From Thalassospira profundimaris (GTDB taxonomy: Bacteria; Pseudomonadota; Alphaproteobacteria; Rhodospirillales; Thalassospiraceae), in contig NZ_JPWF01000006.1 of assembly GCF_003326675.1 (NCBI RefSeq), positions 186,001 to 250,000 on the forward strand: DNA of 64,000 bases, read 5' to 3'. The notes under the pieces are model-generated. The model made no database searches and was not told the DNA's origin. It saw nothing but the letters and a program-made list of their open reading frames with translations. Positions 1 to 64,000 of this stretch are shown piece after piece (the stretch's first letter is position 1; the number at the start of each line of letters is the position of its first letter). The translations under genes and the position numbers were made by a program.

Positions 1-140
1 GGTTCGCTAATTCCCGGGGCCGATGCTCATTTCTCTAGGGAGCTGTCCCTTTCCAGACCGTGGTCTGGTTATACGGCGCCCACCTGCACCTGCAGGTCAC
101 GAGGAATTACCACATGGCCAACGGCAGCGGTGGCTCCCGT
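1..140 (+). ncRNA. ssrS: 6S RNA (ssrS), 3' portion, truncated by window start
   Basis: No protein is evident here, but the bases resemble the interior and 3' half of 6S RNA, which mimics an open promoter and binds the sigma70 RNA polymerase holoenzyme. Visible pieces are a GGTTCGC followed by a CCCGGGGCCGAT block like the GTTCGC...CCUGAGCCGAU core, a CCAGACC/GGTCTGG hairpin (53-68), an ACCTGC/GCAGGT hairpin (82-97) at the place of the CACCUUGAACC hairpin of E. coli 6S, and a final GGCAGCGGTGGCTCCCG that would pair with the missing 5' end. A short T-run follows at 140-142. The family identification is from memory of consensus features; the 5' arm lies outside the window. Confidence 0.55.
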
Positions 141-267
141 TTATCTTCGGGCAATTGCCCTGACATATCCCTTCTCCTTTGCGTAATGCTGTATGCTGTG
201 CGTCCCGGATGGGGTGCATCGATAAAAGCCGTGCCAATTCGGGCATGTAAAAGACACAGGAAAGAAT

Positions 268-1083
268 ATGCGTTTACTTCATCTTGGCGACGTTTTGGGT
301 CAAACCGGTCGCAAGGCAGCACTCGATGCATTGCCGATGCTCCGTGATCGTTTGTCCGTTGATGTTGCCGTGGTGAATGTGGAAAACGCGGCGCATGGCT
401 TTGGTGTCACGGCAAAAATCTGCAAGGAATTCTATGGGGCAGGGGCCGATGTCCTGACCACAGGCAACCATGTCTGGGATCAGCGCGAAATCATCGCCTA
501 TATCGACGAAGATGAAAAACTCCTGCGTCCCTGGAACTTCCCGGATGGTACGCCGGGCAACGGCGATTACGTCTTTAAAACCAAATCGGGCAAGAAGGTC
601 TGCGTCATCAACATGATGGGTCGCCTTTTCATGGATCCGCTTTCCTGTCCGTTCCAGGGAGCTGACAAGCTGTTTAACAAGCACAAGCTTGGCAAAAATG
701 TCGATGCGATCATTCTGGATTTCCATGCCGAAACCACGTCGGAAAAGATGGCTTTTGGCCATCATTGCGACGGGCGGGCGTCACTTGTGCTGGGCACGCA
801 TACGCATGTGCCGACCGCAGATGCGCAAATCCTGCCAAATGGCACGGCCTATCAAACCGATGTTGGCATGTGCGGCGATTTTGATTCCGTGATCGGCATG
901 AAAAAAGAAAACTCGGTCCGCAAGTTCCTGACCAAAATGCCGTCCGGTCGCTTTGAACCGGCCGAGGGACCGGCAACCGTGTGCGGCGTATTTGTCGAGA
1001 CCGATGACAAAACCGGCCTTGCCAAGCGCATTGAACCGGTTCGCATTGGCGGTCGCCTTAAAGGCAGCTGGCCAAGCGCCTGA
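268..1083 (+). CDS. YmdB-like metallophosphoesterase (TIGR00282 family)
   Basis: This 271-residue protein belongs to the YmdB/TIGR00282 calcineurin-like phosphoesterase family. Bacillus and Deinococcus members hydrolyse 2',3'-cyclic nucleotides at a dinuclear metal centre. The metal-binding motifs are in order: GDVLGQTGR near residue 7, NVENAAHGFG near 37, TTGNHVWD near 64, FHAETTSEK near 150 and GTHTHVPTAD near 175. Length is typical for the family and it has no signal peptide, so it should be cytoplasmic. The start is supported by an AGGAAAG ribosome-binding site just upstream. It lies directly after the probable 6S RNA and ends at a strong terminator shared with the convergent chemotaxis gene. 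The physiological substrate cannot be read from sequence. Confidence 0.9.
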   Translation: MRLLHLGDVLGQTGRKAALDALPMLRDRLSVDVAVVNVENAAHGFGVTAKICKEFYGAGADVLTTGNHVWDQREIIAYIDEDEKLLRPWNFPDGTPGNGDYVFKTKSGKKVCVINMMGRLFMDPLSCPFQGADKLFNKHKLGKNVDAIILDFHAETTSEKMAFGHHCDGRASLVLGTHTHVPTADAQILPNGTAYQTDVGMCGDFDSVIGMKKENSVRKFLTKMPSGRFEPAEGPATVCGVFVETDDKTGLAKRIEPVRIGGRLKGSWPSA

Positions 1084-1112
1084 TATAGACGGGTAGAACA
1101 GACAAAAATGCA

Positions 1113-1139
1113 AAAGGCCCGCCTGATTGGCGGGCCTTT
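1113..1139 (+). terminator. Bidirectional intrinsic terminator
   Basis: A perfect 11-bp stem AAAGGCCCGCC/GGCGGGCCTTT with a 5-base loop lies between the 3' ends of the phosphoesterase gene (+) and the first chemotaxis gene (-). A/T runs on both sides let it work on either strand. Confidence 0.85.
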
Positions 1140-1162
1140 GTCGTTAAACATCGTCCGGGCTA

Positions 1163-3385
1163 TTACGCTGCGCGGTCACGTGCCTGTTGGCGCAATTCAT
1201 CAAGGATGGTGGCAATGCGATTGCGCATTTCCCCAACTTTTTCCGATGCCGCCCGCGACGTGGTCAGAACTTCACCCGACAACTGGCCGGTACGGCCGGT
1301 TTCATTGGCAACCTCGGTGATAGATGCCGATACCGCACGGGTGCGGTCGGCTGCACCACGGACATTGCGGCTGATCTCATCAGTCGCAGCCCCTTGCTGT
1401 TCGACCGCGGCCGAAATCGATGTCGCAATTTCATTGAGGTTATCAATGATCGACCCGATTTCACCGATGGCGGTCACGGACTCACCAGTTGCTTTCTGAA
1501 TGCCGGAAATCTGTCCGGCGATTTCTTCGGTCGCCTTTTCGGTCTGGTTGGCAAGGTTTTTGACCTCGGCGGCAACCACGGCAAAGCCTTTGCCGGCATC
1601 ACCGGCGCGCGCCGCTTCGATGGTGGCATTCAGGGCCAGAAGATTGGTCTGTTCGGCAATGTCGGTAATAAGGGCGATGACCTCGCCAATACGACCGGCC
1701 GATTGCGACAGGCTGACGACAAGCGCATTGGTGTGCTGGGCACGCTGGGCGGCTTCGTTGGAAATGCGGGTGGTTTCCGCCATCTGGCGATTGATTTCCG
1801 CGTTCGAGTTGGAAAGTTGCTCGGTCGCGGCGGCAACGGTTTCAACATTACCGGTGGCTTCCTGTGCAGATGATGAAACATCTTCGCTTTGATTGGAAAC
1901 AAGGGCGGCACTTTGGGTCATCTGACCCGAAACCCCCTGAAGCTGTTCACCAAGGGCGGCGATTTCATTCACGGCGGTTTCAACTTCGCCCTGAAGCGTA
2001 TCGGCAAGGCTCAGAAGTTCGTCGCGCAATGCCTCGTTGCGTTCACGGTTAAGGCGCTCTTCCTCGGCCTGCATGTCGCGGACCTTGACGGCGTTTTCCT
2101 TGAACACATCAACTGCCCGGCCCATGGCTGAAATCTCGTCACTGCCATTTGACGGGACAGTGACATCAAGATCCCCCTCTGCTAGGGAAACCATCGATTT
2201 CTGAAGGCCTGCCAACCGGCGCAAAAGGCTGCCATGCACGTAAAACACATAGATCAGAAGCGGCAGGATAATTGCCGCGGCACCAACCGCATACATGACC
2301 AAGGAGCTTTGCTTGGTCAGTGCATTGGCTGATTCCGCAGAACGGTCAACGCCGGTCTGAAGCATATCAACCAGTCCGGTGACACCTTGTTCCATCGCCG
2401 ATGCATAATCCGCACTTTGCGCAACAATCTCGATCTGTCGGGCGGAAAGGCCAAGCTCGGTCGCGCGCAGGGTCGGGATGCTGCGCTCGCCGGTGGACAA
2501 TTCGGTAATGTCCTTCATCAGTCCCTGATAGAACTTTTTGAGTTTCTCGTTCTCAAGGCTTTCGACCGTGCTGTTAACAACGCCAACCGAACCGCGTACC
2601 TGAACCCCCATCAGTTTCAATTGCATGGCGTCGTTCGATGATGCCGCCGAAAGGATGGTGTTGCTGATTTCAGCACCGCGATTTGAAAGTTCAAGAACCG
2701 GCGCACGGGCCGTCATGATTTCATCAAGCTTGAACAGCAGCCCCTTGGTCGACGCATTTTGTTCGGCCGTCATGAATGCGCCACTCAGGCGCAATTCCTG
2801 GATCTGGCTGGTGATGCCGGTAAGCTGGGTCTGGGATGCAGACAGAACCGGCTGGATCATCGAATTGAACCGCCCGGTCAATTGCTGAAACTTGCCAAGC
2901 GACCCTGCAAGCTCCTGGGCGATTTCAAATCGTTCAATCGTGGTTTGATGCAAAGTTTCCAAACTGTTTGCCAGGTCTTTGCCATTCGCCTCGATCTGGC
3001 TCAGAGATTCTTCGGGCAGACCCGAATGGGCAAGTTGCCCCAGATATTCATTCAGACTGGCAAGCAATTGATCAAGTTCCGCCTTGATCAACAGTTCTTC
3101 GTCTGGCGTGGAGGCCGCAACAATACGCGGGGCCGATGCCACGATCTTTGAACTGGTCGCAGAAAGCTGCTGGGCCGCAAACATCGGCGGCAATTGTTCA
3201 TAGGCAATCTTGCCAAGCTGGCTGCCGAATTTTGAAAAGGAAAAGACCGCAACCGCGGCTGCAAGGACCGCAATAACGCCGGTCAGAAAGAATGACGCCG
3301 CCAGTTTTTCACGGACGCCGAACCCTGATTTGTTCGTCTTTTTCGACGATGACGGCTTAACGCCGTGCTTGATATTCGAAGCCAT
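1163..3385 (-). CDS. Methyl-accepting chemotaxis protein 1
   Basis: This 740-residue transmembrane chemoreceptor signals to CheA/CheW. It has a basic N-terminus, TM1 at about 28-50 and a long all-helical periplasmic sensor at about 51-360. That sensor resembles the helical bimodular/TorS-type fold: [10 protein letters not shown] followed by an [12 protein letters not shown] helix. TM2 follows at about 362-383, then HAMP ([20 protein letters not shown]) and the MA signalling hairpin. The conserved tip reads [20 protein letters not shown]. The C-terminus ends [10 protein letters not shown] and lacks an NWETF-type CheR/CheB tether. It is the most downstream of three tandem paralogues on this strand, each with its own terminator. 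Ligand unknown. Confidence 0.93.
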
Positions 3386-3690
3386 ACTCCACTTACCCCG
3401 TAGACCAGAGAACCAAACGCCGACATAGCAACGTGCCGACGCATAAGATGCGCGTTGCTTGGACTTTGTTTCCTGATCAAGCCGCTTTGGGGAACCCGCA
3501 AATCGCCGGAAACGGGATTACGGGAATAGAAAGGGAAGGCTTGCTTTTATATTTATTAGGATAATCGATACCACGTTCTCAAAACGTTCGCAGGATTTTC
3601 CGCCAAAACTATGCACCGGTATAGGATTTTGTGTCGAGCGTGAAATACATCTCTGCGCACATGAAAACGGTATGCAATTGTGCCCCAAAG
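3386..3690. other. Intergenic region upstream of chemoreceptor 1
   Basis: About 305 bases between the start of chemoreceptor 1 and the terminator of chemoreceptor 2. It should carry the promoter and leader of chemoreceptor 1. I could not find a convincing sigma28 (flagellar) or sigma70 promoter. The stretch around 3540-3580 is A+T-rich. No credible ORF is seen. Confidence 0.5.
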
Positions 3691-3720
3691 AAAAAGGCCC
3701 GCCATGTGACGGGCCTTTTT
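3691..3720 (-). terminator. Intrinsic terminator of chemoreceptor 2
   Basis: An 11-bp stem AAAAAGGCCCG/CGGGCCTTTTT with an 8-base loop sits just past the stop codon of the second chemotaxis gene. Its U-tract is on the minus strand. Confidence 0.85.
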
Positions 3721-3741
3721 AAGAAAGTCGGACAGGGCAGT

Positions 3742-5964
3742 TTATGCCGCGCGGTCACGTGCCTGTTGGCGAAGGTCTTCCAGAATAGTGGCAATGCGGT
3801 TGCGCATTTCACTGACCTTTTCCGATGCCGCACGGGACGTCGTCAGAACTTCGCCCGACAACTGACCAGTACGACCGGTTTCGTTGGCAACCTCGGTGAT
3901 CGATGCCGATACTGCACGGGTGCGATCGGCAGCACCGCGAACGTTGCGGCTGATTTCATCGGTTGCCGCACCCTGTTCCTCGACCGCTGCCGAAATCGTG
4001 GTGGCAATTTCATTGAGGTTATCAATGATCGCACCTATCTCGCCAATCGCGGTGACGGACTCACCGGTTGCCTTCTGAATGCCGGAAATCTGACCGGCGA
4101 TTTCTTCGGTCGCCTTTTCAGTCTGGTTGGCAAGGTTTTTGACCTCGGCGGCAACCACGGCAAAGCCTTTGCCTGCATCACCGGCACGGGCTGCCTCGAT
4201 GGTGGCGTTCAGGGCCAGAAGGTTGGTCTGCTCTGCAATGTCGGTAATAAGGGCGATGACTTCGCCGATACGACCGGCCGATTGCGACAGGCTGTGCACC
4301 AGCTCATTGGTGTGCTGGGCACGCTGGGCGGCTTCGTTGGAAATGCGGGTGGTCTCGGCCATCTGCCGATTGATTTCCGCATTCGAGCTTGAAAGCTGTT
4401 CGGTTGCGGCGGCAACGGTTTCAACATTGCCGGTGGCTTCCTGCGCCGAGGTCGAAACATCTTCGCTTTGGTTGGAAACCAGTTCGGCACTTTGGGTCAT
4501 CTGACCCGAAACACCCTGAAGCTGTTCACCAAGGGCGGCGATTTCATTCACCGCAGTTTCAACTTCGCCCTGAAGGGTATCGGCAAGGCTCAGAAGTTCG
4601 TCGCGCAATGCTTCGTTACGTTCACGGTTAAGGCGTTCTTCCTCGGCCTGCATCTCGCGGACCTTGATCGCATTTTCCTTGAACACGTCAACTGCACGAC
4701 CCATTGCCGAAATCTCGTCATTGCCCTTGGACGGGACATCGACATCAAGATCGCCATCGGCAAGAGACACCATGGTTTTCTGCAAACCGGCAAGGCGACG
4801 GAGCAGGCTGCCACGTACATAGAAGACAAAGATCAGAAGCGGCAAAACAATTGCTGCTGCACCAACGGCATACATGACATAGGTGCTTTGGGTGTTCAGG
4901 GTCTTGGCAGCACCGGCAGAACGGTCAACACCGGTTTGCAGGGACTGAACCAGTGCATCAACACCGCTTTCCATTGCGGTGGCATATTCGCCACTTTCCG
5001 CAACAACATCGGCCTGTTCCTTGATCAGGGCCAGTTCCGAAAGGCGCATTGCCGGAATGCTGTCATTGCCAACTGCAAGCGGCTTAATCTGGGTCATCAG
5101 ATCGGAATAGTATTTCTGGAGTTTCTTGTTCTCCAGACCTGAAATCAGGGTCTCGACCGAACCGATGACGGCATTCACCTGCACACCAATAATCTTGAGG
5201 CGTGTTTCATCATTGCCCGAAGCGGCACCCAGAACAGTGTTGGCGATGTCCCCGCCAAGTTTGGACAGTTCAAGAACCGGTTCGCGTTCGGCGATGGCAT
5301 CGTCGAGTTTGACCAGAAGGTCCGTACCCTTTGTTTTCTGCTCGAAGGTCAGGTAGGCAGCATCCTTGCGGATTTCTTCGACCTGATTGCCGATATTGTT
5401 GATCTGGTTCTGTGACATCGCCAGCAACGGTTTCAGCATCGAGTTGTATTTGCTGTTCAGGTCCTGAAACTTGCTGATCCCGTCGGCCAGCTTGTTCGCA
5501 GCATCAAAGCGGCGCAGGGTGGCTTCGTGCAGAGTTTCAAGATTTTGTGCCAGACGTTTGCCGTCGGCTTCAATCTGGGCCAACGCAGCGGTCGGCAATC
5601 CTGAAGCGGACAGGATGTCCAGTTTCTCGCGCAAGCTATCAAGCAGAATATCAAGCTTGATTTTGACAATCTGTTCTTCCTCGGGCGAGGTCGCTGCAAC
5701 AATGCGCGGGGCTGCGGCTACAACCTTCACACTGTCGGTTGCCAACTGCTGTGCCGTGAACATCGGTGGCAATTGTTCATAGGTGATGTAGTCAAGCTGC
5801 CCGCCAAATTTATTGAACGAGAATACAGAAACGGATGCAGCAAGAATGGCAATCAACCCGACAAGGAAGAAAGCGCCAGCAAGTTTACCGCGTACCCCAA
5901 ACCCAGATTTTTTTGTTTTGCTTGATGGCGACGGGGAGGTGCCGCGTTTAAAAATAAGTCCCAT
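3742..5964 (-). CDS. Methyl-accepting chemotaxis protein 2
   Basis: This 740-residue chemoreceptor has the same architecture as its neighbours: cytoplasmic basic tail, TM1 at about 28-50, helical periplasmic sensor to about 360, TM2 ending [14 protein letters not shown], and an MA domain with the tip [20 protein letters not shown]. From HAMP to the C-terminal RQQARDRAA it is almost residue-for-residue identical to protein 1. The periplasmic part (residues about 50-360) is only moderately similar, for example [20 protein letters not shown] against the [17 protein letters not shown] version. This suggests a different ligand feeding the same signalling array. It has its own terminator, so it is probably a separate transcription unit. 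Confidence 0.93.
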
Positions 5965-6282
5965 AGTTCATGTTACCCCAAAGACAAATTAGTCCAGTGT
6001 CGACACATCGCTGCGTCAACGCACATATTGCGGGTCTCTCAGAGTTAGCTTCCCGGGAATGCCGTTTTTAGGAAGGGTCGGTCTGCCAGGTCGTGGGGCG
6101 ACATGACCGAATACAAACGGCTTATCTATTGTTATTGAAGGGGATATAGCACAGTTAACGCAAACTAAGCATGAGTTTTCATGCTTAAACAGACGTATAG
6201 GTTGTGGCAAATGTCAGGCTGATAGCTGCTTCTGCGTGATGATGGGGCGGGTTTGAAAGGGCCGGGGATACATCCGGCAAAC
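5965..6282. other. Intergenic region upstream of chemoreceptor 2
   Basis: About 318 bases between chemoreceptor 2 and the terminator of chemoreceptor 3. It must hold the chemoreceptor 2 promoter and leader. The one clear element is a 9-bp inverted repeat at 6166-6187. A short minus-strand reading frame here has no protein-like features and is not accepted as a gene. Confidence 0.5.
6166..6187. repeat. 9-bp perfect inverted repeat
   Basis: TAAGCATGA/TCATGCTTA around a 4-base loop, about 200 bases upstream of chemoreceptor 2. There is no T-run on either side, so a protein-binding site or leader hairpin is more likely than a terminator. Confidence 0.45.
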
Positions 6283-6285
6283 AAA

Positions 6286-6313
6286 AAAGGACCCGCCAAC
6301 CGGCGGGTCCTTT
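6286..6313 (-). terminator. Intrinsic terminator of chemoreceptor 3
   Basis: A 12-bp stem AAAGGACCCGCC/GGCGGGTCCTTT with a 4-base loop. The run of A at 6283-6288 gives the U-tract on the minus strand, just after the third chemotaxis gene. Confidence 0.85.
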
Positions 6314-6340
6314 CAGTCAGGAAGAGGTTAGATACCCTGA

Positions 6341-8515
6341 TCAGGAAGCAGCACGATCATGTGCCTGTTTGCGCAGATCATCGAGAATGCCGTTGATCCG
6401 CGAACGCAGATTTTCGACCTTCTCGGAGGCATCCTGTGCCGTGGCAAGAACCTGGCTCGACAATTCGCCGGTCTTGCCGGTTTCACTGGCGACCTCGGTG
6501 ATCGATGCCGAAACCGACCGGGTGCGATCCGCCGCACCGCGAACGTTGCGGGTGATCTCGTCGGTGGCGGCACCCTGTTCTTCGACCGCTGCCGAAATGG
6601 TGGTGGCAATCTCATTGATGTTTTCAATGATGCGGCCGATATCACCAATCGCGTTTACAGACTCACCGGTTGCACGTTGAATACCGGCAATCTGTCCCGA
6701 GATTTCCTCGGTCGCTTTTTCGGTCTGGTTGGCAAGGTTTTTGACCTCGGCGGCAACCACGGCAAAGCCTTTGCCCGCATCACCGGCGCGCGCGGCCTCG
6801 ATGGTGGCGTTAAGGGCCAGCAGGTTGGTCTGTTCGGCAATATCGGTAATCAGTGCGATAACCTCGCCGATACGATCTGCTGACTGCGACAGGCTGACCA
6901 CCAGTTCGTTGGTCTGCTGTGCGCGGGTCGATGCCTCGCTGGAGATACGGGTTGATTCCGCCATCTGACGATTAATTTCGGCGTTCGATGCCGAAAGCTG
7001 TTCGGTCGCTGCGGCAACGGTTTCAACGTTACCGGTGGCTTCCTGTGCAGATGTCGCAACGTCTTCGGTCTGTCCGGAAACAAGTTCCGCACTTGACGTC
7101 ATCTGACCCGAAACACCCTGAAGCTGCTGGCCAAGGGCCGCAATTTCGTTCACGGCGGTTTCAACTTCGCCCTGAAGGGTATCGGCAAGGCCAAGAAGCT
7201 CGTCACGCAATGCTTCGTTGCGTTCACGGTTCAGGCGTTCTTCCTCGGCCTGCATTTCGCGAACCTTAAGGGCATTTTCCTTAAAGACCTCGACGGCACG
7301 ACCCATCGCGCTGATCTCGTCAGTGCCCTTTGCCGGGACATCAACATCAAGATTGCCGTCGGCAAGCTGAACCATGGTTTTCTGCAAGCCGCCAAGACGA
7401 CGCAGAACGTTGCCACGGACATACAGAACATAGATCAGAAGCGAAATGATAATGCCAATTGCAGCAACAGCAGCAAGGGCAGTCAGACCTTGTTTCTCGA
7501 CAACACCGGCCTGTGTGGCGGCATCGGCGACTTCCTGATTAAGGCCGGCAACCAGTTCGGCAACACTTGCGCGCATCGCATTGGCATATTCGCCACTCTG
7601 CACGACAAGAGCCTGGCTCTGTTCACCTGCTTCAAGTTCGCGTTTGCGCAGATCGGGCAGGCTGCCATCACCAACCGAAAGGGCCTGCATTTTCTCGATC
7701 AGATCGACATAGAATGCCTTAAGGCGATCGTTGCCGATGGAATCAAGCTTGCTAAGCGCATCGCTATAGGTGCCACGGATACGCACCGGGATGATCGACA
7801 GGCGAACTGCCTGTGTTTCCGTGGTGCTCGAAATGATCATGTTCGAAGCAGACGAACCCAGACGTTCGATCTCGAGGATCGGGGTGCGGGTATCGATTGC
7901 AGAAGAATACTTCTTGAAGACCTCGAGAATTTCTTCCTTGTCGGTGCTGTATTGCTTCGACGGGTCTTTCTCGAAGGACGCAGCAAATTGCCCGCCCTGG
8001 GAAATGTCATTCTGGGTATAGGACAGAACCGGCTTCAGCGTATCGGCATACCGTTTTGCCAGATTCTGGAAATCGGTAAGCTTCTCGGCTTTCTCGTCCG
8101 TGATCTGGAAACGTTCCTGGGTGACGGCATGAAGCTTTTCAAGGTTGTCCTGCAACAGGCCACGGTTGTCATTGATGCTGGCAATGACTTCGGGCATGAA
8201 GCCGGTGGCTTCGATTTCGTTGATTTTCGAAACAAGTGCCTGCAGGCGCAAGGCAAGTTCGTCATTGATCGCGTTTTCTTCCTCGGTATTGGCGGCTGCG
8301 ACAATACGCGGTGCGATGGCGACGATTTCGGCACTTTCAGTTGCCAGTTCCTGTGCGGCGGCAATTGGTGGCAGTTTTTCTTCTGTGATGGTTGTAAGGG
8401 CATCACCGAACTTGTTGAAAGAAACGGCACCGACAACAGCGGATACGACCGCCAACAATCCAACAAGAGCAAATGAAATCAGTAATTTGCTTTGGACCCC
8501 GAATCTAGTTCCCAT
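6341..8515 (-). CDS. Methyl-accepting chemotaxis protein 3
   Basis: This 724-residue chemoreceptor is the most upstream of the tandem trio. TM1 lies at about 10-32 and a helical periplasmic sensor of about 310 residues follows ([32 protein letters not shown]). TM2 is followed by [15 protein letters not shown], then HAMP ([20 protein letters not shown]) and the MA hairpin with tip [20 protein letters not shown]. The N-terminal tail is about 18 residues shorter than in the other two and the sensor is the most diverged. The signalling half remains about as similar as expected for interacting receptors. No CheR-binding pentapeptide is visible. Ligand unknown. Confidence 0.93.
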
Positions 8516-9009
8516 TCTATCTAACCTTTGTTTCCTGATTGTCCCGTCTGGCTTCTGTGTCCGTTCGGGTTGTGTCGACTGCTGAATAAAGCGATGAGCC
8601 TTTTCAGATAGCCGGTATTTTGGACCCCTAGAGCGTTGGAGCGTTCTTCTTTAGTTTAATAAGCTCCATTCTTATTATTAATGAAAGAATATCTTGACCT
8701 CTGCAACATCTAACCAAACCAAAGCCGCAAAATGCAAGAAAATTACTGTGGATTTCACCGGTCGCGAGATCGGTCCGGCAGGGGCATGGTTGCGCGGATG
8801 TTAATGTTCCTTCCAAGCTCTGCTGGACCTGTGCAGGTAAACACGCTATAGGAGCGGTCGAAATTTTCGTCCGTGACGGTCGCAGTGGACATAAAACGAT
8901 GTCTTGCGAAGGCCCGGACGGGCTGGTCTGACAGGGAACTCCCGCATGACCGGCGTGGTATCACCCGATACCGTTCCACATCGAGTTCAATGAATACAGG
9001 TTTTAGGTT
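8516..9009. other. Divergent intergenic region, chemoreceptor 3 / yebC
   Basis: About 494 bases separating the minus-strand chemoreceptor 3 from plus-strand yebC, so it should carry promoters for both. An A+T-rich island at about 8640-8710 contains an imperfect palindrome ATTCTT-N11-AAGAAT (8668-8690). Reading frames crossing the region continue into genes on the other strand and show no independent coding features. Confidence 0.5.
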
Positions 9010-9756
9010 ATGGCCGGCCATTCCCAATTTAAGAACATCATGCATCGCAAAGGTGCGCAGGATAAAAAGCGCGCCAAGATCTTCACCAAGCTTGCCCGCG
9101 AAATTACCGTGTCGGCAAAGATCAGTGACGATATCAACAGCAACCCGCGTCTGCGTGCCGCGATTGCTGCTGCCCGTGGGCAGAACATGCCGAAAGATAA
9201 CATCGACCGCGCAATCAAAAAGGCGACCGGTGCAGGTGACGGCGACAACTACGAAGAAGTCCGCTACGAGGGTTATGGCACCGCTGGCGTTGCTGTTATT
9301 GTCGAAGCTCTGACCGACAACCGCAACCGTACCGCATCCGAAGTCCGTGCTGCCTTTGCAAAAAGCGGCGGCAACCTTGGCGAAACCGGTTCGGTCGGCT
9401 TCATGTTCAACCGTCTTGGCGAAATCGTCTATCCGGCGGATGCCGCCAATGCAGACGAACTCTTCGAAGCCGCCCTCGAAGCAGGTGCCGCAAACGTTGA
9501 GTCGGACGAGAACAGCCACGTCATTGATACCGAAATCGAAGACCTGAACGCTGTTCGCGAAGCGCTGACCGAAAAGTTCGGCGATCCGGAAAGTGCGAAA
9601 CTGGTCTTCCGTGCTGCGACCGAAGCCGAGATCAATGTTGATCAGGCCCAGAGCATCATGAAGCTGGTTGATGTCCTTGAAGACAACGATGACGTTCAGA
9701 ACGTCTGGACCAATGTTGCCTGGACCGACGAAATCGTTGCCGGTCTCGATAACTAA
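9010..9756 (+). CDS. yebC: YebC/PmpR family protein
   Basis: This 248-residue protein carries the family's diagnostic start [20 protein letters not shown] and the [16 protein letters not shown] motif (about residues 60-75). Length is standard. YebC-family proteins were annotated as transcription regulators; some members are now linked to relieving ribosome stalling at proline-rich stretches. Sequence alone does not decide between these roles. It precedes the ruvCAB Holliday-junction genes, a very common bacterial order. The ribosome-binding site is weak (TTTTAGG). Confidence 0.95.
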
Positions 9757-9822
9757 GCTTGTTTAAAAAGTACTCCCCCGAATATGCTGGTTGATGCCAT
9801 CGTTTTCGGGGGCGGCTTTATG

Positions 9823-9856
9823 CCCGCCCTTCATATTTTGAATGGCGGGTGTTTTG
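9823..9856 (+). terminator. Probable terminator between yebC and ruvC
   Basis: A CCCGCC/GGCGGG stem extended by TTCA/TGAA across one mismatch is followed by TGTTTTG. An upstream CCCCCGAA/TTCGGGGG pairing (9775-9812) may form an alternative structure. It ends only about 30 bases before the ruvC start, so it would be a partial terminator or leader hairpin. Confidence 0.45.
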
Positions 9857-9886
9857 TATCTGCTTTGTGGGAAATAGGGTGACGCT

Positions 9887-10417
9887 GTGGTCAGAGTTCT
9901 CGGAATTGACCCCGGACTTCAACGCACGGGCTGGGGCATCATTGACCTTCAGGACAACCGTATGCGCCACGTGGCCAACGGTATTGTGACCTCGACCCAA
10001 TCCCTGACCCTTGCCGAACGTCTTGACCAGCTTCATACCGGTCTGATCGAAGTGATCCAGACTTGGTCCCCGGACGAGGCGGCGGTCGAAGAAACCTTCG
10101 TAAACAAAAACCCGGTATCGACCCTTAAATTGGGGCAGGCGCGTGGTGTCGCGTTGCTGGCACCGGCACGCAACGGCATTCCGGTAACGGAATATACACC
10201 CAATGCCGTCAAAAAGACTGTGGTGGGGGCTGGTCACGCTGCCAAGCAACAGGTCGAGATGATGGTCTCGACCCTGCTTCCGGGATGTGAAATTTCCGGG
10301 GCGGATGCGGCCGATGCCCTTGCAGTTGCCATTTGTCATGCGCAACATGCTGGTAACAGGTCGCTGGCGGCAAGTCTGTCAGCCAAACCAACAGGATACG
10401 GGAGACGATACAGGTGA
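9887..10417 (+). CDS. ruvC: Crossover junction endodeoxyribonuclease RuvC
   Basis: This 176-residue Holliday-junction resolvase cuts four-way junctions held by RuvAB. The catalytic acidic residues are in their motifs: [14 protein letters not shown] (Asp near residue 7), [11 protein letters not shown] (Glu near 67) and [15 protein letters not shown] (paired Asp near 140-143). I chose the GTG start at 9887, which gives the normal N-terminus and has AGGGTGA upstream. Its stop overlaps the GTG start of ruvA by four bases (GTGA), implying translational coupling. No clear alphaproteobacterial LexA box was recognised upstream. Confidence 0.96.
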
Positions 10418-11109
10418 TCGCGAAACTGCGCGGAATTGTCGATTTTATTGGCGAAGACAGCGTCATCATTGATGTGAATGGTGTCGGCTATCTTGTTTTT
10501 GCATCGCGCCGGACATTGTCGATGCTGCCTGCCAAGGGCGGGGATGCCGGTTTGATGATCGAAACCCATGTCCGTGAAGATCACATTCATCTGTATGGCT
10601 TTGCCGATAATGCGGAAAAGCAGTGGTTCAACCTTCTCACCACCGTTCAGGGTGTTGGCGCAAAGGTTGGCCTTGCATTGCTGTCTGTTCTAAGCCCGAC
10701 CGATCTTTTGCGCGCCCTTGCCGCACAGGATACGACGGCCCTTTGCCGTGCACCGGGTATTGGTCCCAAAGTTGCCACCCGTATTGTCGGCGAACTGAAA
10801 GACAAGGCCGCCAAGCTTAATCTTGGTCCGGTTGCAGCCCCGGCTGCCCCGGCGGCAGAACCGGCGAAACCGGCTGGAAAATCGAAAAAAGCATCAAAAT
10901 CATCTGCGGATGTGAATATCGACAAAGCCCCGGCCGAGCCGGTTGTGGATGATAGTGTCGTGATGGCGGACGCGGTTTCTGCGCTGGTCAATCTTGGCTA
11001 TGGCCGTTCCGAGGCATTTGGTGCGGTCGGCAAGGCAGCCCAGCAGGCTGGTGATGACAAGACAATTGATACCCTGATCCGTCTGGGACTAAAGGAGCTT
11101 AGCGCGTGA
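10414..11109 (+). CDS. ruvA: Holliday junction branch migration protein RuvA
   Basis: This 231-residue DNA-binding subunit of the RuvAB branch-migration motor has an OB-fold N-terminus ([26 protein letters not shown]) and helix-hairpin-helix motifs ([12 protein letters not shown] and [19 protein letters not shown]). A flexible Ala/Pro/Lys-rich linker at about 145-180 is longer than in E. coli RuvA. The C-terminal domain III contacts RuvB ([16 protein letters not shown]). The GTG start overlaps the ruvC stop and the stop overlaps the ruvB start, each by four bases. Confidence 0.96.
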
Positions 11110-12179
11110 GCGAAGAAGAAGACCGTCTGCTCAGTGGTGAGCGTCGCGAAGAAGACCATCAGGAAGGATCGCTGCGTCCGCGTCGACTGGATGATTTCAC
11201 CGGTCAGAAAGAAGTGCGCGAAAACCTTGATGTCTTTATTCAGGCGGCGCGTGCCCGCGAAGAGGCGATGGATCATGTCTTGTTCTTTGGGCCTCCGGGC
11301 CTGGGTAAAACCACGCTTTCGCAAATTGTCGCCAGCGAACTGGGTGTCGGGTTCCGTGCGACATCGGGTCCGGTTATCGCCAAGGCAGGTGATCTTGCCG
11401 CACTTCTGACCAATCTTCAGCCGCGTGACGTTCTGTTCATTGACGAAATTCACCGTTTGAACCCGGCGGTGGAGGAAATCCTTTATCCGGCGATGGAAGA
11501 TTTCCAGCTTGATCTGATCATTGGCGAGGGGCCCGCAGCCCGATCCGTCCGTATTGATCTGCCGCCCTTTACCCTTGTCGGGGCGACCACGCGTTCGGGT
11601 CTTTTGACAACACCGTTGCGCGATCGTTTTGGTATTCCGCTGCGTCTGCGTTTCTATGAACCTGAAGAACTGGTCAGCATCGTTTCACGTGGTGCGCGGC
11701 TTCTGAATTTCGATATGACCGAAGAAGGTGCGATGGAAATCGCCCGTCGGTCACGCGGTACGCCCCGTATTGCCGGGCGCTTGTTGCGGCGTGTGCGTGA
11801 CTTTGCCGCCGTGGCCGAAAAGTCGCCGGTCGATAAGTTCATTGCCGATGCGGCGTTGACCCGTCTTGAGGTCGATAACCTTGGCCTCGACAGTCAGGAC
11901 CGTCGTTACCTTAATTGTATTGCTGGTAACTATGGTGGTGGTCCGGTCGGGGTCGATACCCTTGCCGCTGCGTTGTCAGAAGAACGCGACACCATCGAAG
12001 ACGTGATTGAACCGTACCTTCTGCAACAGGGGCTGATTCAGCGTACCCCGCGCGGGCGTATGCTGGGCATCAAAGGGTTCCAGCATCTTGGTCTGACGCC
12101 GCCGCGTGAAGCGGGCGGGGTGCCGATGTCTGATTTGTTTGATCGTCAGGCCAACGGATCATCCGGGGGCGATTCCTGA
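11106..12179 (+). CDS. ruvB: Holliday junction ATP-dependent helicase RuvB
   Basis: This 357-residue AAA+ hexameric motor drives branch migration with RuvA. It shows [11 protein letters not shown] near residue 25, Walker [11 protein letters not shown] near 62, Walker [11 protein letters not shown] near 112, sensor 1 [18 protein letters not shown], the arginine region [18 protein letters not shown], and a C-terminal winged helix ending QHLGLTPP. It begins with GTG inside the end of ruvA. The stop TGA overlaps the ATG of ybgC by one base. Length is normal with a slightly extended C-terminus. Confidence 0.97.
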
Positions 12180-12640
12180 TGACCCAAACTGCGCATGACG
12201 TCCTGATGGGGCAGATCGAAGGCAAGCGCCACATTTATCCTTTAGTCGTATTTTATGAAGATACAGATGCTGGCGGCATCGTCTATCACGCCAACTATCT
12301 GGCATTTGCCGAGCGTGCGCGTTCAGCGATGCTTAACCTGTTGGGCTTTACCAATCGAAATGTTGCAGAACGCCACAAAGTTGCCATAGCGGTTCGACAC
12401 TGTACCGTCGATTTTCGTCGCGCTGCCCAGTTGGAAGACCGCCTTACGGTGGAAAGCCGGGTGATTAAGCTAGGGGGCGCATCGCTTGGTTTCGAACAGA
12501 AAATCATGCGCGACGGGGATGAACTTGTGGTGATCGAGATTTATCTCGCCTGCATGTCGCTGGAAGAACTTCGGGCACAAAGATTGCCCGAAGAATTAAG
12601 AACGGTATTTAGTCGATATCTGGATGTGAACAAGGACTGA
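12179..12640 (+). CDS. ybgC: Acyl-CoA thioesterase YbgC (Tol-Pal associated)
   Basis: This 153-residue hot-dog fold thioesterase carries the 4HBT/YbgC signature VFYEDTDAGGIVYHANYLAFAER with the catalytic Asp near residue 28. The family hydrolyses acyl-CoA thioesters and is usually the first gene of the tol-pal cluster, with a suggested role in phospholipid metabolism at the inner membrane. It starts one base inside the ruvB stop and is seven bases from tolQ, so ruvCAB and tol genes may be co-transcribed. Confidence 0.92.
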   Translation: MTQTAHDVLMGQIEGKRHIYPLVVFYEDTDAGGIVYHANYLAFAERARSAMLNLLGFTNRNVAERHKVAIAVRHCTVDFRRAAQLEDRLTVESRVIKLGGASLGFEQKIMRDGDELVVIEIYLACMSLEELRAQRLPEELRTVFSRYLDVNKD

Positions 12641-12647
12641 CGGGAAT

Positions 12648-13379
12648 ATGGAAAATCAAGTGGTCGACGCGGTAACGCTGGGGCAGTCGGTCATGGCGCA
12701 TGACATGTCTCTGTGGGGACTTTTCATGCAGGCTGGACTGGTCGTCAAAACGGTGATGATCGGACTGTTGATGGCTTCTGTCTGGGTATGGGCGATTGTA
12801 ATCGAAAAACTGATGCGCCTGCGCAAGTTGCGCGCACAGGCCAATACCTTCGAAGAAGCCTTCTGGTCGGGCGGGTCACTCGAAGATTTGTATGACCGGA
12901 TTGCTGACAAACCGCGTGATCCGATGTCGGCAATCTTTGTGTCGGCCATGCGTGAATGGCGTCGTTCGAATGCGCGCGGTGTTCATGGTGATACCATGCG
13001 CGCCCGTTTGCAGCAGCGCCTTGAAAAATCCATGGAAATCACCCTTGGTCGTGAAATGGACCGGGTCGAGAAATACATGACCTTCCTGGCGTCCGTTGGC
13101 TCAACCGCACCTTTCGTCGGTCTGTTTGGTACGGTCTGGGGCATCATGGTTTCGTTCCAGTCGATTGCTGCTTCGAAAAACACATCGCTTGCTGTTGTGG
13201 CACCGGGTATTGCCGAGGCACTTTTTGCAACCGCCATGGGCCTTGTCGCCGCAATTCCGGCGGTGGTTGCCTATAACAAGATTTCCAGTGACCTCAACCG
13301 TTACAGCAACCGGCTCGAAGCTTTCGTGGACGAGTTCAGCTCGATCCTGTCGCGCCAACTTGACGATTCGAGAGACTGA
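12648..13379 (+). CDS. tolQ: Tol-Pal system proton channel subunit TolQ
   Basis: This 243-residue inner-membrane MotA/TolQ/ExbB-family protein forms the proton channel with TolR and powers TolA during outer-membrane constriction at division. TM1 is near residues 30-52. A cytoplasmic loop contains EKSMEITLGREMDRVEKYMTF. TM2 and TM3 follow (STAPFVGLFGTVWGIM and VAPGIAEALFATAMGLVAAIPAV), holding the conserved Thr/Gly-rich channel motifs. It is spaced two bases from tolR. TolQ rather than ExbB is assigned from its tolR-tolA-tolB-pal context. Confidence 0.96.
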   Translation: MENQVVDAVTLGQSVMAHDMSLWGLFMQAGLVVKTVMIGLLMASVWVWAIVIEKLMRLRKLRAQANTFEEAFWSGGSLEDLYDRIADKPRDPMSAIFVSAMREWRRSNARGVHGDTMRARLQQRLEKSMEITLGREMDRVEKYMTFLASVGSTAPFVGLFGTVWGIMVSFQSIAASKNTSLAVVAPGIAEALFATAMGLVAAIPAVVAYNKISSDLNRYSNRLEAFVDEFSSILSRQLDDSRD

Positions 13380-13381
13380 TT

Positions 13382-13834
13382 ATGGGCGCACAGCTTGCCA
13401 AATCGGGTGGAGGACGCCGTCGCGGACGTCGCAACAATCGCCGTTCCGCGATGAGCGACATCAACGTCACGCCAATGGTCGATGTCATGCTGGTGCTGCT
13501 TGTGATCTTCATGGTCGCGGCACCCTTGATGACCGTCGGGGTCGAGGTTGACCTTCCTGAAACCAGTGCTGCTCCGATGACAGGCCAGGATGAACCGCTT
13601 GTCGTGTCGGTATCGCGCGAAGGTACGATTTATATTATGGACAGCGAAATCGCTCAGGACACCCTGACCGAAAAACTCGCTGCGATCACCGACAACAAGG
13701 CCGATACCCGCATCTTTGTGCGCGGGGACAAGGCCATTGATTATGGTCGGGTGATGGAAGTCATGGGGCTGATCAAGGATGCCGGCTTTAGCAAGGTGGC
13801 CCTGATTGCCGAACTGCCCCAAAAGGGTTCGTAA
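13382..13834 (+). CDS. tolR: Tol-Pal system protein TolR
   Basis: This 150-residue ExbD/TolR-family protein has a basic, Gly/Arg-rich cytoplasmic tail and a single TM helix at about 32-52 with the essential proton-carrying Asp (TPMVDVMLVLLVIFMV). The periplasmic domain ends in the peptidoglycan-binding type fold (GRVMEVMGLIKDAGFSKVALIAE). It partners with TolQ and TolA. It lies in a tight operon, two bases after tolQ and six before tolA. Confidence 0.95.
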   Translation: MGAQLAKSGGGRRRGRRNNRRSAMSDINVTPMVDVMLVLLVIFMVAAPLMTVGVEVDLPETSAAPMTGQDEPLVVSVSREGTIYIMDSEIAQDTLTEKLAAITDNKADTRIFVRGDKAIDYGRVMEVMGLIKDAGFSKVALIAELPQKGS

Positions 13835-13840
13835 CTGATT

Positions 13841-14824
13841 ATGCTGCGTTACGCTCTCATATCGCTTGGTTTGCATCTTGTGCTGTTTCTGGTGGCATGG
13901 TTGGGCTTGCCTGACCTGTTTGATGAAACGCCGCTGGAATTGCAGTCCATTTCGGTCGAAGTCGTGACTGTGGATGAATTTTCCGCAGCCCCGACCAAGG
14001 CTTTGCCAAAGCCGGAACCGAAAAAGGAACCCAAACCGGCCCCCAAGCCAGAGCCGAAACCCGAACCCAAGCCTGAACCAAAACCCGAGCCGAAACCGGA
14101 ACCGAAGCCAGAGCCAAAGCCCGAACCAAAACCGGAGCCCAAGCCAGAGCCGAAACCCGAACCCAAGCCGGAACCGAAGCCAGAGCCCAAACCGGCCCCG
14201 AAACCTGAACCGGTTCCGTTGCCTGAAGTTAAAAAAGAGCCCGAGCCGAAGCCTGAACCAAAGCCGACCGAGTTGGCCGCGGTAAAGCCTGAAAGCAAAC
14301 CAAAACCATCCAAACCGGAGCCGGAGAAGAAGCCGGAACCGAAAAAAGAAGAACCCAAGAAGGAAGAGCCGAAGAAACGCGACTTCCTGAGCGTTCTTAA
14401 GGATGTGAGTAAGCTAAAGGAGACTGCACAGGCGACACCGGAACCGCAACCCGATGAAGTTCCACAGGAAAATGCCAGCGAGGTTGTTGCAACCAGACTG
14501 GACGCCAATCTGACGATGAGCGAACTTGACGCGGTCAAACGTCAGATTGAACGCTGTTGGAGCCCGCCGGCTGGTGCAAAAGAAGCAGGGAACTTTGCTG
14601 TTGAAATTCATGTCAGCGCAAACCCCGACGGAACTGTTCGACAGGCACGTATCAGTAATCTGAATGATATTCAGGGCGATTCTTCTCGCCGTACGATTGC
14701 AGAAAGTGCTTTGCGAGCAGTGCTAAATCCGCAATGCAGTCCTCTAAAACTGCCGCTGGATAAATATGAAATGTGGCGCACATTCACGTTCAATTTCGAC
14801 ATGCGTGAAATGCTGGGCCTTTAA
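13841..14824 (+). CDS. tolA: Cell envelope integrity protein TolA
   Basis: This 327-residue periplasm-spanning protein links TolQR to TolB-Pal. It has an N-terminal TM anchor ([19 protein letters not shown], residues 5-23). Next is a strikingly regular Lys-Pro-Glu-Pro repeat at about residues 56-126, then a charged Lys/Glu/Pro region to about 180. The C-terminal TolA/TonB-like domain ([17 protein letters not shown]) ends [15 protein letters not shown]. The central spacer is proline-rich, as in TonB, instead of the Ala/Lys-rich helix of E. coli TolA. Identity rests mainly on the operon position and the C-terminal domain. Confidence 0.93.
14006..14218 (+). repeat. Tandem Lys-Pro-Glu-Pro coding repeat in tolA
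   Basis: About 18 near-exact 12-base units encode alternating KP-EP pairs. Synonymous third-position differences between units (CCG, CCC, CCA; AAA, AAG) show the repeat is old or under protein-level selection rather than a fresh expansion. The peptide is expected to form an extended polyproline-II rod. Confidence 0.9.
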
Positions 14825-14864
14825 TGATAAGTTCTTGAACACGCGTGGAAAATAGCGAGGCAGG

Positions 14865-16235
14865 ATGACCATCAAGACCAACGCAGGAAAACGATTTTGG
14901 GCAAAAGGCAGTGTTGCGGCACTGTGTGCCCTGGCCGTTGTCGCTGGCCTGAATGTCAGTTTTATGTCGCCGGCAAAGGCGGAGCTCCGGATTGACATCA
15001 CCCGGGGCGAGCTGAAACCGATGCCGATCGCCGTCACCCGTTTCCCGGGCGATGGTGTGGCCGAAACCGAAATCGGCCAGAATCTGACGCAGGTGATTGC
15101 TGCTGACCTGGAACGTTCGGGGCTGTTTGCGCCGATCAATGAAAAGGCATTCATCCAGAGTGCGGCTTCATTGGCGGTCAACCCGAACTTTGCCGAATGG
15201 CGTGCCATCAGTGCGCAAGCACTGGTCAATGGTCGCGTCGTTACGGAACCAAACGGATTACTTCGTGTCGAATTCCGACTTTGGGATGTGTTGGCAGAAA
15301 CCCAGATGTCCGGGGTTGCCTATCGTACACAGCCCAATAACTGGCGTCGGATTGCGCATAAGATCGCTGACGAGATCTATAAGCGTATCACCGGCGAAAG
15401 CGGTTATTTCGATACCAGGATTGTATATGTGTCTGAATCAGGCCCGGCTGACAAACGTGTAAAACGTTTGGCGATCATGGATCAGGATGGTGCAAACCAT
15501 CGGTTCCTGTCGGACGGTCGGTTCCTTGTGCTGAACCCGCGCTTCTCGCCGACGGCACAGGAAGTGGTTTATATGTCGTACTTTAACGACAAGCCGCGCG
15601 TTTATGTTTTGGATATTGATACCGGCGAGTTGGAGCTGCTGGGCGATTTCCCGGGGATGACTTTTGCACCCCGATTCGCGCCAGACGGGAACTCGGTCGT
15701 CATGTCGCAAGCGTTTGACGGGAACAGCGAGATTTATCAGCTGGACCTGCGCACACGTGAAAAGCACCAGCTTACGCGTCATCCGGCCGTGGATACCTCG
15801 CCCTCCTATTCGCCTGACGGGTCGCGCATTGCTTTCAACTCCGATCGCAGTGGTGCACAACAAATTTATGTGATGAATGCCGATGGTGGGGGCGTGCAGC
15901 GTATCAGCTTTGGCGGTGGTCTTTATGCCACACCAGTCTGGTCGCCACGCGGGGACCTGATTGCATTCACCAAATCGCAAGGAGGTCGGTTCTATATCGG
16001 TGTCATGCGGCCAGATGGCAGTGGAGAAAGGCTGCTGGCCGAAGGGTTCCTCGTCGAGGGACCAACATGGGCGCCGAACGGAAGAGTGTTGATGTATCAC
16101 CGCCAGCACCCGTCCAGGGACGGGACCAAGGATCGCTATCGTCTGTATTCGATCGATCTCACAGGTTACAACGAGCGAGAGATCGTTACACCTGCAGATG
16201 GGTCGGATCCAGCATGGTCGCCCTTGATTCCCTGA
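14865..16235 (+). CDS. tolB: Tol-Pal system beta-propeller protein TolB
   Basis: This 456-residue periplasmic protein has a Sec signal peptide (hydrophobic [18 protein letters not shown], cleavage near residue 39 after AKA). An N-terminal TolB domain ([18 protein letters not shown]...[15 protein letters not shown]) precedes a six-bladed propeller with WD40-like PD40 blades ([57 protein letters not shown]). It binds Pal and TolA. It follows tolA by about 40 bases. Confidence 0.96.
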
Positions 16236-16364
16236 TTTCTCAAGAGTATAGTCATCGCGAAGCACTGAATGCGATTCGCTTTAATCGCGGGCATTTTCGG
16301 TGTCGCGAGACATGGAAAACACCAACCTCGGGCGAATGCGTCCGGTGTTAAGGGGAAAACTTAA

Positions 16365-16859
16365 ATGAAACTTCGTATTCTCAGCGTTTTTGCTGCCGCC
16401 GCTCTTCTGGCTGCATGTGAAACTGCACCTGATAACTCTGCGACCACTGGTGGCGAGGGTGTATCGACTGTAAACCAGCCGTCCACCAGCACGTCGCTGT
16501 CGGAAAGCAGCCCAGAGTGGTTCGCTGTTAACGTTGGTGACCGCGTCTTCTTCGGCTTCGATAAATACGACCTCGCCGGTGAAGCTCGTCGCACCCTCGA
16601 ACTGCAGGCCGCTTGGCTGAAGAAATACCCGCAGTACAAAGTTGTTGTCGAAGGCCACGCCGATGAGCGCGGTACCCGTGAATACAACCTTGCACTCGGC
16701 GAACGCCGTGCGAACTCGGTTAAAGATTACCTGATCGCTCTGGGTATCGATCCGTCGCGCGTCGAAACCATTTCTTATGGCAAAGAGCGCCCGGTTGCTC
16801 TTGGTCATGACGACGAAAGCTGGGCTAAAAACCGCCGCTCTGTATCGGTTATCCGTTAA
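16365..16859 (+). CDS. pal: Peptidoglycan-associated lipoprotein Pal
   Basis: This 164-residue outer-membrane lipoprotein has a lipobox signal peptide (AAAALLAACETAP; Cys near residue 19) and a short Ser/Thr-rich linker. The OmpA-like peptidoglycan-binding domain follows (VFFGFDKYDL...VEGHADERGTREYNLALGERRANSVKDYL). The Asp and Arg that grip meso-diaminopimelate are both present. It is the last gene before a strong terminator, so tolQRAB-pal (with ybgC and possibly ruvCAB) ends here and cpoB is transcribed separately or by read-through. Confidence 0.96.
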   Translation: MKLRILSVFAAAALLAACETAPDNSATTGGEGVSTVNQPSTSTSLSESSPEWFAVNVGDRVFFGFDKYDLAGEARRTLELQAAWLKKYPQYKVVVEGHADERGTREYNLALGERRANSVKDYLIALGIDPSRVETISYGKERPVALGHDDESWAKNRRSVSVIR

Positions 16860-16891
16860 GCGCGTGCAGGTGAAAGCCTGACTTGAATATC

Positions 16892-16929
16892 AAGGCGTCT
16901 GTCCCGTTCGGGGCAGGCGCCTTATTTTT
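16892..16929 (+). terminator. Intrinsic terminator after pal
   Basis: An outer AAGGCG/CGCCTT stem continues as an inner CTGTCCC/GGGGCAG pairing around a short loop, followed by ATTTTTG. It lies 33 bases past the pal stop. Confidence 0.8.
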
Positions 16930-17012
16930 GCCGCCAGAAAATGTTGAAACTATGCTTGTGTCCTGTTCATAGTGACGCATCAAAGATTGCATTGACGACA
17001 AAGGACCCGACA

Positions 17013-18152
17013 ATGATCCGAGTTCGACCGACCACGAAACAGCACATTACTGTTAGTGCATCCATCCAGTCTGACCGGACAGAGATCACAGGTTCTGGCG
17101 CATCCCGGATGGTTGCTTTGCGTAAAGGCCGGCATCTTCTTGCAGCCCTTGCCATCGGCACCGTATTTGGCATGACGTCGCTTGCGACCACGCAGGTCCA
17201 CGCACAAGATGCCAACATGTCCCGTCAGGTCGACCAGTTGCGCAAGGATCTTGATCTGTTGCAGCGCTATGTCTATCGCGAAGGGACGGGCGGGGCTGCT
17301 GGCGCATCTGGTGGTGCCGCCGTTGCAGGGGCCGATGACGGATCCCCGGCTGCTGCTCGCCAACAAGTCCAGATTAACGATCTTCAACGCAGTGCAACCC
17401 AACTGACCGGTCAGATCGAACAGTTCGATTTCCGTATTCGGAAAATGGAAGAACGTCTTGAACGGCTGGTTGCTGATATTGATTTCCGTCTCGGCCAACT
17501 CGAAGGCGGGTCTGTGATGTCTGGTGGGGCTGCTGGTGTTGCCCCGCAAGCTGGTGCAGAAACCAGTGCTGCGGCACCGACCGGCAATGGTGTTGCCGCG
17601 ACCCAGTTGGGTGGTGGTGCCGGGAGTGGTGAACAGCTTAATGATCGTGGCACCAAACTGTTTGGTGTGATTGAAAATGAAGGCCAGCCGCCGAAAATCC
17701 CGTCTGGTCCTGCTGCATCCACGGGGGCCGTGGCTTCAACCGCAACCCAGACCGCGGCGCTTTCCGGTGGCACCCCCGAAGAACAGTATCGCGAAGCATT
17801 TGGCTTGTTGCGCAAACAGGATTTCCCGGCTGCTGAAAAAGCACTGAGCAGCTTTGTGTCCTCGCATCCCAACGATCCGCTGGCCGGGAATGCGCAATAC
17901 TGGCTTGGTGAAACCTATTATGTGCGCGGTCAGTTTGAAAACGCGGCCATTGCCTTTACCGAAGGTTTTCAGACCTATCCGGATAGCACCAAGGCCCCGG
18001 ACAATCTTTTGAAGCTGGGCATGTCGCTTGCCAATCTAGGCAAGAATGAAGATGCCTGCACCGCTTTTGGTCATTTGATCGACAACTTCCCGAATGCCTC
18101 CAACGTGGTGCTTGATCGCGCCCGACAGGAACGCAAAAACCGCGGATGTTAG
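17013..18152 (+). CDS. cpoB: Tol-Pal system coordinator CpoB/YbgF
   Basis: This periplasmic protein coordinates Tol energy with peptidoglycan synthesis at division. It has a signal sequence (RHLLAALAIGTVFGMTSLA), a coiled coil (MSRQVDQLRKDLDLLQRYV and a second heptad region around LTGQIEQFDFRIRKMEERLERL), a Gly/Ala-rich linker and C-terminal TPRs (YREAFGLLRKQDFPAAEKAL; AQYWLGETYYVRGQFENAAIAF). I chose ATG 17013 because AAAGGA lies seven to eight bases upstream. That leaves a long 36-residue n-region before the hydrophobic core. ATG 17109 gives a textbook signal peptide but has a poor ribosome-binding site, so the start is uncertain. Confidence 0.88.
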   Translation: MIRVRPTTKQHITVSASIQSDRTEITGSGASRMVALRKGRHLLAALAIGTVFGMTSLATTQVHAQDANMSRQVDQLRKDLDLLQRYVYREGTGGAAGASGGAAVAGADDGSPAAARQQVQINDLQRSATQLTGQIEQFDFRIRKMEERLERLVADIDFRLGQLEGGSVMSGGAAGVAPQAGAETSAAAPTGNGVAATQLGGGAGSGEQLNDRGTKLFGVIENEGQPPKIPSGPAASTGAVASTATQTAALSGGTPEEQYREAFGLLRKQDFPAAEKALSSFVSSHPNDPLAGNAQYWLGETYYVRGQFENAAIAFTEGFQTYPDSTKAPDNLLKLGMSLANLGKNEDACTAFGHLIDNFPNASNVVLDRARQERKNRGC

Positions 18153-18179
18153 TCGCCTGTTTTTGGTGACAGTCATGTC

Positions 18180-19634
18180 ATGACCGACAGTGTTCCAACA
18201 AATCCTGATCTTGCTGCGGCGTCCAGTGGAACTCCATTGGACGCCGTTGTCTTTGAACAATTGATGGTGCAGTTTGACCCGTTCGAGCAGAACCCGCGTG
18301 TGGCGGTTGCCGTGTCGGGCGGCGCAGACAGCATGGCGCTGGTTCTGTTGGCCCATCACTGGTGTCAGGCGCAAGGCGGTGCGGTTCTGGCCATCACTGT
18401 CGATCATGGTTTACGCGCTGATTCTGCGTCCGAGGCCGCATGGGTCGGATCGCAGCTTTCCAGATACGGGATTGAACATGTCGTCGTCCGTTGGGAAGGC
18501 GATAAACCGTCTGGTGCGGTGCAGGAACGTGCACGCATCGCCCGCTATGATCTGATTGATCAGGTCATGGTGGACCACGGCATTTTCCACCTTCTGGTTG
18601 CCCATCATGCCGGGGATCAGGCCGAAACGATTGCCATGCGCCAGTTGCGCAATGCCGGGACACTGGGCCGGGCAGGGATGTCTGCCCGGCGGTTCTTGCC
18701 AAATGGCCGTTTGTTGCGCCCGCTTTTGAATGTGTCCAAGGCTGATCTGATCGCAACACTTCGCGCATTCAATCAGGACTGGGTTGAAGATCCGTCAAAC
18801 CGGAATGACAAGTTCGAACGGGTGCGCGTGCGTAAATCGCTCCACGAACAAGACGTTCCTTCGGATGTTTTGGGCAATAATGATGCCGACCGGTTGACGC
18901 TTGAACACGATATCGGCTGCTTGCTGGCGCGTGCTGTGACGTTGCATGGTTGTGGTGTGGCACTGTTTGATTACGATGCCTTTTTTGCCGCTGAGTTTGG
19001 CAAAACCACGCGGGTCTATGCGCTGGGGCAGGTGGTCCGTACCGTGGGCGGGGCTGATTACATGCCGGCCTTTGATGCGCTTGATGCCGCGATCAGCAAA
19101 CTTTCCCAAGACGCAACCGGGCGTATAAGCCTCGGCGGGTGTATGTTACATGGCCGCAAGGGACAGATTTGCGTTTATCGCGAAGTCGGGCGGGTTGATC
19201 GTACGCCGGTTGTTGTTTCGCCAAATTACGGGAACAAACAACCTTTGTTGCGTTGGGATAACCGGTTTGAATTGTTGTTAAACGGCCAAATGGATGCGCC
19301 GTTTGACGGCCTGCTGGCAGGGCCGCTTGACCTTTGTGATGTCAGTCACACAAAGGCATTTCGGGCCGCATTGCGCGAAATAGTACCATTTATTGGTAAT
19401 TTGCCACGCGCAGCCCTTGCATCCATGCCTGCACTCTATGATAAAGAAGGCTTGCGATCCGTTGGCGGGCTTGAGGTTTCGGAGCTTTCCGACGTATTAT
19501 CCGCCGCCGGCTGCGATTGGCCTCTGGGCAGGGGAAAAATTGCATTTGGCGGAGGATGGCGGTTTGCACCACCAGTACCTTTGTGGGAAAGTGGTTTCAA
19601 ATCGTCGCCGAAACCCGACAACCTACTTGCGTAA
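18180..19634 (+). CDS. tilS: tRNA(Ile)-lysidine synthetase TilS
   Basis: This 484-residue N-type ATP pyrophosphatase converts C34 of tRNA-Ile(CAU) to lysidine, so the tRNA reads AUA. The PP-loop is AVSGGADSMALVLLAHHW near residue 43. The family motifs VDHGLRADSASEAAWV and HHAGDQAETIAMRQLRN follow, then VEDPSNRNDKFERVRVRK near 200. The C-terminal half is weakly conserved, as usual. It commonly sits between cpoB/pal and ftsH in this order. A perfect TGTGA-N6-TCACA palindrome lies inside the coding region at 19335-19350. Confidence 0.95.
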   Translation: MTDSVPTNPDLAAASSGTPLDAVVFEQLMVQFDPFEQNPRVAVAVSGGADSMALVLLAHHWCQAQGGAVLAITVDHGLRADSASEAAWVGSQLSRYGIEHVVVRWEGDKPSGAVQERARIARYDLIDQVMVDHGIFHLLVAHHAGDQAETIAMRQLRNAGTLGRAGMSARRFLPNGRLLRPLLNVSKADLIATLRAFNQDWVEDPSNRNDKFERVRVRKSLHEQDVPSDVLGNNDADRLTLEHDIGCLLARAVTLHGCGVALFDYDAFFAAEFGKTTRVYALGQVVRTVGGADYMPAFDALDAAISKLSQDATGRISLGGCMLHGRKGQICVYREVGRVDRTPVVVSPNYGNKQPLLRWDNRFELLLNGQMDAPFDGLLAGPLDLCDVSHTKAFRAALREIVPFIGNLPRAALASMPALYDKEGLRSVGGLEVSELSDVLSAAGCDWPLGRGKIAFGGGWRFAPPVPLWESGFKSSPKPDNLLA

Positions 19635-19635
19635 G

Positions 19636-19668
19636 CAAGGCTTGTGACTATCTGATGTTCAAGCCTTG
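19636..19668. repeat. 9-bp inverted repeat between tilS and ftsH
   Basis: CAAGGCTTG/CAAGCCTTG separated by 15 bases begins two bases after the tilS stop. There is no T-run, so it may be a processing hairpin, a weak Rho-type end or an operator in the ftsH leader. Confidence 0.35.
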
Positions 19669-19718
19669 TGCAGGAAGTTTTGCGTCACGGCACACATAAT
19701 TGCGACCAGTAGCTTGGA

Positions 19719-21662
19719 ATGAATATGGGAAAAAATCTCGCACTGTGGGTTATCATTGCCATCCTTTTGGTGGCCTTGTTTAACCTGTTTCAGTCGCCCT
19801 CCGGACGGTCCGGTCAGTCGTCGCTGGCATTTTCGGACTTCCTTGCCGAAGTTGATACCGGCCAGATTTCGGAAGTCACGATCCAGGGCAACACTCTGAT
19901 TGCAGAAACGCGCGACGGTCGCTCTGTTAATGTTTACACCCCGGATTACCCGAACCTTGTCGAAAAACTGAACGACAAAGGTGTCCGCATCATCGCGCAG
20001 CCGGAAGAAAGCCTTTCGCCGCTGATGAGTGCACTGATCAGCTGGTTCCCGATGCTGCTGATCATTGGTGTCTGGATTTTCTTCATGCGCCAGATGCAGG
20101 GCGGCGGTGGCAAAGCCATGGGCTTTGGCAAGTCAAAGGCCAAAATGCTGACCGAGAAATCCGGTCGCGTTACCTTTGAAGACGTTGCTGGCATCGAGGA
20201 AGCAAAGGGTGAACTTGAAGAAGTCGTCGACTTCCTTCGTGATCCCCAGAAATTCCAGCGTCTTGGCGGTAAAATCCCCAAAGGGATGCTGCTTGTTGGT
20301 CCTCCGGGTACGGGTAAAACGCTTCTGGCACGTGCAATTGCCGGCGAAGCAAACGTTCCGTTCTTCACCATTTCGGGTTCCGACTTTGTCGAGATGTTCG
20401 TTGGTGTCGGTGCGTCGCGTGTCCGTGACATGTTCGAACAGGGCAAGAAAAACGCACCTTGCATCATCTTCATCGATGAGATCGACGCTGTTGGCCGCCA
20501 TCGTGGTGCCGGTCTTGGCGGCGGTAACGATGAACGCGAACAGACCCTTAACCAGCTCCTTGTCGAGATGGATGGTTTCGAAGCCAACGAAGGCGTGATC
20601 CTGGTTGCTGCAACCAACCGTCCGGACGTTCTGGACCCTGCATTGCTGCGTCCGGGTCGTTTCGACCGCCAGATTGTTGTCCCGAACCCCGATCTTGAAG
20701 GCCGCGAACATATTCTTGGTGTTCATGCCCGCAAGGTTCCGCTGGGTCCGGATGTTGATCTGCGCACGGTTGCACGTGGTACACCGGGCTTCTCCGGTGC
20801 TGATCTGGCGAACCTTGTCAACGAAGCAGCCCTTCTTGCTGCCCGTCTTGGCAAGCGCGTTGTCACCATGGCCGATTTCGAAAACGCCAAGGATAAAGTC
20901 ATGATGGGTGCGGAACGCCGTTCCATGATCATGACCGATGACGAGAAAAAGCTGACGGCCTATCACGAAGGTGGCCACGCATTGGTTGCCCTTCATACCC
21001 CGGCATCCGATCCGATCCACAAGGCAACCATCATCCCGCGCGGTCGCGCACTGGGTATGGTGATGCGCCTGCCGGAACGTGATCAGGTTTCCAAGTCCTA
21101 TGAACAGCTGATTTCCGACCTTGCGGTTGCGATGGGTGGCCGTGTTGCCGAGGAAATCATCTTTGGCAAGGACAAGGTAACCACCGGTGCTTCTTCGGAC
21201 ATCAATATGGTGACGCAATATGCGCGCAAGATGGTGACCGAATGGGGCTTCTCGGACAAACTGGGTAACGTCAAATACGTTGATAACCAGGAAGAAGTGT
21301 TCCTTGGTCACAGCGTCGCACAGCACAAAAACGTGTCTGAAAAGACCGCCCAGCTGATCGATGATGAAGTACGCCGTTATTCCGACGAAGCATATGAGTT
21401 CGCCAAGCGTGTTCTGACCGAACATATTGACGATCTGCATACGCTGTCGCAGGGCCTTCTGGAATATGAAACCCTGTCGGGTGATGAAATCAACGCGCTG
21501 CTGCGTGGCGAAGAAATCAACCGTCCGGGCCATTCGACTGGCGGCGGCAAGGATGCCGGTGGTGGACGCCGTTCCACCGTGCCGAGCTCCGGCGGTGCCC
21601 GCAAAGACAACCCTGGTGAAGGTGGCGGGGATCTGTCCCCGGAGCCGCAACCGGGAAGCTAA
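19719..21662 (+). CDS. ftsH: ATP-dependent zinc metalloprotease FtsH
   Basis: This 647-residue inner-membrane AAA+ protease degrades misassembled membrane proteins and regulators such as LpxC. TM1 is near residues 5-23 and TM2 near 103-122, bracketing a periplasmic domain. Walker A is [14 protein letters not shown], Walker [16 protein letters not shown], and the second region of homology follows ([23 protein letters not shown]). The zinc site is [12 protein letters not shown] near residue 420. The C-terminus is low-complexity Gly/Ser/Pro. An alternative ATG at 19725 would remove two residues. Confidence 0.98.
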
Positions 21663-21674
21663 CGAAAGAGACTG

Positions 21675-22790
21675 ATGGACGAGATCAAACGATCGGTCCT
21701 GCGAAGCCCCGCCGATGTGCGGGGCTTTGCTGATTTTGATGGACCGCTTTACTACGCACCTACGGGTTTCATCGATCATGCTGATGATCCCAATACGCTT
21801 CCGCTGGCTGGTTCCCGCCGCGGTTTTTCCGCACTCGAGATCATCCGTCGCCGTGACGAAGGCGGTGCCGAAAGCATGATCCTGCCGCTCCTAGCCCTAG
21901 AAGGCTGGGTTCAAAACAGCGGGCGTGTGGATGAAATCAACAATGTTCTTGATCGGCTGATGGCCAAACGTCCGGAATATGCCGGGCTTGATATGGCATC
22001 CTGCCATGTGATGGGCATCATCAATGTGACACCTGACAGCTTTTCGGATGGTGGCGACTACAACACCACTTCTGATGCGGTTGCACGCGGGCGCAAGATG
22101 ATTGAAATGGGCGCTTCCATTCTTGATATCGGGGGCGAATCGACCCGTCCCGGTGCAGCCGAAGTTTCCGAGCAGGAAGAAATTGATCGGGTTGTGCCGG
22201 TGATCCGCGAACTGGCGGCCGATGGTCATGTGATTTCAATCGACACCCGTCATGCTTCGGTCATGGAAGCCGCACTTGAAGCCGGTGCAGCCATAATCAA
22301 TGACGTCACCGGCCTTGAAGGTGACGAACGGTCGATGGAAGTTGCTGCTGCGTCGGGCAAGCCGGTGATGCTGATGCATATGCAGGGCGAACCGGGCACC
22401 ATGCAGGCCGATCCGCAATATGATTGCGCGGTTCTGGATGTCTATGACTACTTGCTTGATCGTATCGAAAGCTGCGAACGTGCCGGGATTTCACGGGATC
22501 GCATTTGCATCGATCCGGGTATCGGATTTGGCAAAACGCTGTCTCATAATCTGGAACTTCTGTCGCGTCTGGCGATGTTCCATGGTTTGGGCTGTCCGAT
22601 CCTGCTTGGAACGTCACGCAAATCCTTTATCGGCAAGATTGATCCCAAAGCCGATCCCAAGCAACGGTTGGGCGGATCAATCGCCTCGGCCGTCAATGGT
22701 TGGCGACATGGCGTTCAGATGATCCGTGTCCACGATGTTCAGGAAACGGTTCAGGCACTGGCGGTTTCAAGTTCTACTTCCATAGTATAG
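21675..22790 (+). CDS. folP: Dihydropteroate synthase FolP with N-terminal extension
   Basis: This enzyme joins p-aminobenzoate to dihydropterin pyrophosphate in folate synthesis. The TIM-barrel signatures are HVMGIINVTPDSFSDGGDY near residue 112, LDIGGESTRPGA near 155 and ISIDTRHASVMEAAL near 188, with GIGFGKTLSHNLELLSRL and GTSRKSFIG further on. At 371 residues it is about 90 longer than E. coli FolP. The extra is an N-terminal segment (about 1-108) unlike the barrel, which I do not recognise. It starts 12 bases after ftsH and ends before a terminator. Confidence 0.94.
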   Translation: MDEIKRSVLRSPADVRGFADFDGPLYYAPTGFIDHADDPNTLPLAGSRRGFSALEIIRRRDEGGAESMILPLLALEGWVQNSGRVDEINNVLDRLMAKRPEYAGLDMASCHVMGIINVTPDSFSDGGDYNTTSDAVARGRKMIEMGASILDIGGESTRPGAAEVSEQEEIDRVVPVIRELAADGHVISIDTRHASVMEAALEAGAAIINDVTGLEGDERSMEVAAASGKPVMLMHMQGEPGTMQADPQYDCAVLDVYDYLLDRIESCERAGISRDRICIDPGIGFGKTLSHNLELLSRLAMFHGLGCPILLGTSRKSFIGKIDPKADPKQRLGGSIASAVNGWRHGVQMIRVHDVQETVQALAVSSSTSIV

Positions 22791-22847
22791 CGCGATAGGG
22801 AATTACACTCACTAGCTGTATAGCTTGAGATTCTGAGTGTTTCCATT

Positions 22848-22914
22848 AAAAGGCAAGTACTTCTGTTCTTCGGGAAAATGCGTTCCTGACTGAATGGAAT
22901 TCTTGCCTTTTTTA
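22848..22914 (+). terminator. Terminator of the ftsH-folP unit (long-loop)
   Basis: A perfect 10-bp stem AAAAGGCAAG/CTTGCCTTTT closes a 44-base loop that can hold smaller hairpins and is followed by TTTATAT. It separates folP from the two-component module downstream. Confidence 0.65.
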
Positions 22915-23058
22915 TATCGGGATTCTGGCATTTTCTGACCTTTGAAGGTTCAGACTTGCGAAAAGGTTAATATCGTCACATACCAGATGATGAACGAGTA
23001 CAAGTGGCGCAAAGTCACATCTCTTGGTTGGCGTAAATGCAAACGCGAAGGTCTTTGT

Positions 23059-23847
23059 ATGAACCGAATTGGCGGCCTGACGCGGCCTGATGAAAGCAGC
23101 GTCACATCCGACCGGGATGCCATGACACAATGTGTTTTTGTCGTTGAAGACAACACGGACCTGAACAAGGACCTGTGTGAGTATCTGGAAATGTGCGGTT
23201 TTGACGTCGTTGGATGTGAAACCGGCGCGGCCTTTTATCGTGCTCTTCAAACCAAACAACCAGATGCCGTAATCCTTGATATCATGCTGCCCGATGCTGA
23301 TGGCTATGAACTGGCAAAGCATGTACGCAAGAATATCGACTGCGGCATCATGATGCTGACGTCGCTTTCCGGCATGGATAACCATTTGACCGGTTATAAG
23401 TCCGGTGCGGACGTTTATCTGACCAAAGACAGTCCGCTGTCCGTTATCGAAGCCGCGCTTAAGCCGCTTATGCGTCGTACAGCGCGTACTGATGTTGAAA
23501 GTGATCAGGAACAAATTGCCACCGAAGATGGCTGGGTTCTTGATATGCTGAACTGGACGCTGCGCAATCCGCAAGGCGACGAAGCAAGCCTGACCGCAAC
23601 AGAACGAACAATCGTCAAGTTGCTGATTGAAGCAAATGGTGCCTGGCTGACCCGGCCCGAAATCATTGTGGAACTTGGCAAGGCAGATACTGCGGAAAAT
23701 TGCCGCAACCTTGATACGGCAATCCGGCGGGTACGCCAAAAGATCCTTAAGGAAATTGGTGAAGAACTGCCTGTCAAAACCGCCTATGGCCGCGGCTATG
23801 CCTTTACGTCGCCTGCTGTTGTTCTGGGCACTGCCGACGCATCCTAA
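23059..23847 (+). CDS. OmpR/PhoB-family response regulator
   Basis: This regulator of about 262 residues has a receiver domain (CVFVVEDNTDLN acidic pocket, phosphoacceptor VILDIMLPDADGYEL at about Asp74, conserved Lys in YLTKDSPL). The C-terminal winged helix reads ATERTIVKLLIEANGAWLTR, with KTAYGRGYAF later. I chose ATG 23059 because GAAGG lies seven bases upstream. ATG 23122 would start right at the receiver fold. It is convergent with two sensor kinases and most likely receives phosphate from them. The -TCACA- and A+T-rich sequences upstream may hold its promoter. Targets unknown. Confidence 0.88.
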   Translation: MNRIGGLTRPDESSVTSDRDAMTQCVFVVEDNTDLNKDLCEYLEMCGFDVVGCETGAAFYRALQTKQPDAVILDIMLPDADGYELAKHVRKNIDCGIMMLTSLSGMDNHLTGYKSGADVYLTKDSPLSVIEAALKPLMRRTARTDVESDQEQIATEDGWVLDMLNWTLRNPQGDEASLTATERTIVKLLIEANGAWLTRPEIIVELGKADTAENCRNLDTAIRRVRQKILKEIGEELPVKTAYGRGYAFTSPAVVLGTADAS

Positions 23848-23916
23848 TTAGGTTACGAACGGATCTTGTCCCGAATGCTTTCGCGACAAACTGGCGCGGA
23901 TTTACCTGTCAGATTT

Positions 23917-25917
23917 TCAGTCCTTCTCTACGGTGCTTTCTTCGCAGGGCAGAAGAAGGCAAAGCTCGATACCCGTCATCCCGTGGTCGCGCAATTTAAT
24001 CGATCCGCCATGGGCATCAACAATGCGTTGTGAGATATGCAGGCCAAGGGCACTGCGCATTGACTGGGTTTCGACATCATGCCGGAACAGGGCATTGCCA
24101 ATCAGCCGGATTTCCTCGTCATCAAGTTCGGGGCCCGAACAGGGAATAGCGATCTCGGCAAGCCACTGGCTCTGATGGTGCAGTTTGATCTGAATGGGTT
24201 CTCCGTGGGCGAACCGTCGTGCCGTTTCTATCAGGTTGGTAATGGCAAGCCCGATCAGTGTCGGGTCGATATAGGATTCAAGCGTTTCCGGAACATTGCC
24301 GGTTACAAGGATTTCAGCATCGTCGCGTGATGTGTGGGCGACAAACTCGTCCATGAACGGTTTAAGCTGAACCACTTCACGGGCCAGAGAAAAAGCCTGA
24401 TCGTCCATGCCATCCTTGCTTAGGAATATATCGACCAGACGGGCAAGTTTCTGTGCCTGAAGCTGAATACGTTGCAGGCGGTCCTGCACATCACCGTTAC
24501 TTTCACGTAATCTGAGCATCAACATCTCTGCCGATCTTTGAATAACCGCAAGCGGTGTGCGGAATTCATGCGACAACATCGAAATCAGGTTGCGTTGTTC
24601 CTCGACCAGGGTGGTCGTTTCCTTGGCCTTAAGCGATATCGAGATGCGTTCACGGTCCATGCGCGCCAACCGGAATCCCATCAGAACGCCCATGCCGACG
24701 ATATGGAATAGGGTCGTAAACTGATGAAGCCCAAGACGAAGCGGAGTTATGTCAATCAAACCCGTATGGGAAAGTTGCAGCAGTATGGCGGGACCTGTCG
24801 GGATAACCAGAAAAGTCAGATATGCCCAAAGCTGTAGGTTGCGCAGGTCATCAATCAACAGTCTGAGTAGATAGGCACACATCAGGGCCATGAAAAGAGA
24901 ATGGCTCGGAACAAGGTAGGTTCCGAAAATCGTATAAAGATTGTTGGTCGCACCACCCATGAACACCAAAATCAGTGCGACATAGCCACAGCATATCTTG
25001 AACATCAATGGATGACGTTTACGAACATCAGCAATGTGAAGCCACAAATATGCAGTGGTTGCGTGGGATATGATATTGATGTTGCCAAGTAAAAAGTCAT
25101 TAAGCCAAGGCGTCTCGGGCTTGATGTCACTCAGGACGACCCCGTTCACAATTGCAATAACGCTACCTACGCTGATCACCCAGACGCCATACAGAACGAC
25201 GATCCTGTCATGTGCGATGGAACCAAGTGTCAGATAGGCAAGGCCAAGCGTTATAATCAGCCCGAAGAACACGTTGGTCGCGACATTCCGGAAAGTAAGG
25301 GACGTGATCAAATCGGTTGGTGGCCAGAATTTCACCTGTATAAAGCTGGTGCTATTGCTTTGTACCCGGATATACATCCGGTAATTCCCGGCTTCCAGGG
25401 ATGGCAAATCCGTCACATGGGTTGTGCCGGCAAACGGCCGCTGGCTGGCCGGGACGTGATCCCCAAGATGGGATTGCCAGATGGGTTTTCTGGTCCCGTC
25501 GGCGAAAATCGCAACATCAATGAAGTTCAGATAAGTCGGATTAAACTCGACAAGCGGATGCGTGGTCAGCTTGTCAAAAACAGTCATGTCCAGCCGATAC
25601 CAGATCACATCGCGGCTATAGCCAAAGGACGGGATCGCCTTGTCTTTGATAAACGCATCACCCGGAAGGTTGGCGATATCATCAAAGGTCAAACCATGTG
25701 ATCTGTCTACAAACCATCTCAGGTGCTGTGTGACATCAATCGGGGCAGGAAGAAAACTTGAAAGTTCCAGTATTTTGGGAACCTGCGTTGTCTCTTCATC
25801 GGCCTGTGCAGGCGGGCACAGCACACTTGCAATGAATGCGATTAGCAACGCTGTGATCATCGCAACCTGTGTGCGGAATGATGACATTCTCGGGAATGAA
25901 ACAGATTGCCCAATCAT
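23917..25917 (-). CDS. 7TM sensor histidine kinase with degraded catalytic domain
   Basis: This 666-residue inner-membrane sensor has a signal peptide (1-40) and a periplasmic 7TMR-DISM extracellular sandwich (about 60-200). Seven TM helices follow (about 205-420), then a HisKA domain with intact LSHEFRTPLAVIQ (His450) and an HATPase-like domain. The ATP-binding motifs are eroded. The N box reads NLIETARRF, with Thr565 where Asn is needed. The DxGxG motif is replaced by IPCSGPELDD, and G2 is only ALGLHI. It probably cannot autophosphorylate and may act as phosphatase, phosphoacceptor or heterodimer partner. Its start overlaps the stop of the upstream paralogue by four bases. Confidence 0.88.
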   Translation of the reverse strand: MIGQSVSFPRMSSFRTQVAMITALLIAFIASVLCPPAQADEETTQVPKILELSSFLPAPIDVTQHLRWFVDRSHGLTFDDIANLPGDAFIKDKAIPSFGYSRDVIWYRLDMTVFDKLTTHPLVEFNPTYLNFIDVAIFADGTRKPIWQSHLGDHVPASQRPFAGTTHVTDLPSLEAGNYRMYIRVQSNSTSFIQVKFWPPTDLITSLTFRNVATNVFFGLIITLGLAYLTLGSIAHDRIVVLYGVWVISVGSVIAIVNGVVLSDIKPETPWLNDFLLGNINIISHATTAYLWLHIADVRKRHPLMFKICCGYVALILVFMGGATNNLYTIFGTYLVPSHSLFMALMCAYLLRLLIDDLRNLQLWAYLTFLVIPTGPAILLQLSHTGLIDITPLRLGLHQFTTLFHIVGMGVLMGFRLARMDRERISISLKAKETTTLVEEQRNLISMLSHEFRTPLAVIQRSAEMLMLRLRESNGDVQDRLQRIQLQAQKLARLVDIFLSKDGMDDQAFSLAREVVQLKPFMDEFVAHTSRDDAEILVTGNVPETLESYIDPTLIGLAITNLIETARRFAHGEPIQIKLHHQSQWLAEIAIPCSGPELDDEEIRLIGNALFRHDVETQSMRSALGLHISQRIVDAHGGSIKLRDHGMTGIELCLLLPCEESTVEKD

Positions 25918-27956
25918 GGTTCATTCCTTTTGCCCGGGGTTGGACGCACGTGTCCCGGAATGCTCATTTTCTGTTGGCTGTTTCCAAGAATGGTTGCTTC
26001 CTGATTGTAAGGCAGTTTAAGCAGGATCGTCGTACCGCCATGTTCGCCGACACTGACGGACATGGTGCCGTTATGGGCTTCAATGATCCGGCTCGTGATA
26101 TGCAGGCCCAGTCCGACGCCCTGCGTTACCGACGAATCCTTACCGCGATAAAAGGCGTTCTGAACCTTGCCAAGTTCGTCTGCGGGAATGCCTGGCCCTT
26201 CGTCAACCACGCGAATATAGACATATCCGTTTGCCGATCGTGTCGAAGCGATCCAAACCGGCGCACCCCGGGCATATTTGCGGGCATTTTCGATCAGGTT
26301 AATGATCGCGCGTTCCAAAAGAATACGGTCAATATCGACAATCGCGAAATCCGCACCGATCAGGCTGACATTCTGTTCCTGGACTTCATGGGAACGCCGG
26401 GCCACCAAATCTGTCAGGAACTGATCAATGGCGACATGTTCGCGTGATGTCGAAAAGGTCGCGCTATCGAGCGTATCTTTGGTCAAAAAGGCATCGACAA
26501 GGGCTGAAAGCTGCCCGGCATTGCGCCGTATCGTCACCAGCCGACTTTTGATGGTTTCGTCTTCCTTGCGCATATGCAATCCCAGAATTTCAGCAGATCG
26601 CTGGATAATGGCAAGCGGAGTGCGAAATTCATGGGAAAGCATGGTGATGAAGGTGCGCTGTTCACCTGCAAGCTGGGTGGCGCGCTGACTGCTTTGATAG
26701 GCATCGGCCCGTTTGTGCGCCAGTCGATACAAACGAACCGCCATCGCAATAGCCACCATGCCAAGATGGATGGTCGAGCTTGCCTTATAGATATTTGCGG
26801 TAAAGGCATTGATGGGGGCGACGCCGATCAAGGTCAAAAGATGGATCGATGCCGCGATGGTCGGAACGCCCAGTGCCACCAGATAAAAGACGTACATCAG
26901 GATGCCGTTATCCCGGTATCCTTGGACAATCAGATATCCCAGCAGCACAAAGAACAGGCACACCTGGGGGATAAAGAAGATCCGGGCAAAGTAGATGTAA
27001 TAGTCCGTTACCGATGTCAGCATCCCCATGATCAGAAGGGCCGCAATACCGATCATAATTCGGAACAGGATCGGATTATGCTTATCAAGACGGACGATAT
27101 AGGCCCACATGATGCAAGATGAACCGATCAGCAGTGCGGTTCCGGTACCGGTAATGAAATCCGATGCCAGCAGCCACACGCCCTTAAGCAACAATTGGGC
27201 ATATCCGGTGGTGCTGAAATTCAGCAGGAACAACGCAAAGATATAAACCGAATACCAGATGACAGGCGGGTCACGCGACAACAGGCCAAAAGTCAGATAA
27301 AGCCCGAAAGCAACAATCAAAATACCCAGATAACTGCCATTGCGATAACTTTCGCTGCCGGTCTCGGCGATGAATGTTTTCTCGGTTTGCAGTTCGGCTT
27401 CGAATACGTGGGAACTTGTGGTAACCACCCGAATGATCAGCCAGTAATGACCAAAATCCAGGTCCGGCCACAGGCTGACATGTTTCAGATTGGCCATCCG
27501 TCCGGGAAGTTGCGGGATGCGATCACCCACCCGGTCTTCCCATACGACATTCCCGGTTTCCTGTGAAATGATGGTCAGGGCAATATCATTCAGATATGCC
27601 GCCCCCATTTCGATAAAGGCGGAGCTGCCCGGATTGTCAAAGCGGCTTTCGACCGTAAAGGGCGCGCGCAACCAAACAGCACGGGAAGTATATCCGGGGC
27701 CGGGGCGGCCATAAACCGGTTCGAATTCGCCAGAAGGAATATTGACAAGATCAGCAGGGATCGTGATTTCCCGGTCGGTCGTCAGACGTTCAAGAAACTG
27801 ATTAAGGGCGATATCGTTGATCGGGCCATCACGGCCGACGACAAAATGTTGCTGACCCTCATGGGCATGGGAGGGCTGCGAAAAAACAGCAAAAAGACCG
27901 CTGGCAATGATTGCCCACAATGCAATCAACATCATGTTCAAGCGGAAAACGCGCAA
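25914..27956 (-). CDS. 7TM sensor histidine kinase (7TMR-DISM type), intact
   Basis: This 680-residue sensor has the same architecture as its neighbour: signal peptide (1-31), periplasmic DISM domain to about 200, seven TM helices at about 205-412, HisKA with MLSHEFRTPLAII (His442), and an HATPase with all boxes intact (NLIENARKY, VVDEGPGIP, GVGLGLHI). DISM domains are thought to bind carbohydrates or related small molecules. The kinase is likely active and coupled translationally to the degenerate paralogue. Together with the convergent OmpR-type regulator it forms a three-gene signalling module. The stimulus cannot be deduced. Confidence 0.92.
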   Translation of the reverse strand: MRVFRLNMMLIALWAIIASGLFAVFSQPSHAHEGQQHFVVGRDGPINDIALNQFLERLTTDREITIPADLVNIPSGEFEPVYGRPGPGYTSRAVWLRAPFTVESRFDNPGSSAFIEMGAAYLNDIALTIISQETGNVVWEDRVGDRIPQLPGRMANLKHVSLWPDLDFGHYWLIIRVVTTSSHVFEAELQTEKTFIAETGSESYRNGSYLGILIVAFGLYLTFGLLSRDPPVIWYSVYIFALFLLNFSTTGYAQLLLKGVWLLASDFITGTGTALLIGSSCIMWAYIVRLDKHNPILFRIMIGIAALLIMGMLTSVTDYYIYFARIFFIPQVCLFFVLLGYLIVQGYRDNGILMYVFYLVALGVPTIAASIHLLTLIGVAPINAFTANIYKASSTIHLGMVAIAMAVRLYRLAHKRADAYQSSQRATQLAGEQRTFITMLSHEFRTPLAIIQRSAEILGLHMRKEDETIKSRLVTIRRNAGQLSALVDAFLTKDTLDSATFSTSREHVAIDQFLTDLVARRSHEVQEQNVSLIGADFAIVDIDRILLERAIINLIENARKYARGAPVWIASTRSANGYVYIRVVDEGPGIPADELGKVQNAFYRGKDSSVTQGVGLGLHITSRIIEAHNGTMSVSVGEHGGTTILLKLPYNQEATILGNSQQKMSIPGHVRPTPGKRNEP

Positions 27957-28202
27957 AATGCCCCCGGCTCCAAGCCTTTAAAATTAATAGGTTCTGTCAC
28001 CTGCTTTTTGATAGCCGGTTTTTCAAAGCAGGTCATTGCTTTTATCAGAAGCCGGGCATGTATTCCCGTTAACGGATTGGTGGGGGAAATTGGCTAAAAT
28101 GTTGCACTTGTCTGTGGCATTGAACGGCCACTTTGATATAACCGGCAATCAGAATTTATAGAACAGGCATGACTGCCCGTTGCATAAGCAGAGAAAAGAA
28201 GC

Positions 28203-29552
28203 ATGAGCCGCAAATATTTTGGTACCGATGGAATTCGTGGAACCGCCAATACCGCCCCGATGACGGCCGATGTGGCGCTTAAGGTCGGGATGGCAGCGGG
28301 ACATTATTTCACGCGCGGCAACCATCGCCACAAGGTCGTCATTGGCAAGGATACCCGTTTGTCGGGCTATATGCTTGAACCGGCACTGGTGGCCGGTTTT
28401 ACCTCGATGGGGATGGATGTGATGCTGGTCGGTCCGATGCCGACGCCTGCCGTTGCCATGCTGACCAAATCCATGCGTGCCGATATTGGCGTGATGATCT
28501 CTGCGTCGCACAATCCGTTTCAGGATAACGGGATCAAACTGTTTGGTCCGGACGGTTTCAAACTGTCGGACGAGGTCGAACTTGAAATCGAAGAACTGAT
28601 GGAAAGCGACCTTTCAAGCAAACTGGTTCCGGCCAATTCGCTTGGTCGGGCCAAGCGCATCGATGATGCCCCGGGCCGCTATATCGAAGCCGTGAAATCT
28701 TCGTTGCCGGGCACAGTTTCGCTTGAAGGTATGCGCATCGTCCTTGATTGCGCCAATGGTGCCGGTTACTCGGTCGCGCCCAAGGTTCTGCGCGAACTGG
28801 GGGCCGAGGTCATTGAAATCGGCACAAGCCCGAATGGCCTGAACATCAACGACAAATGCGGATCGACCTATACCAAGACCATGTGTGACCGTGTTCTGGC
28901 CGAAAAGGCCGATGTCGGGATTGCGCTTGATGGCGATGCTGACCGCGTTCAGATGTGCGATGAAAAAGGCCAGTTGATTGATGGTGATCAGTTGATGGGC
29001 CTTGTCACTACCCATTGGAAACGTACCGGTCAGTTGCGTGGCAATGCGCTGGTGGCAACCGTGATGTCGAACCTTGGTCTTGAACGTTATCTCGAAAGCA
29101 ACGATGTCCGCCTGATCCGCACCAAGGTCGGTGACCGTTATGTTGTCGAACAGATGCGGGCCCTTGATTGCAATGTTGGTGGCGAACAGTCCGGCCATAT
29201 TGTCCTGTCTGACTTCGCATCGACCGGGGACGGCCTGCTTGCCGGTCTTCAGGTTCTTGCTGTTCTTGCCAGCCGCGAAGGCCGTGTCTCGGAAATGAGC
29301 CGCGTGTTCGAACCGCTGCCGCAGATTCTTAAAAATGTGCGCTATCCGGCTGGGTCCGACCCGCTGTCCGACAGCAGTGTGATCGAAGCCATTTCGTCGG
29401 CGGAAAAGGCCTTTGATGGCGATGGCCGTGTCCTGATCCGTAAATCCGGGACCGAACCGCTGATCCGTGTCATGGCCGAGGGCGACGATGCGCTTAAGGT
29501 CGAACAGATCGTTGACGGGATCGTTGCGCAAATCACTGCGGTGGCGGGTTAA
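28203..29552 (+). CDS. glmM: Phosphoglucosamine mutase GlmM
   Basis: This 449-residue enzyme interconverts glucosamine-6-phosphate and glucosamine-1-phosphate for UDP-GlcNAc, peptidoglycan and LPS synthesis. The start is [16 protein letters not shown]. The active-site phosphoserine loop is [16 protein letters not shown] (Ser near 102), the metal-binding loop is [10 protein letters not shown] near 242, and the substrate/phosphate loop is [15 protein letters not shown] near 415. It usually follows folP directly; here a signalling module separates them and a divergent promoter region lies upstream. Confidence 0.97.
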
Positions 29553-29614
29553 TTCCCGCTATCTGGTCATTTCGTCGCCATAACAACATCTTGCACGCAT
29601 AAAGGAAGTCGATC

Positions 29615-30412
29615 ATGAAAGGTCGTGTCTTGATCATTGCCGGGTCCGATTGTTCGGGCGGGGCGGGTATTCAGGCCGATATCAAGTCGGTAACCGCTCT
29701 TGGCGGCTATGCCGCAACGGCAATTACCGCGCTTACGGTGCAAAATACGACCGGAGTCTTCGACGTTCTGGGCATTGCACCGGAAATGATCGTCCATCAG
29801 GCCACTGTCACGATTGACGATATCGGGGCCGATGCGATCAAAACCGGTATGCTTCATTCCGTGCCGGTGATCGAAGCGGTGGCGGGATTTATCAAAGAAA
29901 AGGCAGCCGGAATTCCGGTGGTTGTTGACCCTGTGATGGTTTCGCAAAGCGGTTCGCCATTGCTTCAGGAAGATGCCGTTTCGGCCCTGATCGAAAAGAT
30001 GATCCCGCTTGCAACGGTTCTGACACCAAATATTCCCGAAGCCGAAGTACTGTCAGGCATGAAAATCACCAGCGAAAGTGATATGATTGCTGCGGCGCAC
30101 AAAATTGGCGAGCTCGGAGCCGAAGCTGTCCTGATCAAAGGTGGTCACGCCGAAGGGGACAAGATCGTCGATATTCTGTGGCGCCGGGACGGTGATGTAG
30201 AAGGTTTCGAAGGAACGCGCATTCCGTCTGAAAATAATCATGGTACGGGCTGCTCGCTTGCAAGTTCGATTGCAACCGGGCTGGCACAGGGCATGGGACT
30301 GAGTGATGCTGTTGCCCGCGCGCGGGCTTATGTCCGCGAAGCCATCCGAACCGCACCAAATTACGGCAAAGGAAACGGTCCGCTAAACCATGCGCATCCG
30401 GTGACCGGTTAA
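29615..30412 (+). CDS. thiD: Hydroxymethylpyrimidine/phosphomethylpyrimidine kinase ThiD
   Basis: This 265-residue ribokinase-family enzyme phosphorylates HMP and HMP-P in thiamine pyrimidine synthesis and salvage. Motifs are IAGSDCSGGAGIQADIKS near the N-terminus, DAIKTGMLHS near 70, VVDPVMVSQSG near 105 and the anion-hole NHGTGCSLASSIATGLAQG near 208. An AAAGGAAG ribosome-binding site fixes the start. It lies 62 bases after glmM on the same strand and may be co-transcribed. No TPP riboswitch is visible in that short gap. Confidence 0.95.
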   Translation: MKGRVLIIAGSDCSGGAGIQADIKSVTALGGYAATAITALTVQNTTGVFDVLGIAPEMIVHQATVTIDDIGADAIKTGMLHSVPVIEAVAGFIKEKAAGIPVVVDPVMVSQSGSPLLQEDAVSALIEKMIPLATVLTPNIPEAEVLSGMKITSESDMIAAAHKIGELGAEAVLIKGGHAEGDKIVDILWRRDGDVEGFEGTRIPSENNHGTGCSLASSIATGLAQGMGLSDAVARARAYVREAIRTAPNYGKGNGPLNHAHPVTG

Positions 30413-30462
30413 GCCACTTAACGGAATGTCACGGAGCGCCAAAAAGTTGGGACACTTGCGGT

Positions 30463-31005
30463 ATGCCGGGAACTTCGTTTTTTCATCAGGCACGTAACAA
30501 TGCCTGGTCCAATCATCGTTTGTATGGTGTCTGCCAAAATCTGACACCACACGAACTGACGTCCAAGCGAACAAGTTTTACACCCTCGATCCTCGAAGCC
30601 CTTAATCACACTCTGATCGTTGACTGGTACTATTTTGATGCCTTGACCGATGGCGGGCGGGGGCTGGATTGTTTGCGCAATGACATGCCGTTTGCCGATA
30701 TCGTCAGGCTGGCCGCCGCCCAGCGCGATACAGACCACAAACTGATGACATTCTGTGATCAGCATGGTGAAAAGGATGCGATGCGCGAAGTTGAACTTGA
30801 ACGTCAAAACAACGTCGTTACACGCGAAACCGTGGCCGATATCTTGTCGCACCTTTTCGTCTATCAAACCCATCACCGCGGGCAGGTACATGTGTTGTTG
30901 GGCAATACCACGCAATCGCCGCCGCCACTTGATGACTACCACCTTGAATATGATGCGCCTTTCCCCGGCTTTGATTTGATCGTGACCGGTGGCAAGGGGG
31001 CCTGA
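30463..31005 (+). CDS. DinB family (DUF664-like) metal-binding protein
   Basis: This 180-residue protein has the DinB four-helix fold: HQARNNAWSNHRLYGVCQNL at the start, LNHTLIVDWYYFDAL in the middle and VYQTHHRGQVHVLL near residue 135. The three His residues expected to coordinate a divalent metal are present. Family members include thiol-dependent enzymes (bacillithiol or mycothiol S-transferases) and damage-inducible proteins of unknown role, so the reaction cannot be named. It is followed nine bases later by a small secreted protein and may share its transcript. Confidence 0.85.
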   Translation: MPGTSFFHQARNNAWSNHRLYGVCQNLTPHELTSKRTSFTPSILEALNHTLIVDWYYFDALTDGGRGLDCLRNDMPFADIVRLAAAQRDTDHKLMTFCDQHGEKDAMREVELERQNNVVTRETVADILSHLFVYQTHHRGQVHVLLGNTTQSPPPLDDYHLEYDAPFPGFDLIVTGGKGA

Positions 31006-31014
31006 AGGATACAA

Positions 31015-31374
31015 ATGAATAAACGAATGCTGCGCCGTGCCCTGTTGGCGACCGGAATTGCTGTTCTTGCGGCGGTAAGCCTCGGTAACCCGGAACGCTC
31101 TATCGCCGATCTGATCTGGGCTGATGATGCCGCCCCATGGGAACAAGTAACTGCCGTTTACACGCCAGACATTACAAAACCCGGCAAGATCGAAATTTCC
31201 GAACCGGTCTTTGCCAATGTTGCGGCCTGCCGTGATCATGTACTGAAACTGGCGGCAGAGCGCGGCGATCCTGACCTGCAAAAGGGCCGGTTTGAATGCG
31301 CGGTTGGCTTCTATCCGGAAAAGTCAGGCGATAAAGGTCCGATTACCGGGGATTACCGGCTGGTTACAAATTAA
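31015..31374 (+). CDS. Small secreted protein of unknown function
   Basis: I do not recognise this 119-residue protein. It begins with a basic n-region and a hydrophobic segment (ALLATGIAVLAAVSLG, about residues 9-24) consistent with a signal peptide or anchor. The mature part has two Cys (VAACRDHVL and GRFECAVGF) that could form a disulfide. GAAGGATACAA before the ATG is a good ribosome-binding site. Its last bases overlap the 3' end of the convergent AEC carrier gene. The link to the DinB-like gene upstream (nine-base gap) suggests an operon. Confidence 0.75.
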   Translation: MNKRMLRRALLATGIAVLAAVSLGNPERSIADLIWADDAAPWEQVTAVYTPDITKPGKIEISEPVFANVAACRDHVLKLAAERGDPDLQKGRFECAVGFYPEKSGDKGPITGDYRLVTN

Positions 31375-32246
31375 AGCACGTACCAAAGAAGGGCCGGAAG
31401 CGATACCGCAGCGATAAAGCTTGAGCTGATGACAACGCCTGCGACTTCTTCCGGCTCGCGGTTGTAAAGCTGCGCAAACAGGTAGCAGAACACCGCAACC
31501 GGCATCGAACATTGCAAGATCACAACGCCGCGTTCGATGCCTGTAAGGCCCATAACTTCTGACAGGCCCAGACCAACCCCGAACCCCATACCAAGACGCA
31601 GGACACTAAGCGCAGTGCTGCGTGCAAGGCTGACCGGGCGCAGCTTGGCAAGAGATACGCCAAGGGTAAACAGCATCAACGGAATGGTCAGCTGTCCGAT
31701 CAGATTGGTGGTGTTGTAAAGCCATTCCGGAACGGCGGTGTCGGTCGCAAGAAAGATCGTGGCAACAAGGGTTGCGGGAATGATCGGCATCTTTGCCAAT
31801 GATCTGATCGAGAAGCTGCCAGATACAAAGGCAACCCCGATGGTCAGCTGAATAACGACATAGGCGGCAAAAAACGCGACCGAAAGCGCAAGACCTTCCT
31901 TGCCATAGGCCAGCATACAAAGCGGCAAGCCGACATTGCCGACATTGGGCCATGTCAGGGACTGCAAATAGGTTTGCGGTGCCAGTTTAAAGACCTTAAG
32001 GATCGGCCAACCGATCAGCACAAACAGAATATTGGCCACAAGTGCCGCTGTTCCCATCAAAATCAGGGTATCACCACCCAGCTCAACAGTCGCCAATGCC
32101 GCAAAGGTAAGACACGGCGTTGCGAAATAGGTGACGATTGATGTCACAAGATTGGTGTCAAAATGCTTGCCGGCGCGGGCCCAGAAATAGCCAAGTCCTG
32201 CGGTGATAAAAACCGGGGCCAAAATAGCAAAGATATCGGCAAACAT
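31371..32246 (-). CDS. AEC family transporter (auxin efflux carrier-like)
   Basis: This 291-residue integral membrane protein has about ten TM helices. It shows the AEC hallmarks: PVFITAGLGYFWARAG in the first helix, a NVGNVGLPL broken-helix motif near residue 105, and a second inverted half with LFTLGVSLAKL. Bacterial AEC proteins export or import organic acids such as malate and malonate, or amino acids; the substrate cannot be assigned. It ends in a convergent overlap with the small secreted protein gene. Confidence 0.88.
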   Translation of the reverse strand: MFADIFAILAPVFITAGLGYFWARAGKHFDTNLVTSIVTYFATPCLTFAALATVELGGDTLILMGTAALVANILFVLIGWPILKVFKLAPQTYLQSLTWPNVGNVGLPLCMLAYGKEGLALSVAFFAAYVVIQLTIGVAFVSGSFSIRSLAKMPIIPATLVATIFLATDTAVPEWLYNTTNLIGQLTIPLMLFTLGVSLAKLRPVSLARSTALSVLRLGMGFGVGLGLSEVMGLTGIERGVVILQCSMPVAVFCYLFAQLYNREPEEVAGVVISSSFIAAVSLPALLWYVL

Positions 32247-32464
32247 GGATTGTGCGTTCCCTGATAAGGTTCTTTTGGGGCGGATATGCGGGGTATGCCC
32301 TTGCTGAACCTGTCATGGTAGGCAGCGTTTCTGCAAGTAAATAATGGTAATACCACTTGGGTTTTTTGCCCTGCGGAATACGGGGTGTCTTTTTCCCGAT
32401 AACTTGCCATATTGGACCGCATTCCGGCATTCTTGCCAAAACGTGATTGCAGACAAGGCCCCCG

Positions 32465-33106
32465 ATGAATAGCCAATCCCACGACACCGTCAAACGTCAT
32501 CTGATTGATCCGGCTCCGCGTTTTCGGGATCGGCGTAATCCGTTGCCGGCAGTATTTCTGGATCGTGATGGCGTGATCAACGAAGAAGTCCATTACCTGT
32601 CACGGGTCGAGGACTTTCATCTGATCAAAGGTGTGGCAACGGCAATCCGCCGTTTGAACGAGGCGGGCATTCCGGTGATTGTTGTTACCAACCAATCGGC
32701 CGTGGCGCGCGGTTACATCACCGAAGACCAGCTTATGGATATTCATAAGGCAATGGTCGCCTTGCTGGCCCGGGAACAGGCATCGGTGCAGGGCGTTTTC
32801 TATTCGCCGTATCATGAAAAGGGCGAGGGCGAATATCGCCGCCAATCCACATGCCGCAAACCCGAACCGGGCATGTTACTCGCCGCGGCAGAAGAATTCG
32901 CAATTTCACTGCCAAAAAGTGTTTTGGTCGGGGATCGGGTCAATGATGTGCGCGCAGGCCACGCGGCGGGAACCCGCGCCATCATGGTCAGAACCGGACA
33001 CGGGGCCAAGGAAACCACCTTTGCCGAGGCATCAGAGGCCGATTTGATCACAGATGATCTTGCCGCGGCGGTCGATGAAATTCTTGCATCCATGATCACG
33101 CGATAA
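32465..33106 (+). CDS. HAD-IIIA phosphatase, GmhB/HisB-N-like
   Basis: This 213-residue phosphatase resembles D-glycero-D-manno-heptose 1,7-bisphosphate 7-phosphatase (GmhB). HAD motif I is VFLDRDGVINEE, motif II VVTNQSAVARG, and a KPEPGM loop precedes motif IV VLVGDRVNDVRAG. The zinc-binding loop of GmhB is largely lost: CPHH...CDC in E. coli corresponds to SPYH...STC here, keeping only the last Cys and one His. The in-frame ATG at 32465 has AAGG six bases upstream. An upstream TTG at 32447 is less likely. No LPS-heptose genes are adjacent, so the substrate is uncertain. Confidence 0.85.
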   Translation: MNSQSHDTVKRHLIDPAPRFRDRRNPLPAVFLDRDGVINEEVHYLSRVEDFHLIKGVATAIRRLNEAGIPVIVVTNQSAVARGYITEDQLMDIHKAMVALLAREQASVQGVFYSPYHEKGEGEYRRQSTCRKPEPGMLLAAAEEFAISLPKSVLVGDRVNDVRAGHAAGTRAIMVRTGHGAKETTFAEASEADLITDDLAAAVDEILASMITR

Positions 33107-33116
33107 AACGTGATCA
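33093..33116. repeat. Inverted repeat between convergent genes
   Basis: TGATCACG/CGTGATCA with an 8-base loop spans the stop codon of the HAD gene, between it and the convergent TPR gene. There is no T-run. It may act as a shared transcript end. Confidence 0.35.
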
Positions 33117-33129
33117 GGGGGCAAAATCC

Positions 33130-35202
33130 CTAACCCTTTTGAAGACAGAAATTCTGCCACATCTCGCGACAGGCTTCTTCAAACTCGCGGGCAACGGCGG
33201 GGGCGTGGAATGCTTTGCTGTTGCGGATGCGATCACGCATGTTTTCGCGGATGCTGGCAAGTGCGCTTAAATCCGAACTCAGCATGATCGCTTTGTCGAC
33301 ATAGCCCTTTTCGGTTTGCGCACAAAGGGCCTCAAGCCCGATATCGGTAAGCAACCCAAGGCCAAGCCGCGACCCCGGCAGATCATTGGCAAGGGATATG
33401 AACGGCACCCCGTGCCAAAGCATCTCGTAATAGTTTTCAAGCGATATGGACGGGAAGGGGGCAAGCCCGATATCGATCTGCGCGAAAAGCGATGCGCGGT
33501 CGTCCGTGGCAATGCCACCTGCAAGATCAAGTCTGTCCCGATTGATCCCGGCTTGCCGGATGCGATCAAGGAATGTCTTGGCAGCATACGAATCTTCAAG
33601 AACATCATCCTGAATGACGATCCGGCTGTTTTTGACTTTGTTAAGCATCCGCGCAAAGCAATTCAGTGTCTGATCACTGATATTGGCAACCCGATCGATA
33701 CAGCCAAACCGGATGGTGCCATCCCCGAACGCAGCGGGAAGGGGGCTTACGGGGCGTGCATCTTCAAGCTGATCTGGCACAAACGGGCCAAGATCAAGTT
33801 TCTGCCCCCGTTCGGAAAACAGTTTGTTGCTGGCAAGCTCGCCTGCAAACACCTGCTTATGCCCGATCAGGTAATCGATCTGTGCAATGCCGGTGGTGAT
33901 TGTTGAAAGGCTGGCCTGAACCGGGGCCGCATAAAGGGCAAAGACCTCAATCGGTTGTGTCGGATGTACGCCGCACAGATCAATCAGGATATCGACCTTG
34001 TCCTTGCGGATGCGATCGGCAATCTGCATTGGGTCCTGGCCAAATACCTCGCGCCAGCCATCGGCCATCACTTGCCATGAACGGGTGACGTCATCGGGGC
34101 GCGGTGTCGCTGAATAAAGGAACAGTTCGACCTCGTGGCGGTTCAAATGACGCGCCAAAGGACGAAGAAGCTGATGGGCCGGGTGTTCACAGAAAAACGG
34201 TGACAGCCACCCGATCCGAAGCCGCTTGTCTGCCTGCCTTGTGTTGGCAAATTTCGGACGGGCGGCAATCGGCATATGATGCTTTGCCCAGTTCTTGGCG
34301 TCCTTGGCATGATCGGTGGCATCGGCCGATGCCAGCTTGGCCTTTGCCCGCAAAAGCAACGCATCGGCCGTGGCGTGATCCGGATGTTTTTTCAGAACGC
34401 TTTCAAGATTGTCGATGGTTTCGACCAGATCGCCGCATTTAAGGGTGATGTCGGCCAGAACCAGATCAATTTCGACCGTATCCTTGGTAAGCTGGCGGGC
34501 GGTTTTCAAAAGCGCAACCGCCTTGGCGTAATATCCCTGATGGGCAAGTGCCTGACCAAGGCCGCGCAAGCCCGGGACAAATTTCGCATTGATGCTAAGT
34601 GCACGCTGATAAAGGTTCTGCGCCTGCGTCGGATAACCAAGTCGCAAATATGTTCCGGCAACCCGGCAAATCAGATCGGGCGAAATGCCCGCTGCCTGTG
34701 CGGCATGTTCCAGCGATGTCAGGGCGGCTTCTTCCTGCCCAAGCGCATGAAGCGCATCGCCAAACAACAACAATCCTTCATAATGATCGGGCTTCAGGCC
34801 CAGCAACCGGCCCAAAAGATCAACAGTCTGCCCCAGATGCCCGCGTGGCATTTCAAGCCGGGCAAGATGATAAAGCGCGGTGGGGAAATCCCCGTGATAA
34901 CTGATCGCCTGTTTGAACTGATCAATCGCCTTCTCAATCTGACCTGATGTTTCAAGGGCGATGGCATAGTTGCATCGTGCGGCCGGATTGGCCCCAAAGC
35001 TTGAAAGGCAGCTTTCAAAAAGGTCAATTGCCTCGCCATGGCGGCCAAGACCGGTCAGAAGGGTGGCCAGTAAATGTTCGGCTTCCGCATTGTTCGGGGC
35101 GATATCAAGAACCTGGCGATAGATTTTCTCGGCTTCCTCGGGGCGGTTGCCCTCGTGCGCCGTCAGTCCGCGTCGCAACAATGTCTTGAGTTGGTCGGAC
35201 AT
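33130..35202 (-). CDS. TPR protein with GT41 (O-GlcNAc transferase/SPINDLY-like) domain
   Basis: This protein of about 690 residues has at least seven tetratricopeptide repeats (about 1-290) fused to a GT41-type region (about 325-690). Family landmarks are IGWLSPFFCEHPAHQLL with the conserved His340, VDILIDLCGVH, YAAPVQASLSTITTGIAQIDYLI, DIGLAPFP and YYEMLWHGVPFISLANDLPGSRLG. At the usual catalytic-lysine position (N-x-x-x-K-I in human OGT) the sequence reads CIDRVANISDQTL, so that Lys appears lost. I chose ATG 35202; an in-frame GTG at 35220 is possible. It stands alone with a leader containing a terminator hairpin. Likely role: glycosyltransfer to proteins, possibly flagellin or surface proteins, or a non-catalytic scaffold. 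Confidence 0.82.
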   Translation of the reverse strand: MSDQLKTLLRRGLTAHEGNRPEEAEKIYRQVLDIAPNNAEAEHLLATLLTGLGRHGEAIDLFESCLSSFGANPAARCNYAIALETSGQIEKAIDQFKQAISYHGDFPTALYHLARLEMPRGHLGQTVDLLGRLLGLKPDHYEGLLLFGDALHALGQEEAALTSLEHAAQAAGISPDLICRVAGTYLRLGYPTQAQNLYQRALSINAKFVPGLRGLGQALAHQGYYAKAVALLKTARQLTKDTVEIDLVLADITLKCGDLVETIDNLESVLKKHPDHATADALLLRAKAKLASADATDHAKDAKNWAKHHMPIAARPKFANTRQADKRLRIGWLSPFFCEHPAHQLLRPLARHLNRHEVELFLYSATPRPDDVTRSWQVMADGWREVFGQDPMQIADRIRKDKVDILIDLCGVHPTQPIEVFALYAAPVQASLSTITTGIAQIDYLIGHKQVFAGELASNKLFSERGQKLDLGPFVPDQLEDARPVSPLPAAFGDGTIRFGCIDRVANISDQTLNCFARMLNKVKNSRIVIQDDVLEDSYAAKTFLDRIRQAGINRDRLDLAGGIATDDRASLFAQIDIGLAPFPSISLENYYEMLWHGVPFISLANDLPGSRLGLGLLTDIGLEALCAQTEKGYVDKAIMLSSDLSALASIRENMRDRIRNSKAFHAPAVAREFEEACREMWQNFCLQKG

Positions 35203-35327
35203 GGGGGGCCGTTTCTCCACCGGGTGATCACGTTCTAGGCTTCATCATTGATCTCAGACATTAAAGGGTTCCGCTAAACCTTTAAAGTAGGCAGTTGAAA
35301 TAGATAGGGCTTGGATAGGAAAGCCGG

Positions 35328-35362
35328 AAAAAAAAGAACCCCGAACCGTTTCGGGTCCGGGG
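35328..35362 (-). terminator. Orphan intrinsic terminator or attenuator upstream of TPR-GT41 gene
   Basis: A CCCCG-A-ACC/GGT-C-CGGGG stem with a single mismatch is followed, reading the minus strand, by TTCTTTTTTTT. No minus-strand gene lies before it. It is about 125 bases upstream of the TPR-GT41 start, so it ends either a small RNA or a regulated leader. Confidence 0.7.
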
Positions 35363-35500
35363 TGAGAATGGGAGTGGGAGAATCGCCTGGCGGCGATAAT
35401 CATCCATTAAGATATGAATTGTTTAGATGAAGGTCGCCTATCCAAGGGGATAGTGCCTTTGGTATTTGGGGTAGGTATTTCAGGGCGATGGTCTGAAAAG

Positions 35501-35516
35501 TGTGAAGTTGTTCACA
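35501..35516. promoter_or_regulatory. CRP-type binding site (TGTGA-N6-TCACA)
   Basis: A perfect two-fold palindrome matching the E. coli CRP consensus core. It lies about 190 bases upstream of ilvD and about 300 upstream of the TPR-GT41 start. An almost identical 17-mer occurs at 43772, differing only by a GT/TG swap in the spacer. Confidence 0.55.
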
Positions 35517-35703
35517 ATTGTCTGCCTGCGTGACGACCGACACGCTTTTTGCAGCCGTTCTTAACCCAAATGGGTAGTTATCGTATCAAATGAACACGCC
35601 AGATGAAATTTTCACGCAAAAAACTGTCAAAATGCGCGAATACTGTGCTAGAACGCGATAATATAAAGAAACGTACCCCGCGAAGATTTAGAGAGGTTCC
35701 TCC

Positions 35704-37557
35704 ATGCCGGAATATCGGTCCCGTACAACAACCCATGGCCGCAATATGGCCGGTGCGCGCGGCCTTTGGCGCGCCACTGGTATGACTGACGAAGATTTCG
35801 ACAAGCCGATCATCGCGGTCGTCAACAGCTTTACCCAGTTCGTGCCCGGTCACGTCCATCTCAAGGATCTCGGCCAGATGGTCGCCCGCGAGATCGAGGC
35901 CGCCGGTGGTGTTGCCAAGGAATTCAACACGATTGCTGTTGATGATGGCATCGCGATGGGTCATGACGGCATGCTTTATAGCTTGCCGTCCCGTGAAATC
36001 ATTGCCGATTCCGTCGAATACATGGTCAATGCCCATTGCGCCGATGCGATGGTTTGCATTTCCAACTGTGACAAGATCACCCCGGGCATGTTGATGGCTG
36101 CGATGCGCCTTAACATCCCGGCTGTGTTTGTGTCCGGTGGCCCGATGGAGGCAGGCAAGGTAATCCTGAACGGCGACGAACATCACCTCGATCTGGTCGA
36201 TGCGATGGTTCAGGCTGCCGATCCGAAAATTTCGGACGAACAGGTCAAAACCGTTGAACGTTCTGCGTGCCCGACATGTGGTTCTTGCTCTGGCATGTTC
36301 ACCGCCAACTCGATGAACTGTCTGGCCGAGGCCCTTGGTCTTGCGCTTCCGGGTAATGGTTCGGTGCTGGCAACCCATGCTGCGCGTAAGGAACTCTTCC
36401 TTGAAGCTGCACGCACATCGGTCAAGCTGGCACGTCGCTATTACGAAGAAGAAGATATCACCGCGACCCCGCGTGGTATTGCCACCTTCGAGGCATTTGA
36501 AAATGCCATGGCGCTTGATATCGCAATGGGCGGTTCGACCAACACGGTTCTGCATCTTCTGGCAATAGCCAAGGAAGCCGAGGTTGAATTCACCATGGCC
36601 GACATGGATCGTTTGTCGCGCAAGATCCCGTATCTTTCCAAGGTCGCGCCGAACCATCCGAAATTCCACATGGAAGATGTCCATCGTGCCGGTGGGATCA
36701 TGCGTATTCTGGGTGAACTGGATCGTGCCGGTTTGCTGCACACCGATGTTTCGACCGTGCATACCAAAACCATGGCAGATGCCCTTGCAAAATGGGACAT
36801 CAAACGCACCACCAACGAAGCTGTTCACAAGTTCTTCCGTGCAATGCCGGGCGGTGTTCCGACCCAGACCGCATTCTCGCAGGAACGTTATTGGGATGAT
36901 CTTGATCTTGACGAAAAAGAAGGCTGCGTACGTGACGTTGCACATGCCTATAGTCAGGATGGTGGTCTTGCGGTTCTGTTTGGCAACCTTGCGGTCAATG
37001 GCTGCATCGTTAAAACCGGTGGTGTGGATGAAAGCATCCTGAAATTCACCGGCCCGGCTGTGATCTGCGAAAGCCAGGACGAAGCCGTTGCCAAGGTTCT
37101 TGGTGGTGAAGTCAAGGAAGGTGACGTTGTCATCGTTCGTTACGAAGGACCAAAGGGCGGGCCGGGCATGCAGGAAATGCTCTATCCGACCAGCTATCTG
37201 AAATCGATGGGGCTGGGCAAGGCTTGTGCGCTGATCACCGATGGTCGTTTCTCGGGCGGGTCTTCGGGCCTGTCGATCGGTCACGTGTCACCGGAAGCTG
37301 CGGCTGGTGGTGATATCGGCCTGATCGAACCGGGCGATATGATCGAAATCGATATCCCGAACCGGACGATCAAGATTGCCGTTGATGACGCGACGCTTGC
37401 TGCCCGCCGTCAGGCGATGGAGGCCAAGGGCCCCGAAGCATGGCGCCCGGCCAAGCCGCGCAAACGTAAAGTCACAACCGCCCTTCGTGCCTATGCCGCC
37501 ATGGCAACCAGTGCCGATCAGGGTGCTGTACGTGATGTGACCCAGGTCGAATTCTGA
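35704..37557 (+). CDS. ilvD: Dihydroxy-acid dehydratase IlvD
   Basis: This 617-residue iron-sulfur dehydratase makes 2-keto acids for valine, isoleucine, leucine and pantothenate. It starts [21 protein letters not shown]; cluster cysteines are in [12 protein letters not shown] (near residue 122) and [19 protein letters not shown] (near 193). The C-terminal active-site segment is [24 protein letters not shown]. Its length matches the long [4Fe-4S] E. coli-type enzyme. GAGAGG just upstream gives the ribosome-binding site. It stands as a single gene closed by a strong terminator. No leader peptide with branched-chain codons was seen. Confidence 0.97.
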
Positions 37558-37583
37558 TCGATCCGGCATACGCCAAAGACATG

Positions 37584-37613
37584 AAAAAGGGCACCTTTCG
37601 GTGCCCTTTTTTT
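37584..37613 (+). terminator. Bidirectional terminator, ilvD / ald
   Basis: A 12-bp stem AAAAAGGGCACC/GGTGCCCTTTTT with loop TTTC and a seven-T tail lies between the convergent ilvD and alanine dehydrogenase genes. It works on both strands. Confidence 0.9.
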
Positions 37614-37647
37614 GTTTTGGTGCTTTGAGTGCTTTGGGCGCTGTTGA

Positions 37648-38763
37648 TCAGGCCAGCGCCTTTTCCAGCGACAAACTGTCATAGCCAAGGGCATCTGCGA
37701 CCGCCTGATAGGTGATCCGTCCGTTATGGACGTTCAGGCCCGCGGCCAGATGTGCGTCATCCGTGCACGCCTGTTTCCAACCCTTGTTGGCCAGTGCCAG
37801 GGCAAAGGGCAGGGTGGCATTGTTCAACGCAAAGGTCGATGTGCGTGCGACCGCACCGGGCATATTGGCAACACAGTAATGCACGACATCGTCCACGATA
37901 TAGGTCGGGTCTGCATGGGTGGTGGCTTTGGATGTTTCAAAACATCCGCCCTGATCAATCGCCACATCGACAATGACCGAACCCGGTTTCATCTTTGATA
38001 ATTGGTCCTTGCGGATCAGTTTCGGGGCGGCGGCACCGGGGATCAGAACTGCGCCAACAACCATGTCGGCTTCAAATACCACCGCCTCGGTATCATCAAT
38101 CGTCGCATACTGGGTTTTGATCCGCGGGCCAAATACATCATCAATATAGGTCAGCCGTTTGACGTTCTTATCAAGGATCGTGACATCCGCGCCCATCCCG
38201 GCAGCAATACGGGCGGCATTGGTGCCAACAACGCCACCGCCGATCACAACGACCTTGGCCGGGGCAACACCCGGAACACCGCCCAGCAACATGCCGCGCC
38301 CGCCATTGGCTTTTTGCAAGGCTGTTGCGCCGACTTGCGGGGCCATGCGTCCGGCAACTTCGGACATCGGCGCCAAAAGCGGCAGGCCGCCATTGCGATC
38401 TGTCACGGTTTCATAGGCAATCGCCGTTACACCGGATTTGATCAGGCCTTTGGTCTGTTCCGGGTCTGGTGCCAGATGAAGATAGGTAAACAGCAACTGT
38501 CCTTCACGCAGCTGTTCATATTCGACTTTTTGCGGCTCCTTGACCTTGATCACCATTTCGGCGGTGGCAAAGATCTCGGCCGCGGTGCCGACAATTTCTG
38601 CACCGGCTGCGACATAGTCCGCGTCGCTAAAGCCGATGCCGGCACCGGCCATGGTTTCAATTTTGACAGCATGGCCGTGGGTAGTGATTTCGCGGACTGA
38701 ACTGGGTGTCAGCCCGACACGGTACTCGTTGTTTTTGATTTCCTTTGGAACACCGATAAGCAT
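37648..38763 (-). CDS. ald: Alanine dehydrogenase
   Basis: This 371-residue NAD-dependent enzyme interconverts L-alanine and pyruvate plus ammonia. The start MLIGVPKEIKNNEYRVGLTP (ATG 38763) gives the standard family length and has GGGAG before it; upstream in-frame codons are not supported. Conserved parts are the catalytic Lys/His region KVKEPQKVEYEQLREGQLLFTYLHLA, the Rossmann loop VVIGGGVVGTNAARIAAGMGA near residue 170, and DQGGCFETSKATTHADPTY near 270. A divergent Lrp/AsnC gene 205 bases away is the likely regulator. Confidence 0.96.
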   Translation of the reverse strand: MLIGVPKEIKNNEYRVGLTPSSVREITTHGHAVKIETMAGAGIGFSDADYVAAGAEIVGTAAEIFATAEMVIKVKEPQKVEYEQLREGQLLFTYLHLAPDPEQTKGLIKSGVTAIAYETVTDRNGGLPLLAPMSEVAGRMAPQVGATALQKANGGRGMLLGGVPGVAPAKVVVIGGGVVGTNAARIAAGMGADVTILDKNVKRLTYIDDVFGPRIKTQYATIDDTEAVVFEADMVVGAVLIPGAAAPKLIRKDQLSKMKPGSVIVDVAIDQGGCFETSKATTHADPTYIVDDVVHYCVANMPGAVARTSTFALNNATLPFALALANKGWKQACTDDAHLAAGLNVHNGRITYQAVADALGYDSLSLEKALA

Positions 38764-38968
38764 TTCGTTTTCTCCCGACGAAATAAGGTGGCAATTGCGG
38801 TGTTTCATGGCTTTTGCCATGGCACCCGGGCGGTTTGCGCCCATTTTCTTATGGTTTCTGCATGATACCCTAAAAATGGGGCAATTAATCTTCAATTCCA
38901 GATGCGATTGGTGGTATCATTGCTAGATAATTTAAAAGAATGATCGATATCACGGAGGATTATTCAAA

Positions 38969-39427
38969 ATGCAGATGGACGAACGGGATCGTATGATCCT
39001 GCGCTTGTTGCAGAAAGACGGTCGTATCAGTAACGCCGACCTTGCCGAAAAGGTGAACCTGTCGGCATCGGCGTGCTTGCGGCGTGTGCGCCTGCTGGAA
39101 GAGGCTGGGTTCATTGACCATTACACCATGCTTCTCAATCCGGCCCGGATCGGCAAGCCCGGCAATGCCTTCGTCAATATCGCCATCACCCGGCAGACTC
39201 GCGAAGCACTCGAAACCTTTGAAAAAGAAGTCCAAAAAGTTCCGGAGGTTGTCGAATGCTATCTTCTGGCCGGGCAAAGCGACTATCTGGTGCATGTCGT
39301 TTATAGTGACACCGCCGATTACGAGCGCATCCACAGCGAAGTCCTGACCCAGTTGCCCGGTGTTGAACGCGTCCAGACCGTCATCACGCTTCGCGAAGTC
39401 AAACGGACAACCGAACTTCCGGTTTGA
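38969..39427 (+). CDS. Lrp/AsnC family transcriptional regulator (AldR-like)
   Basis: This 152-residue regulator has an N-terminal helix-turn-helix (DERDRMILRLLQKDGRISNADLAEKVNLSAS) and a C-terminal RAM/AsnC ligand-binding domain (VVECYLLAGQSDYLVHVVYSD). It is divergent from ald, the classic position of an alanine- or leucine-responsive activator of alanine dehydrogenase. The shared A+T-rich intergenic stretch (38764-38968) contains an ATCATT-N17-AATGAT repeat that could be its site. An ACGGAGGAT ribosome-binding site supports the start. Confidence 0.92.
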   Translation: MQMDERDRMILRLLQKDGRISNADLAEKVNLSASACLRRVRLLEEAGFIDHYTMLLNPARIGKPGNAFVNIAITRQTREALETFEKEVQKVPEVVECYLLAGQSDYLVHVVYSDTADYERIHSEVLTQLPGVERVQTVITLREVKRTTELPV

Positions 39428-39775
39428 TCAATCCGCCCAAGCCCGTGAAATGAACACAAGGTCACTTCGATTGTGGCGTGCGGAAACGTGTTCGTTGATG
39501 GGCAGGGGGCGGTAATTGGTAGTCTGTGCGCATTTTTACAAATCGCGACTCGGTTTGAAAATGTACTGATTCGCGAAATTTGTTCAGATTTTGGTGTTGC
39601 GCTGGGTTTATGTGACCATAATTCATCTAATACGTAGGGGTTTTTGCAGATGAAACCCCTGATTTTTCAAGGCGTCATGAGTTTTGTCGATTTATTCTCG
39701 TTCCACGGTTTGACTTTTAGGTGAATTACAATGCAATAATATGCACGGGGAAAAACGCTGGGGGAAGTTAACTAA
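39428..39775. other. Intergenic region lrp / tetR
   Basis: About 348 bases, A+T-rich in its second half. It contains a hairpin with T-run at 39636-39667 and a TTGACT box at about 39712 that could be the -35 of the tetR gene, though no good -10 is seen at 17 bases. No ORF is convincing. Confidence 0.5.
39636..39667 (+). terminator. Terminator-like hairpin, 210 bases past lrp
   Basis: AGGGGTTT/AAACCCCT with a 9-base loop followed by GATTTTT. It is far from the lrp stop, so it ends either a long lrp 3' UTR or a small RNA made from this gap. Confidence 0.5.
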
Positions 39776-40489
39776 ATGGAACAAGAGAATCTTGTTCGGG
39801 CACGTAGCCATGAACAAAAGTTAAAGCGTCGTGCAGATATTCTTGAAGCTGCACGTGAACTCTATCTCGAAGGCGATGGAACGTTGCCATCGGCCGCTGA
39901 AGTTGCCCGCAAGGCCAATCTGGCCAAAGGGACACTTTATCTCTATTTCTCAAGCAAGGAGGCTTTGTTCCTCGAAGTGCTGCGTCACTTCCAGAAAAGC
40001 TGGTTTGAGAACAATCTTGATATCATCGATCAGGAAGCACTGCGTCGGCCCGAAGAGCGGGATTCAACCCGCGTGGCCCGTGAATTTGTGCAATATCTTG
40101 TAAAGAATGAGAAATTCCTGTGTCTTGCGTCTTTGTCGCAGGGCGTGCTGGAATCTGGCTCGGACGACGAAATGGTCGTCGGACAGCGCCGTTTCCTGGC
40201 ATCGATGGTCAAACGTACTGCGGATGCCCTGGCCGAGCTTTATGCCATCACACCTGATGCGGCCAGTAAACTGATGCGGTCTTCCTATGCGCTGGTGATT
40301 GGCCTGTGGCAGATGTCACAGCTGCCTGATCGCGTTAAAAAGCTGATGGAACAGAACGCGTTGACCAACCTGATCATTGATTTCGAAGAGGCCGCTGAAG
40401 AAGCCGTCGTGTCCTATTGGCGCGTAGCCGCACCTGGCATGAAATGCCGGGAAATGATGCGTCGCGCCGCTGAGGCCGATTGCGGATAA
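39776..40489 (+). CDS. TetR/AcrR family transcriptional regulator
   Basis: This 237-residue regulator has a TetR helix-turn-helix (RADILEAARELYLEGDG...AAEVARKANLAKGTLYLYFSSKEALFLEVLRHF, about residues 19-68) and a helical ligand-binding domain. The C-terminal domain has no motif that names a ligand. It is convergent with the putrescine transporter genes and shares their border terminator, so it is a candidate, not proven, regulator of the pot genes or of an unlinked target. Confidence 0.9.
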   Translation: MEQENLVRARSHEQKLKRRADILEAARELYLEGDGTLPSAAEVARKANLAKGTLYLYFSSKEALFLEVLRHFQKSWFENNLDIIDQEALRRPEERDSTRVAREFVQYLVKNEKFLCLASLSQGVLESGSDDEMVVGQRRFLASMVKRTADALAELYAITPDAASKLMRSSYALVIGLWQMSQLPDRVKKLMEQNALTNLIIDFEEAAEEAVVSYWRVAAPGMKCREMMRRAAEADCG

Positions 40490-40512
40490 CAGGGGTTCGA
40501 TCTTCTGAATAG

Positions 40513-40551
40513 AAAACAGCGCCGGAACTGATGTTCCGGCGCTGTTTTTTT
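40513..40551 (+). terminator. Bidirectional terminator, tetR / potI
   Basis: A perfect 16-bp stem AAAACAGCGCCGGAAC/GTTCCGGCGCTGTTTT with loop TGAT and extra T residues lies between convergent tetR and potI. It is the strongest hairpin in the window. Confidence 0.93.
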
Positions 40552-40576
40552 AGGTCTTTGGTTTGAGCGGTGCGGA

Positions 40577-41410
40577 TTACGCGTCGCTGCCATTGGCTGC
40601 GCGATTGCGCATCCGTTCTGATCGCAGGATCAGGAAGCTGGCAATCACGATCATGATCGACACAGTCAGGATGATCAGGGTCGCAAGCGCGTTGATTTCC
40701 GGCGATACGCCGAGGCGTACCGAAGAAAATACCTTCATCGGCAGGGTGGTGGAGCCCGGACCCGCGACAAAGCTTGCAATCACCAGATCATCAAGCGACA
40801 GGGTGAAAGACAAAAGCCACCCGGCCAAAAGGGCCGGCAGGATCATCGGAAGCGTGATGACAAAGAAAATCTTGGCCGGCTTCGCGCCAAGGTCCATTGC
40901 CGCTTCCTCGACCGAGATATCCATGCCCGACAGGCGCGATTGCACAACAACCGCGACATAGGCCGCACAGAATGTCGTATGGGCAATCGTGATGGTCGAA
41001 AGACCACGTCCTGCTGGCCAGCCAACAAGTTGTTCAAGTGTCACAAACAACAGCAAAAGCGACAGGCCGGTAATGACTTCGGGCATCACAAGCGGGGCGG
41101 CAATCATCCCAGAAAACATGGTCCGGCCCTTAAACCGCCCGAAACGGGACATGACAAGCCCGGCGGGCGTGCCAAGTGCCAGGGCAAGCGTTGCCGACAT
41201 CACGCCAATGCGCAGGCTGTTCCAGGCGGCATCAATCATGCCGTCATTGTTAAACAGCGACACATACCATTTGGTCGAAAAGCCTGCCCAAACCGTAACG
41301 AGTTTGCCTTCGTTGAACGAGTAAATGATCACAAGCAGGATCGGCACGTACAGAAACGCAAAGCCGAACACCAATGCCGAAATCAGGAAGGTTGAACGTT
41401 TGCCATTCAT
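40577..41410 (-). CDS. potI: Putrescine ABC transporter permease PotI
   Basis: This 277-residue inner-membrane permease has six TM helices and the BPD permease EAA loop (VEEAAMDLGAKPAKIFFVITLPMILPAL). PLVMPEVITGLSLLLLF is typical of the PotC/PotI branch. It pairs with PotH to form the channel. Its start overlaps the potH stop by four bases (ATGA). Substrate putrescine is inferred from the PotF-type binding protein and the adjacent gamma-glutamylpolyamine synthetase-like gene; spermidine cannot be ruled out. Confidence 0.93.
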   Translation of the reverse strand: MNGKRSTFLISALVFGFAFLYVPILLVIIYSFNEGKLVTVWAGFSTKWYVSLFNNDGMIDAAWNSLRIGVMSATLALALGTPAGLVMSRFGRFKGRTMFSGMIAAPLVMPEVITGLSLLLLFVTLEQLVGWPAGRGLSTITIAHTTFCAAYVAVVVQSRLSGMDISVEEAAMDLGAKPAKIFFVITLPMILPALLAGWLLSFTLSLDDLVIASFVAGPGSTTLPMKVFSSVRLGVSPEINALATLIILTVSIMIVIASFLILRSERMRNRAANGSDA

Positions 41411-42336
41411 TGTTCACGTTCCTCCTGCTTGGTCTGGATATGCTGGAACCACATGATCGGAACCACAAGGAACAGCAGCATCGCAATCGCCACGGCCGAT
41501 GCAATCGGCCAGTCACGGTTGGCAAAGAATTCGTTCCAAAGGGTTCGACCGATCATAAGCGTGTTCGGACCACCCAGAAGTTCCGGAATAACAAATTCAC
41601 CAACAGCAGGAATAAACACCAGAAGCGACCCGGCCAGAATGCCCGGCATCGACAATGGCAGCGTCACTTTGACAAAGGCCTGCCAGGGCTTGCAGCCCAG
41701 ATCAAGTGCGGCCTCGATCAGGCTGACATCCATTTTCTCAAGCGTCGAATAAAGCGGCAGGATCATGAAAGGCAAATAGGTGTAAACAATGCCGACATAG
41801 ACCGCGAATTCGGTCTGGCGCATGATCAGTGGTTCGGAAATGATCCCGGTCCAAAGAAGAAACGCGTTGATCAGGCCTTCTCGGTCAAGAATGCCGATCC
41901 AGGCATAAACACGGATCAGGAAACTGGTCCAGAATGGCAGGATCACAAGCATCAAAAGAACGCTGCGCATCGATCCGCGGGCGCGCGCAATGCCATAGGC
42001 CATCGGATAACCGATCAAAAGGGTGATGATCGTTGAAATGGCTGCAATACGGATCGAGTTAAGATAGGCGGTGGCATAAAGGCTGTCTGATAACAGGAAC
42101 AGATAGTTCCCGAAATTAAGTGTTATCGTGATGCCTTCATCAATCCATTCAAACAGCGGCGTATAGGGCGGCTGTGCATATTCCGCCACCGAGAAACTGA
42201 TCTTCAGAACGATCAGAAACGGCACCAGGAAGAACAGGAAAAGCCAGAAATACGGGATGCCAATGACCAGTACCCGGCCATGTTTGATCATCCAGCGATC
42301 AAAACGTTGTTTCAGGGTTAGCTTGTCACTGCTCAT
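41407..42336 (-). CDS. potH: Putrescine ABC transporter permease PotH
   Basis: This 309-residue PotB/PotH-type permease has six TM helices. It shows IGIPYFWLFLFFLVPFLIVL near the N-terminus, LVILPFWTSFLIRVYAW, the EAA loop LIEAALDLGCKPWQAFVKVTLPLSMPGI and PAVGEFVIPELLGG. I place the start at ATG 42336, which overlaps the potG stop by four bases and gives the expected N-terminus. The in-frame sequence further upstream lies inside potG and is not needed. Confidence 0.94.
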   Translation of the reverse strand: MSSDKLTLKQRFDRWMIKHGRVLVIGIPYFWLFLFFLVPFLIVLKISFSVAEYAQPPYTPLFEWIDEGITITLNFGNYLFLLSDSLYATAYLNSIRIAAISTIITLLIGYPMAYGIARARGSMRSVLLMLVILPFWTSFLIRVYAWIGILDREGLINAFLLWTGIISEPLIMRQTEFAVYVGIVYTYLPFMILPLYSTLEKMDVSLIEAALDLGCKPWQAFVKVTLPLSMPGILAGSLLVFIPAVGEFVIPELLGGPNTLMIGRTLWNEFFANRDWPIASAVAIAMLLFLVVPIMWFQHIQTKQEEREQ

Positions 42337-43499
42337 TTGTTCAGAACCGACGCAGCCCCGGCCTCCCACGATACCCAAACGCGATCTTCCCACGTATAGG
42401 TCGGCTCGTTATGGCGGCCGGTATTCGGTTCGGTAACCTTGATCCGTTTGCCGCTTTCAAGGCGCACGTGATAGGTCGAAATACCGCCAAGATACCCGAT
42501 CTCTTCGATCTTGCCCGAAACACAATTGTATTTGGTTTCCTCGGGTTCGGTCTTGGTCAGGCGCAGGCGTTCCGGGCGGATTGCCGCCCAGAATGTCATG
42601 CCTTCATGGCCCTGAACGGCGTGATCGATATAGATATCGCAATTGGCTTCGTCCGATTTGATGACGGCATATTTCTCGTCATCATCAACCAGCACCCCTT
42701 CAAGCAGGTTGACCTGGCCAAGGAAGTTCGCGGTATAGCGGCTGTTGGGATATTCATACAGCTCGAACGGCGTTCCGGTCTGACTGATCACCCCTTCATT
42801 CATCACCGCAATGCGCGATGCCATGGTCATGGCTTCTTCCTGGTCATGGGTGACCATGACAAAGGTGGTGCCAACCTTTTCCTGAATATTGACCAGTTCG
42901 AACTGGGTCTGTTCGCGAAGCTTCTTGTCCAGTGCGCCAAGCGGTTCATCAAGCAGAAGTACCTTGGGGCGCTTGATCAGTGACCGGGCAAGGGCAACGC
43001 GCTGGCGCTGACCGCCTGAAAGCTGATGGGGTTTGCGTTTGGCAAATTTGCTCATCTGCACCAGACCCAGCATCTCGGCGACGAGTTCCTTGATCTCGGA
43101 GCGCGAAACACCATCCTGCACAAGCCCGAACGCCACATTCTGTTCAACCGTCATATGCGGGAACAGGGCATAGGACTGGAACATCATGTTGGTCGGGCGT
43201 TCATAGGCCGGAACACCTGCCATATCGACGCCGTCGATGTAAATCTTTCCCGATGTGGGTTCTTCAAATCCGGCCAGCATTCGCAAAAGCGTCGTTTTCC
43301 CGCAGCCCGAACCACCCAGAAGGGCAAAAAGTTCGTGGCGATAAATATCAAGGGAAACATCGTCGACGGCATAGAAGTCGCCGAATTTCTTGGTCACATT
43401 CTCGAAGCGGATATAGGGAACCGCATCTGGATTGTTCCAAGGTTGCGTCTTATGCACATCTTCGTGCGCGCGCTCCAAAACCGCCTCAGGCACCAGCAT
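42333..43499 (-). CDS. potG: Putrescine ABC transporter ATP-binding protein PotG
   Basis: This 388-residue ATPase has Walker A LLGGSGCGKTTLLRML near residue 63, Q-loop MFQSYALFPHMTV, signature HQLSGGQRQRVALARSL, Walker B VLLLDEPLGALD and H-loop MVTHDQEEAM. A C-terminal TOBE domain follows (FWAAIRPERLRL). ATG 43499 has AGGGGAGA directly upstream. Earlier in-frame codons have no ribosome-binding site and encode non-protein-like sequence. It heads the potGHI unit, about 270 bases downstream of a CRP-like palindrome. Confidence 0.95.
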   Translation of the reverse strand: MLVPEAVLERAHEDVHKTQPWNNPDAVPYIRFENVTKKFGDFYAVDDVSLDIYRHELFALLGGSGCGKTTLLRMLAGFEEPTSGKIYIDGVDMAGVPAYERPTNMMFQSYALFPHMTVEQNVAFGLVQDGVSRSEIKELVAEMLGLVQMSKFAKRKPHQLSGGQRQRVALARSLIKRPKVLLLDEPLGALDKKLREQTQFELVNIQEKVGTTFVMVTHDQEEAMTMASRIAVMNEGVISQTGTPFELYEYPNSRYTANFLGQVNLLEGVLVDDDEKYAVIKSDEANCDIYIDHAVQGHEGMTFWAAIRPERLRLTKTEPEETKYNCVSGKIEEIGYLGGISTYHVRLESGKRIKVTEPNTGRHNEPTYTWEDRVWVSWEAGAASVLNK

Positions 43500-43771
43500 T
43501 CTCCCCTGTTTCAATATCAAGATGAACCGATTAGACCAGACGACAGTCCCTGATGATCTGCTGCGCAATCTATGAGTGTTGCGTCGGCGCCGGTATGTCG
43601 GTTCGCTCTGATAACAGGATGAAGCAATTCTACAATCTGTAAAGAGGGGTGTGCGATATTTCGAACAACATCCAGTCTGTGCCATGATAAATGGCAGTAA
43701 ATTGGCCATGGGTGTTCAGAAAATGTGCATTATTCGACTGTGCGCGCCGTCCGTGAAACAGATCGATGCGC

Positions 43772-43787
43772 TGTGAAGTTTGTCACA
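43772..43787. promoter_or_regulatory. CRP-type binding site upstream of potGHI
   Basis: TGTGA-AGTTTG-TCACA, a perfect palindrome core with flanks almost the same as the site at 35501. It lies between the potF terminator and potG and could adjust polyamine uptake to carbon status. Confidence 0.55.
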
Positions 43788-43850
43788 AGGTTGCGAGTCA
43801 CATCCGCAGATGACCAACAGCATCCCGAAGGGCTGGGATTGCGGATAAAG

Positions 43851-43877
43851 AAAAGGGCGCGATCGAAATCGCGCCCT
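43851..43877 (-). terminator. Intrinsic terminator of potF
   Basis: A 9-bp stem GGGCGCGAT/ATCGCGCCC with loop CGAA. Reading the minus strand it is followed by TTTTCTTT. It lies 48 bases past the potF stop. Confidence 0.85.
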
Positions 43878-43924
43878 GTTCATTTCTGATGTCTGATCAT
43901 CAAATGATGATCCAAATCCCTGTC

Positions 43925-45025
43925 TTACTGACCGGTTTTAAGTTTGGTCCACAGACGGGTGCGGGTACGCAATTCGCGCGAGCCCGGCTCGACTTTCGAA
44001 CGCAGACGTTCTTTGACTTCCTGCGGCGGATAGATGCCCGGATCAGCCAGAAGGGATTCGTCGACCAGCTCCATGGCGGCAAGGTTCGGCGTTGCATAGG
44101 CGACATAGTTGGCAATGTCGGCTTCAACGTCGGCACGCAGGACATAGTCGATGAATTTATGTGCCAGTTCCGGGTTCGGTGCATCTTCCGGGATCATCAT
44201 GGCATCAAACCAGATCAGGGTGCCTTCCTTCGGAATGACATACTTGATCTCGTTGCCGTTGCCGGCTTCTTCTGCACGAAGGGCAGCCATGCCAACGTCA
44301 CCCGACCAGCCAACAGAAACGCAGGTGTTCCCGTTTGCAAGGTCGTTGATGTATTGCGAGCTGTGGAAATAGGTCACGAACGGACGGATTTTCTCAAGCT
44401 GGGCAATACCCGACTCAATGGTTGCCGCCGACGGTGCGCCGTCTTCCATGTTACCAAGATAGAAGTTCACAAGCGGAACAACTTCGCCCGGATCATCCAG
44501 AAGGCTGAGACCGCATTTCGAAAGCGGTTCGGCATATTTCGGATCAAAGATCATCGCCCAGCTATCGACCGGTGCGTCATCGCCAAGGACTTCCTTGACC
44601 TTTTCGACGTTATAGCCAAAGCCGTTGGTGCCCCAGAAATACGGAACCGCATAGGTGTTGTCCGGGTCGTATTTGGCCTGCTGTTTCAGGATGACCGGAT
44701 CAAGATTGCCATAGTTCGACAGTTTGGATTTGTCGATCGGCTGGAAGATCTTTGCCTTGATCAGGCGTTCCGCGTCGGCCAGGGTCGGCACAACGATGTC
44801 ATAGCCGGAATTGCCGGCCAGAAGCTTGGCTTCAACAACCTGGTTGCTGTCATATACGTCGTAGTTAACCTTGATGCCGGTTTCTTTCTCGAAATTGGCA
44901 ATGGTTTCTTCGCCGATATAGTCAGACCAGTTGTAGATGTTCAGAACATCTTCGGCATGCGCCGCACCGGCAAAGCCGACAGACGCAAGCACGACAAGGC
45001 TTGAAGATTTAAGAAGTGATTTCAT
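43925..45025 (-). CDS. potF: Putrescine-binding periplasmic protein PotF
   Basis: This 366-residue solute-binding protein has a Sec signal peptide (MKSLLKSSSLVVLASVGFAGAAHA, cleavage before EDVLNIYNW). The PotD/PotF features are LNIYNWSDYIGEETIANFEKETGIKV, DIVVPTLADAERLI, VPYFWGTNGFGYN and VSVGWSGDVGMA. ATG 45025 has GGGAGG nine bases upstream. Its own promoter lies in a region with a TTGACA box and a striking 9-bp palindrome; its own terminator separates it from potGHI, which would let the binding protein be made in excess. Confidence 0.94.
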   Translation of the reverse strand: MKSLLKSSSLVVLASVGFAGAAHAEDVLNIYNWSDYIGEETIANFEKETGIKVNYDVYDSNQVVEAKLLAGNSGYDIVVPTLADAERLIKAKIFQPIDKSKLSNYGNLDPVILKQQAKYDPDNTYAVPYFWGTNGFGYNVEKVKEVLGDDAPVDSWAMIFDPKYAEPLSKCGLSLLDDPGEVVPLVNFYLGNMEDGAPSAATIESGIAQLEKIRPFVTYFHSSQYINDLANGNTCVSVGWSGDVGMAALRAEEAGNGNEIKYVIPKEGTLIWFDAMMIPEDAPNPELAHKFIDYVLRADVEADIANYVAYATPNLAAMELVDESLLADPGIYPPQEVKERLRSKVEPGSRELRTRTRLWTKLKTGQ

Positions 45026-45105
45026 TTCGCTGAGCCTCCCATGTGGCAGCGTTTGAAAAGTTTGTGATCCTGTTGTTGCATTCCTCCAGGATCCGAGGAC
45101 ACGTT

Positions 45106-45138
45106 CAATATCCTTCGAATGCATCAGGATATTGTCAA
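45106..45138 (-). promoter_or_regulatory. potF promoter region with operator-like palindrome
   Basis: A perfect inverted repeat CAATATCCT/AGGATATTG (45106-45114 and 45126-45134, 11-base spacer) overlaps a perfect minus-strand TTGACA (complement of 45133-45138). It sits about 80 bases before the potF start. The overlap with the -35 suggests a repressor operator. Confidence 0.55.
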
Positions 45139-45205
45139 ACACAAGATGGAAAATTGTGCATTTTTCGCATCAAGTGAAAAATTAGGCATAAGTGATGCAA
45201 GAATC

Positions 45206-45233
45206 TTGCGCCGGGCTTCGTTTCCCGGCGCAA
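45206..45233 (-). terminator. Probable terminator of the glutamine synthetase-like gene
   Basis: A 10-bp G+C-rich stem TTGCGCCGGG/CCCGGCGCAA with an 8-base loop lies just past the stop codon. The following minus-strand sequence has only a weak T-run, so termination may be partial. Confidence 0.55.
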
Positions 45234-45249
45234 AATTCGATAAGCGAAA

Positions 45250-46599
45250 TTAAACGTTCAGCAACAGGTGCTCACGCTCCCAGGCGCTGATCACGGTCTG
45301 ATAAGCATCCCATTCCGCTTCCTTGACTGCAAGAACCGCGGCCGAGAATTCCTCGCCCAGAAGTTCCTTGAGCGGCTTGCAACGCTGGAATTTCGCCAGC
45401 GCTTCGTGGATGTGACGGGGCAGGGAATGTGCCCGGTCATAACCCGAACCCTCAATCGGGGATGTCGGGTCGATTTCCTCGATAATGCCCAGCAGGCCAC
45501 AGGCAAGCGATGCGGCAACCGCAAGATACGGGTTGGCATCCGCACCCGGAATGCGGTTCTCGATACGACGTGCCGAAGCCGGGCCATTTGGCTGGCGCAG
45601 GCCTACGGTGCGGTTATCAAGCGACCAGTGCATGTTGATCGGGGCATCCGACCAGGGCTGCAAACGACGATAACTGTTCAGATTCGGTGCCAGAAGCGGC
45701 ATGGCAGCGGGCAGGTAACGCTGCAAGCCACCAATATAGTTCAGGAACATCTTCGAGTTTTCGCCATCATCATCGGCAAACAGGTTCTTGCCGCTATCGA
45801 TATCGACAAGGCTCTGGTGGATATGCATGGCACTTCCCGGATGGTTGCCCATCGGTTTTGCCATGAATGTCCCATAGACTCCGTGCTTGAGTGCTGTCTC
45901 GCGCAGCGTGCGCTTGAACAGGAACGACTGGTCGGCCAGTTCAAGCGGCTCGCCATGGTTAAAGTTCATTTCAAGCTGGGCCGGGCCGGATTCGTGGCTC
46001 ATGGTATCGGCATCGATATCCATGGCTTCGCAATAATCATAAAGATCTTCGATCAGCGGATCGAACTCGTTGATCGCGTCGATGCCAAAGGCATTCGATG
46101 CACGTTCCGGGCGGCCCGAACGGCCAATTGGCGGCTCAAGCGGGTTATCGGGGTCGGTATTCTTTGCCACCAGATAAAATTCAAGTTCCGGGGCGATAAC
46201 GGGTTTCATGCCGCGTTCTTCAAAAGCCTTGAGAACGCGTTTAAGAACCCCGCGCGGCGAGGTCGAAACTTCCTCGCCAGAGAAGTGATAGCAATCGCAG
46301 ATGATCTGGGCAGTCGGCTCCTCGTACCACGGCACAACGCGGATGGTTTCGGGATCGGGAACCATCACGACGTCTTTTTCGGCCGGGTCAAGGAATGCAT
46401 CGGTTTCTTCCGGGTATCCGCCGGTCACAGTCAGGCAGAAAATTGCTTCCGGGATGGCAAGGCTTTTGGCTTCGAGGCCGCGCAGGAACTTCTGCGTCGG
46501 CAAGACCTTGCCGCGGGCAACCCCTGACATATCCGGGACAATGCATTCGACTTCTTCGATTTTTCGCTCAGATAGCCACTTCTTGAGATCGGTGCTCAT
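45250..46599 (-). CDS. Glutamine synthetase family protein, gamma-glutamylputrescine synthetase-like
   Basis: This protein of about 449 residues has the glutamine synthetase fold. It shows a Rossmann-like N-terminus with DMSGVARGKVLP, catalytic APELEFYLV near residue 155, SHESGPAQLEMNF, NHPGSAMHIHQSL and the C-terminal NRTVGLRQPNGPASARRIENRIPGADANPYLAVAA. This pattern matches the PuuA/GlnA3-type branch that glutamylates polyamines or amines rather than ammonia. The neighbouring putrescine transporter supports that. I chose ATG 46599; in-frame ATG 46662 or TTG 46671 would add 21-24 residues. It is divergent from dgcN. Confidence 0.88.
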   Translation of the reverse strand: MSTDLKKWLSERKIEEVECIVPDMSGVARGKVLPTQKFLRGLEAKSLAIPEAIFCLTVTGGYPEETDAFLDPAEKDVVMVPDPETIRVVPWYEEPTAQIICDCYHFSGEEVSTSPRGVLKRVLKAFEERGMKPVIAPELEFYLVAKNTDPDNPLEPPIGRSGRPERASNAFGIDAINEFDPLIEDLYDYCEAMDIDADTMSHESGPAQLEMNFNHGEPLELADQSFLFKRTLRETALKHGVYGTFMAKPMGNHPGSAMHIHQSLVDIDSGKNLFADDDGENSKMFLNYIGGLQRYLPAAMPLLAPNLNSYRRLQPWSDAPINMHWSLDNRTVGLRQPNGPASARRIENRIPGADANPYLAVAASLACGLLGIIEEIDPTSPIEGSGYDRAHSLPRHIHEALAKFQRCKPLKELLGEEFSAAVLAVKEAEWDAYQTVISAWEREHLLLNV

Positions 46600-46760
46600 A
46601 TGTAGTCGGGCGCTTTCACGCCAGTCCTTCAAAATTGCATTTTCTTGCGTTTTTCGGGCCATTCCCGACAAATTTCACAAGAAAGAATGTTGGTATTCGA
46701 AGAGTTTTGTATTTAATTTTCTTATTGGTCTTATTTTTAGAATTATAGTCGAAATATTGG

Positions 46761-46780
46761 TGATATCGTCGCATATATCA
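46761..46780. promoter_or_regulatory. Palindrome in the GS-like / dgcN divergent promoter region
   Basis: TGATAT-N8-ATATCA, a perfect 6-bp inverted repeat in an A+T-rich region. A TATAGT box at 46816-46821 downstream could be the dgcN -10. The regulator is unknown. Confidence 0.35.
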
Positions 46781-46869
46781 ATTCATATGACTGGAACGGC
46801 TCCACCATATTGCGCTATAGTCTCCCCAGATTATAAGGGCAGCGTTTGGACGCTGGTCAAGGAGGTATT

Positions 46870-47874
46870 ATGAAAATCGAACATCCCTATCTTATGTTTC
46901 TTGGTGACGCGCCGGACGAACTGGCGGCAAAAACCGCAATTGGCATCAAACAGTGGCGTCCGGAATGGTGCGTCGGTCAGCTCAGCCTTCCGGGCTGCAA
47001 GGCTGATCTTGGCCTGCCGGAAATGACCATTGCCGACGCCAAGGCCGCTGGCGTCAAGACGCTGGTTCTTGGTGTTGCTAACCGCGGCGGGATCATCGGC
47101 CCGGCCTGGATGGAAACCATTCTTGCCGCGATTGAAGCCGGCATGGATGTTGCCAACGGCCTTCATACCCGTCTTACCACGAATCCTGAACTTGCCAAAG
47201 CAGCCGCTGCCAAAGGTGTCAGCCTGTTTGACGTTCGCCATTTCGATGGCCAGGTTCCGGTTGGTAACGGTGAAAAACGTTCCGGCAAGCGCGTTCTTGC
47301 TGTTGGTACCGATTGCTCGGTCGGTAAAATGTATACCGCGCTTGCAATCGATGCTGAGATGAAAAAACGCGGCATGAAGTCCGACTTCCGTGCCACCGGC
47401 CAGACCGGTATCTTCATCGCGGGCGAAGGCATTTCTGTTGATGCCGTGATTTCCGACTTCATTTCCGGCGCTGTTGAAACCATCGCACCGGCCAATGATG
47501 AAGATCACTGGGATGTTGTCGAAGGGCAGGGCAGCCTGTTCCACGCTTCCTATTCCGGTGTGACCATGGGCCTGATCCACGGTTCCCAGCCCGACGCGCT
47601 TGTTGTTTGTCACGAGCCGACCCGTGCGCACATGCGCGGCCTTCCGGGCTACAAACTTGTTGATCTCAAGACCTGCATGGATGTCAATCTGATGCATGCC
47701 AAACTGACCAACCCGAATTGCGTGGTTGTCGGTTTTGCAATCAACACCAAGGCACTCGACGAAGCAGCAGCAACCAAGTTGCTGGCTGATATCGAAGCCG
47801 AGTTCGGTCTTCCGGCTGTTGACCCGGTTCGTACCGGTGTCGCTTCGATCGTCGACAAGCTTCAGGAGATTTAA
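46870..47874 (+). CDS. dgcN: D-glutamate N-acetyltransferase DgcN (DUF1611 family)
   Basis: This 334-residue protein of the DUF1611 family has a P-loop-like VLAVGTDCSVGKMYTALAID near residue 145. N-terminal LSLPGCKADLGLPEM and C-terminal VVVGFAINTKAL are also seen. In marine Alphaproteobacteria such proteins, paired with DgcA, are described as acetylating D-glutamate as the first step of its catabolism. The start has a perfect AAGGAGG ribosome-binding site. Its stop is one base from the dgcA start. The assignment relies on the pairing with an epimerase-family gene; the reaction is established-family knowledge, not visible in the residues. Confidence 0.82.
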   Translation: MKIEHPYLMFLGDAPDELAAKTAIGIKQWRPEWCVGQLSLPGCKADLGLPEMTIADAKAAGVKTLVLGVANRGGIIGPAWMETILAAIEAGMDVANGLHTRLTTNPELAKAAAAKGVSLFDVRHFDGQVPVGNGEKRSGKRVLAVGTDCSVGKMYTALAIDAEMKKRGMKSDFRATGQTGIFIAGEGISVDAVISDFISGAVETIAPANDEDHWDVVEGQGSLFHASYSGVTMGLIHGSQPDALVVCHEPTRAHMRGLPGYKLVDLKTCMDVNLMHAKLTNPNCVVVGFAINTKALDEAAATKLLADIEAEFGLPAVDPVRTGVASIVDKLQEI

Positions 47875-47875
47875 G

Positions 47876-48856
47876 TTGCCCCAACTCACTGTGATTTCCG
47901 AAGTCTTTCCCCTTGCACAGGTTTTCAAAATCTCGCGCGGGGCACGGACCGAGGCATATGTGGTCAAGGTGACCCTGACGGACGGCACGCATACGGGCTA
48001 TGGGGAATGCGTTCCCTATGCCCGTTACGGCGAAACTGTCGACGGTGTCATGGCTGACATCACTGCACAGGCCGATGCGCTGTCACGCGGCATGACCCGT
48101 CTTGAACTTCAGGACGCCATGAAGGCCGGTGCAGCACGCAATGCTGTTGATTGTGCCTATTGGGATCTTGAAGCCAAGCGTACCGGACGTCGCGTCTGGG
48201 AAATGATTGGTCATAAGGCACCTGAAGGTCTGGTCACGGCCGAAACGCTTAGCATCGATACACCTGACAATATGCGCGAGGCGGCACGTAAAATTGCCCA
48301 TGCACCGTTGTTGAAGGTCAAGCTGAACGGCGAAAACGTTCTCGAATCCGTTCGTGCGGTTCGTGAAGGTTCGCCCAAGGCCCGTATCATTGTTGATGCC
48401 AACGAAGCCTGGTCGCTTGATCTGCTGTCCGATATCGGGGCCGAGCTTGATGCGCTGGGTGTTGAAATGATCGAACAGCCACTGCCTGCCGGGCAGGATG
48501 ACGGCCTGATCGACATTGATTGCCCGGTTCTGCTTTGTGCAGATGAATCGGTTCATACGGTTGCTGACATTCCGCGTCTGGCCAACCTGTATGACATGAT
48601 CAATATCAAGCTCGACAAAACCGGCGGTCTTACCGGCGCGCTGGAGCTGGCAGAAGCCGCCTCCAAGGCCGGGATGCAGTTGATGACCGGTTGCATGGTC
48701 GGAACGTCGCTTGCGATGGCGCCGGCCATGATCACCGGTGCGATGTCGCGCATTGTTGATCTTGATGGCCCGATCTGGATGGCCAAGGATCGCGAAAATG
48801 CCCTGACCTTTGATAAAGGGGTTATGGGTCTTCCTGATCGGGCTCTCTGGGGCTGA
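47876..48856 (+). CDS. dgcA: N-acetyl-D-glutamate racemase DgcA (enolase superfamily)
   Basis: This 326-residue member of the enolase superfamily (dipeptide-epimerase-like) has catalytic Lys in LLKVKLNG near residue 145. Metal ligands lie in IIVDANEAWS, MIEQPLPAG and LLCADESVH, and the second catalytic Lys in INIKLDKTGG. The pair DgcN-DgcA is described as converting D-glutamate via N-acetyl-D-glutamate to the L form. I use the TTG start at 47876: it is in frame, one base after the dgcN stop, with AGGAG eight bases upstream. A strong terminator follows. Confidence 0.85.
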   Translation: MPQLTVISEVFPLAQVFKISRGARTEAYVVKVTLTDGTHTGYGECVPYARYGETVDGVMADITAQADALSRGMTRLELQDAMKAGAARNAVDCAYWDLEAKRTGRRVWEMIGHKAPEGLVTAETLSIDTPDNMREAARKIAHAPLLKVKLNGENVLESVRAVREGSPKARIIVDANEAWSLDLLSDIGAELDALGVEMIEQPLPAGQDDGLIDIDCPVLLCADESVHTVADIPRLANLYDMINIKLDKTGGLTGALELAEAASKAGMQLMTGCMVGTSLAMAPAMITGAMSRIVDLDGPIWMAKDRENALTFDKGVMGLPDRALWG

Positions 48857-49311
48857 TCACGGTTCGGGTTTCATCGCTTTGGTGATGTGATCTCAGGGCA
48901 AAAAATCAAAGGCCGCGTCGGTTTATCCGGTGCGGCCTTTTTTGATTTTTGCGATACCGTGGATTGGAGTGATACTTCCTGAAACTCGAAAAGGTTAAGT
49001 TTTTTCCAATTCGTTCCAAAATTTTGCGTTGAAAATTTACGTATATTTTTCAATTGTTTGCGCGATAATTTTTCCCGAAATTGTGATGTTGTTCTCTTTT
49101 TTGGGTGCTTCCACCTCTAACGGATAGTTGTATCTTTGGTTAAATAAGTGAACCATGATGATTGTAAGCAGGGACAGGTACGTCCTTGAAAATAATAATG
49201 CTGGAGCTGTTCTGCGTGCTATCCGACTCCCACAGAGATGGTAGGCGCACTGCCGGGGCTTTGCGGTGTTGCTATCGTGACTTCTTCTATACGCCTAGGC
49301 ATGCCGAGCTC
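48857..49311. other. Intergenic region dgcA / GGDEF gene
   Basis: About 455 bases, starting with the dgcA terminator and continuing as A+T-rich sequence (about 48990-49190) likely to hold the promoter of the diguanylate cyclase. The in-frame stretch 49186-49311 before the chosen start uses rare codons (AGA, AGG, CTA) and is treated as non-coding leader. Confidence 0.5.
48901..48950 (+). terminator. Terminator of dgcNA
   Basis: A long stem AAAAATCAAAGGCCGC pairs with GCGGCC-TTT-TTTGATTTTT (three-T bulge) around a 15-base loop, with T-rich tails on both strands. It starts 45 bases past the dgcA stop. Confidence 0.85.
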
Positions 49312-50412
49312 ATGCATCTCCGGCGTAAGGAATCGATTCAGCTCTCCGCCCGTTTTGCAGCTCTTTTCGTTCTTGTGTTATTGATTGCCGCCCCGTTCTG
49401 GGATGGTGCTTTTTCCCTTGATATCTGGTCTTCGCAAACTGTCTTGATGCGCATGCTGGTTTCGGCTGTTGCGGTTGCGGTGATTACCAATCGTGCGGTC
49501 AATGCGCGGTTGCGCCGTCGTTTTCCGTATTTGCCGATGCTGATGCTTATTCTTGCGGGCTGCTTGCTTGCGGTTTTTGCGGGCAACGATGCCGGTGCAA
49601 CGTCACGGATGCATTCCACGCACAGTTTCCTGATGCTGGGGCTTGTCTTGATGATTGCCATCATGCCAGTGACCCTGGTCGAGGCGGTGGCACTTTCCTT
49701 GCCGATCCTTGGTCTTTTGTTTGTCGGGGCACATGTGTCCTTGGCGACCGGGGCTGTTCCGCTTGAAATGTTGCTGGCGGTCTTGCTGCCGCTTGCGGTG
49801 TTCTCGGCGCTGGTACAGCTTTATCGGACTATCGTGGCGGCACAGGAAATTGCGATTGATCCGTTGACGGGCTGCTATACCCGCGCCTTTGGCATGGAAA
49901 TGATCAAGGTCAGTTTCGACGGGGCGTTGCGCAAAAAGGCCCCCTATACGGTGGCTTTCATCGATCTTGATGACTTCAAACAGATCAATGACCGTTATGG
50001 TCATGATTACGGCGACCGTATTCTGGGCGAGGTCGGCGAAAACCTTGTGACCCGTTTCCGTCGTTCAGACCTTGTTGTGCGCTGGGGCGGGGAGGAATTC
50101 CTTGTTCTTCTGCCGGAACTGGACCGCACGCGCGCGGCCGAGGTTCTTGATCGTGTTATGGCGCCGGGATTGGCGGCCCTTGAAAACGGGCAGGTTCAAA
50201 AGGCCAGTGTCGGTTTGTCCGAGCGGATCGAAGATGCGATTGCCTTGCCGCAAAACCTGATCGAGCTTGCGGATCGTCGGATGTACGAGGCCAAGAAGCG
50301 TCGCGATCATGATGAACTGATCTCTAATGGTCTGTCTGGTCGTCGAAGCGCTGCGCGCAAGCTTTCAAGTCCTTGTGCAGCGCAAGTGCCTGTTGATCGC
50401 ACAATTAACTGA
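49312..50412 (+). CDS. Membrane-anchored diguanylate cyclase (GGDEF)
   Basis: This protein of about 366 residues has a basic N-terminus, about five to six TM helices (residues about 10-165) with no recognisable named sensor domain, and a C-terminal GGDEF domain. The active-site motif is intact (VVRWGGEEFLVLLPE). The product-inhibition I-site RxxD is present five residues upstream (RRSD), and DPLTGCYTR and DLDDFKQINDRYGHDYGD are typical. It should make cyclic di-GMP from two GTP. The start is uncertain: ATG 49312 is preferred on codon use, while 49198 would add 38 residues. Confidence 0.9.
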   Translation: MHLRRKESIQLSARFAALFVLVLLIAAPFWDGAFSLDIWSSQTVLMRMLVSAVAVAVITNRAVNARLRRRFPYLPMLMLILAGCLLAVFAGNDAGATSRMHSTHSFLMLGLVLMIAIMPVTLVEAVALSLPILGLLFVGAHVSLATGAVPLEMLLAVLLPLAVFSALVQLYRTIVAAQEIAIDPLTGCYTRAFGMEMIKVSFDGALRKKAPYTVAFIDLDDFKQINDRYGHDYGDRILGEVGENLVTRFRRSDLVVRWGGEEFLVLLPELDRTRAAEVLDRVMAPGLAALENGQVQKASVGLSERIEDAIALPQNLIELADRRMYEAKKRRDHDELISNGLSGRRSAARKLSSPCAAQVPVDRTIN

Positions 50413-50815
50413 CGGACCTGCTTTCGGCCCCTGGCTGTGTCAGGATTTGAGCCGATCTTGGTCGTGCTGCTTTTCCCCTGTATCTTATCTCTGATTCGCG
50501 TACGTCTTCCTGTGGGGCGTGCGCTGTTTGTCTTGGTGTGTCTTGGCGGTGTGATCTGTCCGGCCATAGGGCAGGGTAGAAGGTGCCGGGGCGTTCGCCC
50601 TGTGTCCTGATGTGGAAACTGGCACGTGTTTCAGGAATCGCGGCTGTGATGTCGGGAAACTTTGGTCGGGATTCGGGATGGATTCGCGACGATTCGTGTG
50701 TTGCGGATGTCGGGGTTCTTTTCTTCGGTGATCAAAAAATAACCTCGATCTGAGGATTTCCCGAGCGATTGGCGTGCATTGTCATAAAAATGTGATGAAA
50801 AAATATGCATCTAAA

Positions 50816-50847
50816 TTTTTGACGAAAAAATAGTCAAAAAGCTATTG
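50816..50847 (+). promoter_or_regulatory. Palindromic promoter-like element upstream of small RNA
   Basis: A perfect inverted repeat TTTTTGAC-N9-GTCAAAAA (50816-50840) contains a TTGACG -35 box at 50819-50824. At 17 bases it is followed by CTATTG (50842-50847) as a possible -10. The palindrome covering the -35 and spacer would suit a repressor or activator dimer. Confidence 0.45.
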
Positions 50848-50849
50848 CG

Positions 50850-50986
50850 TCCTCCCCGGCAAATGAGTAATCTCCATTTGTGCGCTGCGGTAGGACGCAG
50901 TGCATTCCGGCGAGCGACTTGTCGCTCGTTTCTTGGACGTTTCCTCCCTAGACTTGGGCCGCTGTCACAGGCGGCCTTCTTTTTTG
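50850..50986 (+). ncRNA. mmgR: mmgR/suhB-family (RF00519-type) trans-acting small RNA
   Basis: The 3' half matches the alphaproteobacterial mmgR family as I recall it. A hairpin CGAGCGAC/GTCGCTCG (50911-50928) is followed by the single-stranded ultra-conserved decamer TTTCCTCCCT, then CTTGGGCCGC and a GGCCGC/GCGGCC terminator stem (50957-50976) with TTCTTTTTT. The CCTCCC core is complementary to ribosome-binding sites. Upstream, GCGCTGCG/CGCAGTGC (50882-50903) and CAAATG/CATTTG hairpins and a second CCTCCCC could belong to a longer transcript. The 5' end is uncertain; the Sinorhizobium RNA is only about 77 nt. Confidence 0.75.
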
Positions 50987-51146
50987 CCTGAATTCAGCCA
51001 TTTCGCGCGAATTTCCGGGCGGTAATTAACCATCACGTTAAAAATGAAAATCCGGATGTGGGTTATTGTGCGCTGCAAATCAACCCGCGGGCGTTGCGTG
51101 CATTTCCAATAGGTGTGCGCTGGGGGCGGCCGTTCTGTCTTGACAT

Positions 51147-51188
51147 AAAAAAGGCGCTGCCGCCGGTTTCCCGGGGAAGCGCCGTTTT
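51147..51188 (-). terminator. Terminator of the unknown membrane-protein gene
   Basis: A GGCGCT/AGCGCC outer stem with an inner G+C-rich loop. Reading the minus strand it is followed by TTTTTTATG. It lies 22 bases past the stop codon at 51210. Confidence 0.75.
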
Positions 51189-51209
51189 AAGGGCTGGGCT
51201 GTTGACGGC

Positions 51210-52052
51210 TTACTGTCCGCAGTCGGTCTGGCTGATCCTGAAGGTGTTCAGGTGCTCGTGATCGGTGACATAGTTTTCAACAAACACCGCACCGGCCTTC
51301 ACCAGTATTTCGATTTTCGGGTCATTGCACAGATAAGCCGCGATCTGCTCGTGGGCATCGGATGTAAATTCAAAGCCCGGCTCGTAAACGATATAGGTCC
51401 GCTGCAATTCGTTCTGGGCGGCCTTGACCATCACCAGATCCACTGTTTCGCCGGTCGTAATCGGCAGCATGGGCTGAAGCTCGTCCGCGATCCGGCCAAG
51501 CTGGGCGCTTAACTGTTTCTGGTAATTCTCGGTGATCAGGGTCGTTTTGATATTAACCGACGTATAAATACCAAGCGCAAAGATCATCAGGCCAACTGCG
51601 ACGCCCTTTCCACCGGATAAAAACGGGGTGGTGCCGGGGCGCAAAAATCCTGGTCGGTTACGTCCGCCTTTCAAAAGAAGATAAAGATTGGCAAGCGGGA
51701 TAAATCCCAGAATTGCCAATTGCTTTTGTCCACCGATATCGATCGCCCGTGCGACTGAAACACGACCAAGGATAAATCCGGTCAGTGTGATGACAATCAG
51801 GGGATATCCCGTCGCCAGCCAATAAAGATTATGTTCGATTGCGGGCAGGGTAAAAAGCGTTCCGATCCCGGAAACTGCATTGGCAAAGGCCAAAAGCGAA
51901 AGGCTGACGAAATACTGCGCCCTGGTGATCGAAAGTTTGCTGTTACGTGATATCGCCCCCAATAAACCTGCCAGGGCAAATATCCCGAAATGGAGGACCC
52001 GGACGGTTTCATCCGGCAAGCTGGCATAGCTGGTCGCGAGATCGTTCAGCAT
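51210..52052 (-). CDS. Polytopic membrane protein of unknown function
   Basis: I do not recognise this 280-residue protein. About five hydrophobic helices are visible: residues 20-36, 45-70, 80-97, about 110-127 and 151-167. A soluble C-terminal region of about 110 residues (YQKQLSAQLGRIADELQPMLP onward) is probably periplasmic, with two Cys (AAYLCNDPK and the C-terminal TDCGQ). The membrane-then-soluble layout could suit a sensor or envelope protein. It stands alone with its own terminator; neighbours give no functional hint. Confidence 0.75.
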   Translation of the reverse strand: MLNDLATSYASLPDETVRVLHFGIFALAGLLGAISRNSKLSITRAQYFVSLSLLAFANAVSGIGTLFTLPAIEHNLYWLATGYPLIVITLTGFILGRVSVARAIDIGGQKQLAILGFIPLANLYLLLKGGRNRPGFLRPGTTPFLSGGKGVAVGLMIFALGIYTSVNIKTTLITENYQKQLSAQLGRIADELQPMLPITTGETVDLVMVKAAQNELQRTYIVYEPGFEFTSDAHEQIAAYLCNDPKIEILVKAGAVFVENYVTDHEHLNTFRISQTDCGQ

Positions 52053-52205
52053 AAAATCGTTCTTCTCCCCGTATGGTCTTCAGGCGACGGAGAATAAGAA
52101 CGTTTCGGGCGTTGCGAAACTAGCTGGAAGAGTAGGTTTTGCTAATGAATGCGCGGATTTGAATGGCTCATATCCGGTATGAGCCATTCCAGGATCTGGT
52201 TTGGT

Positions 52206-52790
52206 CTATTTTTCGCGCTTTGGATTGCTTTCCGGGGTGGTGCCGTCACCATCGCCCAAGCCGCGCTGCATGATCACGCTATCGACCCAGCGGCCCAGTT
52301 TAAAGCCCGCCGACTGCAATGTTCCGGCAACCCGGAAGCCAAGCCGTGCATGAAGGCCGATGGATGCGACATTGGCGCTGTCGCCAATCACCGCCACCAT
52401 CTGGCGATAACCAAGCGCTGTGCACCGTTTGATCAGTTCTGAAAGCAATGCGCGCCCGGCACCCTTGCCGACAACATCGGGCGCGATATAGATCGTGTCC
52501 TCGACCGTAAAACGATAGGCCGGGCGCGTCCGGTAGGATCCGGCATAGGCAAATCCTTCGACCCGTCCGTCAAGCTCCGCCACAAGATAGGGCAGGCCGC
52601 GTTCGCGCACATGTTGCCAGCGCGATGTCAGTTCGGCAATTTCAGGGGCGCGTTCCTCGAACGAGGCAAGGCCATGCAATACATGATGGCCATAGATTTC
52701 CGTGATGCGCTCGAAATCATCGGGTTCGGCATCGCGAATCACCAGATCGTGCAAAACATCGCTGGTCGCAGTATCGGTCGGGGTGGTCAT
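52206..52790 (-). CDS. GNAT family N-acetyltransferase (phosphinothricin acetyltransferase-like)
   Basis: This 194-residue GNAT enzyme has IRDAEPDDFERITEIYGHHVLHG at the start, acetyl-CoA-binding VVGKGAGRALLSELIKRC near residue 115 and a HARLGFRVAGTLQSAGFKLGRWVDSVIMQRGL C-terminus. These are typical of the Pat/YncA branch, which acetylates phosphinothricin, methionine sulfoximine or sulfone. The start overlaps the stop of the N-formylglutamate amidohydrolase gene by one base (TAATG), so the two are translationally coupled. The natural substrate is unknown. Confidence 0.87.
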   Translation of the reverse strand: MTTPTDTATSDVLHDLVIRDAEPDDFERITEIYGHHVLHGLASFEERAPEIAELTSRWQHVRERGLPYLVAELDGRVEGFAYAGSYRTRPAYRFTVEDTIYIAPDVVGKGAGRALLSELIKRCTALGYRQMVAVIGDSANVASIGLHARLGFRVAGTLQSAGFKLGRWVDSVIMQRGLGDGDGTTPESNPKREK

Positions 52791-53656
52791 TAAAACGGGT
52801 TCCCGTCGAGATCGTGGAAGGACGCGATCAAGGCAGTCATCTGATCGCGCAAAATGTCAAATCCGCGATGCGGGGTGATTGTGGCTTCATCCATATAAAG
52901 GGCACGCGACAGCTCGATCTGAAGGCTGTGCACATGCTCCTCGGGGCGGCCATAATGGCGGGTGCAATAGCCCCCGGCATAAGGATCATTATGGGCCGGG
53001 CCAAAGCCCATATCGCGAAGACAATCATCCACAAACCGCGTCAATGACGGGTGGCAGGAACTTCCATAGCAATCGCCAAGCACCAGATCAACGCGGTTTT
53101 TCATGCTGTCTGCGGAATCGCCGGGCATCGAATGGCAATCAATCAGGATGCAATAACCAAACGTATCACGCGTTTGATCAATCAGTTTCTGCAAGGCCCG
53201 GTGATAGGGATGGTAATAGGTATCAATACGTTCAAGCGCCTCTTCGACAGGCAGGCGGGATTTGTAAATCTCGACCCCGCCACTGACCACACGCGGAATC
53301 GACCCAAGCCCCGAAAGGGCCCGCATCGAATTGATTTCCGCATCATGGGGCAATTGTCCGTCAAACATGCGCGGATCAAGTTCCATCGCAGCCCGGTTCA
53401 CATCGACATAGGCCCGTGGAAATGTCGCGCACAGCAACGGCGCGCCCAGCTTGGGCGCGGCCAGAAAAAGCTGATCGACAAAGGCATCTTCCGATGCGCG
53501 CAGTTCAAACGATCCGATCCGCGCATTTTCAATCAGGTCCCTGGGATAGTGGCGACCCGAATGCGGGGATGCAAACACCACCGGCAATGTTTGCTCTGGT
53601 GGCAGGATAACAGTAGCAGGCCCGCTAGAGGCAATTTCCGAAGGCAACTGGTTCAT
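52790..53656 (-). CDS. N-formylglutamate amidohydrolase family protein
   Basis: This 288-residue HutG-like zinc hydrolase has the family motifs VVFASPHSGRHYP near residue 28, RASEDAFVDQLF, RAYVDVNRAAMELDP, ILIDCHSMPG near 160, and LSRALYMDE near the C-terminus. It releases formate from N-formylglutamate, or acts on a related N-acyl amino acid; it is not next to hut genes, so the substrate is inferred only. I chose ATG 53656 as the start of the conserved region, although its ribosome-binding site is weak. Coupled to the downstream GNAT gene. Confidence 0.87.
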   Translation of the reverse strand: MNQLPSEIASSGPATVILPPEQTLPVVFASPHSGRHYPRDLIENARIGSFELRASEDAFVDQLFLAAPKLGAPLLCATFPRAYVDVNRAAMELDPRMFDGQLPHDAEINSMRALSGLGSIPRVVSGGVEIYKSRLPVEEALERIDTYYHPYHRALQKLIDQTRDTFGYCILIDCHSMPGDSADSMKNRVDLVLGDCYGSSCHPSLTRFVDDCLRDMGFGPAHNDPYAGGYCTRHYGRPEEHVHSLQIELSRALYMDEATITPHRGFDILRDQMTALIASFHDLDGNPF

Positions 53657-53878
53657 TGTCGTTCGTAATGTCCATCCCTGTATGGGTTGTTGAATATCCC
53701 GCGATCCTTCCCCTAGCATATGGTAATTGGAGCAGAATTGATGAAGATTTTTTGTCAAAATTCCATTTCTGGGGTTGCGCCTTTGTCTGCCTTGGGCTAA
53801 ATACCGCCTCGCCGACGCAAACGGCACGGACCGAACCTTTCACCCTGATCGGGGCGGTCTTTTAAAAGATGGATTTGC

Positions 53879-53955
53879 GGGCCTATAGCTCAGTTGGTTA
53901 GAGCGTTCGCTTGACATGCGAGAGGTCACAAGTTCGAGTCTTGTTAGGCCCACCA
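53879..53955 (+). tRNA. tRNA-Val (GAC), copy 1
   Basis: A complete 77-base cloverleaf including encoded CCA: acceptor GGGCCTA/TAGGCCC, D arm GCTC/GAGC with AGTTGGTTA loop, anticodon arm TTCGC-TTGACAT-GCGAG with anticodon GAC, variable AGGTC, and T arm ACAAG-TTCGAGT-CTTGT. It reads GUC and GUU valine codons. It is followed 16 bases later by an identical copy. Confidence 0.97.
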
Positions 53956-53971
53956 TCTTTTACACCCATAG

Positions 53972-54048
53972 GGGCCTATAGCTCAGTTGGTTAGAGCGTT
54001 CGCTTGACATGCGAGAGGTCACAAGTTCGAGTCTTGTTAGGCCCACCA
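53972..54048 (+). tRNA. tRNA-Val (GAC), copy 2
   Basis: Base-for-base identical to copy 1 over all 77 positions, including CCA. The 16-base spacer suggests one precursor transcript. A terminator follows at 54054. Confidence 0.97.
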
Positions 54049-54053
54049 TTCCC

Positions 54054-54087
54054 ACCCCGCCGGGTTGCCGCGCGGGGTTTTGTGTTT
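54054..54087 (+). terminator. Terminator of the tRNA-Val pair
   Basis: An ACCCCGC/GCGGGGT stem with an 11-base G+C-rich loop followed by TTTTGTGTTTT, directly after the second tRNA. Confidence 0.75.
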
Positions 54088-54186
54088 TAGCTCTTCCTGT
54101 ACCTATCTCAATCAGATTTGAGTGAGTTTCGGTGTGGGGGCCATATACTGGATGATATTCATCATATTGGTTTGGTCGGAGGGCCG

Positions 54187-55236
54187 ATGGCGGGAATAAA
54201 GCAGCATTACATTCCTCAGCTTCTACTCAAAGGATTCGGGCGTCCACGTGGACGAAAAGTTGTTCAAGTCGTTGTTTTCAGCCGTGAGAATGTTTTCTCC
54301 ACAGCTACCGACGGAGTAGCCGCCCAAAGGTATTTCTATTCGAGGCCTGATGGAACAGGGGAAACCCTTGATGATCGTATTACGAGTTATGAGAACGGTT
54401 TGAACTCAATGCTCGTACAATTAAGAGCTACGCAGCGAATTGATGCAGGATTGAAGCTGAAGTTAGGTGAACTTGTTGTGCATCTCTGTGTGAGGGCTGC
54501 CGTAGTTCGTGAAAGCTTTGGGTTCGCTGCAAAGCGTATTGTCGGTCGTTTCGAAAGCGAATTCTCAAGCCCTGCGTTGGCCCGAAAAGCACTTGGAATA
54601 GACGCCCTTGTGCTACCGAAATTAGTTCGAGACGAATTCGACAGCATTTACGAGCGTTACTCAGTGGAGTTCTCACTAAAAGGTATTAGTAAGCTTGGGT
54701 TTCGCGAACTAGCATCACAATGGACCCGCAAAAACTTTAATGAGAACTTCCAGAGAAACTTGGGTCGTATTACCGAGGAGTTGGAAGGTATTCAGCGAGG
54801 TATCAATGAGGTCGTTGAAAACTCTCATCGTAACGTGTTGAAGCAAGGTTTGGCTCCCAGTCAGCGCGTGCGTGGTCTTGAGCGTCTGGAATGGCGGGTA
54901 GTGCCCTGTCAAAATTCTGACTTGGTACTACCTGATTGTGTCGCTATTGCCTCAGATAATGATGGGAATTGGGGGCCGTACGTATTTTTCAAACTAGATG
55001 CAATCTCGCGCGTAATCATGCCGATTTCTAATCAGTTTGCACTTTGTGGGGCTGTTAATCCATCTGATCGATGTTTACCTGAAAACTACAACAAGCTGCT
55101 TGCTAGCTGTTCGTGGCAGTTCTTTGTTTCAAGAGATCAAAACTCATTTTTAGATCAGTTCAGACCGATCATCGGAGCTGCTGTAGTTGAACAAATGCGT
55201 CACGCACTTGTTAAGCCAATTGCCTTGACATCGTAG
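54187..55236 (+). CDS. DUF4238 domain protein, probably horizontally acquired
   Basis: This 349-residue protein begins MAGIKQHYIPQLLLKGFGR, the hallmark of DUF4238 (HYIPQ...L+GF). It continues with FYSRPDGTGETLDDRITSYEN, an all-helical middle (residues about 85-250) and ANPSDR-like blocks in the C-terminal part. The family has no established function and is found mainly in accessory regions. ATG 54187 has GGAGG five bases upstream. The codon usage is A+T-richer than its neighbours (many TTA, AGA, CGT, ATT codons). It lies just downstream of a tandem tRNA pair, a favoured integration site. No integrase or direct repeat is visible. Confidence 0.82.
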   Translation: MAGIKQHYIPQLLLKGFGRPRGRKVVQVVVFSRENVFSTATDGVAAQRYFYSRPDGTGETLDDRITSYENGLNSMLVQLRATQRIDAGLKLKLGELVVHLCVRAAVVRESFGFAAKRIVGRFESEFSSPALARKALGIDALVLPKLVRDEFDSIYERYSVEFSLKGISKLGFRELASQWTRKNFNENFQRNLGRITEELEGIQRGINEVVENSHRNVLKQGLAPSQRVRGLERLEWRVVPCQNSDLVLPDCVAIASDNDGNWGPYVFFKLDAISRVIMPISNQFALCGAVNPSDRCLPENYNKLLASCSWQFFVSRDQNSFLDQFRPIIGAAVVEQMRHALVKPIALTS

Positions 55237-55239
55237 TGC

Positions 55240-56382
55240 TCACCGCATCTGCGCGATGCTCTTTCTGAACCGCATGGCGCTGAATGCAAAGAACGCGCTG
55301 GCGATGATGAAGACCAAAAGAAATTCCGGCCACACCACATCAATGCCCGCCCCGCGAAACAGGATGGCTTGCGCGTATTTCACGAAATGCGTTGATGGCG
55401 CGATCTGCATGATGTTCTGAAGCGTTTCGGGCATGCTTTCAATCGGTGTGGTGCCGCCCGAAAGCATCCGAAGCGGCAGGACCACAAGGATAAACAGCAA
55501 CCCGAATTGCGGCATGGATCGCGTCATGGTCGCCAGGAAAATGCCAAGCGCGGTGGCAAAGAACAGATACAGGATCGTACCCGCCATGAATAAAAGCTTC
55601 GATCCGATCACCGGCACCCCAAGGATCAGCTGAACCACGAATATCAGTGACAGCGTGCTGGCAATCAGGATGACAAGCCCGTTGGCCCAGACCTTTGCCA
55701 TCATGATTTCAAACGGATCAAGCGGCATCACCAGAAGATGCTCGATCGTGCCATGTTCGCGTTCACGAATTAATGCGGCACCCGAAAGAATGATCGACAG
55801 CATGGTAATGCCATTGATGATTTCCATGGTCGCAGTAAACCACGAACTTGTGGCGTTCTGGTTATAGGCATAGCGCGTGACGATCTGGGCTGCCTGTTCG
55901 CTATTGCGTCCGGCATAAGCCGATTTGCCACCAAGCCAGGCGGTAATTTCCTGTGCGATGATGTTGCTGACATAGCCTTGACCGATCCCGGCCTGCATCA
56001 TTGCCGTGGCATCGATATTAAGCTGCATTTCCGGGTTGCGTCCGCCAATCAGATCGCGCTCGAACCGGGGCGGAATGACAAGGACAAAGGTAAACTCGCC
56101 GCTATCCATCACCGCATCAATATCGCGTTCGTCAATCTGGACTGGCGTCTGGAAAAACGGGGGCAGGAACGAATCCCGGATGCGCAGTGAAATGGCCGAT
56201 CCGTCCTGATCTGAAATCGCAATCGATGCGTTATGCAAATCGTGCGAAAAGCCGGTCGCTGCATTATAGATTGCAAAGGAAAACGCCCAGCAGATCAGGA
56301 TCATCAAAACAATGTCACGCTTAAGGCTGTATAGCTCCTTGATGCCAAGGCGATAGATATTGCCAATCCGTCTTGCAAACAT
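55240..56382 (-). CDS. ABC-2 type transporter permease (YhhJ-like)
   Basis: This 380-residue ABC-2 permease has one N-terminal TM helix, a large periplasmic domain (about 45-180) and five C-terminal TM helices. The last block contains SGAALIREREHGTIEHLLVMPLDPFEIMMAKVWANG and PLRMLSGGTTPIESMP. It is the third gene of an export cluster with the RbbA-like fusion and a HlyD-family adaptor, spaced three bases after the former. Together they resemble the E. coli yhiI-rbbA-yhhJ and ybhGFSR systems, which export drugs or unknown compounds. No outer-membrane TolC-type gene is adjacent. Confidence 0.9.
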   Translation of the reverse strand: MFARRIGNIYRLGIKELYSLKRDIVLMILICWAFSFAIYNAATGFSHDLHNASIAISDQDGSAISLRIRDSFLPPFFQTPVQIDERDIDAVMDSGEFTFVLVIPPRFERDLIGGRNPEMQLNIDATAMMQAGIGQGYVSNIIAQEITAWLGGKSAYAGRNSEQAAQIVTRYAYNQNATSSWFTATMEIINGITMLSIILSGAALIREREHGTIEHLLVMPLDPFEIMMAKVWANGLVILIASTLSLIFVVQLILGVPVIGSKLLFMAGTILYLFFATALGIFLATMTRSMPQFGLLFILVVLPLRMLSGGTTPIESMPETLQNIMQIAPSTHFVKYAQAILFRGAGIDVVWPEFLLVFIIASAFFAFSAMRFRKSIAQMR

Positions 56383-56385
56383 CTC

Positions 56386-59175
56386 TTACGCCTCCTGCTT
56401 TTTCAAAAGCAGCATCGATATGATGCTCAGTGCCGGGAAGAAAATCGCAAGCTTGATCAATTCGGGATAAAGCTCGGCAAAGCCCAGCGCCTTGGTGAAT
56501 GTCCCCACACTGATCGACATGAAATGCGATGTCGGAATGATGGTCGAAAGGACGGCGGGTGCGCCGCTCAGCGTCGAGACCGGCTGCATCATCCCCGAAA
56601 ACATCACCGATGGCACCATGGTAATGATTGCGGTGCCAAAAAGCGCTGCGATCTGTGTGCTGGTAAAGGACGAGATCAAAAGCCCAAGTCCGGTGGTCGC
56701 AATCACAAACAGGATCGCACCAACCAGAAGCGTCAATCCATTGCCGCGCAACGGCACCTCAAACCAGAAAAGCGCCATCGCCGTCATCAGGACAAAGTTG
56801 ATCAGGCCCAGCCCGATATAGGGCAATTGTTTGCCCAACAGGAATTCAAGCTTGGAAACCGGCGTCACATAAAGATTGGTGATCGATCCCAGTTCCTTTT
56901 CACGCACCACGCCAACTGCCATCAGGACGGCCGGAATAAACATCAAAAGCAGGGCAATGACCGACGGCACCATGGCATAGATGCTTTTGAAATCCTGATT
57001 ATAGAGATACCGGGTTTCGATTTGGGCGGGCAGGGTGCTGGTGGTGCTGCCGCTTTTGCGAAGCGCGCTCTCGCTCAGATAGCGCTGATGGATACCTTCG
57101 ACATAGCCATGAATGGTTTCGGCGCGAAACGGCATGGTGCCGTCAATAAACGCCCCGATCTCCGGGCTGGCACCCCGGCCAACATCGCGCCCGAAGCCGG
57201 GCGGTATTTCAATGGCAAGGGATATGTCCCCCGAAAGCAATCGTGCCTCAAGATCGGCATTGCTGATCAGTGGTTCCTGTTCGCGGAAATACCGCGATCC
57301 CGAAAGGTTTTCGATATAGGTCCGGCTTTCGGGTGTCTGGTCACGATCCAGCACCGCATAGGTCAGGTTTTCGACGTCAAATGTAATCCCGTAACCAAAG
57401 ACCGGCATCAGGATCGCCGTCCCGATCAGGGCAAACATCAAACGGATCGGATCACGGATCAGTTCCATGGTCTCGCGCAGTGAATAGGCCCATAACCGCC
57501 GCGGGCTGAAGATCGATGCCTTTGCCGGTTTCCAGTGATCGGGCTGAATGTCATCCCCCGCAATCTGATCTGGCTCCGGTTCGGGGGCGTTTTCCTGTTC
57601 GCCGCTGGCTTCGACCAGATAACTGATAAAGGCTTCTTCAAGGGTTTCTGATCCGCGTCCCTTGGTGATTGCGTCGGGCGTGTCGCTGATCAAAACCTTG
57701 CCGGCATGCATAAGCGAAATGCGATCACACCGTTCCGCCTCGTTCATGAAATGGGTGGAAATAAAGATCGTCACACCCTGCTTGCGCGAAAGTTCGACCA
57801 GCAATTCCCAAAAACCGTCACGCGCCACCGGATCAACACCCGATGTCGGTTCATCAAGGATCAGGATTTCCGGGTCATGAATGATCGCAACCGCAAGAGA
57901 CAAGCGTTGCCGCACACCAAGGGGCAGGCGCTCGGCCAGATCATGGTGATATTCACCAAGCCCGAACCGTTCGGAAAGCTCGGCAATGCGCGGCTTGATC
58001 TGGTCATTTGGCAGGTGAAACAGCCTTGCATGCAGTTCAAGGTTCTGAAGAACCGTCAGCTCGGAATAAAGTGAAAAGGCCTGGCTCATATACCCGACCC
58101 GACGGCGAAGCTCGATATCCTGTCCGTCAACCGGCTTGCCAAAAAGCTCTGCCGTGCCTTCGGTTGCCGCCAAAAGCCCGGTCAGCATCTTCATGGTCGT
58201 GGTCTTGCCACAGCCATTTGATCCGAGAAACCCGAAAATCTCGCCTTTCTCGATGCGGAAACTGACATTGTCGACGGCGGTAAAGCTGCCAAATCGCTGG
58301 GTCAGATTTTCGGCAACAATGGCCGGTGTATCACCATGTTCGGTGCGCGGCGGAATGATCAGTTCATGATGCCCGCTGCGTTCTTCTTCGGGCAAAAGGG
58401 CGATAAAGGCGGCTTCAAGGCTGTCAGTGCCGGTACGGCCCAGAATGTCGTCGGCACTGCCGGTCGCAAGAACCTTGCCGTCATTCATCGCGATCAAATG
58501 ATCAAACCGGGCGGCTTCATCCATATAGGCGGTGGCGACAAGAACCGTCATTTCACGCCGTGTCTGGCGGATCGCATCAATCAGTTGCCAGAATTGCCGG
58601 CGCGACAGGGGATCAACCCCGGTGGTCGGCTCATCCAAAATCAGGATATCGGGATCATGAATAAGCGCACAGCAAAGACCAAGTTTCTGCTTCATCCCGC
58701 CCGAAAGCTTTCCGGCGGGGCGTTCGGTAAACGGCGCCAGTCCGGTCGCCCTGGTAAGGGATGCGATCCGCTCGTTGCGTTCGCGCTTGCCCTGACCAAA
58801 TAACCGGCCAAAGAAATCAAGGTTCTCGCGGATCGTCAAATCCATATAAAGGTTCTTGCCAAGTCCCTGCGGCATATAGGCAATCCGGGGCAGGGCCGCA
58901 TTGCGGTGCGTGCGGTCCCCCATTGATCCACCAAGCGTTTCAACCAAGCCATCCTGAACCTTGCGCGCCCCCGATATCAGGGCAAGGGCGGTGGATTTGC
59001 CCACACCATCCGGGCCGATAAAGCCCACGGTCTGTCCTGTCGGGATTTCCAGATTGATGTGATCAAGGGCCGTGACCTTGCCATAGTGATGGCAAACATC
59101 CTGCAGCCGCACGGCATGGGGGCTGTTTCCGCTCTGTCCGGTGCCGTGATCGGGGTGCGCTTCCACGCCCGCCAT
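56386..59175 (-). CDS. Fused ABC transporter: two ATPase domains plus ABC-2 permease (RbbA/YhiH-like)
   Basis: This 929-residue fusion has ATPase 1 (about 15-250; Walker [10 protein letters not shown], signature [12 protein letters not shown], Walker [13 protein letters not shown]). ATPase 2 follows (about 290-520; GSNGCGKTT, a divergent signature [24 protein letters not shown]). The C-terminal ABC-2 permease (about 560-929) has a TM helix, a periplasmic domain and five TM helices ([30 protein letters not shown]). The layout and length match E. coli RbbA (911 residues). RbbA was first described as ribosome-associated, but this context with HlyD and a second permease argues for efflux. Its start overlaps the hlyD stop by one base. 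Confidence 0.92.
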
Positions 59176-60185
59176 TATTGCATGCTCTGACGAAGGGTGG
59201 CGTCATCGGGCACATTCGGGGTGAATTGCGGTGGCCAGTCATTGTGATCGGCCAGCATGATATAGGCCTCGCCGGGAAGGCCGGTTTTGACCCGCTTGAT
59301 ATGTTCGGCAAGCAATTCCCGATCAATGCGCACCTTGACCCGGAACATCAGCTTGTCACGCTCGGACCGCGTTTCGACCTCGCGCGGGGTGAATTGCGCA
59401 TCATCGGCAACAAACGATACCTTGGCCGGGATTACAAAGCCCTGTGCAGCATCAAGAAGAATGCGGGCTTCGTTGCCGACAAAGGCCAGGCCTGCCTGAC
59501 GGGTGGGCAGGAACACATTCATGTAAACATCACTCAGATCAATCATCGTGATCACCGGCCCGCCGCCCGACAAAACCTCGCCCGGTTCGGCAAGACGATA
59601 TTGCACGCGGCCATCACGCGGCGCTTTCAGGACCGCGTCATCAATCTGAACCTGAATACGTTTCAGTTCGGCCTCGGTCGCCTCGACATTGCGCTTGGCA
59701 CTGACAAGCTTTGCCTCCGATGCGCTAAGAGCTGCCTGCGCCACATCGCGGTCCGCCCGGCGCTGATCAACCTGTTCACGTGAAATATTGTTGTTTTTTA
59801 CCAATTCATTGGCGCGTATCAATTGCTGCTGGGCAAAGGAAAGCTCGCTTTTGCGCTGAACAATCAATGCCTCTGCCTCGGCAATGCCCTGTTCTGCCCC
59901 GGCAACCTCGGCGCGCGCACGCGCCTGACTGGCCATCAGTTCGGCAGTATCCATACGTGCCAGAACCTGACCGGCGCTGACCATATCGCCCTCGTCAACA
60001 AGGACTTCATCAACCCGTCCGGCATATTTGGTTGCAATGCGGATTTCTTCGGATTCAATCCGGCCATTGCCCGACGCGATATAGGATGGAAGTTCGGATT
60101 GCTGCGATTTCCAATAGGCAAAGCCGCCACCGGCCGCCACAACAATCACCACAAGAACAATCAGCACAGAACGCAGGTTCTTCAT
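59175..60185 (-). CDS. HlyD family periplasmic adaptor (membrane fusion protein)
   Basis: This 336-residue protein has an N-terminal TM anchor ([20 protein letters not shown], residues 5-24) and a split biotinyl-lipoyl domain ([20 protein letters not shown] and [27 protein letters not shown]). Between the halves is a long coiled coil (about 80-185), with beta-barrel sequence after. It should bridge the RbbA-like exporter to an outer-membrane channel. ATG 60185 has GGAGAATGGA before it. It is the first gene of the three-gene minus-strand operon. Confidence 0.92.
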
Positions 60186-60347
60186 TCCATTCTCCGAGAA
60201 ACGGGGCCAGGGCAATTTGGCAAGGGATCTACAATCTCTGATCGTAATATCTGACCAGAGTTCGCTTACGCTTGCAATGTCCGATTTTCTGGAATGATCC
60301 TAAAGGGTTGTCCGCAGGTGTTCTTTGATGTTGCGCAAAGTATTTTA

Positions 60348-60560
60348 TTACACTTTCGGCTGGTTGCGATCTTCCATGAAATCGAGACTGACCGATGGGC
60401 TATCAAAGAATGTATCCCACAAATGATCGACCGAGATAATTTGACCGTTTGAGGCATTCGTAGCTATCTCGACGTTTTTTGTGTCGTTTGGTAAATCGAT
60501 TTCTTCCGGTGGTCGAGTAGCCGGATCGTTTTTATTTATGATTAAGGAGGTCTCTTTCAT
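60348..60560 (-). CDS. Orphan VapB-like (AbrB/MazE-fold) antitoxin
   Basis: This 70-residue protein has an N-terminal part resembling the swapped-hairpin AbrB/VapB fold (ATRPPEEIDLPNDTKNVEI where VapB has AVRLPKEFRF-type sequence). Its C-terminal tail, DHLWDTFFDSPSVSLDFMEDRNQP, is like the toxin-wrapping tail of VapB antitoxins (W...FF...DFM..RNQP). An AAAGGA ribosome-binding site lies seven bases before the ATG. No PIN-domain VapC gene follows in the 130 bases before hlyD, nor is one upstream. It may be a solitary antitoxin remnant or act on a toxin elsewhere. Identification is by motif memory. Confidence 0.55.
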   Translation of the reverse strand: MKETSLIINKNDPATRPPEEIDLPNDTKNVEIATNASNGQIISVDHLWDTFFDSPSVSLDFMEDRNQPKV

Positions 60561-60737
60561 CGGAATCCTTTCGGAAGAAAGCCAAGCCTGTAATCCAAAA
60601 TCTCAAAGTAATTTGTCTTGTCTGATGCTTTCTGTCGTTTTGATTGGATGAAATCCGGAAAACAATTTATGCGTTTTGTTGCCAATCTACTGCTAAATTA
60701 GGTTGTAATCCGGGATGGTTTGGAGAAGATTTGCAAA

Positions 60738-61517
60738 ATGATTACGAGGTCGAATGAAGTTACGCCATTGGTTTTTGGCGGAGCATTGCTTGGTGTTGTT
60801 TGTTTTGGCTTGCTCGTTGAAATCTCGTCAAGAACGAACTTGATGAAATGGGTTTACGATCATGAAACACTAGCAGCCGGTGTGTTGGGCGTGTTGGCTG
60901 CTGCTGTCACTGCTTTGCTGATATTATGGCAAATTCGACAGCAATATAAAGTAGTGAATGATGAGCGAGAAAGGCAACTTGTCGCAACTAAAAGCGCAAT
61001 GCCTTTGGTGATTGCTGGGCTACATGATATTTCCATAAAGTCATTTGTGACGTCTTTGGATATGTGTAAGGGGCGAAACATAAGCCCGGAGTTGCCTGAG
61101 CTGGATCCAACCTATGTTGAAGCCCTGAAAGTGTGCATAGAACACTCTGATCAAGCTCTACAGAAGTCCTTGTCTAAGTTTATTCGGGAGGTGCAAGTGC
61201 AACGATCTCGCCTAAGTCGGGCGATTTCGGAATACAAGCCTTGGCCTGTATATAAGGTTGCACAAAACCAATCTCAACAGAATGCGATAGCAGACAAAGC
61301 CGCAAGAACGAAAGGAGGTTATCTATACAGTTCTGCTTTGGTTGTGATGATGGTAGACGAACTTTGGCCGCAGGTTGGGCCGTTAGAGGGTGGCAAGGAA
61401 ATCGGCAGTAGAGCTAGCAGAATTGAAAATCTATTCATTTTTCAAGGTAAAGAGCCCCCGGAAAATTGGCCTTTGTTCATTGGGCACTTTCAGCGCACAG
61501 CCGACCAGTTTCATTAG
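60738..61517 (+). CDS. Two-TM membrane protein of unknown function
   Basis: I do not recognise this protein of about 259 residues. Two TM helices are clear (PLVFGGALLGVVCFGLLVEI and LAAGVLGVLAAAVTALLILW). A charged coiled-coil-like segment (IRQQYKVVNDERERQLVATK) and a cytoplasmic domain of about 170 residues follow. The arrangement resembles small membrane proteins seen in accessory or defence loci, but no catalytic motif is visible. Start ATG 60738 has GGAGAAG about nine bases upstream; TTG 60720 is an alternative. The gene is A+T-richer than its surroundings, as is the neighbouring antitoxin gene. Confidence 0.7.
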   Translation: MITRSNEVTPLVFGGALLGVVCFGLLVEISSRTNLMKWVYDHETLAAGVLGVLAAAVTALLILWQIRQQYKVVNDERERQLVATKSAMPLVIAGLHDISIKSFVTSLDMCKGRNISPELPELDPTYVEALKVCIEHSDQALQKSLSKFIREVQVQRSRLSRAISEYKPWPVYKVAQNQSQQNAIADKAARTKGGYLYSSALVVMMVDELWPQVGPLEGGKEIGSRASRIENLFIFQGKEPPENWPLFIGHFQRTADQFH

Positions 61518-61536
61518 TCTAGTAGTTCCTTGATTT

Positions 61537-61845
61537 TTATACTTCAAGATCAAACACCACCAACCCCGCCAAACCACCGTCAAGCATCCCGACCAGTTGC
61601 CCGCCAAGTTTCTGATGTTCGGGATGTTCAAGATAGGCGTCGCGTGATGCGGCATCATCAAAGTCGATGCAGAACCCGTGGCGGAAACCCTGTTCAAGGT
61701 TTTCCGGGCTGACCGATATGCCGCCGTCAAAGCCCCGCATGCCGGGAATAAGGGTGCCAAGATTGGCAAGGGCATCAAACAGGGACGTGATGTCATCCTG
61801 TTTGATGCCCGATTGGAATTTGACCAGAACGATATGGCGGATCAT
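61537..61845 (-). CDS. Dabb (stress-responsive A/B barrel) domain protein
   Basis: This 102-residue single-domain protein matches the Dabb family: MIRHIVLVKFQSGIKQDDI at the start, then FRHGFCIDFDDAASRDAYLEHPEHQKLG near residue 65. It forms dimeric ferredoxin-like barrels. Family roles range from stress response in plants to small-molecule cyclases and degradation enzymes, so no reaction can be named. ATG 61845 has AAAGGTC upstream. It follows dgdA on the same strand with a 77-base gap and may be co-transcribed. Confidence 0.85.
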   Translation of the reverse strand: MIRHIVLVKFQSGIKQDDITSLFDALANLGTLIPGMRGFDGGISVSPENLEQGFRHGFCIDFDDAASRDAYLEHPEHQKLGGQLVGMLDGGLAGLVVFDLEV

Positions 61846-61922
61846 GACAAGACCTTTGTGAAGGTTGGCTTTGCCTGATTTCACCTTTGTTTCGTCCGGT
61901 CTGTCAACTGATGTGAAGGTGA

Positions 61923-64000
<2,078 letters not shown>

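Follow-up and report, generated by a model that had tools for sequence, protein, structure and literature searches.

Why would a bacterium keep two sensor kinases of the same layout side by side when the ATP-binding domain of one of them is eroded? The question is raised by a locus of Thalassospira profundimaris, within the 64,000-nucleotide stretch of contig NZ_JPWF01000006.1 that we analyzed (the window). Here, two genes on the reverse strand overlap by four bases. The upstream gene, K1 (25914–27956, 680 aa, TTG start), encodes a 7TMR-DISM sensor histidine kinase with an intact catalytic domain. The downstream gene, K2 (23917–25917, 666 aa, ATG start), encodes a paralogous 7TMR-DISM sensor in which the ATP-binding domain is eroded and the H-box is intact. 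The overlap, ATGA (25914–25917, reverse strand), joins the stop codon of K1 to the start codon of K2 and may couple their translation. A first-pass annotation had placed the pair at 23917–27956 with a four-base overlap, which is exact, and had proposed that an active kinase is paired with a pseudokinase.

Layout and motifs of the two sensors

Pfam detected DISMED2, 7TM, HisKA and HATPase_c in both proteins, bearing out the common layout first annotated, and K1 and K2 are both 7TMR-DISM histidine kinases. Two of these domains scored slightly below threshold, namely DISMED2 of K1 (21.4 versus a cut-off of 22) and 7TM of K2 (27.5 versus 29). The HATPase_c score was 79.4 bits for K1 and 40.3 bits for K2, with a cut-off of 26.4. 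At E ≤ 0.001, all four domains were found in K2 orthologues from 29 of 29 genomes. In K1 orthologues, 7TM, HisKA and HATPase_c were found in 28/28 scanned, and DISMED2 in 17 of these, the frame-split K1 of one genome (G020) being excluded.

The motifs read as originally quoted. The phosphoacceptor motif SHEFRTPL is identical in the two proteins, and the nucleotide-binding motifs of K1 and K2 differ at the N-box (NLIENARKY versus NLIETARRF), the G1 loop (VVDEGPGI versus IPCSGPEL) and the G2 box (GVGLGL versus RSALGL). All motif positions given here lie on the reverse strand. In K1 orthologues, the N-box Asn, DxGxG (Asp585, 26202–26204), the F-box Phe and GxGLG are invariant (29/29), and the phosphoacceptor His442 (26631–26633) is present in 28/29. 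In K2, Thr565 (24223–24225) replaces the Mg-binding Asn of the N-box; Thr is found here in 23 orthologues and Asn in 6, the latter from deep-branching genomes. Cys593 (24139–24141) replaces the Asp of G1, a position occupied by Cys in 20 orthologues, His in 6, Tyr in 3 and Asp in none. The degenerate G2 box (24040–24057) has lost its first Gly in 28/29 orthologues and its second in 25/29, with LGL kept in all. The K2 phosphoacceptor, His450 (24568–24570), is kept in 29/29, as is the complete HExxT motif (His, Glu at +1 and Thr at +4), and residues 446–461 are invariant.

Because the G1 Asp is absent from every K2 orthologue, the loss of motifs goes beyond chance, and persistence of the N-box Asn in six of them indicates that the G1 loss is the older of the two and is fixed. 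Intact motifs in close relatives, named in the first-pass annotation as the sign of a recent decay, were not found for G1; for the N-box Asn they do occur, in the six deep-branching genomes only. With loss of nucleotide-binding motifs fixed across its orthologues, K2 is a candidate histidine pseudokinase, one that has probably lost ATP binding.

In an alignment of all 39 HisKA frames of the same genome, only K2 and one other frame (L122, at C7:52529) are missing the Asn together with the G1 Asp, and of these two K2 alone keeps HExxT. Two frames (L096 and L109) lack the G1 Asp alone. Another (L118, at C1:448300) keeps Asn and Asp and has lost the His and the G2 glycines. For L123, whose CA part falls outside the alignment, the motifs are intact by motif patterns.

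Conservation and origin of the pair

In all 29 Thalassospira genomes examined, K1, K2 and one OmpR-type response regulator lie between folP and glmM; the family contains this one genus, and a family-level search returned the same set. The regulator gene (23059–23847, forward strand) is convergent with K2, and in its receiver the positions of the acidic pair and of the Asp, Thr and Lys are invariant in the 29 genomes. Its product is most likely the cognate partner of K1 and K2. An NTGA overlap joins K1 and K2 in 22 of the 29 genomes (the window and 21 of the 28 others), the start lying no more than a few bases away in the remaining seven.

The open frame of K2 and the gene order are intact in 29/29 genomes, down to ∼35% identity. 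For K2, no domain in any defined pair reached a dN/dS of 1, the maximum being 0.51 (the periplasmic part in one close pair); in 14 overlapping pairs it ranged from 0 to 0.15 for the DHp domain and from 0 to 0.20 for the CA domain. K2 is under purifying selection. In the CA domain, dN/dS was larger for K2 than for K1 in 12 of the 14 pairs, suggesting that constraint there has been relaxed but not lifted. The proposed pairing of active kinase and pseudokinase thus has good support from the sequences: the two genes are conserved throughout the genus, selection on K2 is purifying, the synteny with one response regulator is constant and the overlap is frequent.

The K1 and K2 clades are sisters, which suggests that the gene was duplicated on the Thalassospira stem. 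No K1–K2 pair outside the genus was seen among the places examined in two sampling searches, one at the order level that used K2 itself as query (297 genomes, best four candidates of each scored) and one at the class level with a profile (385 genomes, E ≤ 1e-35, best three scored). At the class level, the sole match beyond the genus (G346) is a kinase standing alone; its G1 and G2 motifs are intact and lie in a second piece, read in a different frame. Outside the genus, matches reaching the membrane or sensor part, as distinct from the kinase part alone, occurred at 19 places in 17 genomes, and 18 of these were examined, a further copy of equal score in one genome (G157) being omitted. All 18 relatives are kinases in which the N-box Asn and G2 are intact, and the G1 Asp is present in 16, with Asn in the other two (L072 and L081). 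As in Thalassospira, these 7TMR-DISM-type kinases of the same order combine sensor and kinase, both of which the match spans (22–32% identity). They differ in that no second 7TM kinase was seen beside them in the stretches examined.

Possible roles of K2

We propose, at a little short of an even chance, that K1 and K2 are halves of one sensor, joined through DHp as a heterodimer, with K1 providing the ATP and K2 serving as second sensor and acceptor His. After tandem duplication on the genus stem, K2 would have lost nucleotide binding and K1 retained it. The still-similar DHp helices would allow the two to pair; the catalytic domain of K1 would bind ATP and phosphorylate K2 in trans at His450 (perhaps also K1 itself at His442), after which the phosphoryl group would move to the adjoining OmpR-type regulator. 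K2 would contribute a second periplasmic DISMED2/7TM sensor, with its presumed ligand, and an acceptor and docking helix, making output dependent on both sensors. This reading is favoured by the joint presence of K1, K2 and the regulator in all 29 genomes, by the loss of the G1 Asp from K2 with HExxT retained, by purifying selection on K2, by the gene overlap and by the FasB/FasC precedent.

Two observations lean toward trans-phosphorylation, without deciding the matter. One is the similarity of the DHp domains. K1 and K2 are 55% identical in DHp and 21–30% in the sensor, membrane and CA parts; for the K1 and K2 of one genome, mean identity is 0.54 in DHp and 0.24–0.28 in the periplasmic, 7TM and CA parts. 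The DHp/CA identity ratio is larger between K1 and K2 than between either paralogue and outside kinases. As a counterweight, DHp identity to outside relatives is 0.36–0.45, high DHp conservation being general among these kinases. The other is a natural variant, known from one assembly only: in T. lucentensis DSM 14000 (G005), the phosphoacceptor His of K1 is replaced by Tyr, with the K1 catalytic domain and the K2 His intact. A stronger version, which we regard as less likely than not, is that the pair is an obligate, vertically inherited two-chain sensor, with K1 the ATP-using engine and K2 the acceptor; in T. lucentensis, the signal could then pass only from the K1 catalytic domain to the K2 His.

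The title of 4jas refers to five positions of HK853 changed to rewire partner choice. Three of these map to DHp helix 1 and count in favour of the proposal: at H+8 every K1 has Ile and every K2 has Val, Arg occupies H+11 throughout the 58 proteins, and at H+15 every K2 has Met and K1 has Ile, Met or Leu. Counting against it, in helix 2, read by hand, K1 and K2 have different residues at both rewired positions (Thr475/Arg483 and Arg478/Leu486), and hence regulator docking may differ.

The main rival is that K2 acts as a brake or phosphatase, either in a heterodimer with K1 or by itself on the regulator; in one of its ligand states it would remove phosphate or keep K1 inactive, much as RetS acts on GacS and RocA on CovS. 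We consider this a genuine possibility, if not a likely one. HExxT also serves phosphatase activity, so its conservation in all K2 orthologues fits this role as well, and the solved structures hit by the K2 profile and model include RetS. However, phosphatase action by HisKA proteins is often aided by bound nucleotide, which K2 is probably unable to bind. Moreover, a pure brake would have no need of the His, which is nevertheless invariant in K2 and missing from one K1.

It is improbable that K2 works as an independent homodimer with an unusual mode of ATP binding. Its CA fold is predicted to be intact, with 10-residue mean pLDDT values of 79–87 over residues 511–660 (except 48 and 69 at 611–630); the LGL of G2 is universal and some K2 proteins keep the N-box Asn. 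Nevertheless, the adenine-binding Asp is missing throughout, replaced by Cys, His or Tyr. Model confidence is low for residues 613–622, just before the G2 box, but the K1 model is also poor in the same region (604–612). The six K2 proteins with an N-box Asn also count against the division of labour between K1 and K2 proposed above. Finally, a functionless, decaying duplicate or a sequencing artefact is highly improbable and already contradicted: the elevated CA dN/dS relative to K1 would fit decay, but the conserved frame and gene order and the low dN/dS values, at most 0.15 in DHp, rule out recent decay and sequencing error.

Known pairs and implications

Among the papers listed for Thalassospira two-component histidine kinases and for degenerate histidine kinases, none was on the K1–K2 system. 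Among related systems, RetS and GacS are hybrid kinases with unlinked genes, rocA is likewise unlinked to covS, the autophosphorylation residue of DivL is Tyr (K2 retains His), and Rv0600c/Rv0601c is a split kinase. The nearest precedent is FasBC of Streptococcus. FasB and FasC form a heterodimer by two-hybrid analysis, and FasC is a proposed pseudokinase in which H246 is required and the kinase domain dispensable (PMC12675982). FasB/FasC and FasA of group A Streptococcus comprise two sensor-kinase-like proteins and one regulator (PMC12675982), and two sensor kinases and one regulator are likewise encoded together in all 29 Thalassospira genomes. The organism and locus are different, and the His of FasC matters by experiment whereas that of K2 is known from conservation alone.

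In Pseudomonas aeruginosa, RetS regulates GacS directly, one sensor kinase acting on another, and a RetS paper was among the literature matches for 7TMR-DISM; the effect is inhibition, in contrast to the cooperation proposed for K1 and K2 (PMC5992135). RocA of group A Streptococcus is a pseudokinase with a His that interacts with an active sensor kinase, CovS, but this His is dispensable (PMC7028121). The retained His of a laboratory ChrS pseudokinase is dispensable too (PMC9491836); because of these two cases, the conserved His of K2 is no proof of its use. In the alphaproteobacterium Caulobacter, the pseudokinase DivL partners an active kinase, CckA, but DivL needs neither its ATPase domain nor its autophosphorylation residue (PMC9491836); the K2 profile matches the DivL structure 4q20.

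Natural sensor kinase heterodimers are rarely reported, homodimers being the usual view (PMC12675982 and PMC9491836). K1–K2 may be a sensor that divides its tasks between two proteins, as has been glimpsed in other systems; K2 apparently makes no use of ATP and keeps its phosphate-accepting site. With the natural His-to-Tyr variant of K1, the direction in which phosphate flows can be tested directly. An entire genus maintains this tandem pair of active and inactive paralogues with one neighboring regulator. Outside it, the relatives examined represent the unpaired state, and some species stand at intermediate motif loss, offering a graded series for the transition from kinase to non-catalytic partner.

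Locus layout and distribution in the genus

The upstream sensor kinase, K1 (27956-25914, minus strand, 680 aa), is directly followed by its paralogue K2 (25917-23917, minus strand, 666 aa), and an OmpR-type response regulator gene (23059-23847, plus strand) lies tail to tail with K2. Flanking the locus are folP/ftsH at one end and glmM/thiD at the other; Pfam identifies folP and glmM, and ftsH and thiD were named from sequence. The first-pass annotation had described the two 7TM kinase genes as overlapping, and the overlap is seen as ATGA at 25914-25917. An NTGA overlap occurs at this junction in 22 of 29 genomes (the window and 21 of 28 others), and in the remaining seven K2 starts within a few bases of the K1 end. 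Both proteins match 7TMR-DISMED2, 7TMR-DISM_7TM, HisKA and HATPase_c in Pfam, with K1 DISMED2 (21.4 bits) and K2 7TM (27.5 bits) slightly below the cut-off, and they are the only 7TMR-DISM_7TM matches in their own genome at E ≤ 0.001. Sugars or related compounds are the presumed ligands of DISM extracellular domains.

The genus sample comprised 29 Thalassospira genomes including our own, and a family-level search gave the same 29, all of one genus. K1, K2 and the regulator stand in constant order between folP and glmM in every one (28 plus the window). One draft (G020, 88% complete; L057) has K1 broken into two frames and K2 intact. Named records matching K2 by alignment numbered 31, 22 of them over most of the protein; by title, these 22 are 21 Thalassospira and one Rhodospirillales bacterium. 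Among 297 genomes of the order and 385 of the class, no K1-K2 pair was seen outside the genus at the thresholds applied; both searches are samples, with scoring limited to the best 3-4 candidates of each genome. A distant lone 7TM-type kinase from another family of the class (L162, 5073-6823, in G346) has an apparent frame break before the G1 box.

Motif loss and constraint in K2

Motifs were counted over 29 K1 and 29 K2 proteins. In K1, the N-box Asn, G1 Asp and G2 glycines are present in all 29, and the phosphoacceptor is His in 28 and Tyr in one. In K2, neither the G1 Asp (replaced by Cys in 20, His in 6 and Tyr in 3) nor the F-box Phe (Leu in 28, Met in 1) occurs in any protein, the N-box position is Thr in 23 and Asn in 6, and the first, second and third G2 glycines are found in 1, 4 and 29 proteins, respectively. 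In HATPase_c domains, the G1 Asp contacts adenine and the N-box Asn binds Mg. The erosion initially reported for K2 extends to all 29 genomes for the G1 Asp, but not for the N-box Asn, which persists in six genomes that form a deep-branching group (G009, G010, G013, G017, G019 and G025). The sequence of loss is readable, with the G1 Asp gone in all lineages and the N-box Asn only outside these six. Five of the six K2 (L046, L047, L050, L054 and L056) carry an insertion of ∼20 residues between F-box and G2, in the ATP-lid region, that is missing from other K2 and from K1.

The K2 H-box is complete throughout (His, Glu+1 and Thr+4, each 29/29), and residues 446-461 (SMLSHEFRTPLAVIQR) show no variation across the genus. 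By our estimate, K2 is very probably catalytically dead, a conclusion much more certain than the mechanism discussed below.

Selection was gauged by Nei-Gojobori dN/dS (own script) in 14 overlapping, non-independent genome pairs. K2 values were 0-0.15 for the phosphoacceptor helix domain (DHp), 0-0.20 for the catalytic domain (CA), 0.05-0.25 for 7TM and 0.03-0.51 for the periplasmic domain; K1 values were 0-0.34 for DHp (one pair undefined) and 0-0.13 for CA. Because K2 values are of this order, and its CA exceeds that of K1 in 12 of 14 pairs (equal in 1, lower in 1), K2 is judged to be maintained, with constraint on its CA relaxed, not absent. In the AlphaFold2 model, the K2 CA fold has 10-residue pLDDT means of 79-87 at 511-660, except 48 and 69 at 611-630; in the K1 model, the lid region is likewise poor (604-612). 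Among the best 50 of 177 Foldseek matches (E ≤ 0.001) are histidine kinase cytoplasmic regions, e.g. CpxA, HK853, GacS and RetS.

Origin of the pair and other eroded kinases

A quick-method tree of 76 proteins (29 K1, 29 K2 and 18 7TM-type kinases from elsewhere in the order) recovered K1 as one group (support 96), K2 as one group (100) and both apart from the outside kinases (100), with a program warning of long branches meeting, among others between K1 and K2 and between each of them and the outside kinases. All 18 outside kinases have an intact N-box Asn and GxG, and 16 the G1 Asp; the other two, L072 and L081, are near-identical and have Asn there. No second 7TM kinase was seen beside the outside kinases in the fetched stretches, four of which were short (short contigs); other kinase-like matches in them covered the kinase part only. 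One outside protein, L073, is divided between two frames. The simplest history is that the pair arose by tandem duplication on the stem of the genus, with subsequent loss in one of the copies.

As a base rate, 39 HisKA frames of our own genome were placed on one alignment. N-box Asn and G1 Asp are both lost in two, K2 and L122, and K2 alone combines this loss with a complete HExxT. Two further frames depart at G1 (Asn in L109; not alignable in L096). The CA part of L123 fell outside the alignment and had intact motifs by separate reading, and the H-boxes of L110 and L124 were not aligned. Since several frames show motif loss, eroded kinases are not unheard of in this genome. L122 (C7:52529; G000:C7:51000-54300) reads HGLRTE, with no recognisable N or G1 box and, by eye, two apparent receiver domains downstream in the same frame. 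L118 (C1:448300; G000:C1:446800-450000) has Arg for His (SRELTKPL) and has lost the G2 glycines, with N-box Asn and G1 Asp kept, which is decay by another route.

A candidate route of phosphotransfer

Mean K1-K2 identity within a genome is 54% for DHp, against 25% for periplasmic, 24% for 7TM, 15% for linker and 28% for CA; to the outside kinases, identity is 38% (K1) and 36% (K2) for DHp and 28% and 22% for CA. From these comparisons, the two DHp domains are alike beyond what the rest of the proteins would lead one to expect. Of the positions at which HK853 has been rewired (title of 4jas), the three on helix 1 are near-identical in K1/K2 (I/V, R/R and I-M-L/M). By hand reading with the alignment, two helix-2 rewiring positions are unlike (T/R and R/L), which weakens the claim of a single docking surface common to both kinases. 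In 29/29 genomes the regulator has retained the acidic pair, and the Asp, Thr and Lys positions, that mark a functional receiver.

We tentatively favour, as close to an even call, a heterodimer in which K1 would phosphorylate the K2 His in trans. The closest described case is FasBC, whose authors propose that FasC is a pseudokinase and that FasB phosphorylates it at H246 (PMC12675982). RocA/CovS, DivL/CckA, ChrS/HrrS and RetS/GacS are looser parallels. The main rival, that K2 acts as a brake like RetS or RocA, or as a phosphatase, is an appreciable possibility, if on the unlikely side.

A natural variant bears on trans-phosphorylation of K2 by K1. K1 of G005 (L042, 7011-9101, minus strand) reads SYEFRTPL, with TAC for CAC; its catalytic motifs and the K2 His are intact, and the sister genome G004 has His. 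K1 of NZ_ATWN01000001 (T. lucentensis MCCC 1A00383 = DSM 14000; L131) likewise has Tyr, but as this is evidently the same assembly as G005, the two count as one observation. If real, the change would be permitted where K1 phosphorylates K2, and not in a pathway through K1 only. The evolutionary record of K1-K2 is unusually clear.
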